Origin: Thiobacillus denitrificans
GTDB taxonomy: Bacteria > Pseudomonadota > Gammaproteobacteria > Burkholderiales > Thiobacillaceae
Direction of reading: 5' to 3'
Length of the DNA: 64,000 nucleotides
Assembly (NCBI GenBank): GCA_020723405.1
Contig: DYIY01000006.1
Span: 124,001 to 188,000, forward strand
A program made the translations under genes and the position numbers. Shown in pieces: positions 1-64,000 of the stretch. Within the stretch, counting starts at the first letter, position 1; the number at the start of each line of letters is the position of its first letter. The notes below the pieces were generated by a model. That model did no database searches. It was not told where the DNA came from and was given only the letters and a program-made list of their open reading frames with translations.

Positions 1-794
1 CGCCAGCGCCCGTCGCCGAGCCGGTGTCTGCACCCGAACCTGTCCAGGACCAGGGGCTGGAATTCCCCACGTCCCTGGATGCGGGATGGGGCGATGAGGC
101 CCCCGTGGCCCCGCCCGCCAAGGAAGAACCCGCCTACAACCTGGACGACACCCTCATCTTCGAGCGGAACCCTGCCTTCGCTGAGGCCGCAGCCCATGGA
201 ATCCCGCCCGTCCCTGAACCGGAGCCGGCCCCGGTTTCCGCCGAGCCCATGGAGATGACCCTGCCGGATACCGGCCTGGACATGCTGGAACCCTTCCCGG
301 CGGACAACAGCCTGGAGATGCCTGCGGCGGACGTGGCCGAGGCCGTGGCCCAGGAAGCGGACGATCTGGACGGCGGCATGGACTTCGACCTGCCTGCCCC
401 GAGGCCCGAACCCGAGTCCGTTGCCGTCCCGGAACTGGATTTGACCGGAATCGACCTGGACCTGGAAACCCCCAGCCTGGAGCCGGTCGAACCGGCCGAG
501 GTGGAGTTTGCCCCGGATCTGGACTTCGCCCCGGAGGCGCCCGCTGAAGTGGTTCCGGCGGCTTTGGAGGAAATTCCCATCGCGCCCATGGAAGAAACCA
601 TGGCCGAGACCCCCGCCAGTGAGGACATCGATCCGGAACTGCGCGAGGAAGTGAACACCAAGCTGGATCTGGCCAAGGCCTATCTGGAAATGGGTGACCG
701 GGAAGGTGCCCGGGAGATTCTCCAGGAAGTCCTCAACGAGGGGGACGGCGGCCAGAAGGCGGAAGCCAACCGGCTGCTGGCAGAGGCGGGCTGA
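1..794 (+). CDS. fimV: FimV C-terminal part (5' end outside window)
   Basis: The reading frame is open from the first base, so only the C-terminal end of FimV is present. FimV is an inner-membrane, peptidoglycan-associated protein needed for type IV pilus assembly and polar organisation. What is visible is a long acidic, Pro/Glu/Ala-rich linker (low complexity, many Asp-Leu and Glu-Pro pairs) followed by about 45 residues matching the conserved FimV C-terminal helical domain, with the motif LDLAKAYLEMGDREGA. The stop is followed directly by the next gene. A GTG at position 24 is internal and is not proposed as the start. The position ahead of truA and the trp genes is usual in Betaproteobacteria. 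Confidence 0.9.
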   Translation, partial: PAPVAEPVSAPEPVQDQGLEFPTSLDAGWGDEAPVAPPAKEEPAYNLDDTLIFERNPAFAEAAAHGIPPVPEPEPAPVSAEPMEMTLPDTGLDMLEPFPADNSLEMPAADVAEAVAQEADDLDGGMDFDLPAPRPEPESVAVPELDLTGIDLDLETPSLEPVEPAEVEFAPDLDFAPEAPAEVVPAALEEIPIAPMEETMAETPASEDIDPELREEVNTKLDLAKAYLEMGDREGAREILQEVLNEGDGGQKAEANRLLAEAG

Positions 795-1397
795 TTGCAG
801 CCGGCCAGCCGGATCCTCACCTACCTCCTGGCAGCCCTGGCGATCCCAGGGCTGCCTTTTTTCATGCTGGCCCTGTTGCTGCTCCCCCCCTTGATCCTGC
901 TCATCCGTCTGGGACGCAATCCTCTGGGCCTGGTCTGGCGGACCCGCTGGCTGCTGCTGGTGCTGGCTCTGGGTTATGCCTGGGGATTGCCGGGGGTGCC
1001 CTTGTTGCCCGCCGTCGGTGATCTTTCGCCCAGTCTGGAAGGGTTCCTGCATGGGGCCCGGCAGTCCGTGGGATTGCTGGTCCTGCTGCTGTGGCTGGAC
1101 GTGCTGGTCCTGGCCTTGTCCCCCGACGATCTGTTGGGCGGCATCTATCAACTGGCCAGGCCCCTGGGGGCCATGGGACTGGACCGGGGACGCCTGGCCC
1201 TGCGTCTGGGCCTTACCTTGAAGGCCATCGAGGGCCTGGAACGGGGCCGGGGCAACCTGCTCCGGCTTCTGGATCCCAGGGTGGCGTTGGACTTGCCCGG
1301 GGAGGTCCGGTTGACCATGCCGCCGCCCCGCGGGCTGGATTTCCTCTTGCCCGCCGTCCTGCTGGCCGGCCTGTTGCTGCAATGGTTCAGCGCATAG
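795..1397 (+). CDS. EcfT/CbiQ-like integral membrane protein
   Basis: A 200-residue hydrophobic protein with about five predicted membrane segments (near residues 8-35, 50-68, 92-108 and 178-197, with a less certain one between). A central basic loop (GRLALRLGLTLKAIEGLERG) resembles the coupling region of CbiQ/EcfT transmembrane subunits of ECF transporters. No ATPase or S component lies nearby, so transport is only suggested. The first possible start is TTG at 795, directly after the fimV stop; an in-frame ATG at 864 would remove the first 23 residues. Its end overlaps truA by 16 bp, so it is probably translated in one operon with it. Confidence 0.6.
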   Translation: MQPASRILTYLLAALAIPGLPFFMLALLLLPPLILLIRLGRNPLGLVWRTRWLLLVLALGYAWGLPGVPLLPAVGDLSPSLEGFLHGARQSVGLLVLLLWLDVLVLALSPDDLLGGIYQLARPLGAMGLDRGRLALRLGLTLKAIEGLERGRGNLLRLLDPRVALDLPGEVRLTMPPPRGLDFLLPAVLLAGLLLQWFSA

Positions 1398-2179
1398 CCC
1401 TGGGCCTGGAGTACGACGGCAGGGGATTCCAGGGTTGGCAGACCCAGCCCGGGGGAGGCGCCCTCCAGGACCACCTGGAAGCGGCCCTGGCCATCATCCA
1501 TGGGGCGCCCTTGGCCACCCGGGTGGCCGGCCGAACCGATGCCGGCGTCCATGCCCTCCAGCAGATCGTGCACTTCGATGCCCTTCACGGACGGCCCGTG
1601 CAGGCCTGGGTGAAGGGCGTCAACAGCCATCTGCCGGACGGAATGGCCGTGCTCTGGGCCCGCCCGGTACCGGAAGCCTTCGATGCCCGCCGTTCGGCCC
1701 TGGAGCGGACCTACCACTACCTGCTGCTGCGCCGGCCGGTCCGCTCCCCCTTGCTGGCCGGCCGGGTGGGCTGGGTGCACGGCCATCTGGACGCGGCGGC
1801 CATGGAGCGGGCCGCCCGCCATCTCCTGGGCACCCACGATTTTTCCGCCTTCCGGGCCGCCGAATGCCAGGCACGCTCCCCCATCCGCACCCTCCACGAA
1901 GCCGGCCTGGCGGCCCGCGACGACCTGCTGTGTTTCACGTTCCGGGGCAATGCCTTCCTGCATCACCAGGTGCGCAACATGGTCGGTGCCCTGGTCTGGG
2001 TGGGCCTTGGCCGCCGCTCACCGGATTGGCTCGCCGAAGTGCTGGCCGGCCGGGACCGGAGCAGGGCAGCGGCCACCTTTGCACCGGATGGCCTGTACCT
2101 GGCCGGGGTGCGTTACGATCCCGCCTTTGCTCTACCGGCCCCGTTGTCCAACCCCCTGTTTCCCCCCTTGATTCCATGA
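1382..2179 (+). CDS. truA: tRNA pseudouridine(38-40) synthase TruA
   Basis: TruA converts U38-U40 of tRNA anticodon stems to pseudouridine. The 265-residue product begins MVQRIALGLEYDGRGFQGWQ, the typical TruA opening, and carries the catalytic motif GRTDAGVHA with the nucleophilic Asp at residue 53. A much longer in-frame opening runs upstream, but the ATG at 1382 fits the family length. The gene starts inside the end of the membrane-protein gene and its TGA overlaps the trpF ATG (ATGA), indicating translational coupling along the operon. Confidence 0.95.
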   Translation: MVQRIALGLEYDGRGFQGWQTQPGGGALQDHLEAALAIIHGAPLATRVAGRTDAGVHALQQIVHFDALHGRPVQAWVKGVNSHLPDGMAVLWARPVPEAFDARRSALERTYHYLLLRRPVRSPLLAGRVGWVHGHLDAAAMERAARHLLGTHDFSAFRAAECQARSPIRTLHEAGLAARDDLLCFTFRGNAFLHHQVRNMVGALVWVGLGRRSPDWLAEVLAGRDRSRAAATFAPDGLYLAGVRYDPAFALPAPLSNPLFPPLIP

Positions 2180-2796
2180 CGCGCACGAAGATCTGCGGCA
2201 TCACCCGCATCGAGGATGGCCTGGCTGCGGCCCGGGCCGGAGCATCGGCCATCGGACTGGTGTTCTATGGCCCCAGTCCGCGCAACGTGGATCTGGCCAG
2301 GGCGGCGGCCATCGCCCGGGCCATGCCGCCCTTCGTCACCCGGGTGGCGCTCTTCGTGGATCCCGAAGCGGCAACCGTGGCGGCCGTGCTGGAACAGGTG
2401 GGGCCGGATCTGCTGCAATTCCATGGCCATGAGCCGGCGGAGTTCTGCCGCGCCTTCCGCCGCCCCTACCTGAAGGCGGCCCGGGTGAAGCCGGGGGTCG
2501 ATTTGCTACAATTCGCGTCCTGTTACGCCGATGCCCAGGGACTGCTGCTGGACGCCTGGAGCGAGGCAGCCCCGGGCGGCACCGGCGAGCGTTTCGATTG
2601 GGCCCTGATTCCCCGGGACTTGCCCCTGCCGGTGGTGCTGGCCGGCGGACTCCACGCCGGCAACGTGGGCGAAGCCATCCGCGCCGTGGGCCCCTGGGCG
2701 GTGGACGTGAGCAGTGGCGTGGAAGCCGCCAAGGGGATCAAGGACGCGGCGAAGATCGCCGCCTTCATGAAGGAAGTGAGCAATGCAGATGCATGA
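2176..2796 (+). CDS. trpF: Phosphoribosylanthranilate isomerase TrpF
   Basis: TrpF catalyses the Amadori rearrangement of phosphoribosylanthranilate in tryptophan synthesis. The 206-residue TIM-barrel protein starts with the family signature TKICGIT, the general-base Cys at residue 7, and ends with the phosphate-binding VDVSSGVE segment. The frame stays open far upstream through truA, but the ATG at 2176 overlapping the truA stop is clearly the start. It overlaps trpB by 14 bp. The truA-trpF-trpB-trpA-accD order is common in Betaproteobacteria. Confidence 0.95.
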
Positions 2797-3982
2797 TTTG
2801 CCGGATGCCCGTGGGCACTTCGGTCCCTACGGCGGCGTGTTCGTGGCCGAGACCCTCATGGCGGCCCTGGACGAATTGCGCCGGGAATACGAGGCCGCCC
2901 GCCAGGATCCGGACTTCCTGGCCGAATTCCGCCACGAGCTGCGCCATTACGTGGGCCGGCCCAGCCCCATCTACCACGCCAGGCGCTGGTCGGAAAAGTT
3001 GGGCGGCGCCCAGATCTACCTGAAACGGGAGGACCTGAACCACACCGGCGCCCACAAGATCAACAACACCATCGGTCAGGCCCTGCTGGCCCGGCGCATG
3101 GGCAAGAAACGGGTCATCGCCGAGACCGGGGCCGGCCAGCACGGCGTGGCCTCCGCCACGGTGGCCGCCCGCTACGGCATGGAATGCGTGGTGTACATGG
3201 GTGCCGAGGACGTGCAGCGCCAGTCGCCCAACGTGTTCCGCATGAAGCTCCTGGGGGCCACCGTGGTGGCCGTGGAGTCCGGTTCCAAGACACTCAAGGA
3301 CGCCCTGAACGAGGCCATGCGCGACTGGGTCACCAACGTGGAATCCACCTTCTACATTCTGGGCACGGCTGCCGGGCCCCATCCCTATCCCATGCTGGTC
3401 CGGGACTTCCAGTGCGTCATCGGCGACGAGTGCAAGGTGCAGATGAACGAGATGCTGGGCCGCCAGCCGGACGCGGTCATCGCCTGCGTGGGGGGCGGCT
3501 CCAACGCCATCGGCATCTTCCACCCTTACATTCCCGTGGAAGGCGTGCGTCTGATTGGCGTGGAAGCGGGCGGCGACGGCATCGCCAGCGGCCGCCACGC
3601 CGCGCCCCTGTCGGCGGGGACGCCCGGGGTGCTGCACGGCTTCCGCAGCTACCTCATGCAGGACGCCAACGGCCAGGTCATCGAGACCCATTCCGTGTCC
3701 GCCGGCCTGGATTACCCGGGCGTGGGGCCGGAACACAGCTGGCTCAAGGACAACGGCCGGGCCGAATACGTGGCCATCAACGACGACGAGGCCCTGGCGG
3801 CCTTCCACGACCTGTGCCGCTACGAGGGCATCATTCCCGCCCTGGAATCCAGCCATGCCCTGGCCCATGCGGCCAAGCTGGCCCCTACCCTGGACAAGGA
3901 CAAGGTGCTGCTGGTGAACCTGTCCGGCCGGGGCGACAAAGACATCAACACCGTGGCCCGCCTGGCGGGCATCCAGCTGTAA
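2783..3982 (+). CDS. trpB: Tryptophan synthase beta chain
   Basis: TrpB condenses indole and serine using pyridoxal phosphate, in complex with TrpA. The 399-residue product has the PLP-lysine motif [10 protein letters not shown] (Lys92), the glycine-rich phosphate cradle [10 protein letters not shown], and the LSGRGDKD end typical of the family. Two ATGs lie two codons apart (2783 and 2789); a GGAAG sequence near 2771 fits either. Unusually for trpBA, 241 bp separate it from trpA, and these hold an inverted-repeat element described separately. Confidence 0.97.
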
Positions 3983-3983
3983 C

Positions 3984-4217
3984 CCTAGAAACGGCAGTTG
4001 ACCGCTCATTTCCCTTTGTTAATCCGCATGGCTACTGACGACGAACCCTTCGATAATGCTCACCCGTCAGGTGAGCTCGCTACGCACCCGCTGGCACGTC
4101 CGGGCGGGCGCCTGGCTTTGTTGCTCCTCCTTGCAGGCCCAGGCATGCAGCGTCGTCGCGTCGCGCCAGTCACCCGCCCGAACGCACCATCGGGCGCGTC
4201 CAACTGCCGTTTCTAGG
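3984..4217. repeat. MITE-like element between trpB and trpA
   Basis: A 17-bp perfect inverted repeat bounds this stretch: CCTAGAAACGGCAGTTG at 3984-4000 and its reverse complement at 4201-4217. The pentamer TAACC occurs at 3980-3984 and again at 4219-4223, consistent with a target duplication. Removing one copy plus the insert rejoins the trpB stop to the trpA ATG with only 2 bp between. Inside are a 7-bp hairpin (GCTCACC CGTCA GGTGAGC, about 4058-4076) and a 14/16 inverted pair (4101-4116 with 4165-4180). No coding frame is convincing. The repeat ends are offset by 2 bp from the candidate duplication, so an insertion origin is inferred, not proven. Confidence 0.6.
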
Positions 4218-4223
4218 ATAACC

Positions 4224-5021
4224 ATGTCACGCATCCCCGCCACCTTCGCCGCCCTCCAGGCGGCCGGCCGCAAGGCCCTGATCCCCTTCATCACCGCCGG
4301 CGACCCGGACCCGGCCGCTACGGTGCCCCTCATGCACGCCCTGGTGGCCGGCGGCGCGGACATCCTGGAACTGGGCGTGCCCTTCTCGGATCCCATGGCC
4401 GACGGCCCCACGATCCAGAAGAGCTCCGAACGGGCCCTCAAGCACGGCACGGGCTTGCGGGACGTGCTGGCCATGGTGGCCGAGTTCCGCACCAGCAACA
4501 GCCAGACGCCGGTGGTGCTCATGGGCTATGCCAATCCCATCGAGGCCATGGGCTGGGACGGCTTCTGCGCCGCCGCCGCCGGGGCCGGGGTGGATGGTGT
4601 GCTGACCGTGGACTACCCACCGGAGGAGTCCGCCGAGTTCGCCGCCAAGTGTGCGGCCGCCGGTCTGGACAACATCTACCTGCTGGCTCCCACCACCCCG
4701 GCGGCCCGGGTGGAAGCCGTGGGCCGCCAGGCCCGGGGCTTCATCTACTACGTGTCCCTCAAGGGCGTCACCGGGGCCGCCACCCTGGACCTGGGGGAGG
4801 TGGCCGCCCGGCTGCCCGCCATCCGCGCCGCCACGGGCCTGCCGGTGGGGGTGGGCTTCGGCATCCGGGACGCCGAGACGGCCCGCCAGGTGGGTCAGGT
4901 GGCCGACGCGGTGGTGATCGGCTCGCGCATCGTCCAGGAGATTGAAAGCGCCACGCCAGCCGAGCGGGTGGAGCGTGTGCGGAACTTCGTGGCCGGCGTC
5001 CGCGCCGCCCTGGACCGTTGA
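4224..5021 (+). CDS. trpA: Tryptophan synthase alpha chain
   Basis: TrpA cleaves indole-3-glycerol phosphate and channels indole to TrpB. The 265-residue TIM-barrel protein contains [14 protein letters not shown] with the catalytic Glu49 and Asp60, and the phosphate-binding GVGFGIRD loop. The frame is open upstream through the inserted element, but [10 protein letters not shown] at 4224 is the natural start. Its ribosome-binding sequence (AGGAT) lies at the edge of the inverted repeat, so the element may now supply part of the trpA initiation region. Confidence 0.96.
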
Positions 5022-5046
5022 GCCGGCGTGGCCGCGATCGGCGTCC

Positions 5047-5090
5047 CTCATCACCCCCAGCCCCTCTGCCGCCTGCGGGAGAGGGAAGCA
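5047..5090. repeat. Intergenic palindromic repeat (REP-like)
   Basis: The trpA-accD spacer contains a C-rich lead followed by CCCTCTGCCGCCTGCGGGAGAGGG at about 5062-5085, an imperfect stem-loop. This resembles the CCCTCTCCCGC-type palindromes scattered between genes in many Proteobacteria. No T-run follows, so it is more likely a repeat or RNA-processing hairpin than a terminator. Confidence 0.5.
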
Positions 5091-5131
5091 TCCAGCGTCG
5101 CCCCGGCGACCCTCGTGTTTAGGATTCGACC

Positions 5132-5995
5132 ATGAGCTGGTTCCAGAAAATCATCCCCCCCAAGATCAAGCGCCGGGAGTCCGCCAAGAAGGTGGTGCCT
5201 GAAGGCCTGTGGAGCAAGTGCCCCAGTTGCGAAGCGGTGCTCTACGCCGCCGACCTGGAGACCAACATGCAGGTCTGCCCCCAGTGCGGGCACCACCATC
5301 GGGTGGGCGCCCGCAAGCGGCTGGACATGCTGCTGGACGAGGACGGCCGCAACGAGGTGGGCGGCAATGTGTTGCCCGTGGACATCCTCAAGTTCAAGGA
5401 CAGCCGCCGCTATCCGGACCGCCTGGAAGACGCCGGCAAGGAAACCGAGGAACAGGATGCCCTGGTGGTGATGGAAGGACGCATCCACGGCCTGGCGGTG
5501 ACCGCCGCCGCCTTCGAGTTCCGTTTCATGGGCGGTTCCATGGGTTCCGTGGTGGGCGAACGCTTCGTGCGCGGCGTGGACGCCTCCGTGCGCGGCAAGA
5601 AGCCCTTCATCTGCGTGGCTGCCAGCGGCGGCGCGCGCATGCAGGAGGGCCTCAATTCCCTCATGCAGATGGCCAAGACCTCCGCCGCCCTGACCCAACT
5701 GTCGGCCAACCGCATTCCCTTCATCTCCGTGCTCACCGATCCCACCATGGGCGGTGTGTCGGCCAGCTTTGCCATGCTGGGGGACATCATTGTGGCCGAG
5801 CCCAACGCCCTCATCGGCTTCGCCGGCCCCCGGGTCATCGAGCAGACCGTGCGGGAAACCCTTCCCGAAGGCTTCCAGCGGGCGGAATTCCTGGTGGAAC
5901 ACGGGGCCGTGGACTTGATCGTGGACCGGCGGGAAATGAAGAAATCCCTGGCCCGGCTCTGCGCCCACCTCACCCGTAAGGCGAGTCCAGTCTGA
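5132..5995 (+). CDS. accD: Acetyl-CoA carboxylase carboxyltransferase subunit beta
   Basis: AccD is the beta half of the carboxyltransferase that makes malonyl-CoA for fatty acid synthesis. The 287-residue protein has the N-terminal zinc ribbon with Cys30, Cys33, Cys49 and Cys52 (CPSC...CPQC) and the crotonase-like core containing GGARMQEG and [13 protein letters not shown]. It begins [12 protein letters not shown], the usual AccD opening. Its TGA overlaps the proposed CTG start of folC. Confidence 0.97.
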
Positions 5996-7296
5996 ACCCC
6001 GCGTCCGTCGTTCCGCTGTCGGGCGGGGAGGGCGGCTGGTCCCTGGCCGACTGGCTGGGCTATCTGGAGGGCCGCAACCGGAATGCCATCGTTCTGGGCC
6101 TGGACCGGGTCCGGGCGGTTCGCCAACGGCTTGCCCTGGATCCGGATTTTCTCCTCATCACCGTGGGGGGCACCAACGGCAAGGGTTCTGTCTGCGCCTA
6201 CCTGGAAAGCATCCTGCTGGCTGCCGGCTACCGGGTGGGCTGTTATACCTCTCCCCATCTGCTGCGCTACAACGAACGGGTGCGCGTGGCCGGCAAGGAG
6301 GCCCCGGATGCCGAGCTTTGCACAGCCTTCGCCGCCGTGGAGACTGCCCGGGGGGACATCCCCCTGACCTACTTCGAACAGGGGACCCTGGCGGCCCTGT
6401 GGTTGTTCCAGCGGGCCGGTCTGGACGTGGCCGTGCTGGAAGTGGGCCTGGGGGGCCGGCTGGACGCCGTGAATGCCTGGGATGCGGACTGTGCCGTGGT
6501 CAGCAGCGTGGACTTGGATCATCAGGCCTTTCTGGGGGATACCCGGGAGGCCATCGGCTTTGAGAAGGCCGGCATCTTCCGTCCCGGCCGGCCGGCCATC
6601 TGTGGCGATCTGACACCTCCGGACAGCCTGCTGGCCCACGCCGAGGCGGTGGGGGTCCGGCTGCTCCGGCTGGGCAGGGACATCCGCAGCGAAACCGATG
6701 CCCTGGCCCTGGGCGGCACCTGGCAATGCCGAATGCCCGACGCCGTCTTGCCGGCCCTGCCCCGGCCGGCCATGCCCGGTCGCCACCAGTTCGGCAACGC
6801 CGCCTGTGCCCTGGCAGCCCTTTCCAGCCTGCGCGCCGTGCTGCCCGTGCCCATGGCCGCCCTGCGCCAGGGCCTGGCCACGGCCCGGCAGCCGGGGCGC
6901 TTCCAGGTGGTGGGCCAGGCACCCCTGCGCATCCTCGACGTGGCCCACAACCCCCATGCCGCCCAGGCTTTGGCCGACAACCTGGCGGATCTGCCCCCGG
7001 GGGGCCGGGTGCTGGCGGTGTTCGCCATCTTGGCCGACAAGGATGCGGTCGGCGTGGTGATGCCCCTGGCCGGACGCATCGGCCACTGGCACCTGGCTGG
7101 CCTGGACGGGGACCGGGGCCTGTCCGGCCCGGCCCTGGCGGAACGGCTGGCGCCCCTGGGCCTGTCCGCCACGGTCCACGCCACGGTGGCCGAAGCCTGG
7201 CAAGCGGCCTGCCGGGAGGCGGGGCCGGCTGATACAATCGCCGCCTTCGGCTCCTTCCACACAGTGGCGGGAGTGTTGACCGAGACCCACGGCTGA
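5992..7296 (+). CDS. folC: Bifunctional folylpolyglutamate/dihydrofolate synthase (probable CTG start)
   Basis: FolC adds glutamate to dihydropteroate and folates. The P-loop motif GGTNGKGS is at about residues 57-64 of the frame proposed here, and the rest matches Mur-ligase-like FolC. Homologues carry some 50 residues before the P-loop, and those residues ([17 protein letters not shown] and following) are encoded here. Between the in-frame stop at 5977 and codon GTG 6160 there is no ATG, GTG or TTG. CTG at 5992 overlaps the accD stop (CTGA) and follows a TAAGGCGAG sequence at 5977-5985, so it is the best start, giving 434 residues. A sequencing error hiding an ATG cannot be excluded. Confidence 0.85.
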
Positions 7297-7306
7297 AACC
7301 CGCACC

Positions 7307-8047
7307 ATGGCTGACCCCCAACTCGTGACCCAGGAAGAGATGGCCCTGCGCCGCCGGGCCCGCCGCCGCCTGGTGGGCGCCGTGGCCATCGCCCTGGTGG
7401 CCGTGGTGTTCCTGCCCATGCTCTTCGACCCTGAGCCCAAACCTTTGGGCGAGGACGTGGATCTGCGCATCCCCGCCAAGGACAGCCCTTTCGAAACGCC
7501 CCAAGCCGCTCCCGCCGTGCCGGAACCTCCCCCCCAGAGTGCCGAGCCCACTTTGCCCGTGCCGGCCCCCTTGCCCACCGGGGAAGTGGACCCGCTGCAA
7601 GGCAAGGTTCAAGCCGTGCCCGCCGCCGAGGTGAAAACCCCGGAGGCCAAGCCCGTGGAAGCGAAACCGGAGGCCAGGCCGGTGAACCAATCCGAAAGCA
7701 AGCCGGCGACCGCCAAGCCCGCCGAACCCAAGGCGGAGGCCAAGCCCAAGGCCGAACCCAAGGCCGCAGCCAAGGCCGAACCGAAACCCGAACCCAAGCC
7801 GGTTGCCAAACCTGAGCCGGTCCAGGGCACCAAGGGCTTCGTGCTGCAACTGGGCGCCTTCGGCAGCGAAACCAACGCCAAGCTCCTGCTGGACAAGGTC
7901 CAGGCGGCCGGATTCAAGGCCATGATCCAGTCCGGGGGCGGCCAGTACCGGGTCCGGGTTGGACCCATGGCCGATCATGACAAGGCCGTGGACATGCAGA
8001 ACAAGCTCAAGGCCAAGGGCTTCAGCCCGGTGCTGATGGGGCCTTGA
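7307..8047 (+). CDS. dedD: SPOR-domain cell-division protein, DedD-like
   Basis: A 246-residue bitopic membrane protein. A cytoplasmic basic N-terminus (RRRARRRL) is followed by one membrane segment at about 22-40, then a long low-complexity periplasmic linker of Ala/Lys/Pro/Glu repeats (about 45-175), then a C-terminal SPOR domain starting KGFVLQLGAF. SPOR domains bind denuded septal peptidoglycan, and DedD helps constriction. The folC-dedD order is conserved in Proteobacteria; the usual next gene, cvpA, is absent here. Confidence 0.88.
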   Translation: MADPQLVTQEEMALRRRARRRLVGAVAIALVAVVFLPMLFDPEPKPLGEDVDLRIPAKDSPFETPQAAPAVPEPPPQSAEPTLPVPAPLPTGEVDPLQGKVQAVPAAEVKTPEAKPVEAKPEARPVNQSESKPATAKPAEPKAEAKPKAEPKAAAKAEPKPEPKPVAKPEPVQGTKGFVLQLGAFGSETNAKLLLDKVQAAGFKAMIQSGGGQYRVRVGPMADHDKAVDMQNKLKAKGFSPVLMGP

Positions 8048-8078
8048 CCGCCATGGCCAGGTTCATGACTTCCTTCCT

Positions 8079-8105
8079 TTACCGGTGGCGTTCCCTGGCC
8101 GGTAA
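8079..8105 (+). other. Stem-loop in dedD-purF spacer
   Basis: TTACCGG at 8079-8085 pairs with CCGGTAA at 8099-8105 around a 13-base loop. No T-run follows, so it is not a classical terminator. It lies where cvpA would be expected. Confidence 0.4.
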
Positions 8106-8136
8106 GCAGACGCGCTCCTGATCGAGGTTCCACGCC

Positions 8137-9651
<1,515 letters not shown>

Positions 9652-9655
9652 TGCC

Positions 9656-10825
9656 ATGAACGATGAACTGTCTCCGGACACTCTGGCCGTCCGGGCCGGA
9701 ACCCTGCGCACGGGCTTCCAGGAGCATGCCGAAGCCCTGTTCCTGACTTCCAGCTTCGTGTACGGCAGCGCTGCGGAGGCGGCCGCCCGTTTTTCCGGAG
9801 CCGAGCCGGGCAACATCTACGCCCGTTTCACCAACCCCTCGGTGACCATGTTCGAGGAGCGCCTGGCGGCTCTGGAAGGGGCCGAGCGCTGCGTGGCCTT
9901 CGCGTCCGGCATGGCGGCCATCCTGGCCACGGTCATGGGCCTCATGAAGGCCGGCGAGCACGTGGTGGCGTCCCGCTCCCTGTTCGGCTCCACGGTGCAG
10001 TTGTTCCAGAACATCCTGGGCCGCTTTGGCGTGGAAACCACCTTCGTGTCCGCCACCGACGCGGCGGAGTGGCAGGCGGCGGTGAAGCCCAACACCCGCC
10101 TGTTCTTCCTGGAGTCACCCTCCAACCCCCTCACCGAGATCAGCGACATCCGCGCCCTGGCAGACCTGGCCCATGCCAGCGGCGCCTGGCTGGCGGTGGA
10201 CAACTGCTTCTGCACCCCCATCCTGCAAAAGCCCCTGGAACTGGGGGCGGACATCGTCATCCACTCGGCCACCAAGTACCTGGACGGCCAGGGGCGCGTG
10301 CTGGGAGGGGCAGTTCTGGGGGGGAAAACCCTGCTGGAGCCGATCTTTACCTTCCTGCGCACCGCCGGGCCCACCCTGTCGGCCTTCAACGCCTGGGTGT
10401 TGCTCAAGGGCTTGGAAACCTTGCCCCTGCGCATGCGTGCCCATTCCGAGAACGCCCTGGCCCTGGCCTCCTGGCTGGAACAGCAGCCCGGCGTCAGCCG
10501 GGTGCTCTATCCGGGGTTGCCTTCCCATCCCCAGCATGTTTTGGCCATGGCCCAGCAGAAGAGCGGCGGCGGCATCGTGGCCTTTGAGGTGGAGGGGGGG
10601 CGGGACGCGGCCTGGCGGGTCATCGACGCCACCCGGGTCATGTCCATCACCGCCAATCTGGGCGACACCCGTACCACCATCACCCATCCGGCCACCACCA
10701 CCCACGGCCGCCTGTCCCCGGAACAGCGGGCGGCGGCGGGCATCGGCGACGGCCTGGTGCGCATCGCCGTGGGTCTGGAGGCCCTGGACGACCTGCGCGC
10801 CGATCTGGCCCGGGGCCTGGGTTGA
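9656..10825 (+). CDS. metZ: O-succinylhomoserine sulfhydrylase MetZ
   Basis: A 389-residue PLP enzyme of the Cys/Met metabolism family that makes homocysteine directly from O-succinylhomoserine and sulfide. The PLP-binding lysine lies in HSATKYLDGQGR; the active-site tyrosine region (YARFTNPS) and the C-terminal SVGLE-like IAVGLEALDDL end are also present. The ATG at 9656, four bases past the purF stop, gives the family N-terminus. The closely related MetB/MetC families are separated by context: the purF-metZ pair is typical. Confidence 0.92.
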   Translation: MNDELSPDTLAVRAGTLRTGFQEHAEALFLTSSFVYGSAAEAAARFSGAEPGNIYARFTNPSVTMFEERLAALEGAERCVAFASGMAAILATVMGLMKAGEHVVASRSLFGSTVQLFQNILGRFGVETTFVSATDAAEWQAAVKPNTRLFFLESPSNPLTEISDIRALADLAHASGAWLAVDNCFCTPILQKPLELGADIVIHSATKYLDGQGRVLGGAVLGGKTLLEPIFTFLRTAGPTLSAFNAWVLLKGLETLPLRMRAHSENALALASWLEQQPGVSRVLYPGLPSHPQHVLAMAQQKSGGGIVAFEVEGGRDAAWRVIDATRVMSITANLGDTRTTITHPATTTHGRLSPEQRAAAGIGDGLVRIAVGLEALDDLRADLARGLG

Positions 10826-10838
10826 ACGGCCAGTCCCC

Positions 10839-11576
10839 TCAGGCCGAATAGCCCAGCAAACCTTCCCGGTCCAACACCCGGATCATCCGGCCTTTCACCT
10901 GGATCAGTCCTGCCTCGCTGAGCTGACCCAGTACCCTGGACAGGGTTTCCGGCGCCAGATTGAGGCGGGAAGCCACGTTCTGCTTGCTGGCGGCCAGGTT
11001 CACTTCGTAATCGTTGCCGCCATCCGGGGGGGCTTCGTGGCTCAGGTAGCACACCACCCGTTGCACGCTGCCGCGCAACATGCAGGTTTCCATGTCCCCC
11101 AGCAGTTCGTGCAGGCGCGATGACAGGCTGGCCATCATCTTGCGGCAAAGCATGACGCTACCCTCCATGGCCTCCAGCAGGCCCCGGTTGGCCACCAGCA
11201 GCAACAAGCTGTCCGTGGTGGCCTGGGCGGTCACGGGATAGGGCCGGTCCAGGAACACCACCGCTTCGCCGAAGGTGGTGCCCGGGCCGCACAGGTGCAC
11301 CACCTTCTCCGTTCCCTGGGCGGTGGGCAGGGCCAGCTTCACCTGGCCCATGACCACCACGTGCATGCCTTCCGGGCTGTCTCCCTTCTGGAAGATGACC
11401 TCATTCTTCGCCACCCGGTATTCCCGGGTGCAGGCGGCAATCTGGCCCAACTCCCCTTCGGAGAGGCCCCGGAACAGGGGCTGGCGGGACAGGATTTCGG
11501 CGATGGGGTGGCGGGTTTCCAGGATCACTTCGGGTCTCTCGTGCGGATGGGCTCGTTCTGGCGCGGATTCGACCAT
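10839..11576 (-). CDS. Crp/Fnr-family regulator divergent from nap operon
   Basis: A 245-residue Crp/Fnr-type protein. It has an N-terminal cyclic-nucleotide-binding-like beta-roll (about 25-140), a long dimer helix, and a C-terminal winged helix with the recognition segment PETLSRVLGQL. The E-x-x-S-R pattern is typical of proteins reading TTGAT half-sites. It lacks the N-terminal Cys cluster of oxygen-sensing FNR, so a DNR-type NO/haem sensor is more likely. The frame extends back to 11651, but that would cover the FNR-like box; ATG at 11576 is preferred. It probably controls napDAGHB. Confidence 0.85.
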   Translation of the reverse strand: MVESAPERAHPHERPEVILETRHPIAEILSRQPLFRGLSEGELGQIAACTREYRVAKNEVIFQKGDSPEGMHVVVMGQVKLALPTAQGTEKVVHLCGPGTTFGEAVVFLDRPYPVTAQATTDSLLLLVANRGLLEAMEGSVMLCRKMMASLSSRLHELLGDMETCMLRGSVQRVVCYLSHEAPPDGGNDYEVNLAASKQNVASRLNLAPETLSRVLGQLSEAGLIQVKGRMIRVLDREGLLGYSA

Positions 11577-11594
11577 TTCAAGCGTGGCTGAAAC

Positions 11595-11608
11595 TTGATC
11601 ATTGTCAA
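11595..11608. promoter_or_regulatory. FNR/DNR-type box upstream of napD
   Basis: TTGATCATTGTCAA matches the consensus TTGAT-N4-ATCAA in nine of ten half-site bases. Its centre is at 11601.5, between the regulator and napD. If it sits at -41.5, transcription of nap would start near 11643, leaving a short leader before the napD GTG at 11667. Confidence 0.75.
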
Positions 11609-11666
11609 AGCAATTTGAGGACTCGATTGTCAGGATTTGGCCGTAGTCCAAACGAGGAGAACCAGC

Positions 11667-11990
11667 GTGAATCTCTCAGGCATTTTGGTGGTGGCCCGGC
11701 AAGGTAGCCAGGCTTTGGTGGTGGATGCCCTCAACGCCCTGGAAGGGGTGGAGGTGCATCAGGTGGACGAGGTCAGCGGACGGATCATCGCCGTCCAGGA
11801 AGCCGAGAACATCCATGCCGAGATCGACGGGGTCAAGCGCATCAAGGCGCTGCCCGACGTGATCATGGCCGAGATGGTCTACCACTATCTGGCCGAGGAC
11901 GAACGGGTCTATGAATCCATGCCGGATGAATTGAAGGACGACCAGGCGGATGGAATGGCCTGTGCCGTGCCGGCGTATCTGAACGGTTGA
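11667..11990 (+). CDS. napD: Nitrate reductase maturation chaperone NapD
   Basis: A small cytoplasmic chaperone (107 residues) that binds the twin-arginine leader of NapA until the molybdenum cofactor is in place. The ferredoxin-like fold residues LSGILVVARQG and the IHAEIDGVKRI helix fit the NapD family. The start chosen is GTG 11667 with a GAGGAG ribosome-binding site at 11654-11659; a TTG ten codons upstream has no better support. It is the first gene of napDAGHB. The acidic C-terminal tail is longer than in the E. coli protein. Confidence 0.88.
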   Translation: MNLSGILVVARQGSQALVVDALNALEGVEVHQVDEVSGRIIAVQEAENIHAEIDGVKRIKALPDVIMAEMVYHYLAEDERVYESMPDELKDDQADGMACAVPAYLNG

Positions 11991-12008
11991 TCGAGTTAGG
12001 AGGCTGAG

Positions 12009-14777
12009 ATGGGACTGACACGTCGTGATTTTCTGAAGACCAGCGTTGCCGGCGCCGCCGCCGCCACGGTGGGCATGCCCCTGTCCGAGCAGGCTGAGGC
12101 CGCCGTCAAGGCGGGCGAGGCGGGCTGGCAATGGGACAAGAGCGTGTGCCGTTTCTGCGGCACCGGCTGCGGCATCATGGTGGCCACCAAGGACGGCCGC
12201 ATCGTTGCCACCAAGGGGGATCCGGACGCTCCGGTGAACCGGGGCCTGAACTGCGTCAAGGGCTACTTCAACGGCAAGATCATCTACGGTGCCGACCGGT
12301 TGACCCAGCCCCTCCTGCGCATGACCGACGGCAAATTCGACAAGAAGGGCAAGTTCACGCCCATCTCCTGGGAACAGGCCATCGACATCCTGGAAGAGAA
12401 GATCCGCTGGGCCCTCAATGAGAAGGGCCCCACCGGCATCGGCATCTTCGGTTCCGGCCAGTACACCATCCATGAGGGCTATGCCGCTGCCAAGCTGATG
12501 AAGGCCGGCTTCCGCTCCAACAACCTGGACCCCAACGCCCGGCACTGCATGGCCTCCGCCGTGGTGGCCTTCATGCAGACCTTCGGCATCGACGAGCCCC
12601 AGGGCAACTACGACGACATCGAGCACACCGACACCGCCGTGCTGTGGGGCGCCAACATGGCCGAGATGCACCCCATCCTGTGGTCGCGCATCACCAACCG
12701 CCGCCTCACCCACGCCAAGATGCGGGTGGTGAACCTGTCCACCTACGGCAATATGTCCTCCGACATCGCCGACACGGAGATCATCTTCTCCCCCAGCGGC
12801 GACCTGGCCATCCAGAACTACATCGCCCGGGAGATCATCAAGCGCGATGCCGTGGATCACGACTTCGTCAAGAAGCACACCCAGTTCGCCACGGGTCCCT
12901 ACGACATCGGCTACGGTTTCCGTCCCGGCAAGTGGGACAAGTACCACACGCCCGCCGAGATCGAGATCGTCAAGAACGAGAAGTCCCACGTCATCGACAA
13001 GTGGGAAGCCGTCGCCCAGCGCAAGAAGGAAGGCGAGGTGGTGGAACAGAAGAACACCGCCGGCCTGGACCCCTGGAAGGACTGGGCCATCAGCTTCGAC
13101 GACTTCAAGGCCGCAGTGGAGCCCTATACCCTGGACTTCACCGCCGCAGTCGCCAAGGGCGATCCGGACGAGCCCATGGACCAGTTCAAGGCCAAGCTCC
13201 AGCAGCTTGCCGACCTTTACTGCGAAAAGGGCCGCAAGATCGTCTCCTACTGGACCATGGGCTTCAACCAGCACCAGCGGGGTTCCTGGGTCAACGAGCA
13301 GTGCTACATGAACCACCTGCTCACCGGCCGCCAGTCCAAACCCGGTGATGGCGCCTTCTCCCTCACCGGCCAGCCCTCCGCCTGCGGCACCGCCCGGGAA
13401 GTGGGCACCTTCGCCCACCGTCTGCCCGCCGACATGGTGGTCATGAACCCGAAGCACCGGGCCATCACCGAGAAGCTGTGGAAACTGCCGGCCAAGACCA
13501 TCAACCCGGCCGTGGGCAGCCACTTCGTCAAGCAGATGCGCGACCTGGAAGACGGCACCATGCTGTTCTCCTGGACCCAGGTGAACAACCCCTGGCAGAA
13601 CACCGCCAACGTGAACCACTGGATCAAGGGCGCCCGGGAGATGAACAACTTCATCGTGGTGTCCGACGCCTATCCCGGCGTGTCCGCCAAGGTGGCCGAC
13701 CTGATCCTGCCCGCCGCCATGATCAACGAGAAGTGGGGCGCCTACGGCAACGCCGAGCGGCGTACCCAGGTCTGGCGCCAACAGGTCATGCCTCCCGGCC
13801 AGGCCCGTCCCGACCTGTGGATGATGCTGGAGCTGTCCAAGCGCTTCAAACTGAAGGAAGTCTGGGGTGAATTGAAGATCCCCGGCCTGAAGGCCGACGG
13901 TTTCGAGGAAGGCAAGCTGCCCAGTGTGCTGGATGAGGCGGTGAAAATGGGTTATACCCCGGAAACCACCCTCTATGAAGTCCTGTTCGCTACCCCGGAC
14001 AACAAGAAGGTGAAGTGGCCGGATGCCATTGCCAAGGGTCATCCCAACATCACCGCCGATCTGCTCAAGGACGGCTGGTTCCCCGAGAAGGCCCTGTTCG
14101 AGGAATACCGGCAGTTCGGCAGCGGCCACGGCCACGATCTGGCCCCCTTCGACGTCTACCACGACGACAAGGTGCGGGGCCTGCGCTGGCCCGTGGTGGA
14201 AAAGGACGGCAAGTGGGTGGAAACCCCCTGGCGCAACAACGAGAAGTACGACCCCTATGTGGCAAAGGGCATGGGCTTTGACTTCTACGGCAACAACGGC
14301 AAGGCCCTGGTCATGGGAGACCTGGACAAGGCCGGGGATCCGGCCAAGAAGGTGGACATCTCCCACAAGGCCAAGATCTACTTCCGGCCCTACGCTTCGC
14401 CGGTGGAAAAGCCGGACGACAACTACAACCTGTGGTTGTGCACCGGCCGGGTGCTGGAACACTGGCACTCCGGCACCATGACCCGGCGGGTCCCCGAGTT
14501 GCACCGGGCCGTGCCCAACGCAGTGTGCTGGATCAACCAGAAGGACGCGGATGCCCGGGGCCTGAAGCGCAACGACCTGGTCTGGGTGGAATCCCGCCGG
14601 GGCAAGGTCAAGGTGCGCCTGGAAACCGGCGGCCGCAACCGGGTGCCGCGTGGCCTGGTTTACGTGCCCTGGTTCGATGAGGGCGTGCTGATCAACAAGG
14701 TCACCCTGGACACGACTTGCCCCCTCTCGAAGGAGACGGATTACAAGAAGTGCTCGGTGAAGATCTACAAGGCCTGA
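12009..14777 (+). CDS. napA: Periplasmic nitrate reductase catalytic subunit NapA (long form)
   Basis: NapA reduces nitrate to nitrite in the periplasm at a Mo-bis-MGD centre. A twin-arginine leader (LTRRDFLK) is followed by the 4Fe-4S site Cys47-x2-Cys50-x3-Cys54-x27-Cys82 and the molybdenum-ligand Cys180 in [10 protein letters not shown]. At 922 residues it is about 90 longer than the common proteobacterial NapA and closer in length to the epsilonproteobacterial type; extra sequence lies in the central region. A GGAGG-like site precedes the ATG. It is followed by a 107-bp spacer with strong secondary structure, then napG. Confidence 0.97.
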
Positions 14778-14786
14778 TGGAGAGCA

Positions 14787-14877
14787 GGTAGCCGGTTGTC
14801 GGTAGCGGGAAGCTTGAAATCTCCGCGCCTTGGGCGCGCTGATCAAGAGCTACCGACTACCGGCTGCCGCTACCGAC
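14787..14877. repeat. Nested inverted/direct repeats between napA and napG
   Basis: The arm at 14787-14806 pairs with 14849-14868 at 17 of 20 positions. An inner stem CGCGCC-TTG-GGCGCG lies at 14824-14838. GCTACCGAC occurs twice as a direct repeat (14849-14857, 14869-14877), so a second pairing is possible (GTCGGTAGCGG at 14798-14808 with 14867-14877, exact). No T-run follows. The structure could stabilise or process the napDA part of the mRNA. Confidence 0.7.
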
Positions 14878-14884
14878 TGGCACC

Positions 14885-15664
14885 ATGTCCCAACCCGACC
14901 CGAACCGTCGTGAATTCCTGGTGAGGATGGCCCAGGGGGCCGCCATTGCCGGCACCGGCGGCCTGCTCTGGACCTATCTGCTGGGCAACGAATCCCGGGC
15001 TGCGCCTTACGCCCTGCGCCCGCCAGGGGCCCTGGCCGAGTCGGACTTCAACGCCGCCTGCATCAAGTGCGGCCAATGCGTGAACGACTGTCCGCCCCAT
15101 ATCCTGAAGCTGGAGCCCGCCGGGGGCGATCTGCCCATCGGCATGCCCTTCTACGAACCCCGTACCGGGGCATGCATCATGTGCCCCGACATCCCCTGCA
15201 TGAAGGCCTGCCCCACCGGGGCCCTGTCACCCAATCTGAAGCGCATCGAGGATGCGCGCATGGGCCTGGCGGTCATCGACATCGAGAACTGTCTGTCCTG
15301 GAAGGGCCTGCGCTGTGAAATCTGCCATCGGGAATGCCCCATCAAGGGCAAGGCCATCACCCTGGAGACCCATCCACGGCAGATTTCCAAGCACGCCATG
15401 TTCGTCCCCCTGGTCCATTCCGATGCCTGCACGGGCTGTGGCATCTGCGAGAAGGCCTGTCCCACCGAGGTGGCCGCCATCCGCATCCTTCCCCACAAGC
15501 TGGTCCAGGGCAAGATCGGCGAGCACTATCGCCTGGGCTGGACCTTCGACACCGAAGTGACCCAGGATTTCAAGGCCGCCCCCCAGGCAGCCCCGAGCGC
15601 CACGCCCGAGCCGGGCGGCAAAGCGGGTGGCCTGGATTATCTGAATAGCGGAGAAGGCCTGTGA
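14885..15664 (+). CDS. napG: Ferredoxin-type quinol dehydrogenase subunit NapG
   Basis: NapG is a periplasmic protein with four 4Fe-4S clusters that, with membrane NapH, passes electrons from quinol to NapB/NapA. The 259-residue protein has a twin-arginine leader (Arg8-Arg9 in NRREFLVRM) and four Cys clusters, for example CIKCGQCVNDCP and CTGCGICEKACP. The C-terminal tail is Ala/Pro-rich. Its TGA overlaps the napH GTG (GTGA). Confidence 0.95.
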   Translation: MSQPDPNRREFLVRMAQGAAIAGTGGLLWTYLLGNESRAAPYALRPPGALAESDFNAACIKCGQCVNDCPPHILKLEPAGGDLPIGMPFYEPRTGACIMCPDIPCMKACPTGALSPNLKRIEDARMGLAVIDIENCLSWKGLRCEICHRECPIKGKAITLETHPRQISKHAMFVPLVHSDACTGCGICEKACPTEVAAIRILPHKLVQGKIGEHYRLGWTFDTEVTQDFKAAPQAAPSATPEPGGKAGGLDYLNSGEGL

Positions 15665-16575
15665 ACGCCCCGGCCAGCCGTCAGGAAACCGCCCGGACCG
15701 ACCACGCCGTTCCCACCGGCCTGTGGGCCTGGCGCTACATCATCCTGCGCCGCATCAGCCAGTTCGGCATCCTGCTCATGTTCTTCGGCACGGCCCACTG
15801 GGGATGGCAGGTGGCCAAGGACACCCCTTTGCTGACGGGCAACCTGTCCGCGTCCAAGTTCATCGGCCTGATCCCCCTGACGGACCCTTTCGCCGCACTC
15901 CAGATTTTCCTGGCCGGCCACGTGTTGCAACAGGAAAGCCTCATCGGCGCGGCCATCGTCTTCGCTCTTTACCTGCTCGTTGGCGGCCGGGTGTTCTGCG
16001 CCTGGGTGTGCCCGGTGAATCTGGTCACCGATGCCGCAGGCTGGTTACGCAGCCGATTGGGCATCGGCACCCTGGTCCACCTGTCCCGGGGCCTGCGCTA
16101 TTTCGTCCTGGCCGCTACCCTGGCGATTTCCGTGATCACCGGCCTGGCCGCCTTCGAATGGGTGAGCCCCGTGGGCATGGCCCATCGGGAGATCATCTTC
16201 GGACTGGGGGCCGGCTTCACCGCCCTCCTGGCCATCTTCCTGTTCGACCTGCTGCTGCTCAAGCACGGCTGGTGCGGCCATCTGTGCCCCCTCGGGGCCT
16301 TCTACAGCCTGGTGGGCAAGACCGCCCAGGTGCGGGTGCGCTTCGACAAGGACACCTGCACCCATTGCGGGGAATGTGCCAGGGTCTGCCCCGAACCCCA
16401 GGTGTTGAACCTGAAAAAGCTGGAAGAGCGGGGCTACGTGTTTTCCGGCGAATGCAGCAATTGCGGGCGCTGCACGCCGATCTGTCCGGAAGGAAGCCTG
16501 AAGTTCGATTTCAAACCCCTGATCCGTGGTCACTTGGCTGCGGATGCCATTGCCGTCAATAGGAGGACGAGATGA
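15661..16575 (+). CDS. napH: Quinol dehydrogenase membrane subunit NapH
   Basis: A 304-residue integral membrane protein that oxidises quinol with NapG. About four membrane segments are visible (near 30-50, 85-105, 140-165, 175-200). Two Cys-x3-Cys-Pro motifs (CAWVCPVN, CGHLCPLG) are typical of NapH, and two C-terminal 4Fe-4S clusters follow (CTHCGECARVCP, CSNCGRCTPICP). The GTG start overlaps the napG stop, and the gene overlaps napB by ATGA, so all three are translationally coupled. Confidence 0.95.
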   Translation: MNAPASRQETARTDHAVPTGLWAWRYIILRRISQFGILLMFFGTAHWGWQVAKDTPLLTGNLSASKFIGLIPLTDPFAALQIFLAGHVLQQESLIGAAIVFALYLLVGGRVFCAWVCPVNLVTDAAGWLRSRLGIGTLVHLSRGLRYFVLAATLAISVITGLAAFEWVSPVGMAHREIIFGLGAGFTALLAIFLFDLLLLKHGWCGHLCPLGAFYSLVGKTAQVRVRFDKDTCTHCGECARVCPEPQVLNLKKLEERGYVFSGECSNCGRCTPICPEGSLKFDFKPLIRGHLAADAIAVNRRTR

Positions 16576-17054
16576 GCAAGATCGTGCGCAAGACCATGCT
16601 GGTGAGTGCCCTCATGGCCTCGCTGTATTCCCTGGCGGCCATCGCGGTGCAGGACCAGGCCATTCCCGATGACGCCATCGGTCTGTCCAAGACCAGCGTC
16701 TATGACGTGCCCGAGCCGGCGGTGACGGAATACGGCGAAGCCGACGCGGGCACGGTGGGCAAGCGGGCGGAGCGTTCCTACATGACTGCACCGCCGATGA
16801 TTCCCCACACGACCAAGGACATGCTGCCCATTCGCCAGGACTTCAACCTGTGCAAGGATTGTCACGTGCAGCCCGCCCTCATCGGCGAGAAGATCACCAA
16901 GGGCCTGCCGGTGCCTGCCCCGGCCAGCCACTACGTGGACGTGAAGGAAGGCCAACTCTACATGGGCCGCTGGAACTGCACCCAGTGCCACGCACCCCAG
17001 GCCAAGGTGTCGCCCCTGGTGAAGAACACCTTCAAGAAACCCGGCGGCAAGTAA
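16572..17054 (+). CDS. napB: Diheme cytochrome c subunit NapB
   Basis: NapB is the small periplasmic electron-transfer partner of NapA. The 160-residue precursor has an N-terminal signal peptide (about 1-25) and two c-type haem sites, CKDCH at 94-98 and CTQCH at 136-140. The NapB-specific region with YMTAPPMIPHT before the first haem is present. It is the last gene of napDAGHB; no napC, napE or napF is in the window, so electrons must enter through NapGH or a distant gene. Two hairpins follow it. Confidence 0.94.
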   Translation: MSKIVRKTMLVSALMASLYSLAAIAVQDQAIPDDAIGLSKTSVYDVPEPAVTEYGEADAGTVGKRAERSYMTAPPMIPHTTKDMLPIRQDFNLCKDCHVQPALIGEKITKGLPVPAPASHYVDVKEGQLYMGRWNCTQCHAPQAKVSPLVKNTFKKPGGK

Positions 17055-17081
17055 GCCGGTCTGCCTACCTGAGCACCAGGC

Positions 17082-17109
17082 ACCCGGGCCGGCACAAGCC
17101 GGCCCGGGT
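17082..17109 (+). other. Strong hairpin after napB
   Basis: A 12-bp perfect stem, ACCCGGGCCGGC, with loop ACAA, at 17082-17109. There is no T-run directly after it. It probably protects the 3' end of the nap mRNA or works together with the terminator just downstream. Confidence 0.7.
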
Positions 17110-17123
17110 AGGCCTGGGTACCG

Positions 17124-17151
17124 ATGCCGCCTGCCTCCGGCGGCATTTTTT
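17124..17151 (+). terminator. Rho-independent terminator of nap operon
   Basis: Stem ATGCCGCC / GGCGGCAT with a 7-base loop, followed by a run of six T (17146-17151). This is a classical terminator and marks the end of napDAGHB. Confidence 0.85.
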
Positions 17152-17164
17152 CGCCGTCAATAAG

Positions 17165-17190
17165 AACGGGGCGCCCATGGGCGCCCCGTT
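17165..17190 (-). terminator. Palindromic hairpin downstream of hfq
   Basis: A 26-base perfect palindrome centred on CCCATGGG. Read on the minus strand it follows the hfq stop by about 20 bases and is followed by a moderately T-rich stretch (CTTATT). It probably ends hfq transcription and may also act on the plus strand. Confidence 0.6.
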
Positions 17191-17211
17191 TGCATGGCAG
17201 GTCCCCCCGGA

Positions 17212-17460
17212 TCAATCCTGGGACGGAACGCCTTCCCGGGGGCCGATGGAAACCTGCTTGGCCGGGGAGATGGTGGAGATGGCGTGCTTGAAAATGGCCT
17301 GGACAGCCTGATCGTTGCCCCGCAACAACACCATGTACTGGTCGAAGGACTCGATGCGTCCCACCAACTTGATGCCGTTCACCAGAAATACGGAGCAATG
17401 CACATGCTCCTTGCGCAGGGTGTTGAGGAACTGATCCTGGAGGTTCTGGCGATCGCCCAT
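17212..17460 (-). CDS. hfq: Hfq-family RNA chaperone (stand-alone, possibly a second copy)
   Basis: Hfq hexamers bind sRNAs and A-rich mRNA tails. The 82-residue product has the Sm1 region [21 protein letters not shown] and the Sm2 motif FKHAIS. Compared with canonical Hfq, the segment between LL and the F/Y-K-H triad is two residues longer ([10 protein letters not shown]), the triad starts with Phe57 instead of Tyr, and Cys22 precedes the second strand. It is not next to miaA/hflX, where the main hfq usually lies, so it may be a paralogue. The frame extends 8 codons upstream, but ATG 17460 gives the normal N-terminus. Confidence 0.85.
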
Positions 17461-17600
17461 GTCTGTACCTAAAGATTTAACCAATCAGCATGATAGCATG
17501 TAAGGGATTCTGTTATAGATCGAATGTACTGCTTTGAGGCGCCAGACGCCACCACGAATTGGCATCGGGTGCCTCGGCGCGAAGTGATCGGCCGGGGAAG

Positions 17601-18593
17601 ATGCGATACAGGGACTACTACAGGGTTCTCGGCGTGCGCAGGGATGCACGCCCGGAAGACATTACCCAGGCCTATCGGCGCCTGGCCCGCAAATACCATC
17701 CGGACGTGTCCGAAGAAGCCGACAGCGCGGAGAAGTTCAAGGACGTCTCGGAGGCCTATGAGGTTCTGAGTGATCCGGAGCGACGTGCAGGTTATGACCT
17801 GTACGGGTATCGCCGTCCGGGAAACGGGGCTGGCCCCCACGCACAACGGCCAGGCGGTGCGGGTCAGTCAGGGGGATTTCCCCGGGGTGATGATTACTTT
17901 TCCGCCTTCCATGCCGGCCCGGCAGCCCCGTCTTCCGTTGCAGGCGAACCCATTCCCGAGCCCCCTGTCGCTGGTGAGCCGGCCCGGGGCCGGGACATGG
18001 AGGCGCCCTTCTTCATTGCGCTGGAGGACGCTTTCCACGGGGTGGAACGCCAGGTGGACCTGGCGGAATACGGGGGAGAAGGCCTGGTGGTCCTGAAGGT
18101 GCCACCGGGCACGCTGCCCGGCAAGAAGCTCCGCCTGGCGGGAAAGGGGTGGGTTCCGGACGGCGGCGGCGCGCCGGGGGACCTTTACCTGCGGGTGGAA
18201 CTGAACCGCACCGGCCCTTACCGGCTTGAAGGTCTGGACATCTATCTGGTGGCGCCCATCCTGCCCTGGGAGGCTGCCCTGGGTGCCAAAATCCTCGTGC
18301 CCACACCCACCGGAACGACCAAGGTCCGGGTGCCTCCAGGCGCCCATTCGGGGCGCAAGATCCGGCTGTCGGGCCGGGGATTTCCAGGTGGTCCGAAAGG
18401 TGCCGGCAATTTTTTCGTGCTACTGCAGGTGGTGGTGCCTCCCCAACTCTCGGCTGAGGAGCGGGCCCTCTACGAAGGTCTGGCGGAGTTGAACCGTTTC
18501 GATCCTCGCCCAGGCTTTGCGGCCTATGCCATGGAGGGGCAGGCCCCCCGCCCCGGGGAAGGCGAGGGAGGCGAAGCGGCGTCGTCAGCCTGA
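17601..18593 (+). CDS. cbpA: DnaJ-like co-chaperone, CbpA type
   Basis: A 330-residue J-domain protein. The J domain (1-70) has the HPD motif at 33-35 (KYHPDV). A Gly/Pro-rich linker follows (about 72-130), then two beta-sandwich C-terminal domains typical of type II J proteins. The zinc-finger Cys repeats of DnaJ are absent, so CbpA is the better match. It stimulates DnaK. The ATG at 17601 is preceded immediately by GGGGAAG, closer than usual, and an in-frame TTG at 17559 exists, so the start is not certain. It ends 7 bp from the convergent radical SAM gene. Confidence 0.85.
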
Positions 18594-18600
18594 AGCCGGG

Positions 18601-19608
18601 TCAGGCGGTTTCCGGCAGGTAGCGCATGGGTTTGGCCAGGGCCTCGCAGTCGTCCTTGCTTTCCCCGTAGGCCATGCACTTCTCGCAGACCGTGCCGCGC
18701 ACGTCCTCCCGCAGGTTGGCGGTGCGCAGGGCCTGAAAGGCGGAACTGGCCCAGGCTTCCCGGAAGGGGGTGGTCTTCAGGTCGCCCATATGGAAGCGAC
18801 CGTCATGGTCGAAGCAGCAGGCCGACAGGAAGCCGTCGTAGGTGATGTGGCCTTCGGTGAACAGGGCCCAGCAGGGCAGGGGAGGACGCAGGGCGCCGAT
18901 GCGGCCCTGGTTGCCGGCGGTGGCCACCTTGCCGCCAGCCCCGGCGGTGAGGCCGGCCTGGCCGTAGAGGGGCAGCCAGTAGTGCTGGTCCACGTAAGGC
19001 AGGATTTCCTCCACGGCCTTCTCCATGCGCGCCAATTGTTCCCCGTCGTAGCGGATGCTGGAGGCGTAGATGCCGCAGTGGTGGCCGGTTTCCTTCTCGA
19101 CTTCGTCGCGCACTGATCGGGCGCCCTTGATGTTGGCCACCACGGTGTGAAAGTCGCTGGCCTTCACCCGGGTGACTTCGTGGAACTGTTCCGGGTCGGC
19201 ATTGTTGAAGCTGAATTTCAGGGAATCCAGCCCGGCGGCCATGACCTTCTTCACCCGTTCGGGCCTGGCCAGTCGGCCGTTGGTGGTGAGGAACACGTAG
19301 GGATAGCCACAGTCCTGCTTGGCGTAGCGTACCGCGTCTTCCAGCCAGTCGCAGAGGAAGGATTCGCCCAGGTAGAAGAGGCCCAGTTCCTGGACCCCGT
19401 CCTCACGCATCTCTTTCACCACCCGGGCGTAGAAATCCCAATCCATGTCGGATTTCTTGCGCAACCGGGCGCCCGAGGCACAGAAGAAGCACTTGAAGTC
19501 GCAACGGGCGGTGAGCTCGATCTTCACGCTCTTGGGGATGGGCGGGGTGGGGCTGCGGTAATCCTGGGTGATCAGGGTGATGGCGTCGATGCGTTCGGTG
19601 ATGCCCAT
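18601..19608 (-). CDS. Radical SAM/SPASM protein
   Basis: A 335-residue radical SAM enzyme. The SAM-cluster motif is Cys36-x3-Cys40-x2-Cys43 (CDFKCFFC). C-terminal cysteines (CW, CCFDHD, CEKC, and DDC) form a SPASM-like set for auxiliary iron-sulfur clusters. Such proteins modify peptides or sugars by radical chemistry; the substrate cannot be read. It is transcribed away from cluster A from a sigma-54-type promoter in the shared spacer, which suggests co-regulation with the neighbouring FkbM/radical SAM/GSCFA genes. Confidence 0.85.
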   Translation of the reverse strand: MGITERIDAITLITQDYRSPTPPIPKSVKIELTARCDFKCFFCASGARLRKKSDMDWDFYARVVKEMREDGVQELGLFYLGESFLCDWLEDAVRYAKQDCGYPYVFLTTNGRLARPERVKKVMAAGLDSLKFSFNNADPEQFHEVTRVKASDFHTVVANIKGARSVRDEVEKETGHHCGIYASSIRYDGEQLARMEKAVEEILPYVDQHYWLPLYGQAGLTAGAGGKVATAGNQGRIGALRPPLPCWALFTEGHITYDGFLSACCFDHDGRFHMGDLKTTPFREAWASSAFQALRTANLREDVRGTVCEKCMAYGESKDDCEALAKPMRYLPETA

Positions 19609-19666
19609 GGTTGATCCTGTCTGGCTGTGTTGATCGGAGTTCCGTGTGGCCGGGCAGCGTGTACCA

Positions 19667-19681
19667 GCAGGGATCGTGCCA
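19667..19681 (-). promoter_or_regulatory. Sigma-54-type promoter, minus strand
   Basis: On the minus strand the sequence reads TGGCACGATCCCTGC. It matches TGGCACG-N4-TTGC with one change (C for T), and the GG and GC dinucleotides are correctly 12 bases apart. Start of transcription would be near 19655, about 47 bases before the radical SAM/SPASM ATG at 19608. Confidence 0.65.
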
Positions 19682-19867
19682 GATGCTGGAGACTGTTGAT
19701 GGCGGTCAATAAACGGAGTCTGCGCTCCGAATATCGGAATCCCATCCGGGGTTCTTTAATTCCTCCAGGCCAAGACCCGCCGGTCGCCAGGCGGCAAACC
19801 TTGCCAGGGCTTGGCAAGGACTGCCGCGGTGGCCGGTGAAAAACGCCTGCAGGGGGCGTTTTCGGCA

Positions 19868-19883
19868 TGGCACGGTGGTTGCT
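19868..19883 (+). promoter_or_regulatory. Sigma-54 promoter, plus strand
   Basis: TGGCACGGTGGTTGCT is an exact match to the -24/-12 consensus TGGCACG-N4-TTGCT. Transcription would start near 19895, about 53 bases upstream of the ATG at 19948. It should drive the unknown gene and the FkbM, radical SAM and GSCFA genes behind it. Confidence 0.82.
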
Positions 19884-19947
19884 AATCCAGGTTGGATTGG
19901 ACAACCCACGAGGCAGACATGGATCAACCGGGCAAGGAGGGCGGGGT

Positions 19948-20430
19948 ATGCCGATGAGCGTCGGCGCTGCCGTGACGGCCGGCCAGGAATCCCTCTGGCA
20001 TCCCAGACTGCTCGGCCACCCCGTTGCCTCAGTTGCTGCCGGCCAGACCCAGGGGGGCCAGGATCGGGTCAGCGTGGCGCCGGCCACCTACATGCTTGCC
20101 GCCCTTCGGGATCATGCCGAGCAGGCCTACAGCCTGGCCCGTCTGGAACGGGACGACAGCCGGGGCCGGCCGGAGCGGGGCGATCCGGAACGCCTGCGCA
20201 AACTCTATCCCCCCTATCCTGAGAGCATTCGGGAACGGGCCGCTTATCTGGAGAAGTTGGCGGGCCTGGGGCAGGTGGATGCCGCCTTGCAACCACCGGC
20301 CTGGCTGGGGGAGGACCAGGCCCAGGGCATGGCCGAGCGCCTGGCCGCCCGTCTGGCCCTGCGTCCCGAGGCAAGCCTGACCCGGCGCCCGGCCGCTGAT
20401 CTCATCACCAACCTGGAAAGCGAAGCGTGA
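19948..20430 (+). CDS. Unknown 160-residue protein, first gene of sigma-54 operon
   Basis: I do not recognise the family. A perfect AGGAGG at 19935-19940 with 7-base spacing fixes the start at 19948. The protein is soluble with no signal peptide, has a Gly/Ala/His-rich first third, and then a helical charged part (residues about 55-120) with LRKLYPPYPESIRERAAYLE. A segment DRVSVAPATYML resembles short motifs seen in flagellar regulators, but this is weak. The GTGA overlap with the FkbM methyltransferase shows translational coupling, so it likely works with the modification enzymes, perhaps as a scaffold or regulator. Confidence 0.7.
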   Translation: MPMSVGAAVTAGQESLWHPRLLGHPVASVAAGQTQGGQDRVSVAPATYMLAALRDHAEQAYSLARLERDDSRGRPERGDPERLRKLYPPYPESIRERAAYLEKLAGLGQVDAALQPPAWLGEDQAQGMAERLAARLALRPEASLTRRPAADLITNLESEA

Positions 20431-21200
20431 ACCCCAACCTGAAGCCCAAGTCCCGCGTCGAGTCCATGGAGAACATCGAGCGCATCGCCAGCCAGTACGA
20501 GATCTCCCTCCAGTTCGTCACGGTCAAGTTTGCCGGCCAGCGGATCAAGTTCGCCATCCCCAACCGCAAGTGCCTGCATTTCGCCCTGAGCATCGAGAAC
20601 CGGGAGCCCATGACCAACAAATGGGTCCTGTCCTTCGCCAAGAGCGACGTGTTCTTCGATATCGGCGCCAACAACGGGGTGTTCGCCCTCATGGCGGCCA
20701 TGGTGCCGGGCTGCCGGGTCTATGCCTTCGAGCCCCATTTCGCCAGCTACTACACCCTCTGCCACAACGTGTTCGCCAACGAACTGCAGGAGCGGGTGTC
20801 CGCCTATCCCCTGGCTGTGTCGGACGGCCTGGGCTTCGGCAATCTGTACCTGTCGGCCATCACCGCCGGCAAATCCCTCAACAACTTCGGCGATGCCCGG
20901 CCCAGCGAGGAAGAGTTGTGGAACGCGGTAATCCCCCAGGCGGCGGTGTCCGTGTCCATCGACGAATTCGTCGCCGCCACCGGGGCCATGCCCAACCACA
21001 TCAAGGTGGACGTGGACGGCATCGAACCCAAGATCGTGGCCGGGGCCCGCAAGACCCTGGCGGACCCGCGCCTGAAGAGCATCATGATCGAGATCGATGA
21101 GCAGGACGAGAACCATCTGGCCATCCACGAGGTCATGAAGGCATCCGGCTTCGGCCGCTTCCTGAAGGACGAGGCCGGCGTGTTCTTCTTCCGGAACTGA
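20427..21200 (+). CDS. FkbM-family SAM-dependent methyltransferase
   Basis: A 257-residue class I methyltransferase. Motif I is FFDIGANNGVFAL (about residues 76-88), followed by VYAFEPH with the acidic residue that binds SAM ribose, and the FkbM signature HIKVDVDGIEPKIVAGA. FkbM enzymes O-methylate sugars and polyketides. The GTG start overlaps the stop of the previous gene, and it is 3 bp from the following radical SAM gene. A similar enzyme of the same length occurs in cluster B. Confidence 0.87.
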   Translation: MNPNLKPKSRVESMENIERIASQYEISLQFVTVKFAGQRIKFAIPNRKCLHFALSIENREPMTNKWVLSFAKSDVFFDIGANNGVFALMAAMVPGCRVYAFEPHFASYYTLCHNVFANELQERVSAYPLAVSDGLGFGNLYLSAITAGKSLNNFGDARPSEEELWNAVIPQAAVSVSIDEFVAATGAMPNHIKVDVDGIEPKIVAGARKTLADPRLKSIMIEIDEQDENHLAIHEVMKASGFGRFLKDEAGVFFFRN

Positions 21201-21203
21201 GCC

Positions 21204-22196
21204 ATGAATCCCCTGGTCGCTCCCCAACGCCTGGCCAAGCTCACCATCGAGATCACCACCCTGTGCAACCTGAAGTGCGCCGGTTGCCCGCGCACCACGG
21301 CCCTGGCCCAGGGGGCCTGGTCGGACCAGCACATTCCCCTGGAACGGTTCCAGCGCATCCTGGACCATCTGCCGCCCACGGAATTCGTCACCCTGCACGG
21401 CATCGGCGAGCCCACCCTGCATCCCCAGTTCGTGGAACTGGTGGCCATGGCCAAGGCCAGCGGCAGGTTCGGGCGCATGAAGATGACCACCAACGCCCTG
21501 TCCCGCACCGTGGACTACTACGCCCAGTCGGTGGCCGCCGGCCTGGACGAGTTCTGGGTGTCGGTGGACAGCCTGGACCAGGCCATCGCCGAACGCATGC
21601 GCTTCGGCACCAAGGTGGAGAAGCTGGAGAAACAGGTGGGCGGCTGCCTGGCGGCGGGCCTGCCGGTGCACATCTCCATGGTGGTGAGCGCGGTGAACCA
21701 TCTGGACATCCCCGCCACCCTGCTCAAGCTCCATGCCCTGGGGGCGCCGCCGGTGCACATGCAGGAGTTCCAGGACTTCGGCGATCCCTACGGGCTCATG
21801 ACCCAGGCCCAGCGGGTGGCCTTCCTCCAGGGGCTGGCCGCCGTGCTGCCACGGATTCCGGGCATGAAGATCGTGCCGCCCAACTTCACCCGCCCCAAGG
21901 GGGACATCTGCACCGCCCCCTGGTTCCGTCCGGCCATTTCCGTGGAAGGCTTCCTCACCCCCTGCTGCACCACCTTCGATCCGGAGCAGTTCGGCCGGGT
22001 GAGCCTGGTGGACATGAGCTTCGAGGAGGCCTGGCGGCAACCGTCCCTGCATGCCTGGATCAAGCGCTTCCTCAGGGATGAGACCCCCATCTGCCACGGC
22101 TGCGGCCTCAATCCCCGGGGCTTCGGCAACAGCCAGGTGCTGGGCCGCTCGGGCAAGACCGGCCAGGAGGCCCACGTCCTCAAGCCGGGCCACTGA
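21204..22196 (+). CDS. Radical SAM protein with C-terminal SPASM-like cysteines
   Basis: A 330-residue radical SAM enzyme with the cluster motif Cys21-x3-Cys25-x2-Cys28 (CNLKCAGC), a GEPTLHP motif in the barrel, and C-terminal cysteines (DIC, CCTTF, ICHGCG) suited to one auxiliary cluster. The substrate is unknown; peptide or sugar modification fits the neighbours. It sits 3 bp after the FkbM gene and 17 bp before the GSCFA gene in the sigma-54-driven operon. Confidence 0.85.
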   Translation: MNPLVAPQRLAKLTIEITTLCNLKCAGCPRTTALAQGAWSDQHIPLERFQRILDHLPPTEFVTLHGIGEPTLHPQFVELVAMAKASGRFGRMKMTTNALSRTVDYYAQSVAAGLDEFWVSVDSLDQAIAERMRFGTKVEKLEKQVGGCLAAGLPVHISMVVSAVNHLDIPATLLKLHALGAPPVHMQEFQDFGDPYGLMTQAQRVAFLQGLAAVLPRIPGMKIVPPNFTRPKGDICTAPWFRPAISVEGFLTPCCTTFDPEQFGRVSLVDMSFEEAWRQPSLHAWIKRFLRDETPICHGCGLNPRGFGNSQVLGRSGKTGQEAHVLKPGH

Positions 22197-22213
22197 AACC
22201 GGAGCAAGACGCC

Positions 22214-23194
22214 ATGTTCTTCAACAAGATCCTCGCCACCGACCACCCCAACAAGAAATGGGAAGTGCTCTACAACAGCGGGGCGCTGACCATCCGCAAC
22301 AACCGCATCTTCCGCCGGGACATGGGTTTCATGACCATCGGCAGTTGCTTCGCCGAGGAGATCCGCAAGGCCCTTACCGCTCGCCAGGTGCTCTGCTACC
22401 CGGAATATCGCAAGATCCGCATCGACCCGGAACGCATGAAGATCGACACCCTGCCGGCCCGGGAGCACATGAACTACTACAACACCTTCTCCATCCGCCA
22501 GGAACTGGAGCGGGCTGCCGGCCTGTGGATCCAGGCGGACGACGACTGCTGGCAGGTGGCCAAGCGGGACATCCAGAACGGCCAGTTCGTGGCCGGCGAG
22601 CACACCCTGTTCCAGGACCCCTACCGCCGCCTGGTGTTCGGCCGGACCCGGGAGGACCTGTTCGAGGCCCTGACCCAGATCAACACGGTACTGCGGGAAG
22701 GCTTCCAGCAGGCCCAGGTCTGCGTCATCACCCTGGGCATGACCGAGGTGTTCCGCAAGAAGAACAACGGCCGGGTGTGCAACCAGGTGCCGGTCTACGG
22801 CGGTGGTTCAGGCCTGCGGGAGACCGAGTTCCACGCCAGCGACTACCAGGAGAACCTGGACAACATGCGGGTGGGCCTCAAACTCCTGAAGGAGATGAAC
22901 CCGGCGGTCCAGGTGGTGCTCACCGTGTCCCCGGTGCCCCTGCATCGCAGCTTCAACCAGCACGACATCTTCGTGAACAACTACGAGAGCAAGTGCACCC
23001 TGCGGGCCGTGGCCGGCCAGATCTGCCGGGAGCACGACTGGGTGCACTACTTCCCGTCCTTCGAGATCGTCTGGGGCATGGGGGCGCCGGCCTACCAGAC
23101 CAAGGACCGCCTGCACGTGAAGGAGGAGGTGGTGGACCGCATCATTGCCGCCTTCATGGACACCCACTTCGTGGCCGAACCTTCCCCGGGTTGA
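22214..23194 (+). CDS. GSCFA-domain SGNH-type hydrolase/acyltransferase
   Basis: A 326-residue protein with the family-naming motif GSCFA at residues 43-47, Ser44 being the likely nucleophile. A C-terminal DRLHVKEEVVDRI provides the Asp/His pair expected of SGNH/GDSL enzymes. GSCFA proteins are often found in polysaccharide or glycan loci, where related enzymes add or remove acyl groups. No signal peptide is seen, so it should act in the cytoplasm before export of its substrate. It closes the four-gene part of cluster A before a spacer and manC. Confidence 0.82.
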   Translation: MFFNKILATDHPNKKWEVLYNSGALTIRNNRIFRRDMGFMTIGSCFAEEIRKALTARQVLCYPEYRKIRIDPERMKIDTLPAREHMNYYNTFSIRQELERAAGLWIQADDDCWQVAKRDIQNGQFVAGEHTLFQDPYRRLVFGRTREDLFEALTQINTVLREGFQQAQVCVITLGMTEVFRKKNNGRVCNQVPVYGGGSGLRETEFHASDYQENLDNMRVGLKLLKEMNPAVQVVLTVSPVPLHRSFNQHDIFVNNYESKCTLRAVAGQICREHDWVHYFPSFEIVWGMGAPAYQTKDRLHVKEEVVDRIIAAFMDTHFVAEPSPG

Positions 23195-23305
23195 GACTTT
23201 TTCTTGCGCAGCGCAATAGAGTCGGGGAATTGTCTAGAATCCCGGCTTTGAGCGGGAACGGCTCCGGCTGTTCCGGTAACCGACAAGACTGAAGCGGAGT
23301 CCTCC

Positions 23306-24721
23306 ATGACCCTTTACCCCGTCATCCTTTCCGGCGGATCCGGCACCCGGCTGTGGCCCCTGTCCCGGGCGGCCCTACCCAAGCAGTTGCTGCCCCTGGC
23401 CGGGGACCGGACCATGCTCCAGGAGACCGTGGTGCGCCTGAAGGGACTGGAAGGGCAGGGCGCGCCCCTGGTCATCTGCAACAACGAGCATCGCTTCCTC
23501 ATCGCCGAACAGATGCGGGAAATCGGCGTGGACCCCCTGGGCATCTTCCTGGAACCCGTGGGTCGCAATACCGCCCCGGCCGCCGCCGTGGCCGCCCTGA
23601 CCCTGCTCAGCAAGGATCCGGACGCGGTGATGCTGCTGCTTCCCGCCGACCACCTGATCGGTGACGTTCCCGCCTTCCACGCTGCCGTGGCGGAAGGCAT
23701 GAAGGCCGTGGTCCAGGGGCGGCTGGTTACCTTCGGCATCGTCCCCGACTCCCCCCACACCGGCTACGGCTACATCCAGCGGGGCGATGCCCTGGACGGC
23801 ACCGCCGCCCGCCAGGTGGCCCGCTTCGTGGAAAAGCCGGATGCCGCCTGGGCCGCCGAATTCCTGGCCAGCGGCGACTACTTCTGGAACAGCGGCATGT
23901 TCCTCTTCTCCGCCCGGCAATTCGCCGACGAACTGGCGCGCCTGCGTCCGGACATCCTGGCCGCCTGCCAGCGGGCCCTGGAAGCCGGCGAGCACGACCT
24001 GGACTTCTGCCGCCTGGACAAAGCCGCCTTCGCCGACTGCCCTTCGGACTCCATCGACTACGCCGTGATGGAAAAGACCGCCAGCGCCGCCGTGGTGCCC
24101 GCCGACATCGGCTGGAACGACATCGGCGCCTGGTCCGCCCTGTGGGACGTGGGCGCCAAGGATGGCGCCGGCAACGTGGCCCGGGGCGACGTCTACCTGG
24201 ACGGGGTGAACAACAGCTACGTGCGGGCCGAGTCGCGCATGGTGGCGGCCATCGGCGTGGACAACCTGCTCATCGTGGAAACCGCCGACGCGGTGCTGGT
24301 GGCCGACAAGAACCGGGCCCAGGACGTGAAGAAGGTGGTGGACTACCTGAAGCAGGCCGGGCGCAGCGAACACGAATTCCACACCCGGGTGTTCCGGCCC
24401 TGGGGCTGGTACGAGGGCATCGACATGGGTGACCGTTTCCAGGTGAAGCGGATCATGGTGAAGCCGGGCCAGAAGTTGTCCCTGCAAATGCACCACCATC
24501 GGGCCGAGCACTGGATCGTGGTGTCCGGCACCGCCCGGGTGACCCGGGACGGCCACGAGGAACTGCTCACCGAGAACCAGTCCACCTACATCCCCCTGGG
24601 CACCACCCATCGCCTGGAGAACCCGGGCAAGATGCCCCTGCACCTCATCGAGGTCCAGTCCGGCTCCTACCTGGGGGAGGACGACATCGTCCGCTTCGAG
24701 GACGTGTACAAGCGCTCCTGA
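23306..24721 (+). CDS. manC: Mannose-1-phosphate guanylyltransferase / mannose-6-phosphate isomerase
   Basis: A bifunctional enzyme for GDP-mannose supply, 471 residues. The N-terminal nucleotidyltransferase begins with the pyrophosphorylase signature SGGSGTRLWPLSRAALPKQ and has FVEKPD; the C-terminal cupin-type isomerase part has QMHHHRAEHWIVVSGTA. GDP-mannose feeds mannose, fucose, rhamnose or perosamine branches of surface glycans. A 111-bp spacer separates it from the GSCFA gene, so it may have its own promoter; its place next to cluster A suggests sugar supply for that system. Confidence 0.95.
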   Translation: MTLYPVILSGGSGTRLWPLSRAALPKQLLPLAGDRTMLQETVVRLKGLEGQGAPLVICNNEHRFLIAEQMREIGVDPLGIFLEPVGRNTAPAAAVAALTLLSKDPDAVMLLLPADHLIGDVPAFHAAVAEGMKAVVQGRLVTFGIVPDSPHTGYGYIQRGDALDGTAARQVARFVEKPDAAWAAEFLASGDYFWNSGMFLFSARQFADELARLRPDILAACQRALEAGEHDLDFCRLDKAAFADCPSDSIDYAVMEKTASAAVVPADIGWNDIGAWSALWDVGAKDGAGNVARGDVYLDGVNNSYVRAESRMVAAIGVDNLLIVETADAVLVADKNRAQDVKKVVDYLKQAGRSEHEFHTRVFRPWGWYEGIDMGDRFQVKRIMVKPGQKLSLQMHHHRAEHWIVVSGTARVTRDGHEELLTENQSTYIPLGTTHRLENPGKMPLHLIEVQSGSYLGEDDIVRFEDVYKRS

Positions 24722-24727
24722 GGCACT

Positions 24728-24749
24728 GCATCACCCCCTGGGGTGATGC
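24728..24749. terminator. Shared hairpin at manC/xerD convergence
   Basis: GCATCACCCC at 24728-24737 pairs perfectly with GGGGTGATGC at 24740-24749. It lies at the meeting point of two convergent genes and covers the xerD stop codon. It has no T-run, so it could be a bidirectional transcription block rather than a classical terminator. Confidence 0.5.
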
Positions 24750-25702
24750 TGGGCGTGCAGGCGCTTCAGCCGCTCCTTGGCCACGTGGGTGTAGATCTGG
24801 GTGGTGGCAATGTCGGCATGGCCCAGCAGGATCTGCACCACCCGCAGGTCGGCCCCGTGATTGAGCAGATGGGTGGCGAAGGCGTGGCGCAGGGTGTGGG
24901 GCGACAGGGCCGAGCGGATGCCCGCCGTCGCCGCGTGGCGCTTGATGAGATACCAGAACATCTGCCGGGTCATGGGGCCGCCCCGTTCCGTGACGAACAG
25001 GGCCTCGCTGCCCCGGCCCTTGAGCAGGACCGGCCGGGCCTCCGCCTGGTAGCGGGCGATCCAGTCCCGGGCTTCCTCCCCCAGGGGCACCAGCCGTTCC
25101 TTGCGGCCCTTGCCCATGACCCGGGCCACCCCGTCGGTGAGGCTCACCGCCGCCAGGGGCAGGCCCACCAGTTCCGAGACCCGGAAGCCGGCGGCGTAGA
25201 GGGCTTCCAGCATGGCCTTGTCGCGCAGGCCCAGGGGGGTGGCCACGTCCGGGGCCGCCAGCAGGGCTTCCACTTCGCTTTCTGAAAGGGTCTTGGGCAG
25301 GGGCTTGGGCAGCCGGGGCGCTTCCACCGTCAGGCTGGGATCGTCCGGGCGCCGGCCTTCCCGGAGCAGCCAGCGGTGGTAGCGCTTGATGGCGGTGAGC
25401 TGGCGGGCCAGGCTGCGGGCGGCGATGCCCTGGTCCAGGGTGCGATGGGCCAGGAAGGCCTGGATGCGGTCCCGCTGGGCCTGGTCCGGGGCGATGTGCT
25501 GCTCCACCAGCCAGGCGAAGAGCTGGGTCAGGTCCCGGCGGTAGCTTTCCAGGGACCGGGGGGACAGGCCGTCCTCCAGCCAGAGGGCGTCGCAGAAGCG
25601 GTCCAGTTCGGCGCTGAAGGGGGCCGGGTCCGGCAACGTTTTTTCTTTGCCCCGGCCCTTCGTCGTTGAAGGGCGGGGCGATTCAGGGGAGGGCGCCTTC
25701 AT
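24731..25702 (-). CDS. xerD: Tyrosine recombinase XerD
   Basis: XerD, with XerC, resolves chromosome dimers at dif during division. The 323-residue protein has an N-terminal SAM-like DNA-binding domain (about 28-115) and the catalytic set Arg174, Lys198, His269, Arg272, His295 and Tyr304 (GFRVSEL, GKGRKER, HTLRH, GHADI, TTQIYTH). The frame is open 92 codons further upstream inside ogt, but ATG 25702 is more natural; the family usually begins near residue 25 of this product, so a later start such as the TTG before PDPAPF is possible. It overlaps the end of ogt by 20 bp. Confidence 0.9.
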   Translation of the reverse strand: MKAPSPESPRPSTTKGRGKEKTLPDPAPFSAELDRFCDALWLEDGLSPRSLESYRRDLTQLFAWLVEQHIAPDQAQRDRIQAFLAHRTLDQGIAARSLARQLTAIKRYHRWLLREGRRPDDPSLTVEAPRLPKPLPKTLSESEVEALLAAPDVATPLGLRDKAMLEALYAAGFRVSELVGLPLAAVSLTDGVARVMGKGRKERLVPLGEEARDWIARYQAEARPVLLKGRGSEALFVTERGGPMTRQMFWYLIKRHAATAGIRSALSPHTLRHAFATHLLNHGADLRVVQILLGHADIATTQIYTHVAKERLKRLHAQHHPRG

Positions 25703-26171
25703 GGCCCAGGAGCCAGCGCTTGATGTCCTGGGAAAAGCCCACCTTGCTGTGCATGAAGCCGCCCAGGCCCCCGTCGGCGGCAATGACCCGGTGGCAGGGG
25801 ATGAGGATGGGCAGGGGGTTGTCGCCCACGGCCTGGCCCACCGCCCGGGCGGCGCTGCCCAGTTCCCGGGCCACGGCGCCGTAGCTGCGGGTCTGGCCGG
25901 CAGGGATGGTTTGCAGGGCTTGCCAGACTTTCTGCCGGAAGGCCGTTCCCCCCGGGGCCAGGGGCAGGTCCCAGACATGGGCCGGGCTGGCGTAGTAGGC
26001 CTCCAACTGGGCGGCGAGATGGTTCACCAGGGGGTCTGGGGAATTCCGGGGCCGGGTGCCGGTGGGCAGGAAGTCCAGGCCAGCGAGCCGGCCCTGGTCC
26101 AGACGCACGCCCAGGGCGCCGAAAGGGGCGCCGCGGGGGGCGGGGAGAATGGCGGTGTAGGCGGTATCCAT
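25683..26171 (-). CDS. ogt: Methylated-DNA-[protein]-cysteine S-methyltransferase
   Basis: A 162-residue suicidal repair protein that takes methyl or alkyl groups from O6-alkylguanine. The active-site motif PCHRV is present with acceptor Cys126, and the helix-turn-helix part around KVWQALQTIPAGQTRSYG is typical. The N-terminal Ada-type domain is absent, so Ogt is the right name. It is co-directional with xerD and overlaps it by 20 bp. Confidence 0.93.
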   Translation of the reverse strand: MDTAYTAILPAPRGAPFGALGVRLDQGRLAGLDFLPTGTRPRNSPDPLVNHLAAQLEAYYASPAHVWDLPLAPGGTAFRQKVWQALQTIPAGQTRSYGAVARELGSAARAVGQAVGDNPLPILIPCHRVIAADGGLGGFMHSKVGFSQDIKRWLLGHEGALP

Positions 26172-26244
26172 GGCGCCATTGTCCCGCCATGCCGGGAAAA
26201 TGGAAACGGCCGCCCGGAGGCGGCCGTGGCGGTGGGGCGGGCGC

Positions 26245-27351
26245 TTACAGGTGGGGCTCGATCATCCGCCGCAGCCATTCGTGGAAGTGGACCATGCCGT
26301 CCTCCGTGGGGGACTGGTAGGGGCCTTCCTGGCTGATGCCCTGCTGGTACAGGGCCTTGCGGCCCTTGTGCATGCCGTAGCAGATGTCGTCGTCCTCGAT
26401 GGCGGTTTCCCGGTAGGCGGCCTGTTCCGCTTCCACGAATTCCCGCTCGAACAGGACGATGTCCTCGGGGTAATAGAACTCCACCACGTTGAGGCAGGAT
26501 TCGATGCCCGTGGGGATGATGTTGCTCACCACCAGGGTGTGGGGATACCACTCCACCATGAGGGTGGGGTAGTAGGTGAGCCAGATGGCGCCATGGGCCG
26601 GGTCCTTGCCTTCGCGATAGCGCTTCACCTGCTGGGACCAGCGGTTGTAGACCGGGCTGCCCGGCCGTTCCAGGTGATCCTTGATGCCCACGGTCTGCAC
26701 CGAATACATCTCGCCGTATTCCCACTTCAGGGCGTCGCAGTCCACGAACTGGCCCAGGCCCGGGTGGTAGGGCACCACGTGGTAGTCCTCCAGATAGACC
26801 TCGATGAAGGTCTTCCAGTTGAAGTTGTACTGGGTGATCTGGGTGCTGTCGTACATGAAGCCGCTGAAATCCAGGTCGGCGGCCACGCCCAGCTTGGACA
26901 GGTCCGTGTGCACGTCCCGGGGGCCGGCGAAGAGCAGGCCGTTCCAGTCGGTGACCCCGGACTTGTTGAGGTGCAGACAGGGATTCTCGGGGAAGTGGGG
27001 GGCGCCCTTGAGCTGGCCCTGGGTGTCGTAGGTCCAGCGATGGAAGGGGCAGACGATGTTCTGGGCGTTGCCCCGGCCCTTCAGCATCTGGGCCTGGCGG
27101 TGCCGGCATACGTTGGACAGCAGCTCCACCCCGTTGGGGTTGTTGACCAGCATGCGGCCGCCGTCATGGAGCCAGTCCAGCACGTGATAGTCCCCCAGTT
27201 CCGGGGTCATGAGCCGATGGCCCACGTAATTGGCCCCGCGCTTGAACAGGAGTTCCATCTCCAGTTCGTAGATCTTGGGGTCGAAATACCAGTGCACTGG
27301 CAAGGCGGGGGAAACCTTGTTGAGCAGCGCCGCGGAAAAGAGTTCGGACAT
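26245..27351 (-). CDS. Rieske non-haem iron oxygenase, alpha subunit type
   Basis: A 368-residue protein with a Rieske 2Fe-2S site (Cys82-x-His84 and Cys101-x2-His104) and a catalytic domain with EDYHVVPYHPGL, giving the mononuclear iron ligands His191 and His196. It belongs with aromatic-ring or choline/carnitine-type hydroxylases. No beta subunit, ferredoxin or reductase gene is adjacent, so its electron donor and substrate are unknown. The frame opens at 27387, but ATG 27351 follows a GGAGGA sequence and gives the usual N-terminus. Confidence 0.85.
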   Translation of the reverse strand: MSELFSAALLNKVSPALPVHWYFDPKIYELEMELLFKRGANYVGHRLMTPELGDYHVLDWLHDGGRMLVNNPNGVELLSNVCRHRQAQMLKGRGNAQNIVCPFHRWTYDTQGQLKGAPHFPENPCLHLNKSGVTDWNGLLFAGPRDVHTDLSKLGVAADLDFSGFMYDSTQITQYNFNWKTFIEVYLEDYHVVPYHPGLGQFVDCDALKWEYGEMYSVQTVGIKDHLERPGSPVYNRWSQQVKRYREGKDPAHGAIWLTYYPTLMVEWYPHTLVVSNIIPTGIESCLNVVEFYYPEDIVLFEREFVEAEQAAYRETAIEDDDICYGMHKGRKALYQQGISQEGPYQSPTEDGMVHFHEWLRRMIEPHL

Positions 27352-27404
27352 GATCCCCGTATCCTCCAAAAAATCCTGACAAAACAAGGGTTAACAAAAT
27401 GGTC

Positions 27405-27434
27405 GTGGGAGGGGGCATTATGCCCCGCCCCCAC
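27405..27434 (-). terminator. Hairpin downstream of nhaR
   Basis: GTGGG-AG-GGGGCAT pairs with ATGCCCC-GC-CCCAC around one base. On the minus strand it lies just after nhaR and is followed by a T-rich stretch (CCATTTTGTT), fitting a terminator between nhaR and the oxygenase gene. Confidence 0.5.
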
Positions 27435-27472
27435 CCCCCGGGCAAGGCGACGAGACGATCAACTTGTCGATT

Positions 27473-28396
27473 TCACGGGGCCTGACGCGGGATGTTGGGA
27501 GGGTCGAAGAGGGAGGCGAGCATGTCCTGGGCCGCTTCGGTGACCGCCAGCACGGCCGGGTGGGAAATGCGCCGCTCCCCGGTCAGGGCATGGAACACGT
27601 CGCGGATGTCCTCGCAGCGCCCCAGTTCCCGGGCGCCGAACTGGGCCTGGATGGCGGTTGACAGCACGGCGGGGGCGGGGAAGATGCCCCGGCCCGCCTG
27701 GCCGAAGGCCATCATCAGGGCCCCGTCGTCGAATTCACCCACCACCCGGGGGGCCAGGCGGCGTTTCTCCAGCCAGGCCTCGATGCGCGGGCGCACGCTG
27801 GCATCGTCACCCGGCAGCAGGAGGGGGGCGCCGTCCAGGCAGGCGGGAAAGGGCGCCGCCAGGGCCACCAGTTCCGGGGCGGCAAAGAAGCCCAGGGCGC
27901 TCTCTCCCAGTTTGTGGCTGTAGCCACGTACGTTGAGGTGGGGGGGGATGGGGCGGTCGGCCAACACCAGATCCAGCCGGTTCAGGGCCAGTTCCGCCAG
28001 CAGGCGATCCAGTTTTCCTTCCCGGCAGACCAGACGAACGGGTTCCGCCAGGTCGGCGGTGGGGGCCAGCAGGCGATAGGCCAGGGACTTGGGCATGACG
28101 TCGGTGATGCCCACCCGGAAGGGCAGGGCAGGGGCCCCTTCCCGGCGGGCCAGGGCCGCTTCCAGTTCGCCCCCCAGGGCAAAGATTTCGTCGGCGTAGC
28201 CCAGGGCCAGACGGCCTGCTTCGGTGAGTTCCAGGTTGCGACCCGCCGGGCGGAACAGGGGCGTGCCCAACTGGTCCTCCAGGAGCTTGATCTGGGCGCT
28301 CACCGTCTGGGGGGTCAGGTGCAGGCGCTCACCGGCCCGGGCGATGCCGCCGCTGCGGGCCACGGTCCAGAAGTAGTGCAGGTGCTTGTAGTTCAC
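27473..28396 (-). CDS. nhaR: LysR-family regulator NhaR
   Basis: A 307-residue LysR-type protein. Its first residues (NYKHLHYFWTVARSGGIARA) and the helix-turn-helix LTPQTVSAQIKLLEDQLG match the NhaR subgroup, which activates sodium/proton antiporter genes in response to Na+ and other targets. No nhaA is in the window. It starts with GTG at 28396 and is divergent from htpX; the shared spacer has repeated TCGAA motifs that could be its binding site. Confidence 0.8.
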   Translation of the reverse strand: MNYKHLHYFWTVARSGGIARAGERLHLTPQTVSAQIKLLEDQLGTPLFRPAGRNLELTEAGRLALGYADEIFALGGELEAALARREGAPALPFRVGITDVMPKSLAYRLLAPTADLAEPVRLVCREGKLDRLLAELALNRLDLVLADRPIPPHLNVRGYSHKLGESALGFFAAPELVALAAPFPACLDGAPLLLPGDDASVRPRIEAWLEKRRLAPRVVGEFDDGALMMAFGQAGRGIFPAPAVLSTAIQAQFGARELGRCEDIRDVFHALTGERRISHPAVLAVTEAAQDMLASLFDPPNIPRQAP

Positions 28397-28403
28397 GGTG
28401 GGC

Positions 28404-28446
28404 TCGAATGATCGAAATAATCGAAGTGTAGATTAGAAATATTCGA
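28404..28446. promoter_or_regulatory. TCGAA repeat cluster between nhaR and htpX
   Basis: TCGAA occurs at 28404-28408, 28412-28416 and 28421-28425, with an inverted ATTCGA at 28441-28446. The spacing of 8-9 bases is close to a helical turn. The surrounding DNA is clearly more AT-rich than the genes. This suits a LysR-type regulator site acting on both divergent genes; the protein that binds is inferred. Confidence 0.45.
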
Positions 28447-28513
28447 CTTTATTTGATGTTTGGGCGGCGCTACCCTGGCGGCCGTTTACTTTCCTCGACG
28501 TGAGGTGCCCACC

Positions 28514-29404
28514 ATGAAACGCGTCTTCCTGTTCCTGGCCACCAACCTGGCCATCGTCTTTGTCCTGTCCATCACCATGAAGTTGCTGGGGGTGGAGCCG
28601 TACCTGAACGAGTCCGGCCTCAATCTGGGAGCCCTGCTGATCTTCGCCGCGGTCATGGGCTTCGGTGGTTCCCTGATTTCCCTGGCCCTGTCCAAGTGGA
28701 TGGCCAAGCGCTCGGTGGGTGCGGAGGTCATCACCGACCCGCGCACCCCGGAGGAGCTCTGGCTGGTGCAGACCGTGGCCCGCCAGGCCCAGGCCGCCGG
28801 CATCAAGATGCCGGAAGTGGCCATCTACGATTCCCCGGACGTGAACGCCTTCGCCACCGGCATGAGCAAGAACAGTTCCCTGGTGGCCGTGTCCACCGGC
28901 CTGTTGCGCAACATGACCCGGGACGAGGCGGAAGCCGTGCTGGGCCACGAGGTGAGCCATGCCGCCAACGGCGACATGGTGACCCTGGCCCTGATCCAGG
29001 GGGTGGTGAACACCTTCGTCATGTTCTTCTCCCGGGTCATCGGCCACCTGGTGGACCGGGTGGTGTTCAAGACCGAACGGGGCCAGGGCCCGGCCTTCTA
29101 TGTGACCATGATCATCGCCGAGGTGATCCTGGGCATCCTGGCCTCCATGATCGTCATGTGGTTCTCCCGCCAGCGGGAGTTCCGCGCCGACGCCGGCGGC
29201 GCCAGCCTGGCCGGTCGGCAGAAGATGATCGCCGCCCTGCGCCGGCTCCAGGCCATGCACGAACCCGCCGCCCTGCCCGACAAGATGGCCGCTTTCGGCA
29301 TCAATGGCGGCAAGGGTGGTGGCCTGAAGGCCCTGTTCACCACCCATCCGCCCCTGGAAACCCGGATCGCGGCCCTGGAAGCCATGAACGGCGGCGTGCG
29401 GTAA
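28514..29404 (+). CDS. htpX: Membrane zinc metalloprotease HtpX
   Basis: HtpX degrades misfolded inner-membrane proteins. The 296-residue protein has two N-terminal membrane segments (about 5-25 and 38-58), the zinc site HEVSH ([11 protein letters not shown]), two further hydrophobic segments near residues 155-180 and 190-215, and a downstream Glu in REFRADA as third ligand. The frame opens earlier, but ATG 28514 gives the family start MKRVFLF. It is 6 bp from the TerC gene. Confidence 0.94.
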
Positions 29405-29410
29405 CGGCCC

Positions 29411-30388
29411 ATGGAACTCACGGGACTGGTCACCCCCGCCTTCTGGGCGGGCTTCATCGCCTTCGTGCTGGCCATGCTGGCCCTGGACCTGTTCGTCCTG
29501 GGGGGCGGCAAGTCCCACAAGGTCTCGGCCCGGGAGGCCCTGGGCTGGACCGGGGTCTGGGTGAGCCTGTCCCTGAGCTTCTGCGCTCTGCTCTGGTGGT
29601 GGCTGGACGGGGTGGCCGGCCGTGAGGTGGCCGACACCAAGGCCCTGGAGTTCCTCACCGGCTACCTCATCGAGCTGTCCCTGTCGGTGGACAACATCTT
29701 CGTCTTCATCATGATCTTCACGTTCTTCGCCGTGCCGGCGGAGTACCAGCGCCGGGTGCTGATCTACGGCGTGCTGGGCGCCATCGTGCTGCGGGCGGTG
29801 ATGATCCTGGGCGGCGCCCTGCTGGTGGCCAAGTTCCACTGGATCCTCTACGTCTTCGGCCTGTTCCTGGTGATCACCGGCTTCAAGATGCTGATCTTCG
29901 CCGACAAGGAAGCGGACCTGGCCGCCAACCCGGTGCTGAAATGGATGCGCGGCCACCTGCGCATCACCCACGAGTATCACCAGGAGCGGTTCACCGTCAT
30001 GAAGGATGGAGTGCGCTGGTTCACGCCCCTGTTCCTGGTGCTGATGCTCATCGAGACCTCCGACGTGATCTTCGCCGTGGACAGCATCCCGGCCATCTTT
30101 TCGGTGACCACGGACCCCTTCATCGTCTTCACCTCCAACATCTTCGCCATCATGGGCCTGCGTTCCCTGTACTTCCTGATGGCGGACCTGAACGGCCGCT
30201 TCCACCTGCTGAAATACGGTCTGGCCCTGGTACTGGTGTTCGTGGGCACCAAGATGCTCATCGCCGATTTCTACAAGGTGCCAATCGGCCTGGCCCTGGG
30301 GCTGGTGGCCCTGATCATCACCACTTCCGTCGTGGCCAGCCTGTGGGCCACCCGTAAACGTATCGCTGAACCTGAGTCGAACCTATGA
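29411..30388 (+). CDS. TerC/Alx-family membrane protein
   Basis: A 325-residue polytopic protein with about eight or nine membrane segments. The conserved acidic motifs LSLSVDNIFVF and ETSDVIFAVDSIPAIF identify TerC/Alx, which is linked to manganese export and tellurite resistance. The gene follows htpX by 6 bp and overlaps the YqhA-family gene by 4 bp (ATGA), so the three probably form a membrane-stress operon. Which metal it handles cannot be told from sequence. Confidence 0.9.
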   Translation: MELTGLVTPAFWAGFIAFVLAMLALDLFVLGGGKSHKVSAREALGWTGVWVSLSLSFCALLWWWLDGVAGREVADTKALEFLTGYLIELSLSVDNIFVFIMIFTFFAVPAEYQRRVLIYGVLGAIVLRAVMILGGALLVAKFHWILYVFGLFLVITGFKMLIFADKEADLAANPVLKWMRGHLRITHEYHQERFTVMKDGVRWFTPLFLVLMLIETSDVIFAVDSIPAIFSVTTDPFIVFTSNIFAIMGLRSLYFLMADLNGRFHLLKYGLALVLVFVGTKMLIADFYKVPIGLALGLVALIITTSVVASLWATRKRIAEPESNL

Positions 30389-30903
30389 AACACCTTGAAT
30401 CCGGGCTGGAAAAGCTCATCTTCAACAGCCGCTGGCTGCTTGCTCCCTTCTATCTGGGTCTGGTCCTGGCCCTGGCCTTGCTGTTGGTGAAGTTCTTCAA
30501 GGAGTTCGTGCATTTCGCGCCCCTGGTCTTCAACGCCGAAGGGGGCGAGGTGATCATCGGCCTGCTGTCCCTCATCGACGTGGTGATGGTGGCCAATCTG
30601 CTCATCATCATCGTCTTCGCCGGCTACGAGAACTTCGTCTCCCAGATCAACACCGGCGACCATGAGGACCGGCCTTCCTGGATGGGCCATGTGGGCTTCG
30701 CCGAACTGAAGATGAAGCTCATCGGCTCCATCGTCGCCATCTCGGGTATCGAGCTGCTCAAGGCTTTCATGCACGTGGAGACCATGACCAACGAGCAACT
30801 GGCCTGGAAGGTGGGCATCCACATGACCTTCGTCGTTTCCGGTGTGTTGTTCGCCTTGATGGACCGCATCGCGGACGGCAAGAAGGGCCACGCCCAGGAG
30901 TGA
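30385..30903 (+). CDS. YqhA/UPF0114-family membrane protein
   Basis: A 172-residue protein with three or four membrane segments (about 18-36, 53-78, 108-130, 140-160). The pattern FNSRWLLAPFYLGL near the start and GYENFVSQI in the middle match the uncharacterised UPF0114/YqhA family. The function is unknown. The ATGA overlap with the TerC-family gene shows translational coupling. Confidence 0.85.
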   Translation: MKHLESGLEKLIFNSRWLLAPFYLGLVLALALLLVKFFKEFVHFAPLVFNAEGGEVIIGLLSLIDVVMVANLLIIIVFAGYENFVSQINTGDHEDRPSWMGHVGFAELKMKLIGSIVAISGIELLKAFMHVETMTNEQLAWKVGIHMTFVVSGVLFALMDRIADGKKGHAQE

Positions 30904-30963
30904 CAGTGTCGCCCGGAGAAGGCAAACTTGAGTCCATGCCGGGACGCTTCAGGAATGCCTTCC

Positions 30964-31242
30964 ATGAGCCACAAGCACGAGCAGTTCATCCGCACCATCT
31001 TCCAGGATCCGATCAGCGGCAACATCCACTGGCGGGAAGTGGAAGCCCTGTTGCATCACCTGGGGGCTGAAGTGGAGTCCCTGTCCGGGGCCCGTATCCG
31101 GGTCGTGCTGAACGGCGCGGAAGGTATCCTGCACCGGCCCCACCACAGCAATGTGCTGGACCGGTCCGCCGTGAAGCATCTGCGCGAATATCTGGCCCAT
31201 GCCCGGGTCACCCCGTCCCTCTACGAAGCCGGCCAGCACTGA
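30964..31242 (+). CDS. HicA-like small protein without partner
   Basis: A 92-residue protein whose GNIHWREVEALLHHLGAE and RVVLNGAEGILHRPH segments match the group often annotated as HicA-type mRNA interferase toxins (dsRBD-like fold with a central His). No HicB antitoxin gene is adjacent, so a toxin role is doubtful and this may be a solitary, domesticated form. Starts at 30955 and 30928 are in frame; 30964 (MSHKHEQF) fits homologues. It overlaps the GIY-YIG gene by 44 bp. Confidence 0.65.
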   Translation: MSHKHEQFIRTIFQDPISGNIHWREVEALLHHLGAEVESLSGARIRVVLNGAEGILHRPHHSNVLDRSAVKHLREYLAHARVTPSLYEAGQH

Positions 31243-31510
31243 CCCCGTCTGGTGGGTGTATCTGCTGCGTTGCGCCGACGGCACCCTCTACTGCGGCAGC
31301 ACCTGCGGTCTGGAACGCCGTCTGGCGGCCCACAATGGCGTATTGCCGGGGGGCGCACGCTATACCCGGGGCCGGCGTCCGGTGGTCCTGGTATATCGCG
31401 AGGCCCAGCCCGATCGGGCGGCTGCCGCCCGGCGCGAGGCGGAACTGAAACGCCTGGACCGGGCGGCCAAGCTGCGGCTGGTGGCCCAGTTTCCCGGAGC
31501 CCCGCCGTGA
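31199..31510 (+). CDS. GIY-YIG nuclease superfamily protein
   Basis: A 103-residue single-domain protein with the pattern WWVYLLRCADGTLYCGST, the GIY-YIG core in its V-Y-L...Y-C-G form, and the helix LERRLAAHN with catalytic Arg. A later Glu in REAELKRL completes the site. It belongs to the YhbQ/UPF0213 group, proposed to act in DNA repair. The ATG lies inside the HicA-like gene; no good alternative start exists before the conserved domain. Confidence 0.82.
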   Translation: MPGSPRPSTKPASTDPVWWVYLLRCADGTLYCGSTCGLERRLAAHNGVLPGGARYTRGRRPVVLVYREAQPDRAAAARREAELKRLDRAAKLRLVAQFPGAPP

Positions 31511-31564
31511 CGGGGTTCGGGTCTTGCCGCTAAACTTCCCCCGTCGCAACCTTCTTCGCCACGC

Positions 31565-32833
31565 TTGGACAACATTCCATTAGGCGCCCTGCTGGGGTCC
31601 CTGGCTTTTCTGCTGGTCTGCTCGGCCTTCTTCTCCTCCTCGGAAACCAGCATGATGGCGGTGAACCGCTACCGGCTGAAGAATCTCGCCAAGGCGGGCC
31701 ACCGGGGGGCGCGCCTCGCTGAACGTCTGCTGGCTCAGACCGACAAACTGCTGGGAGTGGTGCTGCTGGGCAACAACCTGGTGAATTCCGCCGCCGCCGC
31801 CCTGGTCACCCTCATCAGTTTCCGGCTGTTCGGCGAAAACGAACTGGCGCTGACCCTGGGCACCGTGGCGGTAACCTTCCTCATCCTGGTTTTTTCGGAA
31901 GTGACCCCCAAGGTCCTGGGGGCGGCCTATCCGGAACGCATCGCTCCCGCCGCCAGTTACATCCTGGTGCCGATGCTCAAGGTGTTCCACCCGGCGGTCT
32001 GGTTCGTCAACCTGTTCGTCCAGGGCCTGCTGCGCCTGCTCCGGCTGCGGCCGGCCGACACGGCGGCCAACAGCATGGGGGTCGAGGAACTGCGCACCCT
32101 CCTGTCCGAATCCGGAACCTTCCTACCCGCCCAGCATCGGGGCATCCTGATGAATCTCTTCGATCTGGAACAGGTGACCGTGGATGACGCCATGCGCCCC
32201 CGGGGCCAGATCGAAGCCATCGATCTGTCCGCCGAAGGGGAGGAGATCGTCCGCCAACTGGCCACCAGTCACCACGCCCGGCTGCCGGTGTACGAGGGTG
32301 AATTGAACAACGTACTGGGCGTGCTCCACGTGCGCCGGGCCCTGGCCCACCTGCGGGAGGACGGCTTTGACGCAGAGGTGTTCCGTGGTTGGTTGCGGGA
32401 GGCCTATTTCATCCCCTCCGGTACTTCCCTGTACACCCAGTTGGCCGAGTTCCAGGCCAACCGCCAGTCCCTGGGCCTGGTGGTGGACGAGTATGGCGAA
32501 TTGCTGGGCTTGGTGAGCGTGGAAGACATCCTGGAAGAGATCGTCGGCGAGTTCACCGCCGAGCTGCCCGGGGGGCTGGAAACCAATGTGCGCCAGGCCG
32601 ACGGTAGCTTCCTGGTGGAGGGTTCAGCTTCATTGCGCTGGTTGAACCGCAAGCTGGGCCTGGACTTTCCCCTGGATGGTCCGCGTACCTTGAACGGACT
32701 GCTGCTGGAGAAGCTGGAGGCCATGCCGGAGCCCGGCGTCAGCGTCCTGTTAGCCGGCTATCCGGTGGAGATCGTCCAGGTTCAGGAACGGGTGGTGAAG
32801 ACTGCCCGCATAGGCCAGCGGCGCGGCCGGTAA
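31565..32833 (+). CDS. CorC/HlyC-family (CNNM, UPF0053) membrane protein with CBS domains
   Basis: A 422-residue protein. The DUF21 membrane domain covers about residues 1-180 with four hydrophobic segments and the motif FFSSSETSMMAVNRYRL. Two CBS domains follow (about 200-325), then a C-terminal CorC_HlyC transporter-associated domain ending near 410. Relatives are linked to magnesium and cobalt homeostasis. The start is TTG at 31565; no ATG or GTG fits the conserved N-terminus. It precedes the pil genes but is separated by 81 bp. Confidence 0.88.
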   Translation: MDNIPLGALLGSLAFLLVCSAFFSSSETSMMAVNRYRLKNLAKAGHRGARLAERLLAQTDKLLGVVLLGNNLVNSAAAALVTLISFRLFGENELALTLGTVAVTFLILVFSEVTPKVLGAAYPERIAPAASYILVPMLKVFHPAVWFVNLFVQGLLRLLRLRPADTAANSMGVEELRTLLSESGTFLPAQHRGILMNLFDLEQVTVDDAMRPRGQIEAIDLSAEGEEIVRQLATSHHARLPVYEGELNNVLGVLHVRRALAHLREDGFDAEVFRGWLREAYFIPSGTSLYTQLAEFQANRQSLGLVVDEYGELLGLVSVEDILEEIVGEFTAELPGGLETNVRQADGSFLVEGSASLRWLNRKLGLDFPLDGPRTLNGLLLEKLEAMPEPGVSVLLAGYPVEIVQVQERVVKTARIGQRRGR

Positions 32834-32914
32834 GGGAACCGGGTTCCTTTACTTTTGCCGGGTCGGGGGGCAATATCCGGCGAAATCGGATGTGATGAAG
32901 GACTTGAGGAGGCA

Positions 32915-34636
32915 ATGGTCGCAGTCACAGTAGGCGCCAATCTCACCGGACTCTGTCGGGCCATGGTGGTCCAGGGGCTGCTGACGCCCGAGGAAGGCGA
33001 GAACATCCAGAATCAGTCCAAGGGTTCCGGGGAAAACTTCATCGCCCATCTGTTGCGCACACGGCGATTCCGCGCCGACCAGATCGCCGCCTTTGCTTCC
33101 ATCAATTTCGGCATCCCCCTGTTCAATCTGGATGCCATCGACCCTTCCCTGATACCCAAGGGAGTGGTGGATCCCAAGCTGCTGGCCAAGCATCGGGTGT
33201 TGCCCATCGCCCAGCGGGGCAACAGGCTGTTCATCGCCATTTCCGATCCCAGCAACGTGAAGGCCCTGGACGACATCAAGTTCCAGACCAGCCTGGCCAC
33301 CGACCCCATCGTGGTGGAGGACGACAAGCTCGGACGGCTGCTGGAGGGATTCGGCGAGGCCACCGAGGAGAACATCCTCAAGACCATCGAGACCGAGGAC
33401 CTGAACCTCGAGTTCTCCGACGATGAGACCCAGAATGCGGCTGATACCGCCGCCGCGGCGGACATCGACGACGCCCCGGTGGTCCGCTACCTGCAGAAGA
33501 TTCTGCTGGATGCCATCAACAGCGGGGCTTCCGACATCCACTTCGAGCCCTATGAAAAGAGCTACCGCATCCGTTACCGGATGGACGGCATGCTCTACGA
33601 GGTCGCCCAGCCTCCCCTGGCCATCAAGGAAAAGATCGCCTCCCGCATCAAGGTGATCTCCAAGCTGGACATCTCCGAGAAACGGGTGCCCCAGGACGGT
33701 CGCATGAAACTCGTCCTGTCCCGCAACAAGGCCATCGACTTCCGGGTTTCCACCCTGCCCACCCTGTATGGCGAGAAGATCGTCATGCGTATCCTGGATT
33801 CCAATGCCGCCACCATGGGCATCGAGAAACTGGGCTACGAGCCGGACCAGCTCAAGCTGCTCGTCGAGGCCGTCGAGCGTCCCTACGGCATGGTGCTGGT
33901 GACGGGGCCCACCGGCTCCGGCAAGACGGTGTCCCTCTATTCCTGCCTGAACATCCTGAACAAGCCCGGAGTCAACATCTCCACCGTGGAGGACCCGGTG
34001 GAAATCCAGTTGGCGGGCATCAACCAGGTCAACGTGAACGAGAAGGCGGGCCTGGACTTCGCCTCGGCCATGAAAGCCTTCCTCCGCCAGGATCCGGACA
34101 TCATCATGGTGGGCGAGATCCGCGACCACGAGACCGGCGACATCGCCATCAAGGCCGCCCAGACCGGCCACATGGTCCTGTCCACCCTGCACACCAACGA
34201 CGCGCCGGCCACCCTGACCCGCCTGATCAACATGGGCATCCCCTCCTACAACGTGGCGGCCTCCGTAAACCTCATCACCGCCCAACGTCTGGGCCGGCGC
34301 CTGTGTTCCCAATGCAGGAAGCCGGTGGACATTCCCCCGGAGGCCCTCCTCAACGCCGGCTTCAGCGAGGCGGACCTGGACGGCTCCTGGCAGGCCTATA
34401 CCGCTGGCGGCTGCCCGACCTGCAAGGACACCGGTTACAAGGGCCGGGTGGGCATCTATCAGGTCATGCCCGTGTCTGAAGAGATCAACCGCATCATCCT
34501 GAAAAACGGCAATGCCATCGAGATCGCCGAGCAGGCCCAGCGGGAGGGCGTGTTGAATCTGCGCCAGGCCGGCTTGCTGAAGGTCAAACAAGGCCTGACT
34601 TCCCTGGAGGAAGTCCTGGCCGTCACCAACGAGTGA
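32915..34636 (+). CDS. pilB: Type IV pilus extension ATPase PilB
   Basis: PilB powers pilus assembly at the inner membrane. The 573-residue protein has an N-terminal MshE/GSPII_E domain (about 1-150) and a C-terminal ATPase with Walker A GPTGSGKT, Asp box and Walker B (DIIMVGEIRDHET), His box (HTNDAPAT) and a zinc-binding tetracysteine (CSQC...CPTC). The start is ATG 32915 with GAGGAGG just upstream; the frame is open 20 codons further. It forms pilB-pilC-pilD-coaE-zapD. Confidence 0.96.
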   Translation: MVAVTVGANLTGLCRAMVVQGLLTPEEGENIQNQSKGSGENFIAHLLRTRRFRADQIAAFASINFGIPLFNLDAIDPSLIPKGVVDPKLLAKHRVLPIAQRGNRLFIAISDPSNVKALDDIKFQTSLATDPIVVEDDKLGRLLEGFGEATEENILKTIETEDLNLEFSDDETQNAADTAAAADIDDAPVVRYLQKILLDAINSGASDIHFEPYEKSYRIRYRMDGMLYEVAQPPLAIKEKIASRIKVISKLDISEKRVPQDGRMKLVLSRNKAIDFRVSTLPTLYGEKIVMRILDSNAATMGIEKLGYEPDQLKLLVEAVERPYGMVLVTGPTGSGKTVSLYSCLNILNKPGVNISTVEDPVEIQLAGINQVNVNEKAGLDFASAMKAFLRQDPDIIMVGEIRDHETGDIAIKAAQTGHMVLSTLHTNDAPATLTRLINMGIPSYNVAASVNLITAQRLGRRLCSQCRKPVDIPPEALLNAGFSEADLDGSWQAYTAGGCPTCKDTGYKGRVGIYQVMPVSEEINRIILKNGNAIEIAEQAQREGVLNLRQAGLLKVKQGLTSLEEVLAVTNE

Positions 34637-34650
34637 GAGGGTAAATAAAG

Positions 34651-35874
34651 ATGGCGCAAGCACGTGCCGCCACGGTCACCAAGCAGGAACCCTATCTCTG
34701 GGAAGGCACAGACAAGACGGGGAAGAAGGTCAAGGGAGAAATGTTGGCACCGGGCGAGGCCTTCGTCCGGCAATCCCTCCGGCGCCAGGGCATCAACGTG
34801 GTCAAGGTGGGCAAGCAAGGCATGTTCGCCCGGGGCCACAAGATCACCGGCAAGGACATCGCCCTGTTCACCCGCCAGTTGGCCACCATGCTGAAGGCCG
34901 GCGTGCCCCTGCTGCAATCCTTCGACATTTCCTCCCGCAGCCACTCCAATCCATCCCTGCAGCGGCTTCTGGGGGAGGTGAAGGCGGACATCGAAACGGG
35001 CTCCAGCATGAGCACCGCCTTCCGCAAGCATCCCAAGTATTTCGACGGCCTCTACTGCAACCTGGTGAATGCCGGGGAACAGGCGGGCATCCTGGATACG
35101 GTGTTGGACCGCATCGCCACCTACCAGGAAAAGATGCTGGCCATCAAAGGCAAGATCAAGTCGGCCCTGTTCTATCCGGCCATCGTCATGGTGGTGGCAT
35201 TCATCATCACCGCCGGCATCATGTTGTTCGTCATCCCGGCCTTCAAGGAAATGTACGGCAAGTCCGGCCAGGAACTGCCTGCCCTGACGGCCTTCGTCAT
35301 GGCGGTTTCCGATGCCTTCGTGGACTATTGGCACATCATTTTCGGGGCCATCGGCCTGACCGTGTACGCCGTGCTCAAAGCCTGGCAAAGATCGCCAGCC
35401 CTGCGGGCCAAGATGGATGCCCTGATCCTCAAGGCCCCCGTATTCGGGCCCCTCATCGAGAAGGCCACGGTGGCACGCTGGGCGCGCACCTTCTCGGCCA
35501 TGTTCTCGGCGGGCGTGCCCATGGTGGAGTCTCTGGATTCTGTGGCCGGCGCCGCCGGCAACCACGTCTTCATGGAAGCCACCATGAAAATCAAGTCCCA
35601 GGTGTCCACCGGTTCGGGTCTGGCGGTGAGCCTGCAAAACGCGGGCATCTTCCCCAACATGCTCATCCAGATGGTGGCCATCGGCGAGGAATCCGGCTCT
35701 CTGGACGCCATGCTGACCAAGGTGGCGGACTACTATGAGCGGGAGGTGGATGATGCGGTTGCGGGCATATCCAGCCTGATGGAACCCATCATCATGGTGG
35801 TTCTCGGGGTGATCATCGGCGGCATCGTGATTGCCATGTACCTGCCGATCTTCAAGATGGGCTCCACGGTTTGA
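34651..35874 (+). CDS. pilC: Type IV pilus inner-membrane platform protein PilC
   Basis: A 407-residue platform protein that couples PilB rotation to pilin polymerisation. It has two repeated T2SSF domains (about 70-195 and 275-395) and three membrane segments (near 172-195, 222-245, 375-400). Motifs such as FTRQLATMLKAGVPLLQ and ARTFSAMFSAGVPMVESL mark the two halves. It lies 14 bp after pilB and 18 bp before pilD. Confidence 0.96.
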   Translation: MAQARAATVTKQEPYLWEGTDKTGKKVKGEMLAPGEAFVRQSLRRQGINVVKVGKQGMFARGHKITGKDIALFTRQLATMLKAGVPLLQSFDISSRSHSNPSLQRLLGEVKADIETGSSMSTAFRKHPKYFDGLYCNLVNAGEQAGILDTVLDRIATYQEKMLAIKGKIKSALFYPAIVMVVAFIITAGIMLFVIPAFKEMYGKSGQELPALTAFVMAVSDAFVDYWHIIFGAIGLTVYAVLKAWQRSPALRAKMDALILKAPVFGPLIEKATVARWARTFSAMFSAGVPMVESLDSVAGAAGNHVFMEATMKIKSQVSTGSGLAVSLQNAGIFPNMLIQMVAIGEESGSLDAMLTKVADYYEREVDDAVAGISSLMEPIIMVVLGVIIGGIVIAMYLPIFKMGSTV

Positions 35875-35892
35875 CGGGTCGCCGGAACAGCC

Positions 35893-36741
35893 ATGCTTGA
35901 AGTGTTTGCCGCGCAGCCGGAGGTGTTCGTCATGGCTGCCGGTATCCTGGGCGTGGCCCTGGGCAGTTTCCTCAATGTGGTCATCCACCGGTTGCCCGGC
36001 ATGCTGGACCGGGAGTGGCGCAGCCAGTGCGCCTCGTTTGAGGGGCGGGAGCTTGAAGCGGGCGAACCCTACAACCTAGTCCAGCCCGGGTCCGCCTGCC
36101 CCCATTGCGGCCATGCCATCGCCTGGCACGAGAACGTGCCCATCGCCAGTTGGCTTTGGCTCAGGGGACGTTGCGCTGCATGCCAGGCCCCTATTTCCCC
36201 CAGGTATCCGATCGTAGAAGCGCTGACCGGCGTGCTGTTCGGTTACGCCGCCTGGAAGTGGGGGTACGGTTTCCAGGCCGTGGCCGTCATGGGTTTGCTG
36301 GCCGTTCTGGTGGCCCTGGCTTTCATCGATCTGGACACTCAACTACTGCCCGACAACCTGACCATGCCCCTGGTCTGGGCAGGCTTGCTGGTCAATTTCC
36401 AGGGGGCCTTCATTCCTCTGGAAGAAGCGGTGCTGGGGGCGGTGGCCGGCTACCTCTCCCTCTGGACGGTCTACCATCTTTTCCGGTTGCTGACCGGCAA
36501 GGAGGGAATGGGCTTCGGCGACTTCAAGCTGCTGGCCGCCCTGGGTGCCTGGCTCGGCTGGAAGCTGCTGCTGCCCATCGTTCTGGTTGCCAGCATGGCC
36601 GGTGCACTGGTTGGGTTGGCCCTGATCGGCCTGGGGGGACACGACCGGGCCAAGCCCATTCCCTTCGGCCCCTGGCTGGTGCTGGGTGGTCTGGTGGCCC
36701 TATTCTGGGGTGATGGCCTGATCCGGATCTGGCTGGGTTGA
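35893..36741 (+). CDS. pilD: Prepilin peptidase / N-methyltransferase PilD
   Basis: A 282-residue aspartic membrane protease that cleaves and methylates type IV prepilins and type II pseudopilins. The zinc-type tetracysteine (CPHC...CAAC) of the first cytoplasmic loop is present, and the catalytic aspartates lie in FIDLDTQLLPDNLT and GFGDFKLLAALG. About seven or eight membrane segments are visible. Its TGA overlaps the coaE ATG (TGATG). Confidence 0.95.
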   Translation: MLEVFAAQPEVFVMAAGILGVALGSFLNVVIHRLPGMLDREWRSQCASFEGRELEAGEPYNLVQPGSACPHCGHAIAWHENVPIASWLWLRGRCAACQAPISPRYPIVEALTGVLFGYAAWKWGYGFQAVAVMGLLAVLVALAFIDLDTQLLPDNLTMPLVWAGLLVNFQGAFIPLEEAVLGAVAGYLSLWTVYHLFRLLTGKEGMGFGDFKLLAALGAWLGWKLLLPIVLVASMAGALVGLALIGLGGHDRAKPIPFGPWLVLGGLVALFWGDGLIRIWLG

Positions 36742-37364
36742 TGGGCAGATCGTTCAGGATCGGCCTGGGAGGCGGCATCGGATCAGGCAAATCCGCCGCC
36801 GCCGCCCTGTTCGCGGAACTTGGGGCCACCATCGTGGATACGGATGCCATCGCCCACGAATTGACCGGACCCGGAGGGCGGGCCATCCCCCCCATCGTGG
36901 AAGCCTTCGGCGCATCCATACTGCACGGAGACGGCAGCCTGGACCGGGCCGCCCTGCGGGCCAGGGTGTTTTCCGATGGTCAGGCAAAAAGGGTGCTGGA
37001 GGCCATCCTCCATCCCCGCATCCGCGAAGAAGCGCGGCTCCGCTGCGACGGAGCCCGGGGGGCCTACGTGGTGCTGGTCATACCCCTACTGGTGGAGCAT
37101 CTGGCCGAATACCGCCCCCTGCTGGACCGGATCGCCGTGGTGGATTGTCCCGAATCCCTGCAACTGGCACGGGCCGCAGCCCGCTCCGGCATGGATGTGG
37201 AGCAAGTGCGGGCCATCATGGCCACCCAGTCCAGTCGGCAGGAGCGCCTGGCCATTGCCGATGACGTCATCACCAACCAGGACGACATGCCTGCCCTGGC
37301 CCGGCGGGTAGCCGAACTCCATGGACGCTACGCAACGCTGGCCAAGCAGAATTCCGCGGAATAA
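36741..37364 (+). CDS. coaE: Dephospho-CoA kinase CoaE
   Basis: CoaE phosphorylates dephospho-CoA in the last step of coenzyme A synthesis. The 207-residue protein has the P-loop GGGIGSGKS, the CoA-domain motif DTDAIAHELTGPGG, and VVLVIPLLVE. The ATG shares a base with the pilD stop; a TTG one codon earlier is less likely. The pilD-coaE-zapD order is conserved in Beta- and Gammaproteobacteria. Confidence 0.95.
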   Translation: MGRSFRIGLGGGIGSGKSAAAALFAELGATIVDTDAIAHELTGPGGRAIPPIVEAFGASILHGDGSLDRAALRARVFSDGQAKRVLEAILHPRIREEARLRCDGARGAYVVLVIPLLVEHLAEYRPLLDRIAVVDCPESLQLARAAARSGMDVEQVRAIMATQSSRQERLAIADDVITNQDDMPALARRVAELHGRYATLAKQNSAE

Positions 37365-37373
37365 ATGAACAAT

Positions 37374-37398
37374 GGATTGCGCTAAGCTGGTGCAATCC
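37374..37398 (+). other. Stem-loop between coaE and zapD
   Basis: GGATTGC at 37374-37380 pairs with GCAATCC at 37392-37398 around 11 bases. No T-run follows. The coaE-zapD spacer (99 bp) is otherwise without visible features. Confidence 0.35.
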
Positions 37399-37463
37399 TG
37401 CAAAATCGTCGTCCATTCAAGCCTTTGCGCTGAATTCCTCACGCGACCTGTCGGACTAGCCCG

Positions 37464-38213
37464 GTGACTGTCTACGAATTCCCCCTCAATGAGCGTATCC
37501 GCACCTGGCTGCGCCTGGAGGATCTGTTCGACAAAGCCCGCTTCTTCTGCCAGGAATCGGATTCCCGTTGCCATCACGCCGCCCTGCTGGGCATCTTCGA
37601 GATCGTGGACGTTACGGCCCGCTCGGAACTGAAAAGTGAACTCATCCAGGAACTGGATCGGCAAAAGGCCAGCCTGGAGGCCCTGCGCAGCAACCCGGCG
37701 GTGGATGCCAAGCGTCTGGGAGAGGTGTTGGAGCGTATTTCGGCCGCCTTGGCCGAACTTCACGCCATGACCGGCAAGATCGGCCAGCACGTGCGGGACA
37801 ACGAGTGGCTCCTGGGCATCAAGGGCCGGGCGGGCATTCCCGGCGGCACATGCAGCTTCGATCTGCCCGTCTACCATTTCTGGCTGAGCCAGGATCCCGA
37901 CAAGCGTGCATCTGACCTGATGGAATGGCTCACCCCCATGCTGCCCTTGAAGGGGGCGGTGGACATCGTCCTGCGCATTCTGCGGGACAGCGGCCATGTC
38001 AGCCAGCATACCGCCGTGCAGGGTTTGTTCCAGTTGATGCTGGGCGGACGCACCGCCCACCTGCTGCGGGTCGCCATGGACGCACCCTGCGCCCCGGAGG
38101 TCAGCGCCAACAAATACGCGCTGAACATCCGCTTCCTCATGCCCGACACGGTGCAAAAGCCCCGGCTATGCGACCGTGACGTGGACTTCGACCTGACCTT
38201 CTGCAACCTCTGA
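37464..38213 (+). CDS. zapD: Cell division protein ZapD
   Basis: ZapD bundles FtsZ filaments at the Z-ring. The 249-residue protein starts VYEFPLNERIRTWLRLEDLF, the well-conserved N-terminus of the family (formerly YacF/DUF1342), and is helical up to about residue 120 with a beta-rich C-terminal half. The start is GTG at 37464. The usual downstream gene yacG is absent; instead the convergent M23 peptidase gene ends 48 bp away. Confidence 0.93.
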   Translation: MTVYEFPLNERIRTWLRLEDLFDKARFFCQESDSRCHHAALLGIFEIVDVTARSELKSELIQELDRQKASLEALRSNPAVDAKRLGEVLERISAALAELHAMTGKIGQHVRDNEWLLGIKGRAGIPGGTCSFDLPVYHFWLSQDPDKRASDLMEWLTPMLPLKGAVDIVLRILRDSGHVSQHTAVQGLFQLMLGGRTAHLLRVAMDAPCAPEVSANKYALNIRFLMPDTVQKPRLCDRDVDFDLTFCNL

Positions 38214-38261
38214 TCGCTCTTCCCGCCGTTTCGTTGCGAGGAGGAGACGGGTTCCTGGGTC

Positions 38262-39545
38262 TCAGTTGAGGCTGGCCAGATTGGTGGAGCGCAGCATGTC
38301 CAGCCGGTTACCCAACCCCTGGGATTGGCTGAGGAACTGGGAGCGGGAGCGGGGATCCAGGGGATAGGAAGTAGGCAGCTTCAAGCCGAGGGGATTCTTC
38401 TGCACGCCCGCCACGCGGAACTCATAGTGCAGGTGGGGCCCCGTAGCCAGACCGGTGGCCCCCACGTAGCCGATGACCTGTCCCTGCTTGACCCGGGTAC
38501 CCCGTTTGACGCCTTTGGCGAAGCGGGACAGGTGGCCATAGGCGGAACTGTAGTTGCCGTGGTGGTTGAGCACCACCAGATTGCCATAGCCCCCCTGACG
38601 GCCGGCAACGTTCACGACGGCATCGGCGATGGCACGTACCGGCGTACCGGTCGGGGCTGCGTAATCGATGCCCTTGTGGGCCCGCCACTCCTTCAGGACC
38701 GGATGGTAGCGGGCGTTGGAAAAGCCCGAGGATATCCGGGAGAAGGGCAGGGGGGACTTGAGGAAGGCCCGCTTCAGGCTTTGCCCATCCGGGGTGTAGT
38801 AGCCTTCCCGCCCCTGGGCGTCCTTGAAGTGCAGGGCCCGGCTCACCTTGCCCTGGTTGATGAATTCGGCGGCCAGCAACCGGCCGCTTTTGATCAACTG
38901 GCCATCCAGGTAGTAGGCCTCGTAGACCAGGGAGAAATGGTCGCCCCGGCGCAGGTCCCGGTGGAAATCGATGTCGCCGGAGAACACTTCCGCCATTTCG
39001 GAGGCGATCCGGTCCGGCACGTCGGCGGCGTCCGTGGCCCCGAAGAGGGAGCCCTGGATGTCGCCGGAACGCATGATCAACCGGGTTTCCAGGACGGCCT
39101 GCTTTTCCTGGGCCGTGAAGATGCCATTGGCGCGGGAGACCGTCACCAACATCTCATCGCTGGCCAGATAGCGGAACAGCATCAACTGGCCGCCGGAGGT
39201 CACCCGGGCCAGGACTGAGCGTCCGGGGGCCAGGCGGGCCAGGGATTTGGCTTCCCCGGCGGCTGACAGAAATGCCCGGGTGTCTGCATCGTTGACTCCC
39301 AGTCTGGCCAGCAGTTCGGGCAGGGTATCGCCCCGGCCGATGCGTTCCTCTCGCCAGTAGTCGAAATTGCCGGTGTCGGTGGGGGTGACCTGGGGCAGGT
39401 CCAGGTTTTCCACCACGGTTTCCTGGGTGATGTCCCGGGTGGCGGTGTCCGGGGCGATGCCGAAGGCGGCCACCACGCCCAGGAAGGGCAGGGTGGCCAG
39501 GGCCAGAAACAGGCGTTTGCGGATGGCGCGCGGGATGTCGAACAT
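38262..39545 (-). CDS. M23 family metallopeptidase, MepM-like
   Basis: A 427-residue envelope protein likely to cut peptidoglycan cross-links. A signal-anchor segment lies at about 10-30. A LysM/OapA-like region follows (GRGDTLPELLARLGV), then a mixed linker domain, and the C-terminal LytM domain has the zinc ligands in HKGIDYAAP and HLHYEF. All four ligands are present, so it should be active rather than an EnvC-type regulator. Relatives include MepM (YebA) endopeptidase. Confidence 0.9.
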   Translation of the reverse strand: MFDIPRAIRKRLFLALATLPFLGVVAAFGIAPDTATRDITQETVVENLDLPQVTPTDTGNFDYWREERIGRGDTLPELLARLGVNDADTRAFLSAAGEAKSLARLAPGRSVLARVTSGGQLMLFRYLASDEMLVTVSRANGIFTAQEKQAVLETRLIMRSGDIQGSLFGATDAADVPDRIASEMAEVFSGDIDFHRDLRRGDHFSLVYEAYYLDGQLIKSGRLLAAEFINQGKVSRALHFKDAQGREGYYTPDGQSLKRAFLKSPLPFSRISSGFSNARYHPVLKEWRAHKGIDYAAPTGTPVRAIADAVVNVAGRQGGYGNLVVLNHHGNYSSAYGHLSRFAKGVKRGTRVKQGQVIGYVGATGLATGPHLHYEFRVAGVQKNPLGLKLPTSYPLDPRSRSQFLSQSQGLGNRLDMLRSTNLASLN

Positions 39546-39691
39546 GGTTTATGGCTCCCTGGCAGGCGGACCCGAAAAAAATTCCGCGAAGAGTAGCAGG
39601 AATGCTTATCGGAAAAAATAGCGGATACTTTAGTCTTGATTTCCCGACGGACCTGCCGATATAGCCCGGAAAGCGAAAACCACCCCACCCC

Positions 39692-40417
39692 ATGGCAGAC
39701 AATACACTGAACGAACGCGAAGTCCTGGAACGCATCCGCCTGGAAATGGACAAGCATCTGCGGGAAACCCGTGCCCCAGAGGACATCCACGGCTTCCTGA
39801 CGCAACACTGGGCGCGCCTCATGTCGGGCATCTTCCTGACCCGGGGCAACCAGGACCCGGACTGGGATGCGGGCTGGGAGACGGTCAACGCCCTGTTGTG
39901 GAGCCTGACCCCCAAGCAGGGGCGGGTGGAAACGGAAAAGATGCTGCGCATGCTCCCCACCATTCTGGGTCGCCTGCAGGAAGGCTGTTCGGCCCTGGGG
40001 GTGCCGGCCCGGGAGCGGGACACCTTCTTCGAGCGTCTGGCCATGATGCACGCAGCGGTGGCCCGGGCCGGATTGAAATTCCAGGCCGATCAGCCCACGG
40101 TGACCAGAATGGCCGGCAAGGCCGATCCGGAGAAACCGGCCAACCTGGCCAAGCTCGTCCCCGATACCTCTGCAGACGACGAGGGCGTGCCCACGGTGGG
40201 TAACAGCGGCCATTTCCTCGATACCCTGAAGGTGGGCGACCGGGTGCGGTTCCGCCTGCCCCGGGAGGAAAAGGAGCTGATCCTCAACTGGGTGAGCCCG
40301 GTGGGCGGCATGTTCATGTTTGCCAACGAGCATGGCCTGGAAGCCCTGACCCTGACCCGGGCCCGCCTGCTCGAAAAATTCCGTGCCGGCACCGTCAGCC
40401 CGGCATGCAGCGCCTGA
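39692..40417 (+). CDS. DUF1631-like protein
   Basis: A 241-residue cytoplasmic protein. The helical N-terminal part (1-165) and the C-terminal beta-rich segment with KVGDRVRFRL and WVSPVGGMFMFANEHGLEA resemble the C-terminal region of DUF1631 proteins, which has a PilZ-like character. Full-length DUF1631 proteins are about three times longer, so this is a short form. The function is unknown. It is divergent from the M23 peptidase gene across a 146-bp AT-richer spacer. Confidence 0.6.
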   Translation: MADNTLNEREVLERIRLEMDKHLRETRAPEDIHGFLTQHWARLMSGIFLTRGNQDPDWDAGWETVNALLWSLTPKQGRVETEKMLRMLPTILGRLQEGCSALGVPARERDTFFERLAMMHAAVARAGLKFQADQPTVTRMAGKADPEKPANLAKLVPDTSADDEGVPTVGNSGHFLDTLKVGDRVRFRLPREEKELILNWVSPVGGMFMFANEHGLEALTLTRARLLEKFRAGTVSPACSA

Positions 40418-40424
40418 TCCCCCG

Positions 40425-41270
40425 TCAGGGGCTGACCCCCACGGTGAATCCCAGGCAACGGATCCGCTGCGCCAGATTCTCCAGCCAGGCCAGGGGCAGG
40501 GCGGACAGCCGCTCCGCGCCGGGTTGCAGGGATGGCCGCGCCAGGCCGTAGAGCAGCACCCCGGCCAAATCCGGGATTTCCGCCCGGGCCCGGGCCAGCA
40601 GGGCCAGGTAGGCCTGGATTTCCTCGTCGTCCGGCGCCTGCCCGTCCACCGCGAACAGGCAGGTCTGAAGCCAGGTGGGGCACAGGGTGGCCACCGTCTT
40701 CAGGCGGCGGAAGTGGGCTTGCGGATCGCAGCGGGTGCCGTTGACCCGGCCCATCCCACTGGCCGTGGCCCGGTCGAACTTGAACCACACTTCGCCGTTC
40801 AGGGCCGCCATCTGGCGGATGCCGGCCTGGACCCCCGACTTGTGGGCCAGGCTGCCGTTGCTGATGAGCACCAGCTTGATCCGCCCCAGAAGTCCCGTGT
40901 CGGCCAGCACCCGCCCCAGCAGGGCCACCACCTGGGGGAATTCCGCGGCGCTGGTGGGTTCACCGTTGCCCGACAGGGCCAGGTCGTTGAGGCGGCGGGC
41001 GCCCTCGGGAACCTGGGTGGCCATGAAATCCCCGTGCAGGATGTGATCCAGCAGGCCCCGCAGTTCCGCTTCCAGCCGTCCCAGATCGATGGGCGGCGGC
41101 CCGCCCCGGCGCAAGTCCGGCACCTGGCAGTAGACGCAGGCCCAGTTGCAGGCGTTGTTGGGATTCAGGTTGATGCCCACCGACACGCCGCCCGCCCGGC
41201 GGGAAACCACCGGATACACGTAGGTCAGGCCGGCCGAATCCCGGTCATGGTTGCGGACGCTCAGGGTCAT
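40425..41270 (-). CDS. Radical SAM protein
   Basis: A 281-residue radical SAM enzyme with the cluster motif CNWACVYC (C-x3-C-x2-C near residues 41-48) and a GNGEPTSA motif that binds the SAM amino group. No auxiliary-cluster cysteines are seen at the C-terminus. It belongs to a group of uncharacterised proteobacterial proteins, and no substrate can be proposed. It is divergent from mutY with only 35 bp between the starts and converges with the DUF1631-like gene. Confidence 0.8.
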   Translation of the reverse strand: MTLSVRNHDRDSAGLTYVYPVVSRRAGGVSVGINLNPNNACNWACVYCQVPDLRRGGPPPIDLGRLEAELRGLLDHILHGDFMATQVPEGARRLNDLALSGNGEPTSAAEFPQVVALLGRVLADTGLLGRIKLVLISNGSLAHKSGVQAGIRQMAALNGEVWFKFDRATASGMGRVNGTRCDPQAHFRRLKTVATLCPTWLQTCLFAVDGQAPDDEEIQAYLALLARARAEIPDLAGVLLYGLARPSLQPGAERLSALPLAWLENLAQRIRCLGFTVGVSP

Positions 41271-41305
41271 GGCCGGATTCTTGCACAGTCTGGCACACTG
41301 GCCGG

Positions 41306-42343
41306 GTGATCCCCGATTTCGCCCCCCGCCTCATCGCCTGGCAGCAACGCCACGGCCGCCACGACCTGCCCTGGCAGGCCAGCCGGGAGCCCTACGCCGT
41401 CTGGCTCTCGGAAATCATGCTGCAACAGACCCAGGTGGACACGGTCATCCCCTATTACCGCCGCTTCCTGGCCCGCTTCCCCGACCTGGCTGCCCTGGCC
41501 CAGGGAACGGAGGAGGAGGTCCTGGCCCTCTGGTCCGGCCTGGGCTACTACAGCCGGGCCCGCAACCTGCACGCCGCCGCCCGGCGCATCCGGGACCAGC
41601 ACGGCGGGCGCTTTCCTCAGGACATGGCCGCCATCCAGGCCCTGCCCGGCATCGGCCGGTCCACGGCGGCGGCCGTGGCCGCCTTCGCCTTCGGCCAGCG
41701 CCAGGCCATCCTGGACGGCAACGTGAAACGGGTGCTGGCCCGGGTCTTCGCCGTGGAGGGCTGGCCCGGGGACAAGGCCGTGGAGAACCGCCTCTGGTCC
41801 CTGGCCGAATCCCTGGTGCCCGAAGCCGGCATCCAGGCCTACACCCAGGGGCTCATGGACCTGGGGGCCACCCTCTGCACCCGGGGCCGGCCCCGTTGCG
41901 AGGCCTGTCCCTTTCAGGACGATTGCCTTGCCAACCGCCAGGGCCGGCAGAAGGAACTGCCCGGGGCCCGGCCGCGCAAGGCGGTGCCGGAGCGGGCCGT
42001 GGCCATGCTGGTGTTGCGCCGGGCCGGCGAGGTGTTGCTGGAAAAGCGCCCCGGCAGCGGCATCTGGGGCGGCCTGTGGAGCCTGCCGGAATGCCCGGAA
42101 GGGGCCGATCCGGTGCAGGCGGCCCGGGCCCTGGGCTATCAGATCCAGGGCGAGGCGGGGGAACTGCCCGGCTTCACCCACACCTTTACCCATTTCCGCC
42201 TGTTCATCCGGCCCTGGAGCCTGCCGGTGCTGGCCCCGCCCGTCCTGGAACAGCCGGGCCGGGTCTGGCTGGCCCTGGACGATCTGGAGGGCGCGGCCCT
42301 GCCCACCCCGGTGCGGCGCATCCTGGAAGGCCTGTCAGGCTGA
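41306..42343 (+). CDS. mutY: A/G-specific adenine glycosylase MutY
   Basis: MutY removes adenine opposite 8-oxoguanine. The 345-residue protein has the helix-hairpin-helix LPGIGRSTAAAV, the catalytic Asp in ILDGNVKRVLARVF, the 4Fe-4S loop CTRGRPRCEACPFQDDC, and a C-terminal NUDIX-like domain that reads 8-oxoG. The start is GTG at 41306. The C-terminus overlaps the convergent LysR gene by 9 bp. Confidence 0.94.
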   Translation: MIPDFAPRLIAWQQRHGRHDLPWQASREPYAVWLSEIMLQQTQVDTVIPYYRRFLARFPDLAALAQGTEEEVLALWSGLGYYSRARNLHAAARRIRDQHGGRFPQDMAAIQALPGIGRSTAAAVAAFAFGQRQAILDGNVKRVLARVFAVEGWPGDKAVENRLWSLAESLVPEAGIQAYTQGLMDLGATLCTRGRPRCEACPFQDDCLANRQGRQKELPGARPRKAVPERAVAMLVLRRAGEVLLEKRPGSGIWGGLWSLPECPEGADPVQAARALGYQIQGEAGELPGFTHTFTHFRLFIRPWSLPVLAPPVLEQPGRVWLALDDLEGAALPTPVRRILEGLSG

Positions 42344-43255
42344 GGAGCCGGGCCGGTCCCACCGGGGTTCCCCGGCCAGCCGGGCGGCCAGGAAATCCAC
42401 GAAGGCCCGCACCCGGCGGGAGAGATGCCGGGTGGGGGGATAGACCGCATAGGCGTCCACCACCGGCCAGCCATGGTCGGCCAGCAGGGTCACCAGATCA
42501 CCCCGGTCCAGGGCGTCGCGCAGGAAGAAGGTGGGGTGGAGCAGGACGCCCAATCCGGCGATGGCGGCCTGGCAGAGATATTCCCCGTTGTTGGCCCGCA
42601 GGCGCACCGGCACCTGGACGCTGCCCGGCTGGCCGTCGGGTCCGGTGTAGGGCCAGAGGGCCGGGTTGGCCAGGTTGCTGTAGACCAGCCCGGGGTGTCG
42701 GGCCAGATCGGCGGCCCGGGTGGGGGTGCCGTGGCGGGCCAGGTAGGCGGGACTGGCGCAGACCGCGTGGCGGACCGGTGCCAGGCGGCGGGCGATGAGG
42801 CTGGAATCGGCCAAGCGGGCGATGCGGATGGCCAGATCGAAGCCCTCCTGCATCAGGTCGATCTGCCGGTCGTTGAAATCCAGGTCGAATTCGATGGCCG
42901 GGTGCAGGGCCTGGAACTCGGCGATGAGGGGGGCCAGGTGCAGCATGCCGAAGCCCAGGGGCAGGGCTACCTTGAGCTTGCCGCCGATGGCGCCGTGGGC
43001 CTGGGAGACTTCCTGTTCCGCTTCTTCAAGGTCGGCCAGGATGCGCTGGGAACGTTCCCAGAAGGCCCGGCCGCTGTCGGTGAGGGCCAGACGGCGGGTG
43101 GTCCGGTGCAGGAGTTCCACCCCCAGGCGGGTTTCCAGGTCCGCCAGTCGCCGGCTCACCGCAGACTTGGCCACCCCCAGGCGGTCGGCGGCAGCGCTGA
43201 TGCTGCCCGCTTCGGCCACGGTCACGAACATGCGCATGTCGGCAAAGCGGTCCAT
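42335..43255 (-). CDS. LysR-family regulator divergent from pirin gene
   Basis: A 306-residue LysR-type regulator. The N-terminal winged helix (MDRFADMRMFVTVAEAGSIS, ADRLGVAKSAVSRRLADLE) and the C-terminal effector domain are complete. It matches the CrgA/AaeR-like subgroup often found divergent from the gene it controls, here a pirin. A longer frame starts at 43285, but that would cover the palindromic operator; ATG 43255 is preferred. Confidence 0.87.
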   Translation of the reverse strand: MDRFADMRMFVTVAEAGSISAAADRLGVAKSAVSRRLADLETRLGVELLHRTTRRLALTDSGRAFWERSQRILADLEEAEQEVSQAHGAIGGKLKVALPLGFGMLHLAPLIAEFQALHPAIEFDLDFNDRQIDLMQEGFDLAIRIARLADSSLIARRLAPVRHAVCASPAYLARHGTPTRAADLARHPGLVYSNLANPALWPYTGPDGQPGSVQVPVRLRANNGEYLCQAAIAGLGVLLHPTFFLRDALDRGDLVTLLADHGWPVVDAYAVYPPTRHLSRRVRAFVDFLAARLAGEPRWDRPGSSA

Positions 43256-43269
43256 GGGTTCTCCATTTG

Positions 43270-43284
43270 TGAACAATGAGTTCA
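43270..43284. promoter_or_regulatory. Palindromic operator in LysR/pirin spacer
   Basis: TGAAC-AATGA-GTTCA is a perfect 5-bp inverted repeat, framed by CCAT (43263) and ATGG (43285) in register. It fits the T-N11-A pattern of LysR-type operators and lies 15 bp upstream of the regulator start and about 70 bp upstream of the pirin ATG. Confidence 0.6.
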
Positions 43285-43355
43285 ATGGGTGAGACTTTAT
43301 TCCTGATCAAATAACTCCAACAATGGTTTCAACCCATCGTTTTCAGGAGACCACC

Positions 43356-44213
43356 ATGACCCCCCGCACCCTCCGCCAACTGGTCCAGACCCACGCCGTC
43401 AGCGAAGGCGCCGGCGTCACCGTCCACCGCAGCATCGGCACCCCGGCCCTGAAGAACCTGGACCCCTTCCTCATGCTGGACCACTTCGGCAGCGATGATC
43501 CGGAGGAGTACATCGCCGGCTTCCCGGACCATCCCCACCGGGGCTTCGTCACCTTCACCTACATGCTGGAAGGCCACATGGAACACCGGGACAGCATGGG
43601 CAACCGGGGCGACCTGCTGCCCGGCGGCGCCCAGTGGATGAAGGCCGCCAGCGGCGTCATCCACTCCGAGATGCCCCGCCAGACCCAGGGCCGCATGGCC
43701 GGCTTCCAGTTGTGGATCAACCTGCCCGCCGCCGAGAAGATGTCCGATCCGGCTTACCAGGAGTTCAGCCCGGCGGCCGTCCCCGAGGTGGAAGAGCCGG
43801 GCCGCAAGGTGCGGGTGCTGGCGGGGGAATACGCCGGCCGACGGGGCGTCATCCAGGATCCCCACACCGGGGCCCTCTATCTGGACGTGACCCTGGGCCC
43901 GGAGCAGGGATTCAGCCAGGCCCTGCCGGCGAGCCACAACGCCTTCGTCTACGTCTTCGAGGGCAGCGCCGCCACCGGTGGCAGGGACCTGCCCCGCCAC
44001 AGCCTGGCCGTGCTGGGCCCGGGGGACGGGGTGGAAGTGATCGCCGGGCCGGCCGGCGCCCGTTTCATCCTGGTGGCCGGCCAGCCCCTGGGGGAACCGG
44101 TGGTGCAATACGGCCCCTTCGTCATGAACACCCGCCAGGAGATCGAACAGGCCTTCGCCGACTATCAGGCCGGACGCCTGGTACGTGCCCGGGCGGCCAT
44201 GACGGGTAGCTGA
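43356..44213 (+). CDS. Pirin-family cupin protein
   Basis: A 285-residue bicupin. The N-terminal cupin has HPHRGFVTFTYMLEG and HSEMP, giving the metal-binding His/Glu set of pirins such as quercetin-2,3-dioxygenase YhhW. The real start is ATG 43356 after a CAGGAG site; the longer frame to 43323 runs into the promoter. It is probably controlled by the divergent LysR protein. The native substrate is unknown. Confidence 0.9.
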   Translation: MTPRTLRQLVQTHAVSEGAGVTVHRSIGTPALKNLDPFLMLDHFGSDDPEEYIAGFPDHPHRGFVTFTYMLEGHMEHRDSMGNRGDLLPGGAQWMKAASGVIHSEMPRQTQGRMAGFQLWINLPAAEKMSDPAYQEFSPAAVPEVEEPGRKVRVLAGEYAGRRGVIQDPHTGALYLDVTLGPEQGFSQALPASHNAFVYVFEGSAATGGRDLPRHSLAVLGPGDGVEVIAGPAGARFILVAGQPLGEPVVQYGPFVMNTRQEIEQAFADYQAGRLVRARAAMTGS

Positions 44214-44328
44214 GAAGAGGGCGGGCATGGCTTGCGCGGGTCGCCTCGGGTGACAATGGCGGCCCTGGCAGGCGTAGCGGGGCATCCGCTCCACGCCGCT
44301 GCCGGCAACAACCAGAACAGGATGCAGC

Positions 44329-44670
44329 ATGAGCGGTTTGCCCCCCTGCCCGAAATGCGGGTCGGAATACACCTATGAAGACGGTGGGCAGTACGTCTGT
44401 CCCGAATGTGCCCATGAATGGGGCAAGGACGCGGCTCCAGAAGCCGTTGAGGAAAGCCGTGTGGTGAAGGACGCCAATGGTGCGGTACTGAACGACGGCG
44501 ACACGGTGACGGTCATCAAGGACCTGAAGGTCAAGGGCTCCTCCCTGGTGGTCAAGGTGGGGACCAAGGTGAAGAACATCCGTCTGGTGGACGGGGACCA
44601 CGACATCGACTGCAAGATCGACGGCATCGGCGCCATGCAGTTGAAATCCGAGTTCGTCAAGAAGGCCTGA
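44329..44670 (+). CDS. yjdM: PhnA/YjdM-family zinc-ribbon protein
   Basis: A 113-residue protein with an N-terminal zinc ribbon (CPKC...CPEC, residues 7-27) and an SH3-like C-terminal domain with the conserved [23 protein letters not shown] and [19 protein letters not shown]. This is the YjdM (formerly PhnA) family. Despite the old name it is not a phosphonate hydrolase. It is followed after 8 bp by a methyltransferase gene. The 115-bp spacer upstream shows no clear feature. Confidence 0.92.
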
Positions 44671-44678
44671 CCTCTGCC

Positions 44679-45290
44679 ATGAGCCCCTGGAACGAACGCT
44701 ACAACACCGCGGACTACGTCTTCGGCACCGACCCCAACGACTTCCTGGCGGACCAGGTACGGGGCCTGGACCCCGGGCGGGTCCTCTGCGTGGGCGAGGG
44801 GGAGGGCCGCAACGCCGTCTTCCTGGCCGAGCAGGGCCACGAGGTGGTCGCCGTGGACGTGGCCATGACCGGCCTGGCCAAGGCGGGCAAGCTGGCCAAA
44901 GCCCGGGGCGTGACGGTGAAGACCCGCATTGCCGACCTGCGCAACTACAGGATCGAACCGGAAAGCTGGGACCTTGTCGTGTCCATCTTCTGCCACATGG
45001 CCCCGGACGCCCGGGTGGACCTGCACCGGCGCATCGTCGCCGGCCTCAAGCCCGGCGGCCGGCTGATCCTGGAAGCCTACACCCCGGCCCAACTGGCCTT
45101 CGGCACTGGGGGGCCGCCGGTGGCGGAACTGATGATGACCCTGGAAGGCCTGCGCCAGGAACTGGCCGGCCTGGTGTTCCACCACGGCGAGGAACTGGAA
45201 CGGGAGGTGGTGGAAGGCCACCTGCACACCGGCCGGGGCGCGGTGGTCCAGGTGGTGGCGGTGAAGCCGGCCATGAAACCGACACCATGA
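44679..45290 (+). CDS. Class I SAM-dependent methyltransferase, TehB-like
   Basis: A 203-residue methyltransferase. The N-terminal WNERYNTADYVFGTDPNDFL is typical of the TehB/thiol-methyltransferase group, motif I is VLCVGEGEGRNAVFL, and the post-I acidic residue lies in VVAVDVA. Relatives methylate tellurite, thiols or small metabolites; the substrate here is unknown. It overlaps hslR by 4 bp (ATGA). Confidence 0.83.
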   Translation: MSPWNERYNTADYVFGTDPNDFLADQVRGLDPGRVLCVGEGEGRNAVFLAEQGHEVVAVDVAMTGLAKAGKLAKARGVTVKTRIADLRNYRIEPESWDLVVSIFCHMAPDARVDLHRRIVAGLKPGGRLILEAYTPAQLAFGTGGPPVAELMMTLEGLRQELAGLVFHHGEELEREVVEGHLHTGRGAVVQVVAVKPAMKPTP

Positions 45291-45685
45291 AACCGGAAAA
45301 ACCCGCCCCGGACCGGGTGCGCATCGACAAGTGGCTGTGGGCCGCCCGCTTTTTCAAGACCCGCACCCTGGCCAAGGAAGCCGTGGAAGGGGGCAAGGTG
45401 AAGGTGGGGGGCGAGCGGGTGAAGCCGGCCCGGGACCTGAAGCCCGGCGACGTGCTGGACATCCGCATCGGCGACGTGGACTGGACGGTGACCGTGGCCG
45501 CCCTGTCCGAGCAGCGGGGCCCGGCGCCCCAGGCCCGGCTGCTCTACCAGGAAGATCCGGACAGCCAGGCCCGCCGTCAGCAGCAGATGGAGACGAAGAC
45601 CTGGGTGGCGGACCCGGGTAGCGCCATCAAGGGCCGGCCCACCAAGCGGGACCGGCGCATGATCCACCGCTTCAGCGGCGGCTGA
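45287..45685 (+). CDS. hslR: Heat-shock protein 15 (S4 domain), HslR
   Basis: A 132-residue RNA-binding protein. The S4 domain (about 10-60) starts VRIDKWLWAARFFKTRTLA, a signature of Hsp15, which rescues stalled 50S subunits carrying nascent chains. The basic C-terminal tail (GRPTKRDRRMIHRF) is also typical. It is translationally coupled to the upstream methyltransferase gene and ends 1 bp before the convergent ypfJ. Confidence 0.92.
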   Translation: MKPEKPAPDRVRIDKWLWAARFFKTRTLAKEAVEGGKVKVGGERVKPARDLKPGDVLDIRIGDVDWTVTVAALSEQRGPAPQARLLYQEDPDSQARRQQQMETKTWVADPGSAIKGRPTKRDRRMIHRFSGG

Positions 45686-45686
45686 A

Positions 45687-46535
45687 TCACAGTTTGCGGG
45701 CCGAGAAGGTGTCGCAGCCCGCCGGATCGCCGCTTTCCATGCCCTGGCGGAACCAGCGCACCCGTTGTGCCGAACTGCCGTGGGTGAAGCTGTCGGGCAC
45801 CGCATAGCCCCGGCCCTGCTCCTGCAAACGGTCGTCGCCGATGGCGGTGGCGGCGTTGAGTGCCTCTTCCAGGTCGCCGGATTCCAGCAACTGGCGGCTG
45901 GCCTGGGCGTGGTGGGCCCACACCCCGGCGAAACAGTCGGCTTGCAGTTCCAGGCGCACCGAGAGGGCGTTGGCCTCCTTCTCGCCGGCCCGCTGGCGCA
46001 GGCCCTGGACCTTGCCGGAGATGCCCAGCAGGTTCTGCACGTGGTGGCCCACCTCGTGGGCGATCACGTAGGCCTGGGCGAAATCCCCGGGGGCGTGGAA
46101 GCGTTGCTTCAAGTCCTCGTAGAAGGCCAGGTCGATGTACACCTGCCGGTCACCGGGACAGTAGAACGGTCCCATGGCCGCCTGGCCCAGGCCGCAGGCC
46201 GTCTCGGTGCGGCCGCTGAACAGCACCAGGCGGGGATCCTCGTATTGCTTGCCGGAGCGGGCGAAGAGGTCCCGCCAGGTGTCCTCCGTATCCCCCAGCA
46301 CGTGGGCCACGAAACGCCCGGCTTCGTCCTGGACCGGCCCGCCGGCCGCCGGCCGGGTCTCCTGGGGCGCCATGTTGCCGGCCAGGTTCAGCACGGTGGA
46401 GGGGTCCACCCCCAGCAACATGGCCACCACCACGATGGCCACGGTGCCCAGGCCGATGGACTTGCCCCCCAGGCCACCGCCGCCGCCCCGGCGGTCTTCC
46501 ACGTTGTCGCTGGCGCGACTGCGTTCCCATCGCAT
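45687..46535 (-). CDS. ypfJ: YpfJ-family neutral zinc metallopeptidase
   Basis: A 282-residue membrane-anchored protein. A Gly-rich N-terminus is followed by one membrane segment (about 27-45) and a periplasmic domain with the zinc motif HEVGHHVQNLLG and a downstream Glu/Asp region (LELQADCFAGVWAHHA). It matches the KPN_02809/YpfJ family of neutral zinc metallopeptidases of unknown substrate. The preferred start is ATG 46535 (MRWERSRASDN), eight codons into the open frame. Confidence 0.9.
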   Translation of the reverse strand: MRWERSRASDNVEDRRGGGGGLGGKSIGLGTVAIVVVAMLLGVDPSTVLNLAGNMAPQETRPAAGGPVQDEAGRFVAHVLGDTEDTWRDLFARSGKQYEDPRLVLFSGRTETACGLGQAAMGPFYCPGDRQVYIDLAFYEDLKQRFHAPGDFAQAYVIAHEVGHHVQNLLGISGKVQGLRQRAGEKEANALSVRLELQADCFAGVWAHHAQASRQLLESGDLEEALNAATAIGDDRLQEQGRGYAVPDSFTHGSSAQRVRWFRQGMESGDPAGCDTFSARKL

Positions 46536-46628
46536 GGCCACTCTCCGTTTTTGCTGCAAGACGGGGGCATCTTACCGCCTCGGGGGAAGGCCGGCCCGTG
46601 ATGCCGGTCACCGGCCCTCACCTGACCT

Positions 46629-47186
46629 TCACTCGGCCAGCAGGGCCACGATCCTGGCCTCGATCTCCCGGGCCCGGGCATCCCCGCGATGGGTCTCGCC
46701 GACGAAATGGGCGCGGATGCGGCCCTGCTTGTCGATGAGGTAATAGGCGGGCCAGTAACGGTTGCCCAGGGCCTTCCAGTAACGGAAATCGTTGTCCAGC
46801 ATGACCGGGTGGTCCAGGCCGAACTCCCGCACCTTGGCCCGGACCGCGGCCGGGTCCCGTTCATGGTCGAATTCCGGGCTGTGGATGCCCACCACCTGCA
46901 GGCCCCGGTCCCGGAGCCGGGCTTCCAGATCGTTGAGCCAGGGGAAAGAGCGGTAGCAGTTCCAGCAGGCGAAGGTCCACACGTCCAACAGCACCACCCG
47001 GCCCCGGAGGCTGGCCAGGGTGAGGGGGGCCGAGTTGATCCATCCGGCGGGGGCGGTCTGGGTGAATTCCGGTGCGGGTCTGTCGATCATGGCCGTGGCG
47101 CCCGGCTGGCTCAGGGTGACCAGGGGAAAAGCCAGGGGCAGGGCAAGCAGCAGGCTGAACAGGATGCCGCGCCGGATGGTTTGCAT
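46629..47186 (-). CDS. Exported thioredoxin-like (TlpA/DipZ-type) protein
   Basis: A 185-residue periplasmic protein. A signal peptide covers about residues 1-28 (MQTIRRGILFSLLLALPLAF). The thioredoxin-fold domain has the redox motif CWNC in VWTFACWNCYRSFPWL, and YWPAYYLID carries a Pro near the cis-Pro position. This resembles the thioredoxin part of DipZ and redoxin proteins that reduce periplasmic disulfides. The frame is open 36 codons upstream, but the signal peptide sets the start at 47186. Confidence 0.85.
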   Translation of the reverse strand: MQTIRRGILFSLLLALPLAFPLVTLSQPGATAMIDRPAPEFTQTAPAGWINSAPLTLASLRGRVVLLDVWTFACWNCYRSFPWLNDLEARLRDRGLQVVGIHSPEFDHERDPAAVRAKVREFGLDHPVMLDNDFRYWKALGNRYWPAYYLIDKQGRIRAHFVGETHRGDARAREIEARIVALLAE

Positions 47187-47325
47187 GATGGTCTCCGTGC
47201 CGGTGATGATCTCAGCATGGCGCAAAGTCCCCTGGGCAGGGTTCAACTTTTTGTGACCCGTTCCCTGGCCCTTGTTCCTCTTCTTGTGCTGCAATGGCTT
47301 CGAGATTCACTGCGCCCAGCCCACC

Positions 47326-47670
47326 ATGATCCGTTTACCGAAATCCCTGGCCGTCTGGCCGGGCCCGGAATTCCGGGCCGTGCTGAAGGCCGAGATCGAA
47401 GCCCTGGACCCGGACCTGCTGCCCCTCCAGGCGGCCCTGACCCGGACCAGCCACGTCAGCGAGCGACCCCATGGCGCCGTCATCCTGGCGAGCAGCGAGG
47501 ACGGGACGCATCTGCTGGCCCGGGTGGGCCTCTTCTATGCCGGCATCATCGCCGGGTGCAGTTGTGCCGACGACCCCACCCCCGTGGACGAGATCAGCGA
47601 GTATTGCGAGGTGGAATTGCGGATCGACCGGCGCACCGGCCAGGCCTCGGTCCGCCTGCTGGAGGACTGA
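47326..47670 (+). CDS. Conserved hypothetical protein, 114 residues
   Basis: A small soluble protein starting MIRLPKSLAVWPGPEFRAVLKAEIEAL. It contains a Cys-rich turn (GCSCADDP) and an acidic strand-rich C-terminus. I do not recognise a function; similar small proteins occur in other Betaproteobacteria, as far as I recall. The open frame extends to 47272, but the start at 47326 is more natural. It is divergent from the thioredoxin-like gene and ends 12 bp before the convergent secreted-protein gene. Confidence 0.6.
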   Translation: MIRLPKSLAVWPGPEFRAVLKAEIEALDPDLLPLQAALTRTSHVSERPHGAVILASSEDGTHLLARVGLFYAGIIAGCSCADDPTPVDEISEYCEVELRIDRRTGQASVRLLED

Positions 47671-47682
47671 CGCCGCGAGGTT

Positions 47683-49098
47683 TCAGGGCAGCGGGATCAC
47701 GTGCTTGAGCAGTTGGCCGCTGCTCTTGTCGAACGTGAGGCCGGGGCTGGTCGCGTCGTCCACCAGGAAGGCGACGGCGCCCACGCAGGCCGGGCCGGTG
47801 TAGGAGAACTTGGCCACGCCGCTGCTGCTGGTCCGGGCCGTGACCCGCTTGTCCGTCCAGTAGTCGTCCAGGAACCGGCCGCTCACGGTCACGCCGCGCA
47901 GGGGCGCGCCCAGTTCGTTCTTCACGGTCACGGTGGCCTGGACCCGGTTGGAGGCGGCCTGGGTGCAACTGCCCGGGAAGGCGGGATCGCTGATGAACTT
48001 GCCCTTCAGCTGCAAGGTGCTCACCCGGACGCAGTTGGCGGTGCACGGGGTGATGGGGGTCAGCCTGACCAGGCGGCTGCTCTGGCCCATGGTGACGTCC
48101 GCCAGGATCTGGCCCGAGGCGTTGAGGGTTCCCGCGGCGGTGACGCCGGCACCCAGGTAAGCCGGGGAGAGCATGCCGCTGAGGCCCTGGCCCATGCCGT
48201 CCGGACCGAAGCCGACGATGCCGGCACCGCCCACCGTGGCGGTGAAGTCTCCCTCCCCGTTGATGCTGCCCGCGCCGAAGGACGTCAGGAAGCCCGAGCC
48301 GGCGGGCCACACCTGTTGCCATTGACCTTCCTTGCGATAGCGGTACAGGTAGAACAGGGAATCCGAGGTGGCGGTCTGCAGGAAGCGCAACTGGTCCCCC
48401 TGGTCGTTGACGGCCGCCGGGAAGTTGCCCGGAGCCAGGTAGCCGGCCGGGGAGGGGGCGATGGACTGCCAGGCCTGGGGCGCGTCCAGGCTGTACCAGG
48501 TGGAGGCGGTGACCACGGTGCCGTTGCGGCTCATGGCCAGGGGTTCCTCGGCGGAGGCACCCAGGTCCGTCAGGCCCACCAGGCCGTTGCCCGGGGTCCA
48601 CAGGATGGGCTCGCTGGTGGGAGGGAAGAACACCGTGGTGGCGAAGCCTACCGCGCGATTGGCATCGTCGATGTCGTAGGCGAAGGACATCGTGGTCCCC
48701 GGCGCCACGCCCAGGTCGTGGATCTGGTAGCCGTCGCCCACGGGTTCCCAGGCCACGGCCCGGGCGTTGGAATAGTCGTAGCCCACGAAGCCGGAGATCC
48801 AGCCGTTGTTGTTGATCCCGGTGACGCTGATGGGCGTGTAGCCGGGCAGGCCCGGCAGGACCGTGCGCACGCCGTTGCGCCAGACCACGGTCTCCAGGGG
48901 CGGCAGGCAGGTGGATCCACAGCCCGTGTCCTGGTAGGCGCTGCCCACCGCGTCGCCGGCGTCGTTCATGGCCACGCCGCCCGCCGCCGTGGCCACGAAG
49001 TCCACACCGTAGTAGGCCGGTGGTTGGAGGGCCAGGGCAGGGCCGGACCCGATGCAGGCCCCGAGGGCCAGGAAAAGGCTGCGATAGCGTGCGGACAT
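47683..49098 (-). CDS. Predicted secreted protein with repeat-like beta structure
   Basis: A 471-residue exported protein. An N-terminal signal peptide ends near residue 24 (ALA). About residues 25-330 hold repeated segments such as GVAMNDAGDAVGSA, VTGINNNGWISGF and YDIDDANRAVGFA, the pattern of HAF-type beta-propeller repeats. The last 130 residues look like an Ig-like domain (TVKNELGAPLRGVTVSG). Paired cysteines suggest disulfides. The ATG at 49098 follows AGGAG. The function is unknown; a surface or extracellular role is likely. Confidence 0.7.
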   Translation of the reverse strand: MSARYRSLFLALGACIGSGPALALQPPAYYGVDFVATAAGGVAMNDAGDAVGSAYQDTGCGSTCLPPLETVVWRNGVRTVLPGLPGYTPISVTGINNNGWISGFVGYDYSNARAVAWEPVGDGYQIHDLGVAPGTTMSFAYDIDDANRAVGFATTVFFPPTSEPILWTPGNGLVGLTDLGASAEEPLAMSRNGTVVTASTWYSLDAPQAWQSIAPSPAGYLAPGNFPAAVNDQGDQLRFLQTATSDSLFYLYRYRKEGQWQQVWPAGSGFLTSFGAGSINGEGDFTATVGGAGIVGFGPDGMGQGLSGMLSPAYLGAGVTAAGTLNASGQILADVTMGQSSRLVRLTPITPCTANCVRVSTLQLKGKFISDPAFPGSCTQAASNRVQATVTVKNELGAPLRGVTVSGRFLDDYWTDKRVTARTSSSGVAKFSYTGPACVGAVAFLVDDATSPGLTFDKSSGQLLKHVIPLP

Positions 49099-49229
49099 GG
49101 CCGGTCTCCTGAGCAAATTCAGGCCTGCGTGATGTGGACCTGAACCGGGTGGATAAAAAACGTGTGCTCAGTTTACACAATCACAAATGAGAATGGATGC
49201 TTTTAAAATTGGAGATTCGTATCCCTTGG

Positions 49230-51299
49230 TCAGGCAACAGCCGGCTTGTGGCCCCGCACGGCCGTCGGCTCGTCGAGCATCCGCACGTCCTCCAGCCCCC
49301 ATTGCCGGAACCAGCCCGCCACTTCCTCGTTGCCGTGGGTCCAGTGGTAGGTGGGGGTGTAGCCGTCGAACAGGGCCAGTACGCTGCGCTGGGCGGTGGG
49401 GTGGTGGGTGGCGAAGGGAAACTGGCGGATGAAGGCTTCCATCCAGGGGGTGTCCCGGCGGGGCCGGGCCAGGTCGATGATCCACTCGCACCAGGCCTGG
49501 AAGGCGGTGGGCGGCAGGCGGGAGACCAGGGGTGTCCATTCGCCCCGGCGCTGGAACTTGGGCGGGTAGACCCAGAGGGCCAGGGTTCCGCCTGGCTTGA
49601 GCAGGGGCAGCAGCCGTTCCGCGTGGGCCCGGGTGTCGGGGGTGTGGTGCAGCACGCCGATGGAGTAGATGAGGTCGAAGCTCTCCGGGGCGAAGGGCAG
49701 GGCGCCGATGTCGGCCTGCATGACCAGGGCGTTGGGGAAGGAGGCCAGGTTGTCCCGGGCGGTTTCCACGGCTTCCGACAGGTCCACCCCCACCACCCGG
49801 GCGCCCCAGCGGGCCAGCACTTCCGCGTGGCGGCCGGTGCCCACGCCGGCATCCAGCACCAGTTTGCCGGCCACTTCCCCGGGGCTGAGGCCGGTCTTCA
49901 GCACCAGGTCCTGTTCCGTCAGGTCCACGCCCTGCTGGCTGTCCAGCTGGGTGTCGGTATAGGTGGTCCACTGGAAGGAGAAGGAGGCCGCGTAGTGGTC
50001 CGAGGCCACGAAGCGGGCGATGCCGCGTACCACCGGGGCCTGGCTGTCCTGGACGATGGGGAGAAGTTCATTCACCCGGTCGATGAAGGCCGGGTCCAGG
50101 GGTTTGCCGATGAGCGCGGGCCAATCCGGGGCCAGTCCGGTGGGGGTACCGGCCGGCACGGTTGCCTGGGGCGGGGGGAGGGCGGGGTCCGGCAGGTCCG
50201 GACAGGGGCTGACCCGGGCGCGGATCTGATCGCCTTCGGGGGCGAAGTTCATGGTCAGGGTCGGCGGCGCCGCAGGGCCTGCCAGGGCGTCCAGGAGGCC
50301 CTGCCGGTCCGCCGGGTCCAGGGACACGGCCAGGCCCAGGGTGTCCAGGTCCGCCAGCAAGCCGCCCAGCCAGGTCCGGGCTGCGTCGCCACCGCCGCAA
50401 CAGGCGGCCAGTTCCCGGACCAGGGCGTCCAGGCAGGCCAGTTCCAGGCGGGCGCCGGTCCAGCATCCGTCCCGGGATTCGCTGCGCCAGGACAGCAGCC
50501 GCCGGCCGCCAGCGAAGGCTTCCAGGCCGGTGAGGCGGGGCTGGAAGGGCTGGGCCAGGGTCAGCGCCAGGCCCAGTTGGTCCAGGGCCAGGGGGCCCCA
50601 GGTGGCGTCGGCCAGGTCGGCCCGGACCCGCCAGGTTCCGCCGGCCTGCTCCAGGGTCACGGCGACCCGGGCGGCGGTCAGCTCCGGCAGTCCGGCGGCG
50701 GCGAGGCCCAGCCTTACCTCCGTCAGTTCCAGTCGGCGGGAATCCGGGATTTTCTGGCTGCCCAGGGCCAGGGCCTTGCCCAGCATCAGTTGCAGCTTGG
50801 CCAGGGCGTAGGCCGCCGGGTTGGGGAAGGTGGCCTTCAACTGGGCCAGCTTGGACAGGGCGCCGAACAGTTCCGGATTGCCGCCCAGACCGTCGATCAG
50901 GTGGTACTGGTGGGGCTTCTGGGCCAGGTCGGCGTTGTCGCTGGGGGCGAAGAAGAGCTTGCGCCCCACGTGGACCCAGCGGCCCTGGCCCTGGCTGGCA
51001 ATCTTCTTCACCGAGGTGCAATGGGGCAGGGGCAGGGGGCGTCCGTCTTCCAGCAGCAGCAGGGTGGTGCGCCCCATCTCGTCGCTGCAGAAGTCCTCCT
51101 CCAGGGTCAGGCTGTAGGACAGGGGGCTGGCCCGTTGCAGCCCGCTCAGGGGCAGGGCCCGGGGCCCGGTCCACCAGGACTTGAGCAGCAGGGCCAGGGC
51201 GCCCCGGTCGTTGCGCCGGGGCTTCAGCACCCGGTCATAGAAGCCCAGCAGGGCGCCGGAGACGAGGAACAGGGGAAAGAGTGGTCGGGATTCGGACAT
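49230..51299 (-). CDS. Large protein with C-terminal SAM methyltransferase domain
   Basis: A 689-residue protein of cluster B. Residues about 475-580 are a class I methyltransferase (LDAGVGTGRHAEVLARWGARVVGVDLSE; SIGVLHHTPD; KPGGTLALWVYP). The first 340 residues are not recognised. They begin with a hydrophobic stretch (7-20) and include Leu-rich alternating strands around 188-265. A Pro/Ala linker lies at 366-395. Such methyltransferases act in glycan or natural-product loci. It is the last gene of the minus-strand run, 148 bp after the dioxygenase gene, with dispersed repeats between. Confidence 0.75.
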   Translation of the reverse strand: MSESRPLFPLFLVSGALLGFYDRVLKPRRNDRGALALLLKSWWTGPRALPLSGLQRASPLSYSLTLEEDFCSDEMGRTTLLLLEDGRPLPLPHCTSVKKIASQGQGRWVHVGRKLFFAPSDNADLAQKPHQYHLIDGLGGNPELFGALSKLAQLKATFPNPAAYALAKLQLMLGKALALGSQKIPDSRRLELTEVRLGLAAAGLPELTAARVAVTLEQAGGTWRVRADLADATWGPLALDQLGLALTLAQPFQPRLTGLEAFAGGRRLLSWRSESRDGCWTGARLELACLDALVRELAACCGGGDAARTWLGGLLADLDTLGLAVSLDPADRQGLLDALAGPAAPPTLTMNFAPEGDQIRARVSPCPDLPDPALPPPQATVPAGTPTGLAPDWPALIGKPLDPAFIDRVNELLPIVQDSQAPVVRGIARFVASDHYAASFSFQWTTYTDTQLDSQQGVDLTEQDLVLKTGLSPGEVAGKLVLDAGVGTGRHAEVLARWGARVVGVDLSEAVETARDNLASFPNALVMQADIGALPFAPESFDLIYSIGVLHHTPDTRAHAERLLPLLKPGGTLALWVYPPKFQRRGEWTPLVSRLPPTAFQAWCEWIIDLARPRRDTPWMEAFIRQFPFATHHPTAQRSVLALFDGYTPTYHWTHGNEEVAGWFRQWGLEDVRMLDEPTAVRGHKPAVA

Positions 51300-51312
51300 G
51301 GTGGATAGCCGG

Positions 51313-51402
51313 TTCCCCCCTTTGAAAAAGGGGGGCTAGGGGGGATTTGCAGGGGGTGGGACGGTGAACCGGGCTGAATCCCCCTTTTGCAAAGGGGGAA
51401 GT
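51313..51402. repeat. G-rich dispersed repeat, copy 1
   Basis: This spacer carries CCCCCCTTTGAAAAAGGGGGG near 51316-51336 followed by a GGGGGG run and GATTTGCAGGGG. About 50 bp on is the related inverted form CCCCCTTTTGCAAAGGGGG near 51381-51399. The same unit recurs between the AsnB fusion and its neighbour at 53730-53810. It looks like a dispersed palindromic repeat rather than a simple terminator. Confidence 0.6.
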
Positions 51403-51447
51403 GCTGATTTTCGGGGTTACAGGTAGGGAACGGGTGCATCCCCCGCC

Positions 51448-52155
51448 TCAATCCACCAGGAACAGGTTGTACAGCAGCAGATCCCGGGGCCGCTCCGGCG
51501 CTTCCACCGGCTCCACCCCGTGGAAGGCGTTGTCGGTGCGGATGAAGCCGAACAGGGAATTGGGCAGGAAGGGGGTGGTGGCCAGGGCGGTGAAATCCTC
51601 CCGGGGATGATGGGGGCCGCCCGGGCAACGGAAGGCCGGGTCATTGGGTACGTAGGCGGTGGTGCCCAGGTGGCGCTGGCTGTCGTCCCGGGGCAGGTAG
51701 AAGAGCAGGGCCAGGACCTTCTCGGCCATGTCCGTGTGGGGGGGCAGGGCATAGCGGGTGAAGTCCCGCAGCAGGCGGGCGTCCTTGAGCAGCCGCTTGC
51801 GGCCCAGGGCCTCCCCCCACTGGCGGGTGATGAAGGGGCGGAACTTGCTCAGCATGGCGTTGGCGAAGCGGCTGCCCAGCAGCCAGTCGGCGGTGGTCCG
51901 CCAGACTTCCGGCACCTGGGCCTGGCCTTCCCCCAGGGAAAGGATCAGCCGGTCGTTGCTGTTGTCCTGGCCTACTGTGCCGTATTCCTGGATGGGGGTG
52001 TAGGCGGCATCCGCCGGCAGGGCGTCGATGAGGGCCTGATAGACGTCCGGAGGAAAAATGTCGGTGACGTGGAAATGGGGAAAGGGCCAGGTCTGCACCT
52101 CGGCGTTCATGAGCCGGTAGAGGACCGCCATTTCCGTGGCATAGGCGTCGTTCAT
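51448..52155 (-). CDS. 2-oxoglutarate/Fe(II)-dependent dioxygenase-like protein
   Basis: A 235-residue protein with the iron-ligand pattern His140-x-Asp142 (PPHTDMA) and His212 (FHGVEP), plus Arg224 for 2-oxoglutarate. This is the prolyl-4-hydroxylase/PHYH-type fold. It could hydroxylate a sugar, lipid or protein residue; the substrate is unknown. The start is ATG 52155, overlapping the FkbM stop by ATGA, so the two are coupled. Part of cluster B. Confidence 0.8.
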   Translation of the reverse strand: MNDAYATEMAVLYRLMNAEVQTWPFPHFHVTDIFPPDVYQALIDALPADAAYTPIQEYGTVGQDNSNDRLILSLGEGQAQVPEVWRTTADWLLGSRFANAMLSKFRPFITRQWGEALGRKRLLKDARLLRDFTRYALPPHTDMAEKVLALLFYLPRDDSQRHLGTTAYVPNDPAFRCPGGPHHPREDFTALATTPFLPNSLFGFIRTDNAFHGVEPVEAPERPRDLLLYNLFLVD

Positions 52156-52925
52156 GTCTTGATTTCCCGGCTGAACAGCCATTCCCCCACCCCGGCGAAG
52201 GGGCCGTCCGGGCGGCTGGCGGCCCGGGCCTGGTCCGGGTCGTGGCGGTAGCCCAGGGTCGCCAGTTCCTCCACCATGGCCCGGTGCTCGGCCAGGTGGG
52301 GGTTCACCTCGATGAGCAGTTCCGCCACGCCGCCTGTAGCCAGGGTGGCCCGGGCGCCGGCGATGACCTTGTGCTCGAAGCCGTCCACGTCGATCTTGAC
52401 GTAGCGGGGCACCGGCAGGGCGCCGTCGGCCACGGCGGCATCCAGGGTCCAGCTCACCGAGCCCTGGGCGAAGGCGGCGGGGCGGGGGCGCAGGTTGAAG
52501 TCCACTTCTTCCCCCTGGCTGTGGCAGGAGGCGCCGGTGGCGAATTCGGAGAGGAAGAGCCGGTCCAGGCCCACCCGGTCCACCAGGGCGCAGGGGTAGG
52601 CGGTGATCCGCTCCCCCAGGCCGTTAGCCTGGATGTTGCGATTGAGCAGGGCCCAGTTCTGGGATTCCGGTTCGAAGGCGTACACCCGGCAGCGCCGGGC
52701 CGTGGCCGCGTAGAGGCTGTAGAGGCCGATATTGGCGCCCACATCCAGCAGCACCGAACCTTCCTCCAGGCCGTTGAGCCAGCGGATGGTGTGGGGTTCC
52801 TTGCTGTAGAGGGTCTGCACCCGGGCCAGGCAAAGGCGGTTGGGGGTCTTGAACACCACCCGGCCGCCCTCGGCGGTCTTCAGGGCCACCAGGGGGTCCA
52901 GCTTTTCGTATTGGCCCAGGTCCAT
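52152..52925 (-). CDS. FkbM-family SAM-dependent methyltransferase (cluster B copy)
   Basis: A 257-residue class I methyltransferase with motif I LLDVGANIGLYSLY (about residues 59-72), VYAFEPES, and the FkbM signature YVKIDVDGFEHKVIAGA. Its length and layout match the FkbM gene of cluster A, suggesting related O-methylation roles. It lies 3 bp after the TylF-like gene and overlaps the dioxygenase gene. Confidence 0.87.
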   Translation of the reverse strand: MDLGQYEKLDPLVALKTAEGGRVVFKTPNRLCLARVQTLYSKEPHTIRWLNGLEEGSVLLDVGANIGLYSLYAATARRCRVYAFEPESQNWALLNRNIQANGLGERITAYPCALVDRVGLDRLFLSEFATGASCHSQGEEVDFNLRPRPAAFAQGSVSWTLDAAVADGALPVPRYVKIDVDGFEHKVIAGARATLATGGVAELLIEVNPHLAEHRAMVEELATLGYRHDPDQARAASRPDGPFAGVGEWLFSREIKT

Positions 52926-52928
52926 GGT

Positions 52929-53711
52929 TCAGCGCTTGATGTACAGCCCCTGGCCGGTGGGGCTTTCCCAGACCAGTTCCCCCCGGGCCCGGAAGAATTC
53001 CCGTTCGCCCACGTGGGACAGGCGGTAGCGCTTGAAGCCGAAATCGTCGAACACGATCATGCCCCCGGGGGTGAGGCGCTCCACCACGGCGGGCAGCACG
53101 GCCAGTTCCGGTTCGGCGGCGTTGAGATCGATCTGGGCGAAGGCGATCTTCTCCGGCAGGCCCTGTTCGAAGCTGCCGGGCACGGCGCCCTTGATGACCC
53201 GGAAGTTGCCCAGGGGCTCGAAATAACTGCGCACCTGATCGTAGAGCTGGGGCCCGTGGCCGGACTTCTTCGCTTCCTGGGGCGGATTGTCGAAGATGTC
53301 GTAGAGCCACCAGGTCTTGCCGGCCATCTGGCGGAAATCGCAGAAGCGTTCCATGACCTCCACGGTCTTGCCGTCGTAGCAGCCCAGGTCCACGAAGTCC
53401 CCGTCCACCGCCAGGCAGCTGCGGGCGCTCCAGCATAGGGTGTAGATGCGCCAGATCCGGGCCAGCAGGATGGGGTCCTTGGCGTGGGGCCCCATGGCGC
53501 GGATGAAGTCGATGTCCTCCAGGAAACCCAGGTTGCGGTACCAGACCATCATGTCGTCGTGGGCCGCCGCGCCGCTGCCCGGCTGGTTCAGGCCCAGCAT
53601 CTGGGCCATGGCCTGGACGTGCATGATGAACAGGTTCTTCACCAGGGGGTTGTCGAAGGGGGGCTTGGTGAATTCCTTGTTGAACAGGGCGAAGTTGGGC
53701 GTGAGGCTCAT
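52929..53711 (-). CDS. TylF/MycF-like SAM methyltransferase
   Basis: A 260-residue protein with the SAM motif FVDLGCYDGKTVEVM (about residues 107-121), the IDLNAAEPEL segment, and TPGGMIVFDDFGF, which resembles the metal-binding Asp pair of TylF/MycF sugar O-methyltransferases. The N-terminal 100 residues are helical and less typical. It is followed after 3 bp by the FkbM gene, and preceded by a 116-bp spacer with a dispersed repeat. Confidence 0.72.
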   Translation of the reverse strand: MSLTPNFALFNKEFTKPPFDNPLVKNLFIMHVQAMAQMLGLNQPGSGAAAHDDMMVWYRNLGFLEDIDFIRAMGPHAKDPILLARIWRIYTLCWSARSCLAVDGDFVDLGCYDGKTVEVMERFCDFRQMAGKTWWLYDIFDNPPQEAKKSGHGPQLYDQVRSYFEPLGNFRVIKGAVPGSFEQGLPEKIAFAQIDLNAAEPELAVLPAVVERLTPGGMIVFDDFGFKRYRLSHVGEREFFRARGELVWESPTGQGLYIKR

Positions 53712-53729
53712 GGGGCGTCAACCGTGGAG

Positions 53730-53812
53730 GGGTGGGGGGATTTGAAGGTGTGGTTTGGCAGAGGTTTTGAATCCCCCCCAGCCCCCCTTTTGCAAAGGGG
53801 GGAGGAGGGTGG
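53730..53812. repeat. G-rich dispersed repeat, copy 2
   Basis: The spacer between the AsnB fusion and the TylF-like gene contains GGGGGGATTTGAAG, then CCCCCCAGCCCCCC and CCCCCCTTTTGCAAAGGGGGG-like sequence near 53782-53804. It has the same core as the repeat at 51313-51402. As both copies sit between genes of cluster B, they may mark recombination points of cassette-like assembly. Confidence 0.6.
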
Positions 53813-53827
53813 AGGGGAGGCTCGGGG

Positions 53828-56800
53828 TCATGCCTCGGCATCCGTGGTTTTGAGGAGTTTCTGGAGTTCGCCCAGCACAGCCTCCGGTAGCGGTCCGGCG
53901 GCCAGGGCCTGGCGGGCCTGACTGCTGGCCTGCTGCCAGTCGCCTTCGATGCGGAAGGCCTGGAGGGCCAGCAGGGCCTGGGCCAGGGCATGGCGGGGGT
54001 TCGCCGCCAGCAGGGTCTGGCAGAGGTTCTTGCCGGCGGCGTAGTGGCGCTCGGCCAGGAGCCGGCTCCAGCCCTGGATCAGGGCTTCGGCGTCGGGTTC
54101 GCCATGGGCCTGGCCGGCGGCCAGGAGCAGGTCGGCCAGGGGCCAGCCGGGCAGGTTGCGCTCCAGGGTGTAGCGGCGCAGGAAGGCGAATTCCTTGGCG
54201 GTGCCCTTGAAGTGGACCACCTGCCTGGCCAGCAGGTCGCGCAGGCCGTCGGAGGGGCCGGGCTTGTGGTTGTAGTCGGCGCAGGGCAGGTAGAGCATCC
54301 GGGTGCCGTCCAGTTCGCGGACCTCCCCGGCCTCCGGATAGCTGCCGTCCCAGCCCACGCTGTTCAGGGAGAGCTGGCCGCCCCGCCATTTCTTGATGCC
54401 GTGGGGATAGCGGGCCTGGACGTCCGGGTCTTGCGCCAGTTGCTCGTAGGTGGCCAGGTAGCCGTTGTAGAAGGCCCGCACCCGCTCGGGCCGGCGCCGG
54501 GAGGCGGCCTGGACCCCTTCGTTGAGCACCATGGCCGGGTCGGGGCGGAAGGTGGCCAGCACGTCGAAATCCCCGTCCAGCACGGCGCGGAAATCGTTGC
54601 CCACGAAGGCGTCGGAATCCAGGAACAGGGTGGTGGCGGTGAAGGCCGGGGAGTTCACGTAGGCGGCCATGGCCCGCACCCGCTGGTACATGGGCTCGTC
54701 CTTGTCCACGTCCAGGCGCACCACGTGGCTGAAGCGGTGGCCCGGGGGTTCCGGGCTGTCCCGGTCGGTCACCAGGATCACGTTGGCGCCGGGGAAGAAG
54801 CCGGCGGCGGCGTGGGAGAAGTAGGCCAGGATGTAGTCGTAGTCGAACTTGCGGTGGTCCAGGCCCTTGATGTCGAAGGTCTCGATGGGCCGGTAATCGG
54901 CATCCACCCGGGTGTGGTAGGTGAACACGTTGACCGGGGCCGGCTCCACCCCGGCGGCGGCGAAGTCGGCGATGAGGCCCGCGATGCCCGGCGGCGGGGC
55001 GTCCAGGCGGCGGGGCAGAGGCTTGGCCAGGATGTCCAGGATGTCCCGGCCGTGGACCGGGGCGTTGTCTTCCCGGGCGAAGTTCACGCCGCGGACTTCC
55101 CGGGCGCCGGCGGATTCCCTGTCGGGCCGGGCGTAGACCTTCTCCAGCCACTGGTTGAGGACGATGACCGCCCAGACGATGTTGTTGTTGGCCTGGGGCA
55201 GCAGGGCCCGCAGCCGCCTTACGTCCAGCACCCGGGCCAGGGCCGAGCCGTCGTGGACCGCTTCGGCCAGTTGGCCGCCGAAGAAATCCGCGTGGGCCTT
55301 GAGGAAGGCGGGGGGCATGCCGAAGCCGGTCTTGCGCCGGTCCACCCATTCCGCCGGCAGGTATTTCTTGAGGATGTGGCGGAGCAGGAACTTGCCCTTG
55401 CCGTCGGCCAGGTGGCTGGCCAGGGGGATGCGCCCGGCCAGCCGGGCGATGGCCAGGGCCAGCAGGGGCGCGCGCACCTCCAGTCCGTGGGCCATGCTCA
55501 TGCGGTCCACCTTGGCCAGCACGGCGCCGGGCAGGTAGCTGTTGGCGTCCAGCATGCGCAGGGTGTCGATGGTGCCCCGGGCCGGGGCCATGCTGCCCAG
55601 GATGGCGGCATAGATGTCCTGGAAGCGATCCGGCAGGCCACCGAACAGTTTCACCAGTTGTTCCAGGGGCATCACCGGCAGGAAGCGCTCGAAGTACTGG
55701 GGCGCCAGCTGGGCCGGGGTGAGGCCATCCCCCAGGGCCGCCTGGGCGCCGAAATAGCGGCCGTAGCCGGCGAACAGTTCGTCGCCCCCGTCCCCGGACA
55801 GGGCCACGGTGATGTCCTGGCGGGCGAAGCGGGACAGGAGCCAGGTGGGCACGCAGGAGCGGTCCCCGTTGGGCTCGTCCAGGATCTGCCCCATGCGTGC
55901 CGCCACGTCCAGCAGGTCGGCGTGGCTCACCTGGTGGCAATGGTGGGTGGTGCCCAGGACCTGGGCGATGCGCGCCGCGTCCTCGTGCTCCGACTCGCCG
56001 CCGTCGAAGGCGATGGTGTAGGTGTTGAGGGGGATGCCCAGCTTCTGCGTGGCCAGGGCGCAGACCAGGGAGGAATCCACGCCGCTGGACAGGAAGGCCC
56101 CCAGGGGCACGTCGCTCACCAGGCGGGACTTCACCGCCTGGACCAGTTCATTTTCCAGCACCTCGGCGATCTGCCGGGGGTCCGTGAGGGGCAGGTTCTG
56201 CGGAAGCTGGAAGGCGAAGTGGCGCTTCTTCTCCAGCCGGCCTTCCCCGTCCAGGGTGAGCAGGCAGCCCGGCTCCAGCTTGCGGATGTCGCGGAACAGG
56301 CTGAAGGGCTGGGGCACGTAGCGGAAATGCAGGTAGGCCGCCAGTTCCGCCCCTTCGATGGGGCCGTCGAACAGGCCCGAGGCCAGGATGGCGGACAGTT
56401 CCGAGGCGAACAGGAAGCAGTCGGGGCCGTCCCAGTAGTAGAGGGGCTTCTCGCCGAAGGCGTCCCGGGCCAGGAGCAGGGTGCGGCTGGCCGGGTCGTA
56501 GTGGCCGAAGGCGTACATGCCGTCCAGCAGGGGAATGGCCTGTAGGCCCTGGCGGCCCAGCAGGGTCAGCAGCACCTCCGTGTCGGTCTGGGTGCGGAAG
56601 GTTTCGCCGGACCGTTCCAGGCCCCGGCGCAGTTCCTGGTAGTTGTAGATCTCGCCGTTGAACACCAGGGCCCGGGTGTCGCTGGAATCGGCCATGGGCT
56701 GGTGGCCGGCGGCGCTGACGTCGATGACCGACAGGCGCCGGTGGCCCAGCACCGCCCGGCCGTCGGCGGAGGCCCACAGGCCCGCGTCATCCGGTCCCCG

Positions 56801-56896
56801 GTGGGCGATGGCATCGGTCATGCGGGCCACGGCGGCGCGCCGTTCCTCCGCCGCCAGCTTGCCGCGCTTGTCGATGAGACCCGCAATGCCGCACAT
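53828..56896 (-). CDS. asnB: Asparagine synthetase-like / glycosyltransferase-like / helical fusion protein
   Basis: A 1022-residue fusion. Residues 1-210 form the class II glutaminase domain with Cys2 nucleophile (MCGIAG) and NGEIYNY. Residues about 240-590 form the AsnB synthetase domain with the ATP-binding motif SSGVDSSL (270-277) and LSGDGGDELFAGYGRY. Residues about 650-915 are not AsnB: they have a GT-A-like pattern with LFLDSDAFVGNDF (DSD at 760-762) and YNHKPGPSD. Residues 925-1022 are TPR-like helices. AsnB-like enzymes amidate carboxyls, including in glycan modification. Usual AsnB is about 600-650 residues, so the C-terminal 400 are the novelty. It heads the minus-strand run, divergent from the TPR gene at 56969. 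Confidence 0.85.
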   Translation of the reverse strand: MCGIAGLIDKRGKLAAEERRAAVARMTDAIAHRGPDDAGLWASADGRAVLGHRRLSVIDVSAAGHQPMADSSDTRALVFNGEIYNYQELRRGLERSGETFRTQTDTEVLLTLLGRQGLQAIPLLDGMYAFGHYDPASRTLLLARDAFGEKPLYYWDGPDCFLFASELSAILASGLFDGPIEGAELAAYLHFRYVPQPFSLFRDIRKLEPGCLLTLDGEGRLEKKRHFAFQLPQNLPLTDPRQIAEVLENELVQAVKSRLVSDVPLGAFLSSGVDSSLVCALATQKLGIPLNTYTIAFDGGESEHEDAARIAQVLGTTHHCHQVSHADLLDVAARMGQILDEPNGDRSCVPTWLLSRFARQDITVALSGDGGDELFAGYGRYFGAQAALGDGLTPAQLAPQYFERFLPVMPLEQLVKLFGGLPDRFQDIYAAILGSMAPARGTIDTLRMLDANSYLPGAVLAKVDRMSMAHGLEVRAPLLALAIARLAGRIPLASHLADGKGKFLLRHILKKYLPAEWVDRRKTGFGMPPAFLKAHADFFGGQLAEAVHDGSALARVLDVRRLRALLPQANNNIVWAVIVLNQWLEKVYARPDRESAGAREVRGVNFAREDNAPVHGRDILDILAKPLPRRLDAPPPGIAGLIADFAAAGVEPAPVNVFTYHTRVDADYRPIETFDIKGLDHRKFDYDYILAYFSHAAAGFFPGANVILVTDRDSPEPPGHRFSHVVRLDVDKDEPMYQRVRAMAAYVNSPAFTATTLFLDSDAFVGNDFRAVLDGDFDVLATFRPDPAMVLNEGVQAASRRRPERVRAFYNGYLATYEQLAQDPDVQARYPHGIKKWRGGQLSLNSVGWDGSYPEAGEVRELDGTRMLYLPCADYNHKPGPSDGLRDLLARQVVHFKGTAKEFAFLRRYTLERNLPGWPLADLLLAAGQAHGEPDAEALIQGWSRLLAERHYAAGKNLCQTLLAANPRHALAQALLALQAFRIEGDWQQASSQARQALAAGPLPEAVLGELQKLLKTTDAEA

Positions 56897-56968
56897 GTGC
56901 GCCTGGTTTTCTCGTTCCGTCAGGGTGCGCCGGAGTGTACATTACGGCGTCCCGAATCAAGCTCCGCC

Positions 56969-59065
56969 ATGACCGCAGCCCCCGGCAATCCGGATTTCTC
57001 CCAGGCATTGGACCAGGCCCGGAACTACCTTCAGGCCGGCCGGCCGGCCCTGGCCGAGATGGTGTGCCAGCAGGTGCTGGCCCGGGCGCCCGATCACGTA
57101 GGCGCCCTGCACCTGGGGGCCCTGGCCGCCTTTGCCCAGGGGCGCGGGGAGGCCGCCCTGGACCTGCTGGCCCGGGCCGTGGCCCTGGCTCCCGAATCCC
57201 CAGAACTGCGCAATGACCAGGGGGAACTGCTGCGCGCCGCCGGCCTGCTCGACCAGGCCCTGGCCGCCTTCCGCACGGCCCTGGTCCTACGCCCGGACTT
57301 CCCGGAAGCCCACAACAACCTGGGCGTGGCCCTGGGCCAGGCGGGACATGGCGAGGCGGCCCTGGCGAGCTTCCGCGCCGCCCTGGCCGCCCGGCCCGAC
57401 TACCCGGAGGCCCGCTTCAACCTGGCGGTCAGCCTGGCGGACCTGGGCCGTCACGAGGAGGCCCTGCCCTGGCTGGAACAGGTGGTGGCCGCCAGCCCAG
57501 GCAACGCCGTGGCCCGGGAGCGCCTGGCCCATGCCTGCCTGGCCCTGGAACGCCAGGATGAAGCCGTGGACCATTTCCGCGAACTGACCCTTCTGCTCCC
57601 CGACAACTTTGATGCCTGGTACGCCCTGGGGGGCCTGGAGCAGCGGCGCAAACATCCGGAGGAGGCCCTGGCGGCCCTGGAGCGGGCGGTGGTCCTGAAG
57701 CCCGAACATCCCTGGGCCCGCTTCCATCTGGGCATGGTGCTGGACGACCTGGAACGCTGCGAGGACGCCCTGGCCCAGATGCGCGAGTCCGACCGCCTGG
57801 CCCCGGACAATCCGCCCACCCTGGTGCGCATGGCCGTGCTGCTGCGCAGCCTGCGCCGCCTGGACGAAGCCGAAACCCTGGCCCGCCGGGCCCTGGAGCT
57901 CAAGCCCGGGGACATGCACGCCCTCAACGCCCTGGGGCTGGTGCAACTGTCCCGCCAGGCCTGGGACCAGGCCTCGGCGGCCTTCATGGCGGCCGCCGAC
58001 GCCCGCCCGGACCTGGCCCTGCCCTACGTGAACATGGCCAGCCTCTACGGCCTGAAGGGCGACTTCGGGATGCGCAAGCACTACTTCGGCCTGGCCCTGG
58101 AGCGGGCCCCCGGGGACGACCAGATCCGCTTCTCCTACGCCATCACCCAGTTGCTGCTCTCCGAGTGGCGGGAGGCCTGGCGCAACTACGCCCACCGGCC
58201 CAACATCACCCGCACCGCCGACTATGACCTGCTGGAGGCACCCCTGCCCATGGATCTTGCCGGCAGGCGCATCCTCATCCAGATGGACCAGGGCCTGGGT
58301 GACGAACTCCTGTTCCTGCGCTTCGCGCCGGTTCTCAAGGCCCGGGGGGCCTGGCTGGCCTACCGGCCCAACCCCAAGCTGGCCAGCTTCGTGGGCAAGC
58401 TGCCTTTCCTGGACATGGTGGTGAGCCACCGCATGGCGCCGGACAACCTGGACTACCGGGTGGCGGTGTGCGACCTGGCCCTGGCGGTGGACGTGGCCGA
58501 TGCCGCCGATATACCGCCGCCGGTGGCCCTGGTGCCCTCGCCGGGGGCCCTGGGCCAGGCCCGCCGCTTGCTGGCGCCCCTGGGCGAGGGGCCCTTCCTG
58601 GGCGTCACCTGGCGGGGCGGCACCTCCCGGGAAGAGTTCTCCAAGTGGAACGTGCTCTACAAGGAGATCGACCTGGATCTGCTGGCCGGCACCCTGGCTG
58701 ACGTGCCGGGCACGGTGCTGGTCCTGCAACGCAAGCCCCGGCCCGGCGAGATCGAGCGCTTTGCCGCCCGCCTGGACCGGCCGGTCCACGACCTGAGCGC
58801 CGTCAACGAACAACTGGAAGTGATGCTGGCGCTTCTGTCCCTGATCGACGAGTATGTGGCGGTCAGCAATACCAACGTCCACCTCAGGGCCGGGGCGGGG
58901 CGCATCAGCCGGGTACTGATCCCCCATCCCCCCGACTGGCGCTGGATGGCGGCCGGCCGCAGCCCCTGGTATCCCGACATTCCGACCTACCGGCAAGCTC
59001 CCGGCGGCGGCGGCTGGGGCGATGCCCTGGCCGCCCTGGGCCGGGACCTGTCGTCCCATAGTTAA
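56969..59065 (+). CDS. TPR protein with C-terminal glycosyltransferase-like domain
   Basis: A 698-residue protein. Residues about 10-390 are some ten TPR repeats (pattern A-x-N-N-L-G-x-A, ALxLxPDxPEA). Residues 430-680 resemble the GT9/OGT-like (GT-B) fold: MDQGLGDELLFLRF (439-452), LGVTWRGG (544-551), and SNTNVHLRAGAG (633-644). Proteins of this design glycosylate other proteins, including flagellins and adhesins, or fill a related role. The start is ATG 56969; upstream open frame overlaps the divergent fusion gene. It is 13 bp from the second TPR gene, so one operon. Confidence 0.8.
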   Translation: MTAAPGNPDFSQALDQARNYLQAGRPALAEMVCQQVLARAPDHVGALHLGALAAFAQGRGEAALDLLARAVALAPESPELRNDQGELLRAAGLLDQALAAFRTALVLRPDFPEAHNNLGVALGQAGHGEAALASFRAALAARPDYPEARFNLAVSLADLGRHEEALPWLEQVVAASPGNAVARERLAHACLALERQDEAVDHFRELTLLLPDNFDAWYALGGLEQRRKHPEEALAALERAVVLKPEHPWARFHLGMVLDDLERCEDALAQMRESDRLAPDNPPTLVRMAVLLRSLRRLDEAETLARRALELKPGDMHALNALGLVQLSRQAWDQASAAFMAAADARPDLALPYVNMASLYGLKGDFGMRKHYFGLALERAPGDDQIRFSYAITQLLLSEWREAWRNYAHRPNITRTADYDLLEAPLPMDLAGRRILIQMDQGLGDELLFLRFAPVLKARGAWLAYRPNPKLASFVGKLPFLDMVVSHRMAPDNLDYRVAVCDLALAVDVADAADIPPPVALVPSPGALGQARRLLAPLGEGPFLGVTWRGGTSREEFSKWNVLYKEIDLDLLAGTLADVPGTVLVLQRKPRPGEIERFAARLDRPVHDLSAVNEQLEVMLALLSLIDEYVAVSNTNVHLRAGAGRISRVLIPHPPDWRWMAAGRSPWYPDIPTYRQAPGGGGWGDALAALGRDLSSHS

Positions 59066-59078
59066 AAAGGAGACACCC

Positions 59079-61676
59079 ATGAGCACCCCCAAGGTCGTCA
59101 ACGTCCAGGAAGCCCTGGAGATCGCCGGCAGGCTCCATGACGACGGCCGCCTGGATGAGGCGGAGGCGGTCTATCAGAAGGCCCTCATGGGCGAACCCAA
59201 CAACCCCGAGGCCCTCCACGGCCTGGGGGTGCTCATGATCCAGTGGGGCCAGCCGGACCAGGCGGTGCCCCTGCTCAACAAGGCATTGGCCAGCCGGCCC
59301 GACTACCCCCTGGCCCTCAGCCACCTGGGCTGCGCCTATCAGGCCCTGGGCCAGAACGACCAGGCCCTGGCGGCCTACCAGCAGGCGGTGGTGGCCGACC
59401 CGGCCTTCGTGGAGGGTTGGAACAATCTGGCCATTGCCCTGGCCGGCAACGGCCGCCTGTCCGAGGCGGAAGAGAAGCTGCGCCACGCCATCCGCCTGTG
59501 GCCCGAATACGCCAAGGCCTGGGACAACCTGGGGGTGCTGTTGCAGCAGCAGGGGCGGCTGTCCGAGGCCCTCCAGGCCTATGAACACTCCATCAAGCTG
59601 GACGGCGGAAACCCGGAATCCGTGGAGAATTTCAGGAACGCCCTCATGCTGGCCGGCGATGCGGAGAACTTCGTGGCCCGCTTCGAGGGGGAGCTGAAGC
59701 AGGCGGTGGCCAGCTACGAAGAAACCCTGACCCAGCATCCCCAGGTGGCGGAGGCCCACAACAACCTGGGCAACGCCCTGAAGGAACAACACCGCTACGC
59801 CGAGGCCATCGCCCACTACAAGCTGGCCACGGCCCTGCGCCCGGACTATACCGCCCCCCTCAACAACTGGGGCGTGGCCCTCCAGGAGATGGAGCAGCCC
59901 GCCGAGGCCATCCCCTTTTACGAAGCGGCCCTGGCCACCAAACCCGACGACGCCCTGGTGCACAGCAACCTGGCGGCGGCCCTCATGGAACTGGGGCGCA
60001 TCGAGGAAGCCCTGGACCATCTGGAGGCCTCGGTGTACCTCAACCCGGATTACCCGGAATCCCGCTACAACCTGTCCCTGGCCCTGCTCAATCTGGGACG
60101 CCTCCAGGAAGGTTGGCGGCATTACATCTACCGGGGTTCGGAAAAGCAGCGCAACAATGCGGCGCCATTCCTGGAACGCCCCCTGCCCGCCGACATGAGC
60201 GGCAAGCGGGTCCTGCTCACCCGCAACCAGGGTATCGGCGATGAACTGTTCTTTCTGCGCTTCGCTGCCATGCTCAAGAACCGGGGCGCCTGGGTGGCCT
60301 ACCGGGCCGCCGACAAGATTGCCCCCATCGCCCGCCGGCTGCCCTTCCTGGATCAGGTGGTGGGACGCCACGAAACCCCACCGGATCTGGACCACCTGTT
60401 CTCCATCGGCGATCTGCCCCTGGCCCTGGGGGTCAACGACCTGTCCCAGGTGCCCCTCAGCGTGAGCCTTACCCCACCGGCCGAGGCGGCACAAAGGGTG
60501 GACGCCCGGCTGGCCTTGCTGCCTCCCGGGGACGAGCCCCTGATCGGCGTCACCTGGCGGGCCGGGGCCGACAAGAGCGATCCGGAAACCCGCAAGTCCC
60601 GGTTGCCATTCAAGGAAATTCCCCTGGAAACCCTGGCCGACATCCTCCGTGGCCTGCCCGGCAAGGTGTTGATCCTGCAACGCCATCCCAAGCCGGGGGA
60701 GGTGGAGGCCTTTGCCGCCGCCCTGGGCCGTCCGGTGCACGATTTCGCCGACCTGAACGAGGATCTGGACCAGATGCTGGCCCTGATGGCCCGCCTGGAT
60801 GAATACGTGGGGGTGAGCAACACCAACACCCACCTGCGGGCCGCCGTGGGGCGGGCTTCCCGGGTGCTGGTGCCGGCCAACATCCTGGACTGGCGCTGGA
60901 TGAGCGAGGGGGAGCGCTCCCCGTGGTTCCCCGAGTGCCGGGTTTACCGGCAGACGCCGGAGGGGAGCTGGCTGGGGGCCAGCCTGTTGCTGCGCGACGA
61001 TCTCCAGGCTCGTCACCAGGGAGGGGGCGAGGCCCACAGCCGGCCAGCCTACAGTCGCGCCCATCCCAGCCCCCTGTACGGGGCCCTGCTGGCACTCTAC
61101 GGCCGCATGCATGCCGCCGACCCGGAGGTTTTTGCCGGCAAGTCGGTATTTTTTGCCGCTTCCCCCATCCGGGACCTGGTGGAACGTCTGGGGGCCCGCA
61201 CCCTGCTGGATTACGGCAGTGGCAAGGGGAGCCAATATGCCCCCGGCAACATTTCCCTGCCCGGCGTGCCGGGAGTCTGGCCCGGCCTGAAGGAATACTG
61301 GGGCGTGGAGTCGGTCACCTGCTTCGAGCCTGCTGCCGGACCTGGGGCGGTGCCGCCCGAGGGCCAGTGGGACGGGGTCATCTGCGTGGATGTGCTGGAG
61401 CATTGTGGGGCGGAGGACCTGCCCTGGATCGTGGATGAACTGTTCGCCCTGGCCCGCCGCTTCGTCTTTGCCAACGTGGCCAGCTATCCGGCCGCCAAGC
61501 TTTTGCCCAACGGCGACAATGCCCACGTCACCCAGCGCCGGGAGGGCTGGTGGCGGTCCCTGTTTGCGGCGGCGGCGGCCCGCCACCCTGGCATCCAGTG
61601 GACTCTGGGCGTGGATCGCATCGTCGTGGAAAAGGGTGAGAAGCAGGTTCGGGAGCATCGGGTCTCCGGCAGCTGA
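59079..61676 (+). CDS. TPR / glycosyltransferase-like / methyltransferase fusion protein
   Basis: An 865-residue paralogue of the previous gene with an extra domain. TPR repeats cover about 8-345. The glycosyltransferase-like part (375-630) repeats the neighbour's motifs: RNQGIGDELFFLRF (382-395), IGVTWRAG (489-496), SNTNTHLRAAVG (580-591). Residues about 660-850 add a SAM methyltransferase-like domain with LLDYGSGKGSQY (709-720) and DVLEHC (771-776). AAGGAG at 59067-59072 fixes the start at 59079. The adjacency of glycosyl- and methyltransfer functions suggests a methylated sugar. It ends at a terminator just before the flagellin gene. Confidence 0.8.
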   Translation: MSTPKVVNVQEALEIAGRLHDDGRLDEAEAVYQKALMGEPNNPEALHGLGVLMIQWGQPDQAVPLLNKALASRPDYPLALSHLGCAYQALGQNDQALAAYQQAVVADPAFVEGWNNLAIALAGNGRLSEAEEKLRHAIRLWPEYAKAWDNLGVLLQQQGRLSEALQAYEHSIKLDGGNPESVENFRNALMLAGDAENFVARFEGELKQAVASYEETLTQHPQVAEAHNNLGNALKEQHRYAEAIAHYKLATALRPDYTAPLNNWGVALQEMEQPAEAIPFYEAALATKPDDALVHSNLAAALMELGRIEEALDHLEASVYLNPDYPESRYNLSLALLNLGRLQEGWRHYIYRGSEKQRNNAAPFLERPLPADMSGKRVLLTRNQGIGDELFFLRFAAMLKNRGAWVAYRAADKIAPIARRLPFLDQVVGRHETPPDLDHLFSIGDLPLALGVNDLSQVPLSVSLTPPAEAAQRVDARLALLPPGDEPLIGVTWRAGADKSDPETRKSRLPFKEIPLETLADILRGLPGKVLILQRHPKPGEVEAFAAALGRPVHDFADLNEDLDQMLALMARLDEYVGVSNTNTHLRAAVGRASRVLVPANILDWRWMSEGERSPWFPECRVYRQTPEGSWLGASLLLRDDLQARHQGGGEAHSRPAYSRAHPSPLYGALLALYGRMHAADPEVFAGKSVFFAASPIRDLVERLGARTLLDYGSGKGSQYAPGNISLPGVPGVWPGLKEYWGVESVTCFEPAAGPGAVPPEGQWDGVICVDVLEHCGAEDLPWIVDELFALARRFVFANVASYPAAKLLPNGDNAHVTQRREGWWRSLFAAAAARHPGIQWTLGVDRIVVEKGEKQVREHRVSGS

Positions 61677-61698
61677 CGGGCCTTTCAGGGCGATTCCA

Positions 61699-61730
61699 GG
61701 GCGCATCTGCGGATGCGCCCTTTTTATTTG
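61699..61730 (+). terminator. Rho-independent terminator after TPR operon
   Basis: Stem GGGCGCATC / GATGCGCCC with loop TGCG at 61699-61720, followed by TTTTTATTTG. It ends the TPR-glycosyltransferase operon 10 bp before the flagellin promoter. Confidence 0.88.
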
Positions 61731-61739
61731 TTCCGGAGT

Positions 61740-61755
61740 TGGCACGACCTTTGCT
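61740..61755 (+). promoter_or_regulatory. Sigma-54 promoter of first flagellin gene
   Basis: TGGCACGACCTTTGCT is an exact match to the -24/-12 consensus. Transcription would start near 61766, giving a leader of about 104 bases with a 6-bp hairpin at 61820-61835 (CTGAAA-CCGT-TTTCAG). Confidence 0.85.
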
Positions 61756-61819
61756 CTTGGTGGCTCAGCCGCGTTGCGGCGCGGATCGTGAAACAGAAAT
61801 CTGGATCGTGTGAATTGAA

Positions 61820-61835
61820 CTGAAACCGTTTTCAG
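61820..61835 (+). other. Leader hairpin of first flagellin mRNA
   Basis: CTGAAA (61820-61825), loop CCGT, TTTCAG (61830-61835) is a perfect 6-bp stem in the 5' untranslated region. The second flagellin leader has a hairpin of equal size. Post-transcriptional control by FlaF/FlbT acts on flagellin leaders in Alphaproteobacteria, so these may be targets; this is inference. Confidence 0.45.
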
Positions 61836-61869
61836 GGTGATTCCCTAAACCCAAGGCAAGGAGCAAGCA

Positions 61870-62688
61870 ATGAAGGAAATCGCACTGACCGCATCCATGC
61901 GGTCCAACGTGGTCAGCCTCCAGCTCACGGAGGCACTGATCAACCGGACCCAGGACCGTCTGGCTACCGGCAAGCGGGTCAACAGCGCCCTGGACAACCC
62001 CACCAACTTCTTCGTGGCTGCCCGCCACACCCAACGGGCCAACGACCTGGTGGGCCGCAAGGACTCCATGGGTGAGGCCATCCAGACCATCAAGGCCGCA
62101 GACGTGGGTATCTCCGGCATCAAGACCCTGCTGGAGTCCGCCAAGGGCCTGGTGGAATCCGCCCGTTCCGCCACCACTGCGGACCGTTCCGCCCTGGGCA
62201 CCCAGTTCAGCCAGATCCTGCTGAAGATCAACGATCTGGTGGAAGACTCCGACTACAAGGGGGTCAACTATCTGGAGAACGGTTCTTTGACCGTGCTGTT
62301 CAACGAGGACGGTACCAATGCCCTGACCGTGACCGGCTTCACCGCCAACGTGGGGGTGTCCGGCCTGGGGGTGGTGGCTTCCGGTGCCGACATCTCCGGC
62401 GGTGGCTCTGCGCTGGATTCTGCTTCCTCCCAGATCACGGTGGCGCTGACCACCCTGACCACCCAGGCTTCCATCCTGGCCAGCAACCTGTCTGTGATCA
62501 GCGGCCGCCTGGATTTCACCACCGACCTGGTGAACGTGCTGAAGGAGGGCGCAGACAAGCTGACCCTGGCGGACATGAACGAGGAAAGCGCCAACATGCT
62601 GGCCTTGCAGACCCGCCAGAACCTGGGCGTGACCTCTCTGAGCCTGGCCTCCCAGGCCGCCCAGTCGGTACTGCGTCTGTTCGGCTAA
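61870..62688 (+). CDS. Flagellin, short alphaproteobacterial type
   Basis: A 272-residue flagellin with only the conserved D0/D1 parts. The N-terminus (LTASMRSNVVSLQLTEALIN, RTQDRLATGKRVNSALDNP) and C-terminus (MLALQTRQNLGVTSLSLASQ, SVLRLFG) match the short flagellins best known from Alphaproteobacteria. A small variable central part (about 140-190) is the likely surface region and is rich in Ser/Thr/Gly, suitable for O-glycosylation. AAGGAG (61858-61863) precedes the ATG. It is followed by flaF and a second, closely similar flagellin. Confidence 0.93.
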   Translation: MKEIALTASMRSNVVSLQLTEALINRTQDRLATGKRVNSALDNPTNFFVAARHTQRANDLVGRKDSMGEAIQTIKAADVGISGIKTLLESAKGLVESARSATTADRSALGTQFSQILLKINDLVEDSDYKGVNYLENGSLTVLFNEDGTNALTVTGFTANVGVSGLGVVASGADISGGGSALDSASSQITVALTTLTTQASILASNLSVISGRLDFTTDLVNVLKEGADKLTLADMNEESANMLALQTRQNLGVTSLSLASQAAQSVLRLFG

Positions 62689-62796
62689 GCGTCGTCGCCG
62701 GCTGGCGTGGCCAGAGCCGCGCCGGCCGGCCAAGGACACATCCCGCCGGGCGGGGCCCGGCCAGGATCAATCAATGCAGGATGAAAGGGGTACCAA

Positions 62797-63174
62797 ATGG
62801 AGATGAACATGCAAGTGGCCATGGACGTGGAAAAGCTCGATGGCAGCGAGGAAGCCCGGGAACTGGAGGCCGCCTTGCTGGTGCGGGCCGCCCTCATGCT
62901 CAAGGAATGCCAGGACGAGTGGGGCCGGGACGGCCACGAGTCCCGCCTGGACGAGGCGCTGAAATTCAACCAGCGGTTGTGGACCGTGTTCCAGACCGAG
63001 TTGTCCAGCAACGACAACCCCCTGCCCGAGGAACTGCGCCGCAACCTCCTCAATCTGTCCTGGTTCGTGGACAAGCGCACTTTCGAAACCATGGCCAACC
63101 CGGTGGCCAGCAACCTCAAAGTCCTCATCGACATCAACCGTCACATCGCCGAGGGCCTGGCCGGCCAGGCCTGA
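62797..63174 (+). CDS. flaF: Flagellin assembly/regulatory protein FlaF
   Basis: A 125-residue cytoplasmic protein. The segment LDEALKFNQRLWTVFQTEL and the following NLSWFVDKRTF match FlaF, which in Caulobacter works with FlbT and flagellins to couple flagellin synthesis and secretion. FlaF is typical of Alphaproteobacteria, so its presence with this flagellin type suggests co-transfer. AAAGGGG (62784-62790) precedes ATG 62797; ATG 62803 is an alternative. The 108-bp spacer from the flagellin gene holds GC-rich hairpins but no clear promoter. No flbT is in the window. Confidence 0.88.
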   Translation: MEMNMQVAMDVEKLDGSEEARELEAALLVRAALMLKECQDEWGRDGHESRLDEALKFNQRLWTVFQTELSSNDNPLPEELRRNLLNLSWFVDKRTFETMANPVASNLKVLIDINRHIAEGLAGQA

Positions 63175-63218
63175 GGCTCTCCCCGCCCGGGCCATCCCGG
63201 GCAAGCTCCCCGCCTTGG

Positions 63219-63245
63219 ACACCCGCCCTGCGCGGGTGTTTTTTT
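63219..63245 (+). terminator. Rho-independent terminator after flaF
   Basis: Stem ACACCCGC / GCGGGTGT around CCTGC, followed by seven T. It separates the first flagellin/flaF transcript from the second flagellin gene. Confidence 0.88.
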
Positions 63246-63249
63246 ACCC

Positions 63250-63276
63250 TAAAGTTTTTTTTTTCGCTGCCGATAA
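63250..63276 (+). promoter_or_regulatory. Sigma-28 (FliA) promoter of second flagellin gene
   Basis: TAAA at 63250-63253, exactly 15 bases, then GCCGATAA at 63269-63276: a perfect match to the FliA consensus. The spacer contains a run of ten T. Transcription would start near 63283, about 78 bases upstream of the ATG. Confidence 0.9.
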
Positions 63277-63314
63277 CCAGCTCGCGTAGTCCATCAAGGG
63301 CTGGTCGCAACACC

Positions 63315-63330
63315 GGAGGGAGAACCCTCC
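63315..63330 (+). other. Leader hairpin of second flagellin mRNA
   Basis: GGAGGG-AGAA-CCCTCC forms a perfect 6-bp stem with a 4-base loop, 18 bases upstream of the AAGGAG ribosome-binding site (63348-63353). Its GGAGG strand could also compete for ribosome binding. Confidence 0.45.
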
Positions 63331-63360
63331 TCCCACATTCCTTAGAAAAGGAGCTTCAAA

Positions 63361-64000
63361 ATGGCAGCAACAGTCGCCCTGACCGCCTCCATGCGGTCCA
63401 ACGTCGTCAGCCTGCAACTGACGGAAACCCTCATCAACCGTACTCAGGATCGCCTGTCCACCGGCAAGAAGGTGAACAGCGCCCTGGACAACCCCACCAA
63501 CTTCTTCGTGGCCGCCCGCCACACCCAACGTGCCAACGACCTTCTGGGCCGCAAGGACACCATGGGTGAAGCGATCCAGACCATCAAGGCCGCCGACGCT
63601 GGCATCACCGGCATCAAGACCCTGCTGGAATCCGCGAAAGGTCTGGTCGAATCCGCCCGTTCCGCCACCACGGCAGACCGCTCGGCCCTGGGTACCCAGT
63701 TCAGCCAGATCCTGCTGAAGATCAACGACTTGATCGAAGATGCGGACTACAAGGGCACCAACTATCTGGAAAACGGTTCCCTCACCGTGCTGTTCAACGA
63801 GGATGGTTCCAACGCCCTGACCATCACCGGCTTCACTGCCAACGTGGGTGCTTCCGGCCTGGGTGTGGCCGCTTCCGGCGCCGATATCTCCGCCGGTGGC
63901 ACCTCTCTGGACGCCGCCGCCTCCCAGATCACCGTGGCCCTGACCACCCTGACCACCCAGGCCTCCATCCTGGCCAGCAACCTGTCCATCGTTTCCGCCC
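63361..64000 (+). CDS. Second flagellin, short type (3' end outside window)
   Basis: The first 213 codons of a flagellin beginning MAATVALTASMRSNVVSLQL. It is nearly identical to the first flagellin over the visible length, with differences mainly at the N-terminus (MAATVA for MKEIA) and scattered conservative changes such as TGKKV for TGKRV and ADISAGG for ADISGGG. AAGGAG at 63348-63353 precedes the ATG. It is controlled by sigma-28, whereas the first copy has a sigma-54 promoter, so the two are probably made at different times. The gene runs off the end of the window. Confidence 0.93.
   Translation, partial: MAATVALTASMRSNVVSLQLTETLINRTQDRLSTGKKVNSALDNPTNFFVAARHTQRANDLLGRKDTMGEAIQTIKAADAGITGIKTLLESAKGLVESARSATTADRSALGTQFSQILLKINDLIEDADYKGTNYLENGSLTVLFNEDGSNALTITGFTANVGASGLGVAASGADISAGGTSLDAAASQITVALTTLTTQASILASNLSIVSA

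Follow-up and report, generated by a model that had tools for sequence, protein, structure and literature searches.

This locus raises the question of whether an asparagine synthetase-like (AsnB-type) enzyme and a glycosyltransferase (GT) have naturally become one protein, and what reaction such a protein would carry out. In the window (the whole stretch of 64,000 nucleotides of Thiobacillus denitrificans DNA that was analysed), one coding sequence occupies positions 53828-56896 of the minus strand, with 1022 uninterrupted codons (53831-56896) and a stop codon at 53828-53830; the plus-strand reading of the same stretch is interrupted by stops. An initial annotation had described the product as a triple fusion of a glutamine-dependent synthetase, a GT-A-like part and a TPR-like tail. 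The protein carries Cys2 (MCG), SSGVDSSL, GDGGDELFAGYGR and FLDSDAF with D760-S761-D762, and its features and those of its neighbours are listed in Table 1. When the frame was divided into 17 windows of 80 codons each, third-position GC was 0.89-0.96 in 16 of them, those over the AsnB/GT junction included, and 0.82 in the last one at the C-terminus. ATG is absent between residues 527 and 736, and the first GTG codons are at 604 and 650, so that a restart inside the frame at a GTG codon is possible from the sequence. Because third-position GC continues over the junction and no ATG occurs between 527 and 736, there is no sign of a frameshift or mis-join, and the fusion of an AsnB-type synthetase to a predicted GT in one minus-strand frame is real.

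Table 1. Features of the fusion gene and its neighbours (positions in the window; L numbers denote loci in other genomes or contigs)
Feature	Position	Strand	Remarks
AsnB-type domain, residues 1-about 590: Ntn glutaminase (Cys2) and ATP-dependent synthetase (SSGVDSSL, GDGGDELF)	55127..56896	-	TIGR01536, PF00733, PF13537, PF13522
DEPNGDRSC, residues 340-348, in the synthetase half	55853..55879	-	signature of the GT-linked AsnB group
Linker, residues 591-647	54956..55126	-	591-616 pLDDT <50
Predicted GT-A-fold glycosyltransferase domain, residues about 648-901	54194..54955	-	AlphaFold2 fold and bridging relative
DxD motif D760-S761-D762	54611..54619	-	both Asp invariant in 9/9 rows
Helical tail, residues 902-1022, weakly TPR-like	53831..54193	-	
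TylF-type methyltransferase	52929..53711	-	homologue adjoins AsnB in L024, fused to GT in L032
FkbM-type methyltransferase	52152..52925	-	homologue in L045
Protein with HTD...H pattern, no Pfam match	51448..52182	-	homologues in L024 and L045
689-aa protein with C-terminal Methyltransf_11	49230..51299	-	homologous methyltransferases in L024, L025, L026, L030, L036
TPR protein with C-terminal domain of ~340 aa	56969..59065	+	FlmG-like in layout only
TPR protein like the preceding one, fused to a C-terminal domain	59058..61676	+	C-terminal domain is a separate gene in L024 and L045
Flagellin gene	61870..62688	+	second flagellin gene starts at 63361

Judged by its sequence, the AsnB half has all parts of a glutamine-dependent synthetase of the AsnB type, as had been claimed: the plain asparagine synthase model TIGR01536 scores 429.3 bits against a curated cut-off of 267.1, and Cys2, SSGVDSSL and GDGGDELFAGYGR are all present. 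The models for the XrtA/PEP-CTERM amidotransferase (TIGR03108, 425.1 bits) and N-acetylglutaminylglutamine amidotransferase (TIGR03104, 344.6 bits) stay below their cut-offs of 816.9 and 570.1. Catalytic and PP-loop positions (C2, N80-G81, D105, S270-G272-D274-S275, D369, D372-E373) are invariant in the 8 aligned rows. The half thus shares its glutaminase and synthetase layout, PP-loop and GDGGDELF with the asparagine synthetase class (TIGR01536, PF00733; E. coli AsnB 1ct9; 7ylz), whereas its own group is set apart by DEPNGDRSC, a fused or adjacent GT, and methyltransferase-rich clusters. The signature is carried by all nine readable GT-linked AsnBs, the window included (the L045 AsnB ends at the contig end before it and was excluded from tree and count). 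The outgroup comprised 14 AsnB loci, eight of them used in the tree and first motif listing and six (L010, L012-L016) removed there by a motif filter; when all 14 were checked later, none had DEPNGDRSC, ten had DEP[FY]xDxS, and four (L012, L014-L016) had no DEP-like segment. In a tree that is in effect unrooted, and in which the window AsnB is a long branch with 44% identity to the nearest row, a 100/100 branch places it with seven bacterial and one phage GT-linked AsnBs, apart from eight other AsnBs. A housekeeping asparagine synthetase is ruled out by this split, by the restriction of the signature to the linked AsnBs, and by the co-occurrence of signature and GT in genomes given below.

The signature aligns with VTTIRASTP of E. 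coli AsnB, presumably part of the aspartate/acyl-AMP region; substrate use has therefore probably shifted, and the segment argues, at the level of sequence, against conversion of aspartate to asparagine. By sequence, the nearest PDB chain to the AsnB half is the hydroxyamidotransferase 7ylz (E 3.5e-54). This chain and the changed segment would suit a ligase that couples a sugar acid with some other amine in place of ammonia (an amino acid or amino sugar), in the manner of the beta-lactam synthetase and hydroxyamidotransferase branches, with the GT transferring the product. We consider such a ligase unlikely, if still deserving of some weight, since an intact glutaminase half with invariant key positions speaks for ammonia as the nucleophile. 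Amidation of a sugar acid appears the likeliest chemistry of the AsnB half. Other members of the class also use other carboxylates, for example the 7ylz hydroxyamidotransferase, which the title of a reference in PMC11957118 calls trichostatin A-forming, and wsfA, which excerpts of PMC2943079 name as an 'asparagine synthase homologue' in an S-layer glycosylation locus. WsfA resembles the fusion AsnB, by description alone, as an AsnB-type gene within a protein glycosylation locus, but is listed there as a gene of its own (PMC2943079, in excerpts).

The C-terminal domain is predicted to be a GT-A-fold glycosyltransferase with a DxD motif. Pfam, NCBIfam, PHROG and PDB sequence searches gave no credible match for this domain; with the C-terminal part of the fusion, one PDB sequence search gave no match and another gave three, all with E of 0.41 or worse. 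The AlphaFold2 model of the domain matched 233 PDB folds (E <=0.001), of which the best 50 are all glycosyltransferases (best E 7.7e-7); 3tzt, glycogenin and LgtC are among the matches listed, which we take to be GT-A folds. The proposal of a DSD-containing GT-A-like part is thereby borne out at the level of the predicted fold. The family is bridged to PF03407 (Nucleotid_trans) only through the PF03407 protein L046, which aligns with it over 255 columns at 98.7% probability, with DxD and H-x-x-G-x-x-K aligned; PF03407 itself matched none of the nine GT-family proteins scanned, at E 1 or 0.5. DxD, N-x-G-V, Q-x-x-L-N and H-x-x-G-x-x-K occur in the same order in this family and in the GT8 alignment, so that the domain is similar to GT8 and other GT-A enzymes in predicted fold and motif order, but differs in lacking a match to PF01501 (GT8), at E 1 or better for the fusion protein and at 0.5 for eight relatives. 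A profile comparison (hhalign) with two GT8 members gave 0.9% probability and E 0.063, and GT8 membership is ruled out on these two counts. Members of the GT family are fused to methyltransferases in L032 and L036.

The remainder of the protein fits the initial annotation less closely. The tail is helical, with helices predicted at low confidence (pLDDT 39-71 by blocks), and has no Pfam match of its own. Three marginal matches in the order genomes involve it (E 8.6e-4 to 9.3e-4): one stretch is TPR above the Pfam cut-off, a second resembles TPR but scores below it, and the third has no match. The AsnB-GT join thus stands, and given the weak TPR resemblance of the tail, the protein is better described as two fused enzymes followed by a helical extension than as a triple fusion. 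The full-length predicted model has a pTM of 0.61 and does not fix the mutual orientation of the two domains; in the alignment behind it, the GT rows were, over their first part, wrongly placed on the AsnB half.

When the same fusion was sought in other genomes, nine other GT-family loci were found, and AsnB and GT were separate genes in all of them; the fused form occurs in the window alone (1/10 loci). In all nine, the AsnB gene directly adjoins the GT gene, in either order, with a gap of -11 to +163 bp. DEPNGDRSC, searched as a DNA pattern, was present in 4 of 399 genomes sampled from the order, and the same four carry the GT; two of them (G304 and G360) share one genus, so that the match represents fewer than four independent events. 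Seven genomes matched in this sample, three by the tail alone, which were not counted as GT carriers. The single viral contig with DEPNGDRSC also carries the GT. Among 398 genomes of the phylum sample only the window's own genome matched, as was the case for the GT domain among the 23 genomes of the genus, and the 26 genomes of the family of G304 gave nothing beyond the two known loci. Single-sequence scans of genome contigs and viral contigs, and tblastn of phages and plasmids, revealed no relatives. A distant GT relative in G816 (L041/L046, E 4.3e-17) was left out of the nine loci as a PF03407 member; no AsnB was found among the genes called around it.

AsnB and GT therefore form a conserved module of two enzymes, which is a single protein in the window alone and is located mostly in clusters resembling those for filament glycosylation. 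That an ordinary asparagine synthetase was joined by chance or assembly error to an unrelated domain would agree with the single fused locus, with the one genome in 23 of the genus and with the TIGR01536 score above cut-off; we regard it as highly improbable in view of the adjacency in all nine other loci, the shared four genomes of 399 and the coding composition continuous across the junction. An assembly error in particular, which the initial annotation had raised, is disfavoured by that composition and by the pairing elsewhere. As for the proposed novelty of the design, no AsnB-glycosyltransferase fusion was among the matches listed by the open-access literature search, and no pairing of AsnB with a GT in flagellin or pilin glycosylation either, but separate-gene counterparts exist in nine loci.

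The suggested flagellin linkage was confirmed: the two flagellin genes of the window lie ~5 and 6.5 kb from the fusion gene, with FlaF and FlbT genes also beside them, and flagellin is found within ~7 kb of the module in L025, L026 and L031 as well. Type IV pilin-like genes occur within the same distance in L036, L045 and L024 (the last a fragment at a contig end), which brings filament genes to 7 of 10 loci, the window included. As the module is also near pilin-like genes and in a phage contig (L038), it is not flagellin-specific. In other bacteria AsnB and GT are adjacent but separate genes, frequently close to genes for flagellum or pilus subunits, which indicates that the two enzymes probably cooperate in making an unusual, amide-bearing sugar of filaments at the cell surface. 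The same proximity would also suit amidation of a protein carboxylate (Asp or Glu of a filament subunit) by the synthetase, with the GT acting on the same protein. This we judge improbable, because the AsnB domain scores only 176.3 bits, against 525, with the lasso cyclase model and because the substrates of the AsnB class are, to our knowledge, small molecules or, in the case of lasso-peptide cyclases, the carboxylate of the peptide itself.

The product of the cluster could instead be a surface polysaccharide or small glycoside, with the filament genes nearby only through shared genomic islands. L032 shows no filament gene within its 10 kb by eye, L031 has apparent sugar-nucleotide genes (by eye) as well as flagellins beside the module, and L038 is phage DNA (6.1 kb, too short to judge filament linkage, as is the 5.3 kb of L030, in which no filament gene was seen). 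Over its repeats, one TPR protein of the window also matches the model Wzy_C_2 (33.3 bits, cut-off 28.5), which describes the C-terminal part of a polysaccharide polymerase; we take this for a TPR cross-match. Against this, the filament genes near the module differ between lineages, being flagellin genes in some and pilin-like ones in others, and apart from the cross-match no polymerase or flippase is among the families listed for six window neighbours (the best 25 for the two TPR proteins); a polysaccharide or glycoside product is accordingly rather unlikely. Nucleotide-uronic acid synthesis genes were absent from the six window neighbours scanned with Pfam; the sole hint of such a supply is an epimerase-family gene, its substrate unsettled, divergent from the GT in L036. 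The two TPR proteins resemble FlmG, the modular Caulobacter flagellin glycosyltransferase with a reported GT-B-like domain, in their layout and in their position beside flagellin, FlaF and FlbT, whereas the fusion differs from FlmG in its predicted GT-A domain, AsnB domain and weakly TPR-like tail (PMC7591256, in excerpts).

We favour, at a probability of roughly 0.5, a natural fusion of the two enzymes of one conserved module, mostly found in filament-protein glycosylation-like clusters, in which a sugar acid would be amidated and then transferred. The Cys2 glutaminase site would release ammonia from glutamine, and the ammonia would pass to the synthetase site, where ATP would activate the carboxylate of the sugar acid as an acyl-adenylate for conversion to the carboxamide. 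The sugar acid may be a uronic or related acid bound to a nucleotide, or it may already be attached to the glycan. The GT-A domain, using its DxD motif, would move the amidated sugar onto flagellin or a nascent flagellin glycan, and the methyltransferases of the cluster and the protein with the HTD...H pattern, which we take to be like that of a 2OG-Fe(II) oxygenase, could decorate the sugar further. We infer the placement of the carboxylate on a sugar, the consecutive order of amidation and transfer, flagellin as the target here, and a docking role of the tail, if any. More tentatively, the window fusion may represent a previously undescribed bifunctional enzyme within a wider two-gene family. 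Its members would convert the carboxylate of a sugar acid to a carboxamide and attach the sugar to flagellin or type IV pilin as filament subunits, and a pair of this family would be present in a phage as well.

Gene fusion and strict adjacency tie a still unassigned GT-A family and an uncharacterised subgroup of AsnB into one functional unit, which predicts that flagella or pili carry a methylated glycan with an amide group. A gene of the fusion type passes the 'asparagine synthase' cut-off and would receive that label; the nine-residue DEPNGDRSC signature finds the AsnB-GT unit in raw DNA.

The AsnB-glycosyltransferase fusion gene of the window is a minus-strand open frame of 1022 residues, and its third-position GC is high and even along the whole frame, including the junction between the AsnB-type synthetase (residues 1-590) and the predicted glycosyltransferase (GT) domain (residues 648-901); ATG codons are absent between residues 527 and 736. 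The initial annotation had proposed a single polypeptide, which the uninterrupted frame and the even GC across the junction bear out. With TIGR01536 (cut-off 267) the AsnB half reached 429 bits; it also matched PF00733 and two GATase models, in agreement with the complete glutamine-dependent synthetase claimed at first. Applying the NCBI cut-off would label the AsnB half asparagine synthase and leave the other half unnamed: the C-terminal 445 residues have no sequence match in NCBIfam or PDB and a single Pfam match, which is not credible (E of 0.2, under its cut-off), and residues 643-1022 have no PHROGs match. In the full-length predicted structure, whose alignment is imperfect at the start of the GT rows, the linker is without structure.

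Four motifs are invariant in a nine-row GT alignment (P-M-x-x-R, T-x-F-L-D-x-D-A, N-E-G-V and W-R-G-G-Q-L), and P-C...N followed by H-x-K-G-x-x-K is found in the eight rows reaching the C-terminal end. AlphaFold2 prediction from this alignment gave block means of 66-98 over the GT domain, mostly above 80, and of 39-71 over the tail. When the GT model was searched against PDB with Foldseek, the best 50 of 233 matches (E up to 0.001) were all glycosyltransferases, including a family 8 protein, glycogenins, LgtC, and blood-group and alpha-1,3-galactosyltransferases; query-normalised TM-scores were modest (up to 0.39), partly since the tail sits in the model. This predicted fold supports the GT-like C-terminal pattern noticed earlier. 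In profile comparison, a distant relative from genome G816, itself a PF03407 member (27.4 bits, cut-off 22), aligned with the GT family over 255 columns with a probability of 98.7%; two GT8 members had their motifs in register, yet reached a probability of 0.9%.

Among 399 genomes of the order, searching with the single sequence identified true relatives of the C-terminal domain in three (G300, G304 and G360); three further matches touch the tail only. The profile built from the window and these relatives found seven bacterial contig loci, four of them new (L030, L031, L032 and L036), and one phage contig (L037, given whole as L038). The 98 genomes of the G300 family added G863 (locus L045) and the distant G816 protein; no further relatives were found in 26 genomes of the G304 family or 23 of the window's genus. 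Outside the window there are thus nine loci: L024, L025, L026, L030, L031, L032, L036, L038 and L045. The search for the same fusion in other genomes did not find it, AsnB and GT being fused in the window only; it did find an AsnB-type gene directly adjoining the GT gene on the same strand in all nine, the spacing ranging between an overlap of 11 bases and a gap of 163 (starts as chosen by us). AsnB comes first in L025, L026, L030, L031 and L038, and the GT in L024, L032, L036 and L045; a contig end cuts AsnB in L045 and the GT in L038. The GT is fused to a TylF-type methyltransferase in L032 (52% identical to the window's next gene) and to another methyltransferase in L036. Together, the fusion and the adjacency show that AsnB and GT serve one pathway. 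L038 has small and large terminase genes and is a phage copy of the module, the other eight loci being from bacterial genomes. On this contig of 6129 bases, the terminase genes are followed by AsnB (phrog_16728, unknown function) and the GT.

The linked AsnBs form a distinct group. A tree was built from the AsnB domain of the window, the AsnBs of eight pairs and, from related genomes, eight further proteins of the AsnB class; its root is at the midpoint only, and the window row is a long branch. A 100/100 branch separates all nine linked proteins from the other eight. The nine share the signature DEPNGDRSC (residues 340-348 of the fusion), the other eight having DEP[FY]xDxS; it is absent from all 14 outgroup AsnB loci. 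A DNA pattern for the signature matched once each in four of the 399 genomes, the same four that carry the GT, and the reversed control had no match among the matches listed; two identical sets of four would arise by chance at about 1e-9 if independent, but two of the four genomes belong to one genus. Among viral contigs the pattern was found in one, which carries the AsnB-GT pair. In E. coli AsnB the aligned segment is VTTIRASTP, of which mutagenesis reportedly placed a Thr and an Arg in aspartyl-AMP formation. With its glutaminase intact, the enzyme would be expected to form a carboxamide, and the change of this segment in the synthetase half suggests that it acts on something other than aspartate. 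Since the GT partner should handle nucleotide sugars, a sugar acid would be the simplest candidate.

The flagellin linkage raised in the initial annotation is present in the window, which has two flagellin genes, and also beside the pair in L025, L026 and L031 (see table). The long flagellins of L025 and L026 (about 1880 residues) have Flagellin_N and Flagellin_C at their two ends, with small ORFs between flagellin and pair. A type IV pilin-like gene lies at most about 7 kb from the pair in L036 and L045, and in L024 a fragment of such a gene, bearing the methylation motif of pilins, lies equally close where the contig ends; no filament gene was found in locus L032, and L030 and L038 are short loci. 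The neighbouring genes point to glycans of filament proteins. No description of an AsnB-GT fusion or pair was found in the open-access papers searched, in line with the earlier remark that no such protein was known to its author, and we read the region as a probable protein-glycosylation cluster built around a new enzyme pair. L031 is labelled Halieaceae bacterium.

Coordinates of features in the window and in loci carrying the AsnB-GT pair
Feature	Locus	Coordinates	Remarks
AsnB-GT fusion	window	53831-56896	minus strand
TPR protein + C-terminal domain	window	59058-61676	
Separate C-terminal domain gene	L024	4068-4814	
Separate C-terminal domain gene	L045	4297-4956	
FlaF/FlbT genes (two FlaF, one FlbT)	L027 (window 62797 onward)	797-1171, 3022-3417, 3401-3805	beside two flagellins
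Flagellin gene	L025	12202-17850	1882 residues; upstream of pair
Flagellin gene	L026	1366-7008	1880 residues; upstream of pair
Five flagellin genes, two orientations	L031	2331-7845	just upstream of pair; one of five checked with Pfam
689-aa protein	window	49230-51299	
Epimerase-family gene	L036	5909-6943	divergent from GT

On the plus strand of the window, two TPR proteins come first and then the two flagellin genes, accompanied by two FlaF genes and one FlbT gene. FlaF and FlbT are typical of alphaproteobacteria, whereas several of the relatives are labelled betaproteobacteria or Burkholderiaceae. Nearly all PDB matches listed for the first TPR protein lie in its repeats, and in Pfam neither TPR protein has a C-terminal domain that credibly matches a glycosyltransferase. 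This arrangement of TPR part and C-terminal domain is reminiscent of FlmG, which glycosylates flagellin in Caulobacter and binds it through its TPR part (PMC7591256). The second TPR protein with its C-terminal domain is a second fusion in the cluster, this domain being a separate gene in L024 and L045.

On the minus strand, a TylF-type methyltransferase gene lies 116 bases past the fusion gene; beyond it are genes for an FkbM-type methyltransferase, for an oxygenase-like protein and for a large protein with Methyltransf_11 at its end. Homologues of the FkbM and oxygenase-like neighbours surround the unfused pair in G863 (L045), as do those of the oxygenase-like and TylF neighbours in G300 (L024). 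Pfam has no match for residues 1-430 of this large protein (689 aa), and its methyltransferase end occurs as a gene of its own in five related loci. The epimerase-family gene of L036 has 5u4q, labelled dTDP-glucose 4,6-dehydratase, as its nearest PDB chain, and a 58% identical copy is found on another contig of the window's genome.
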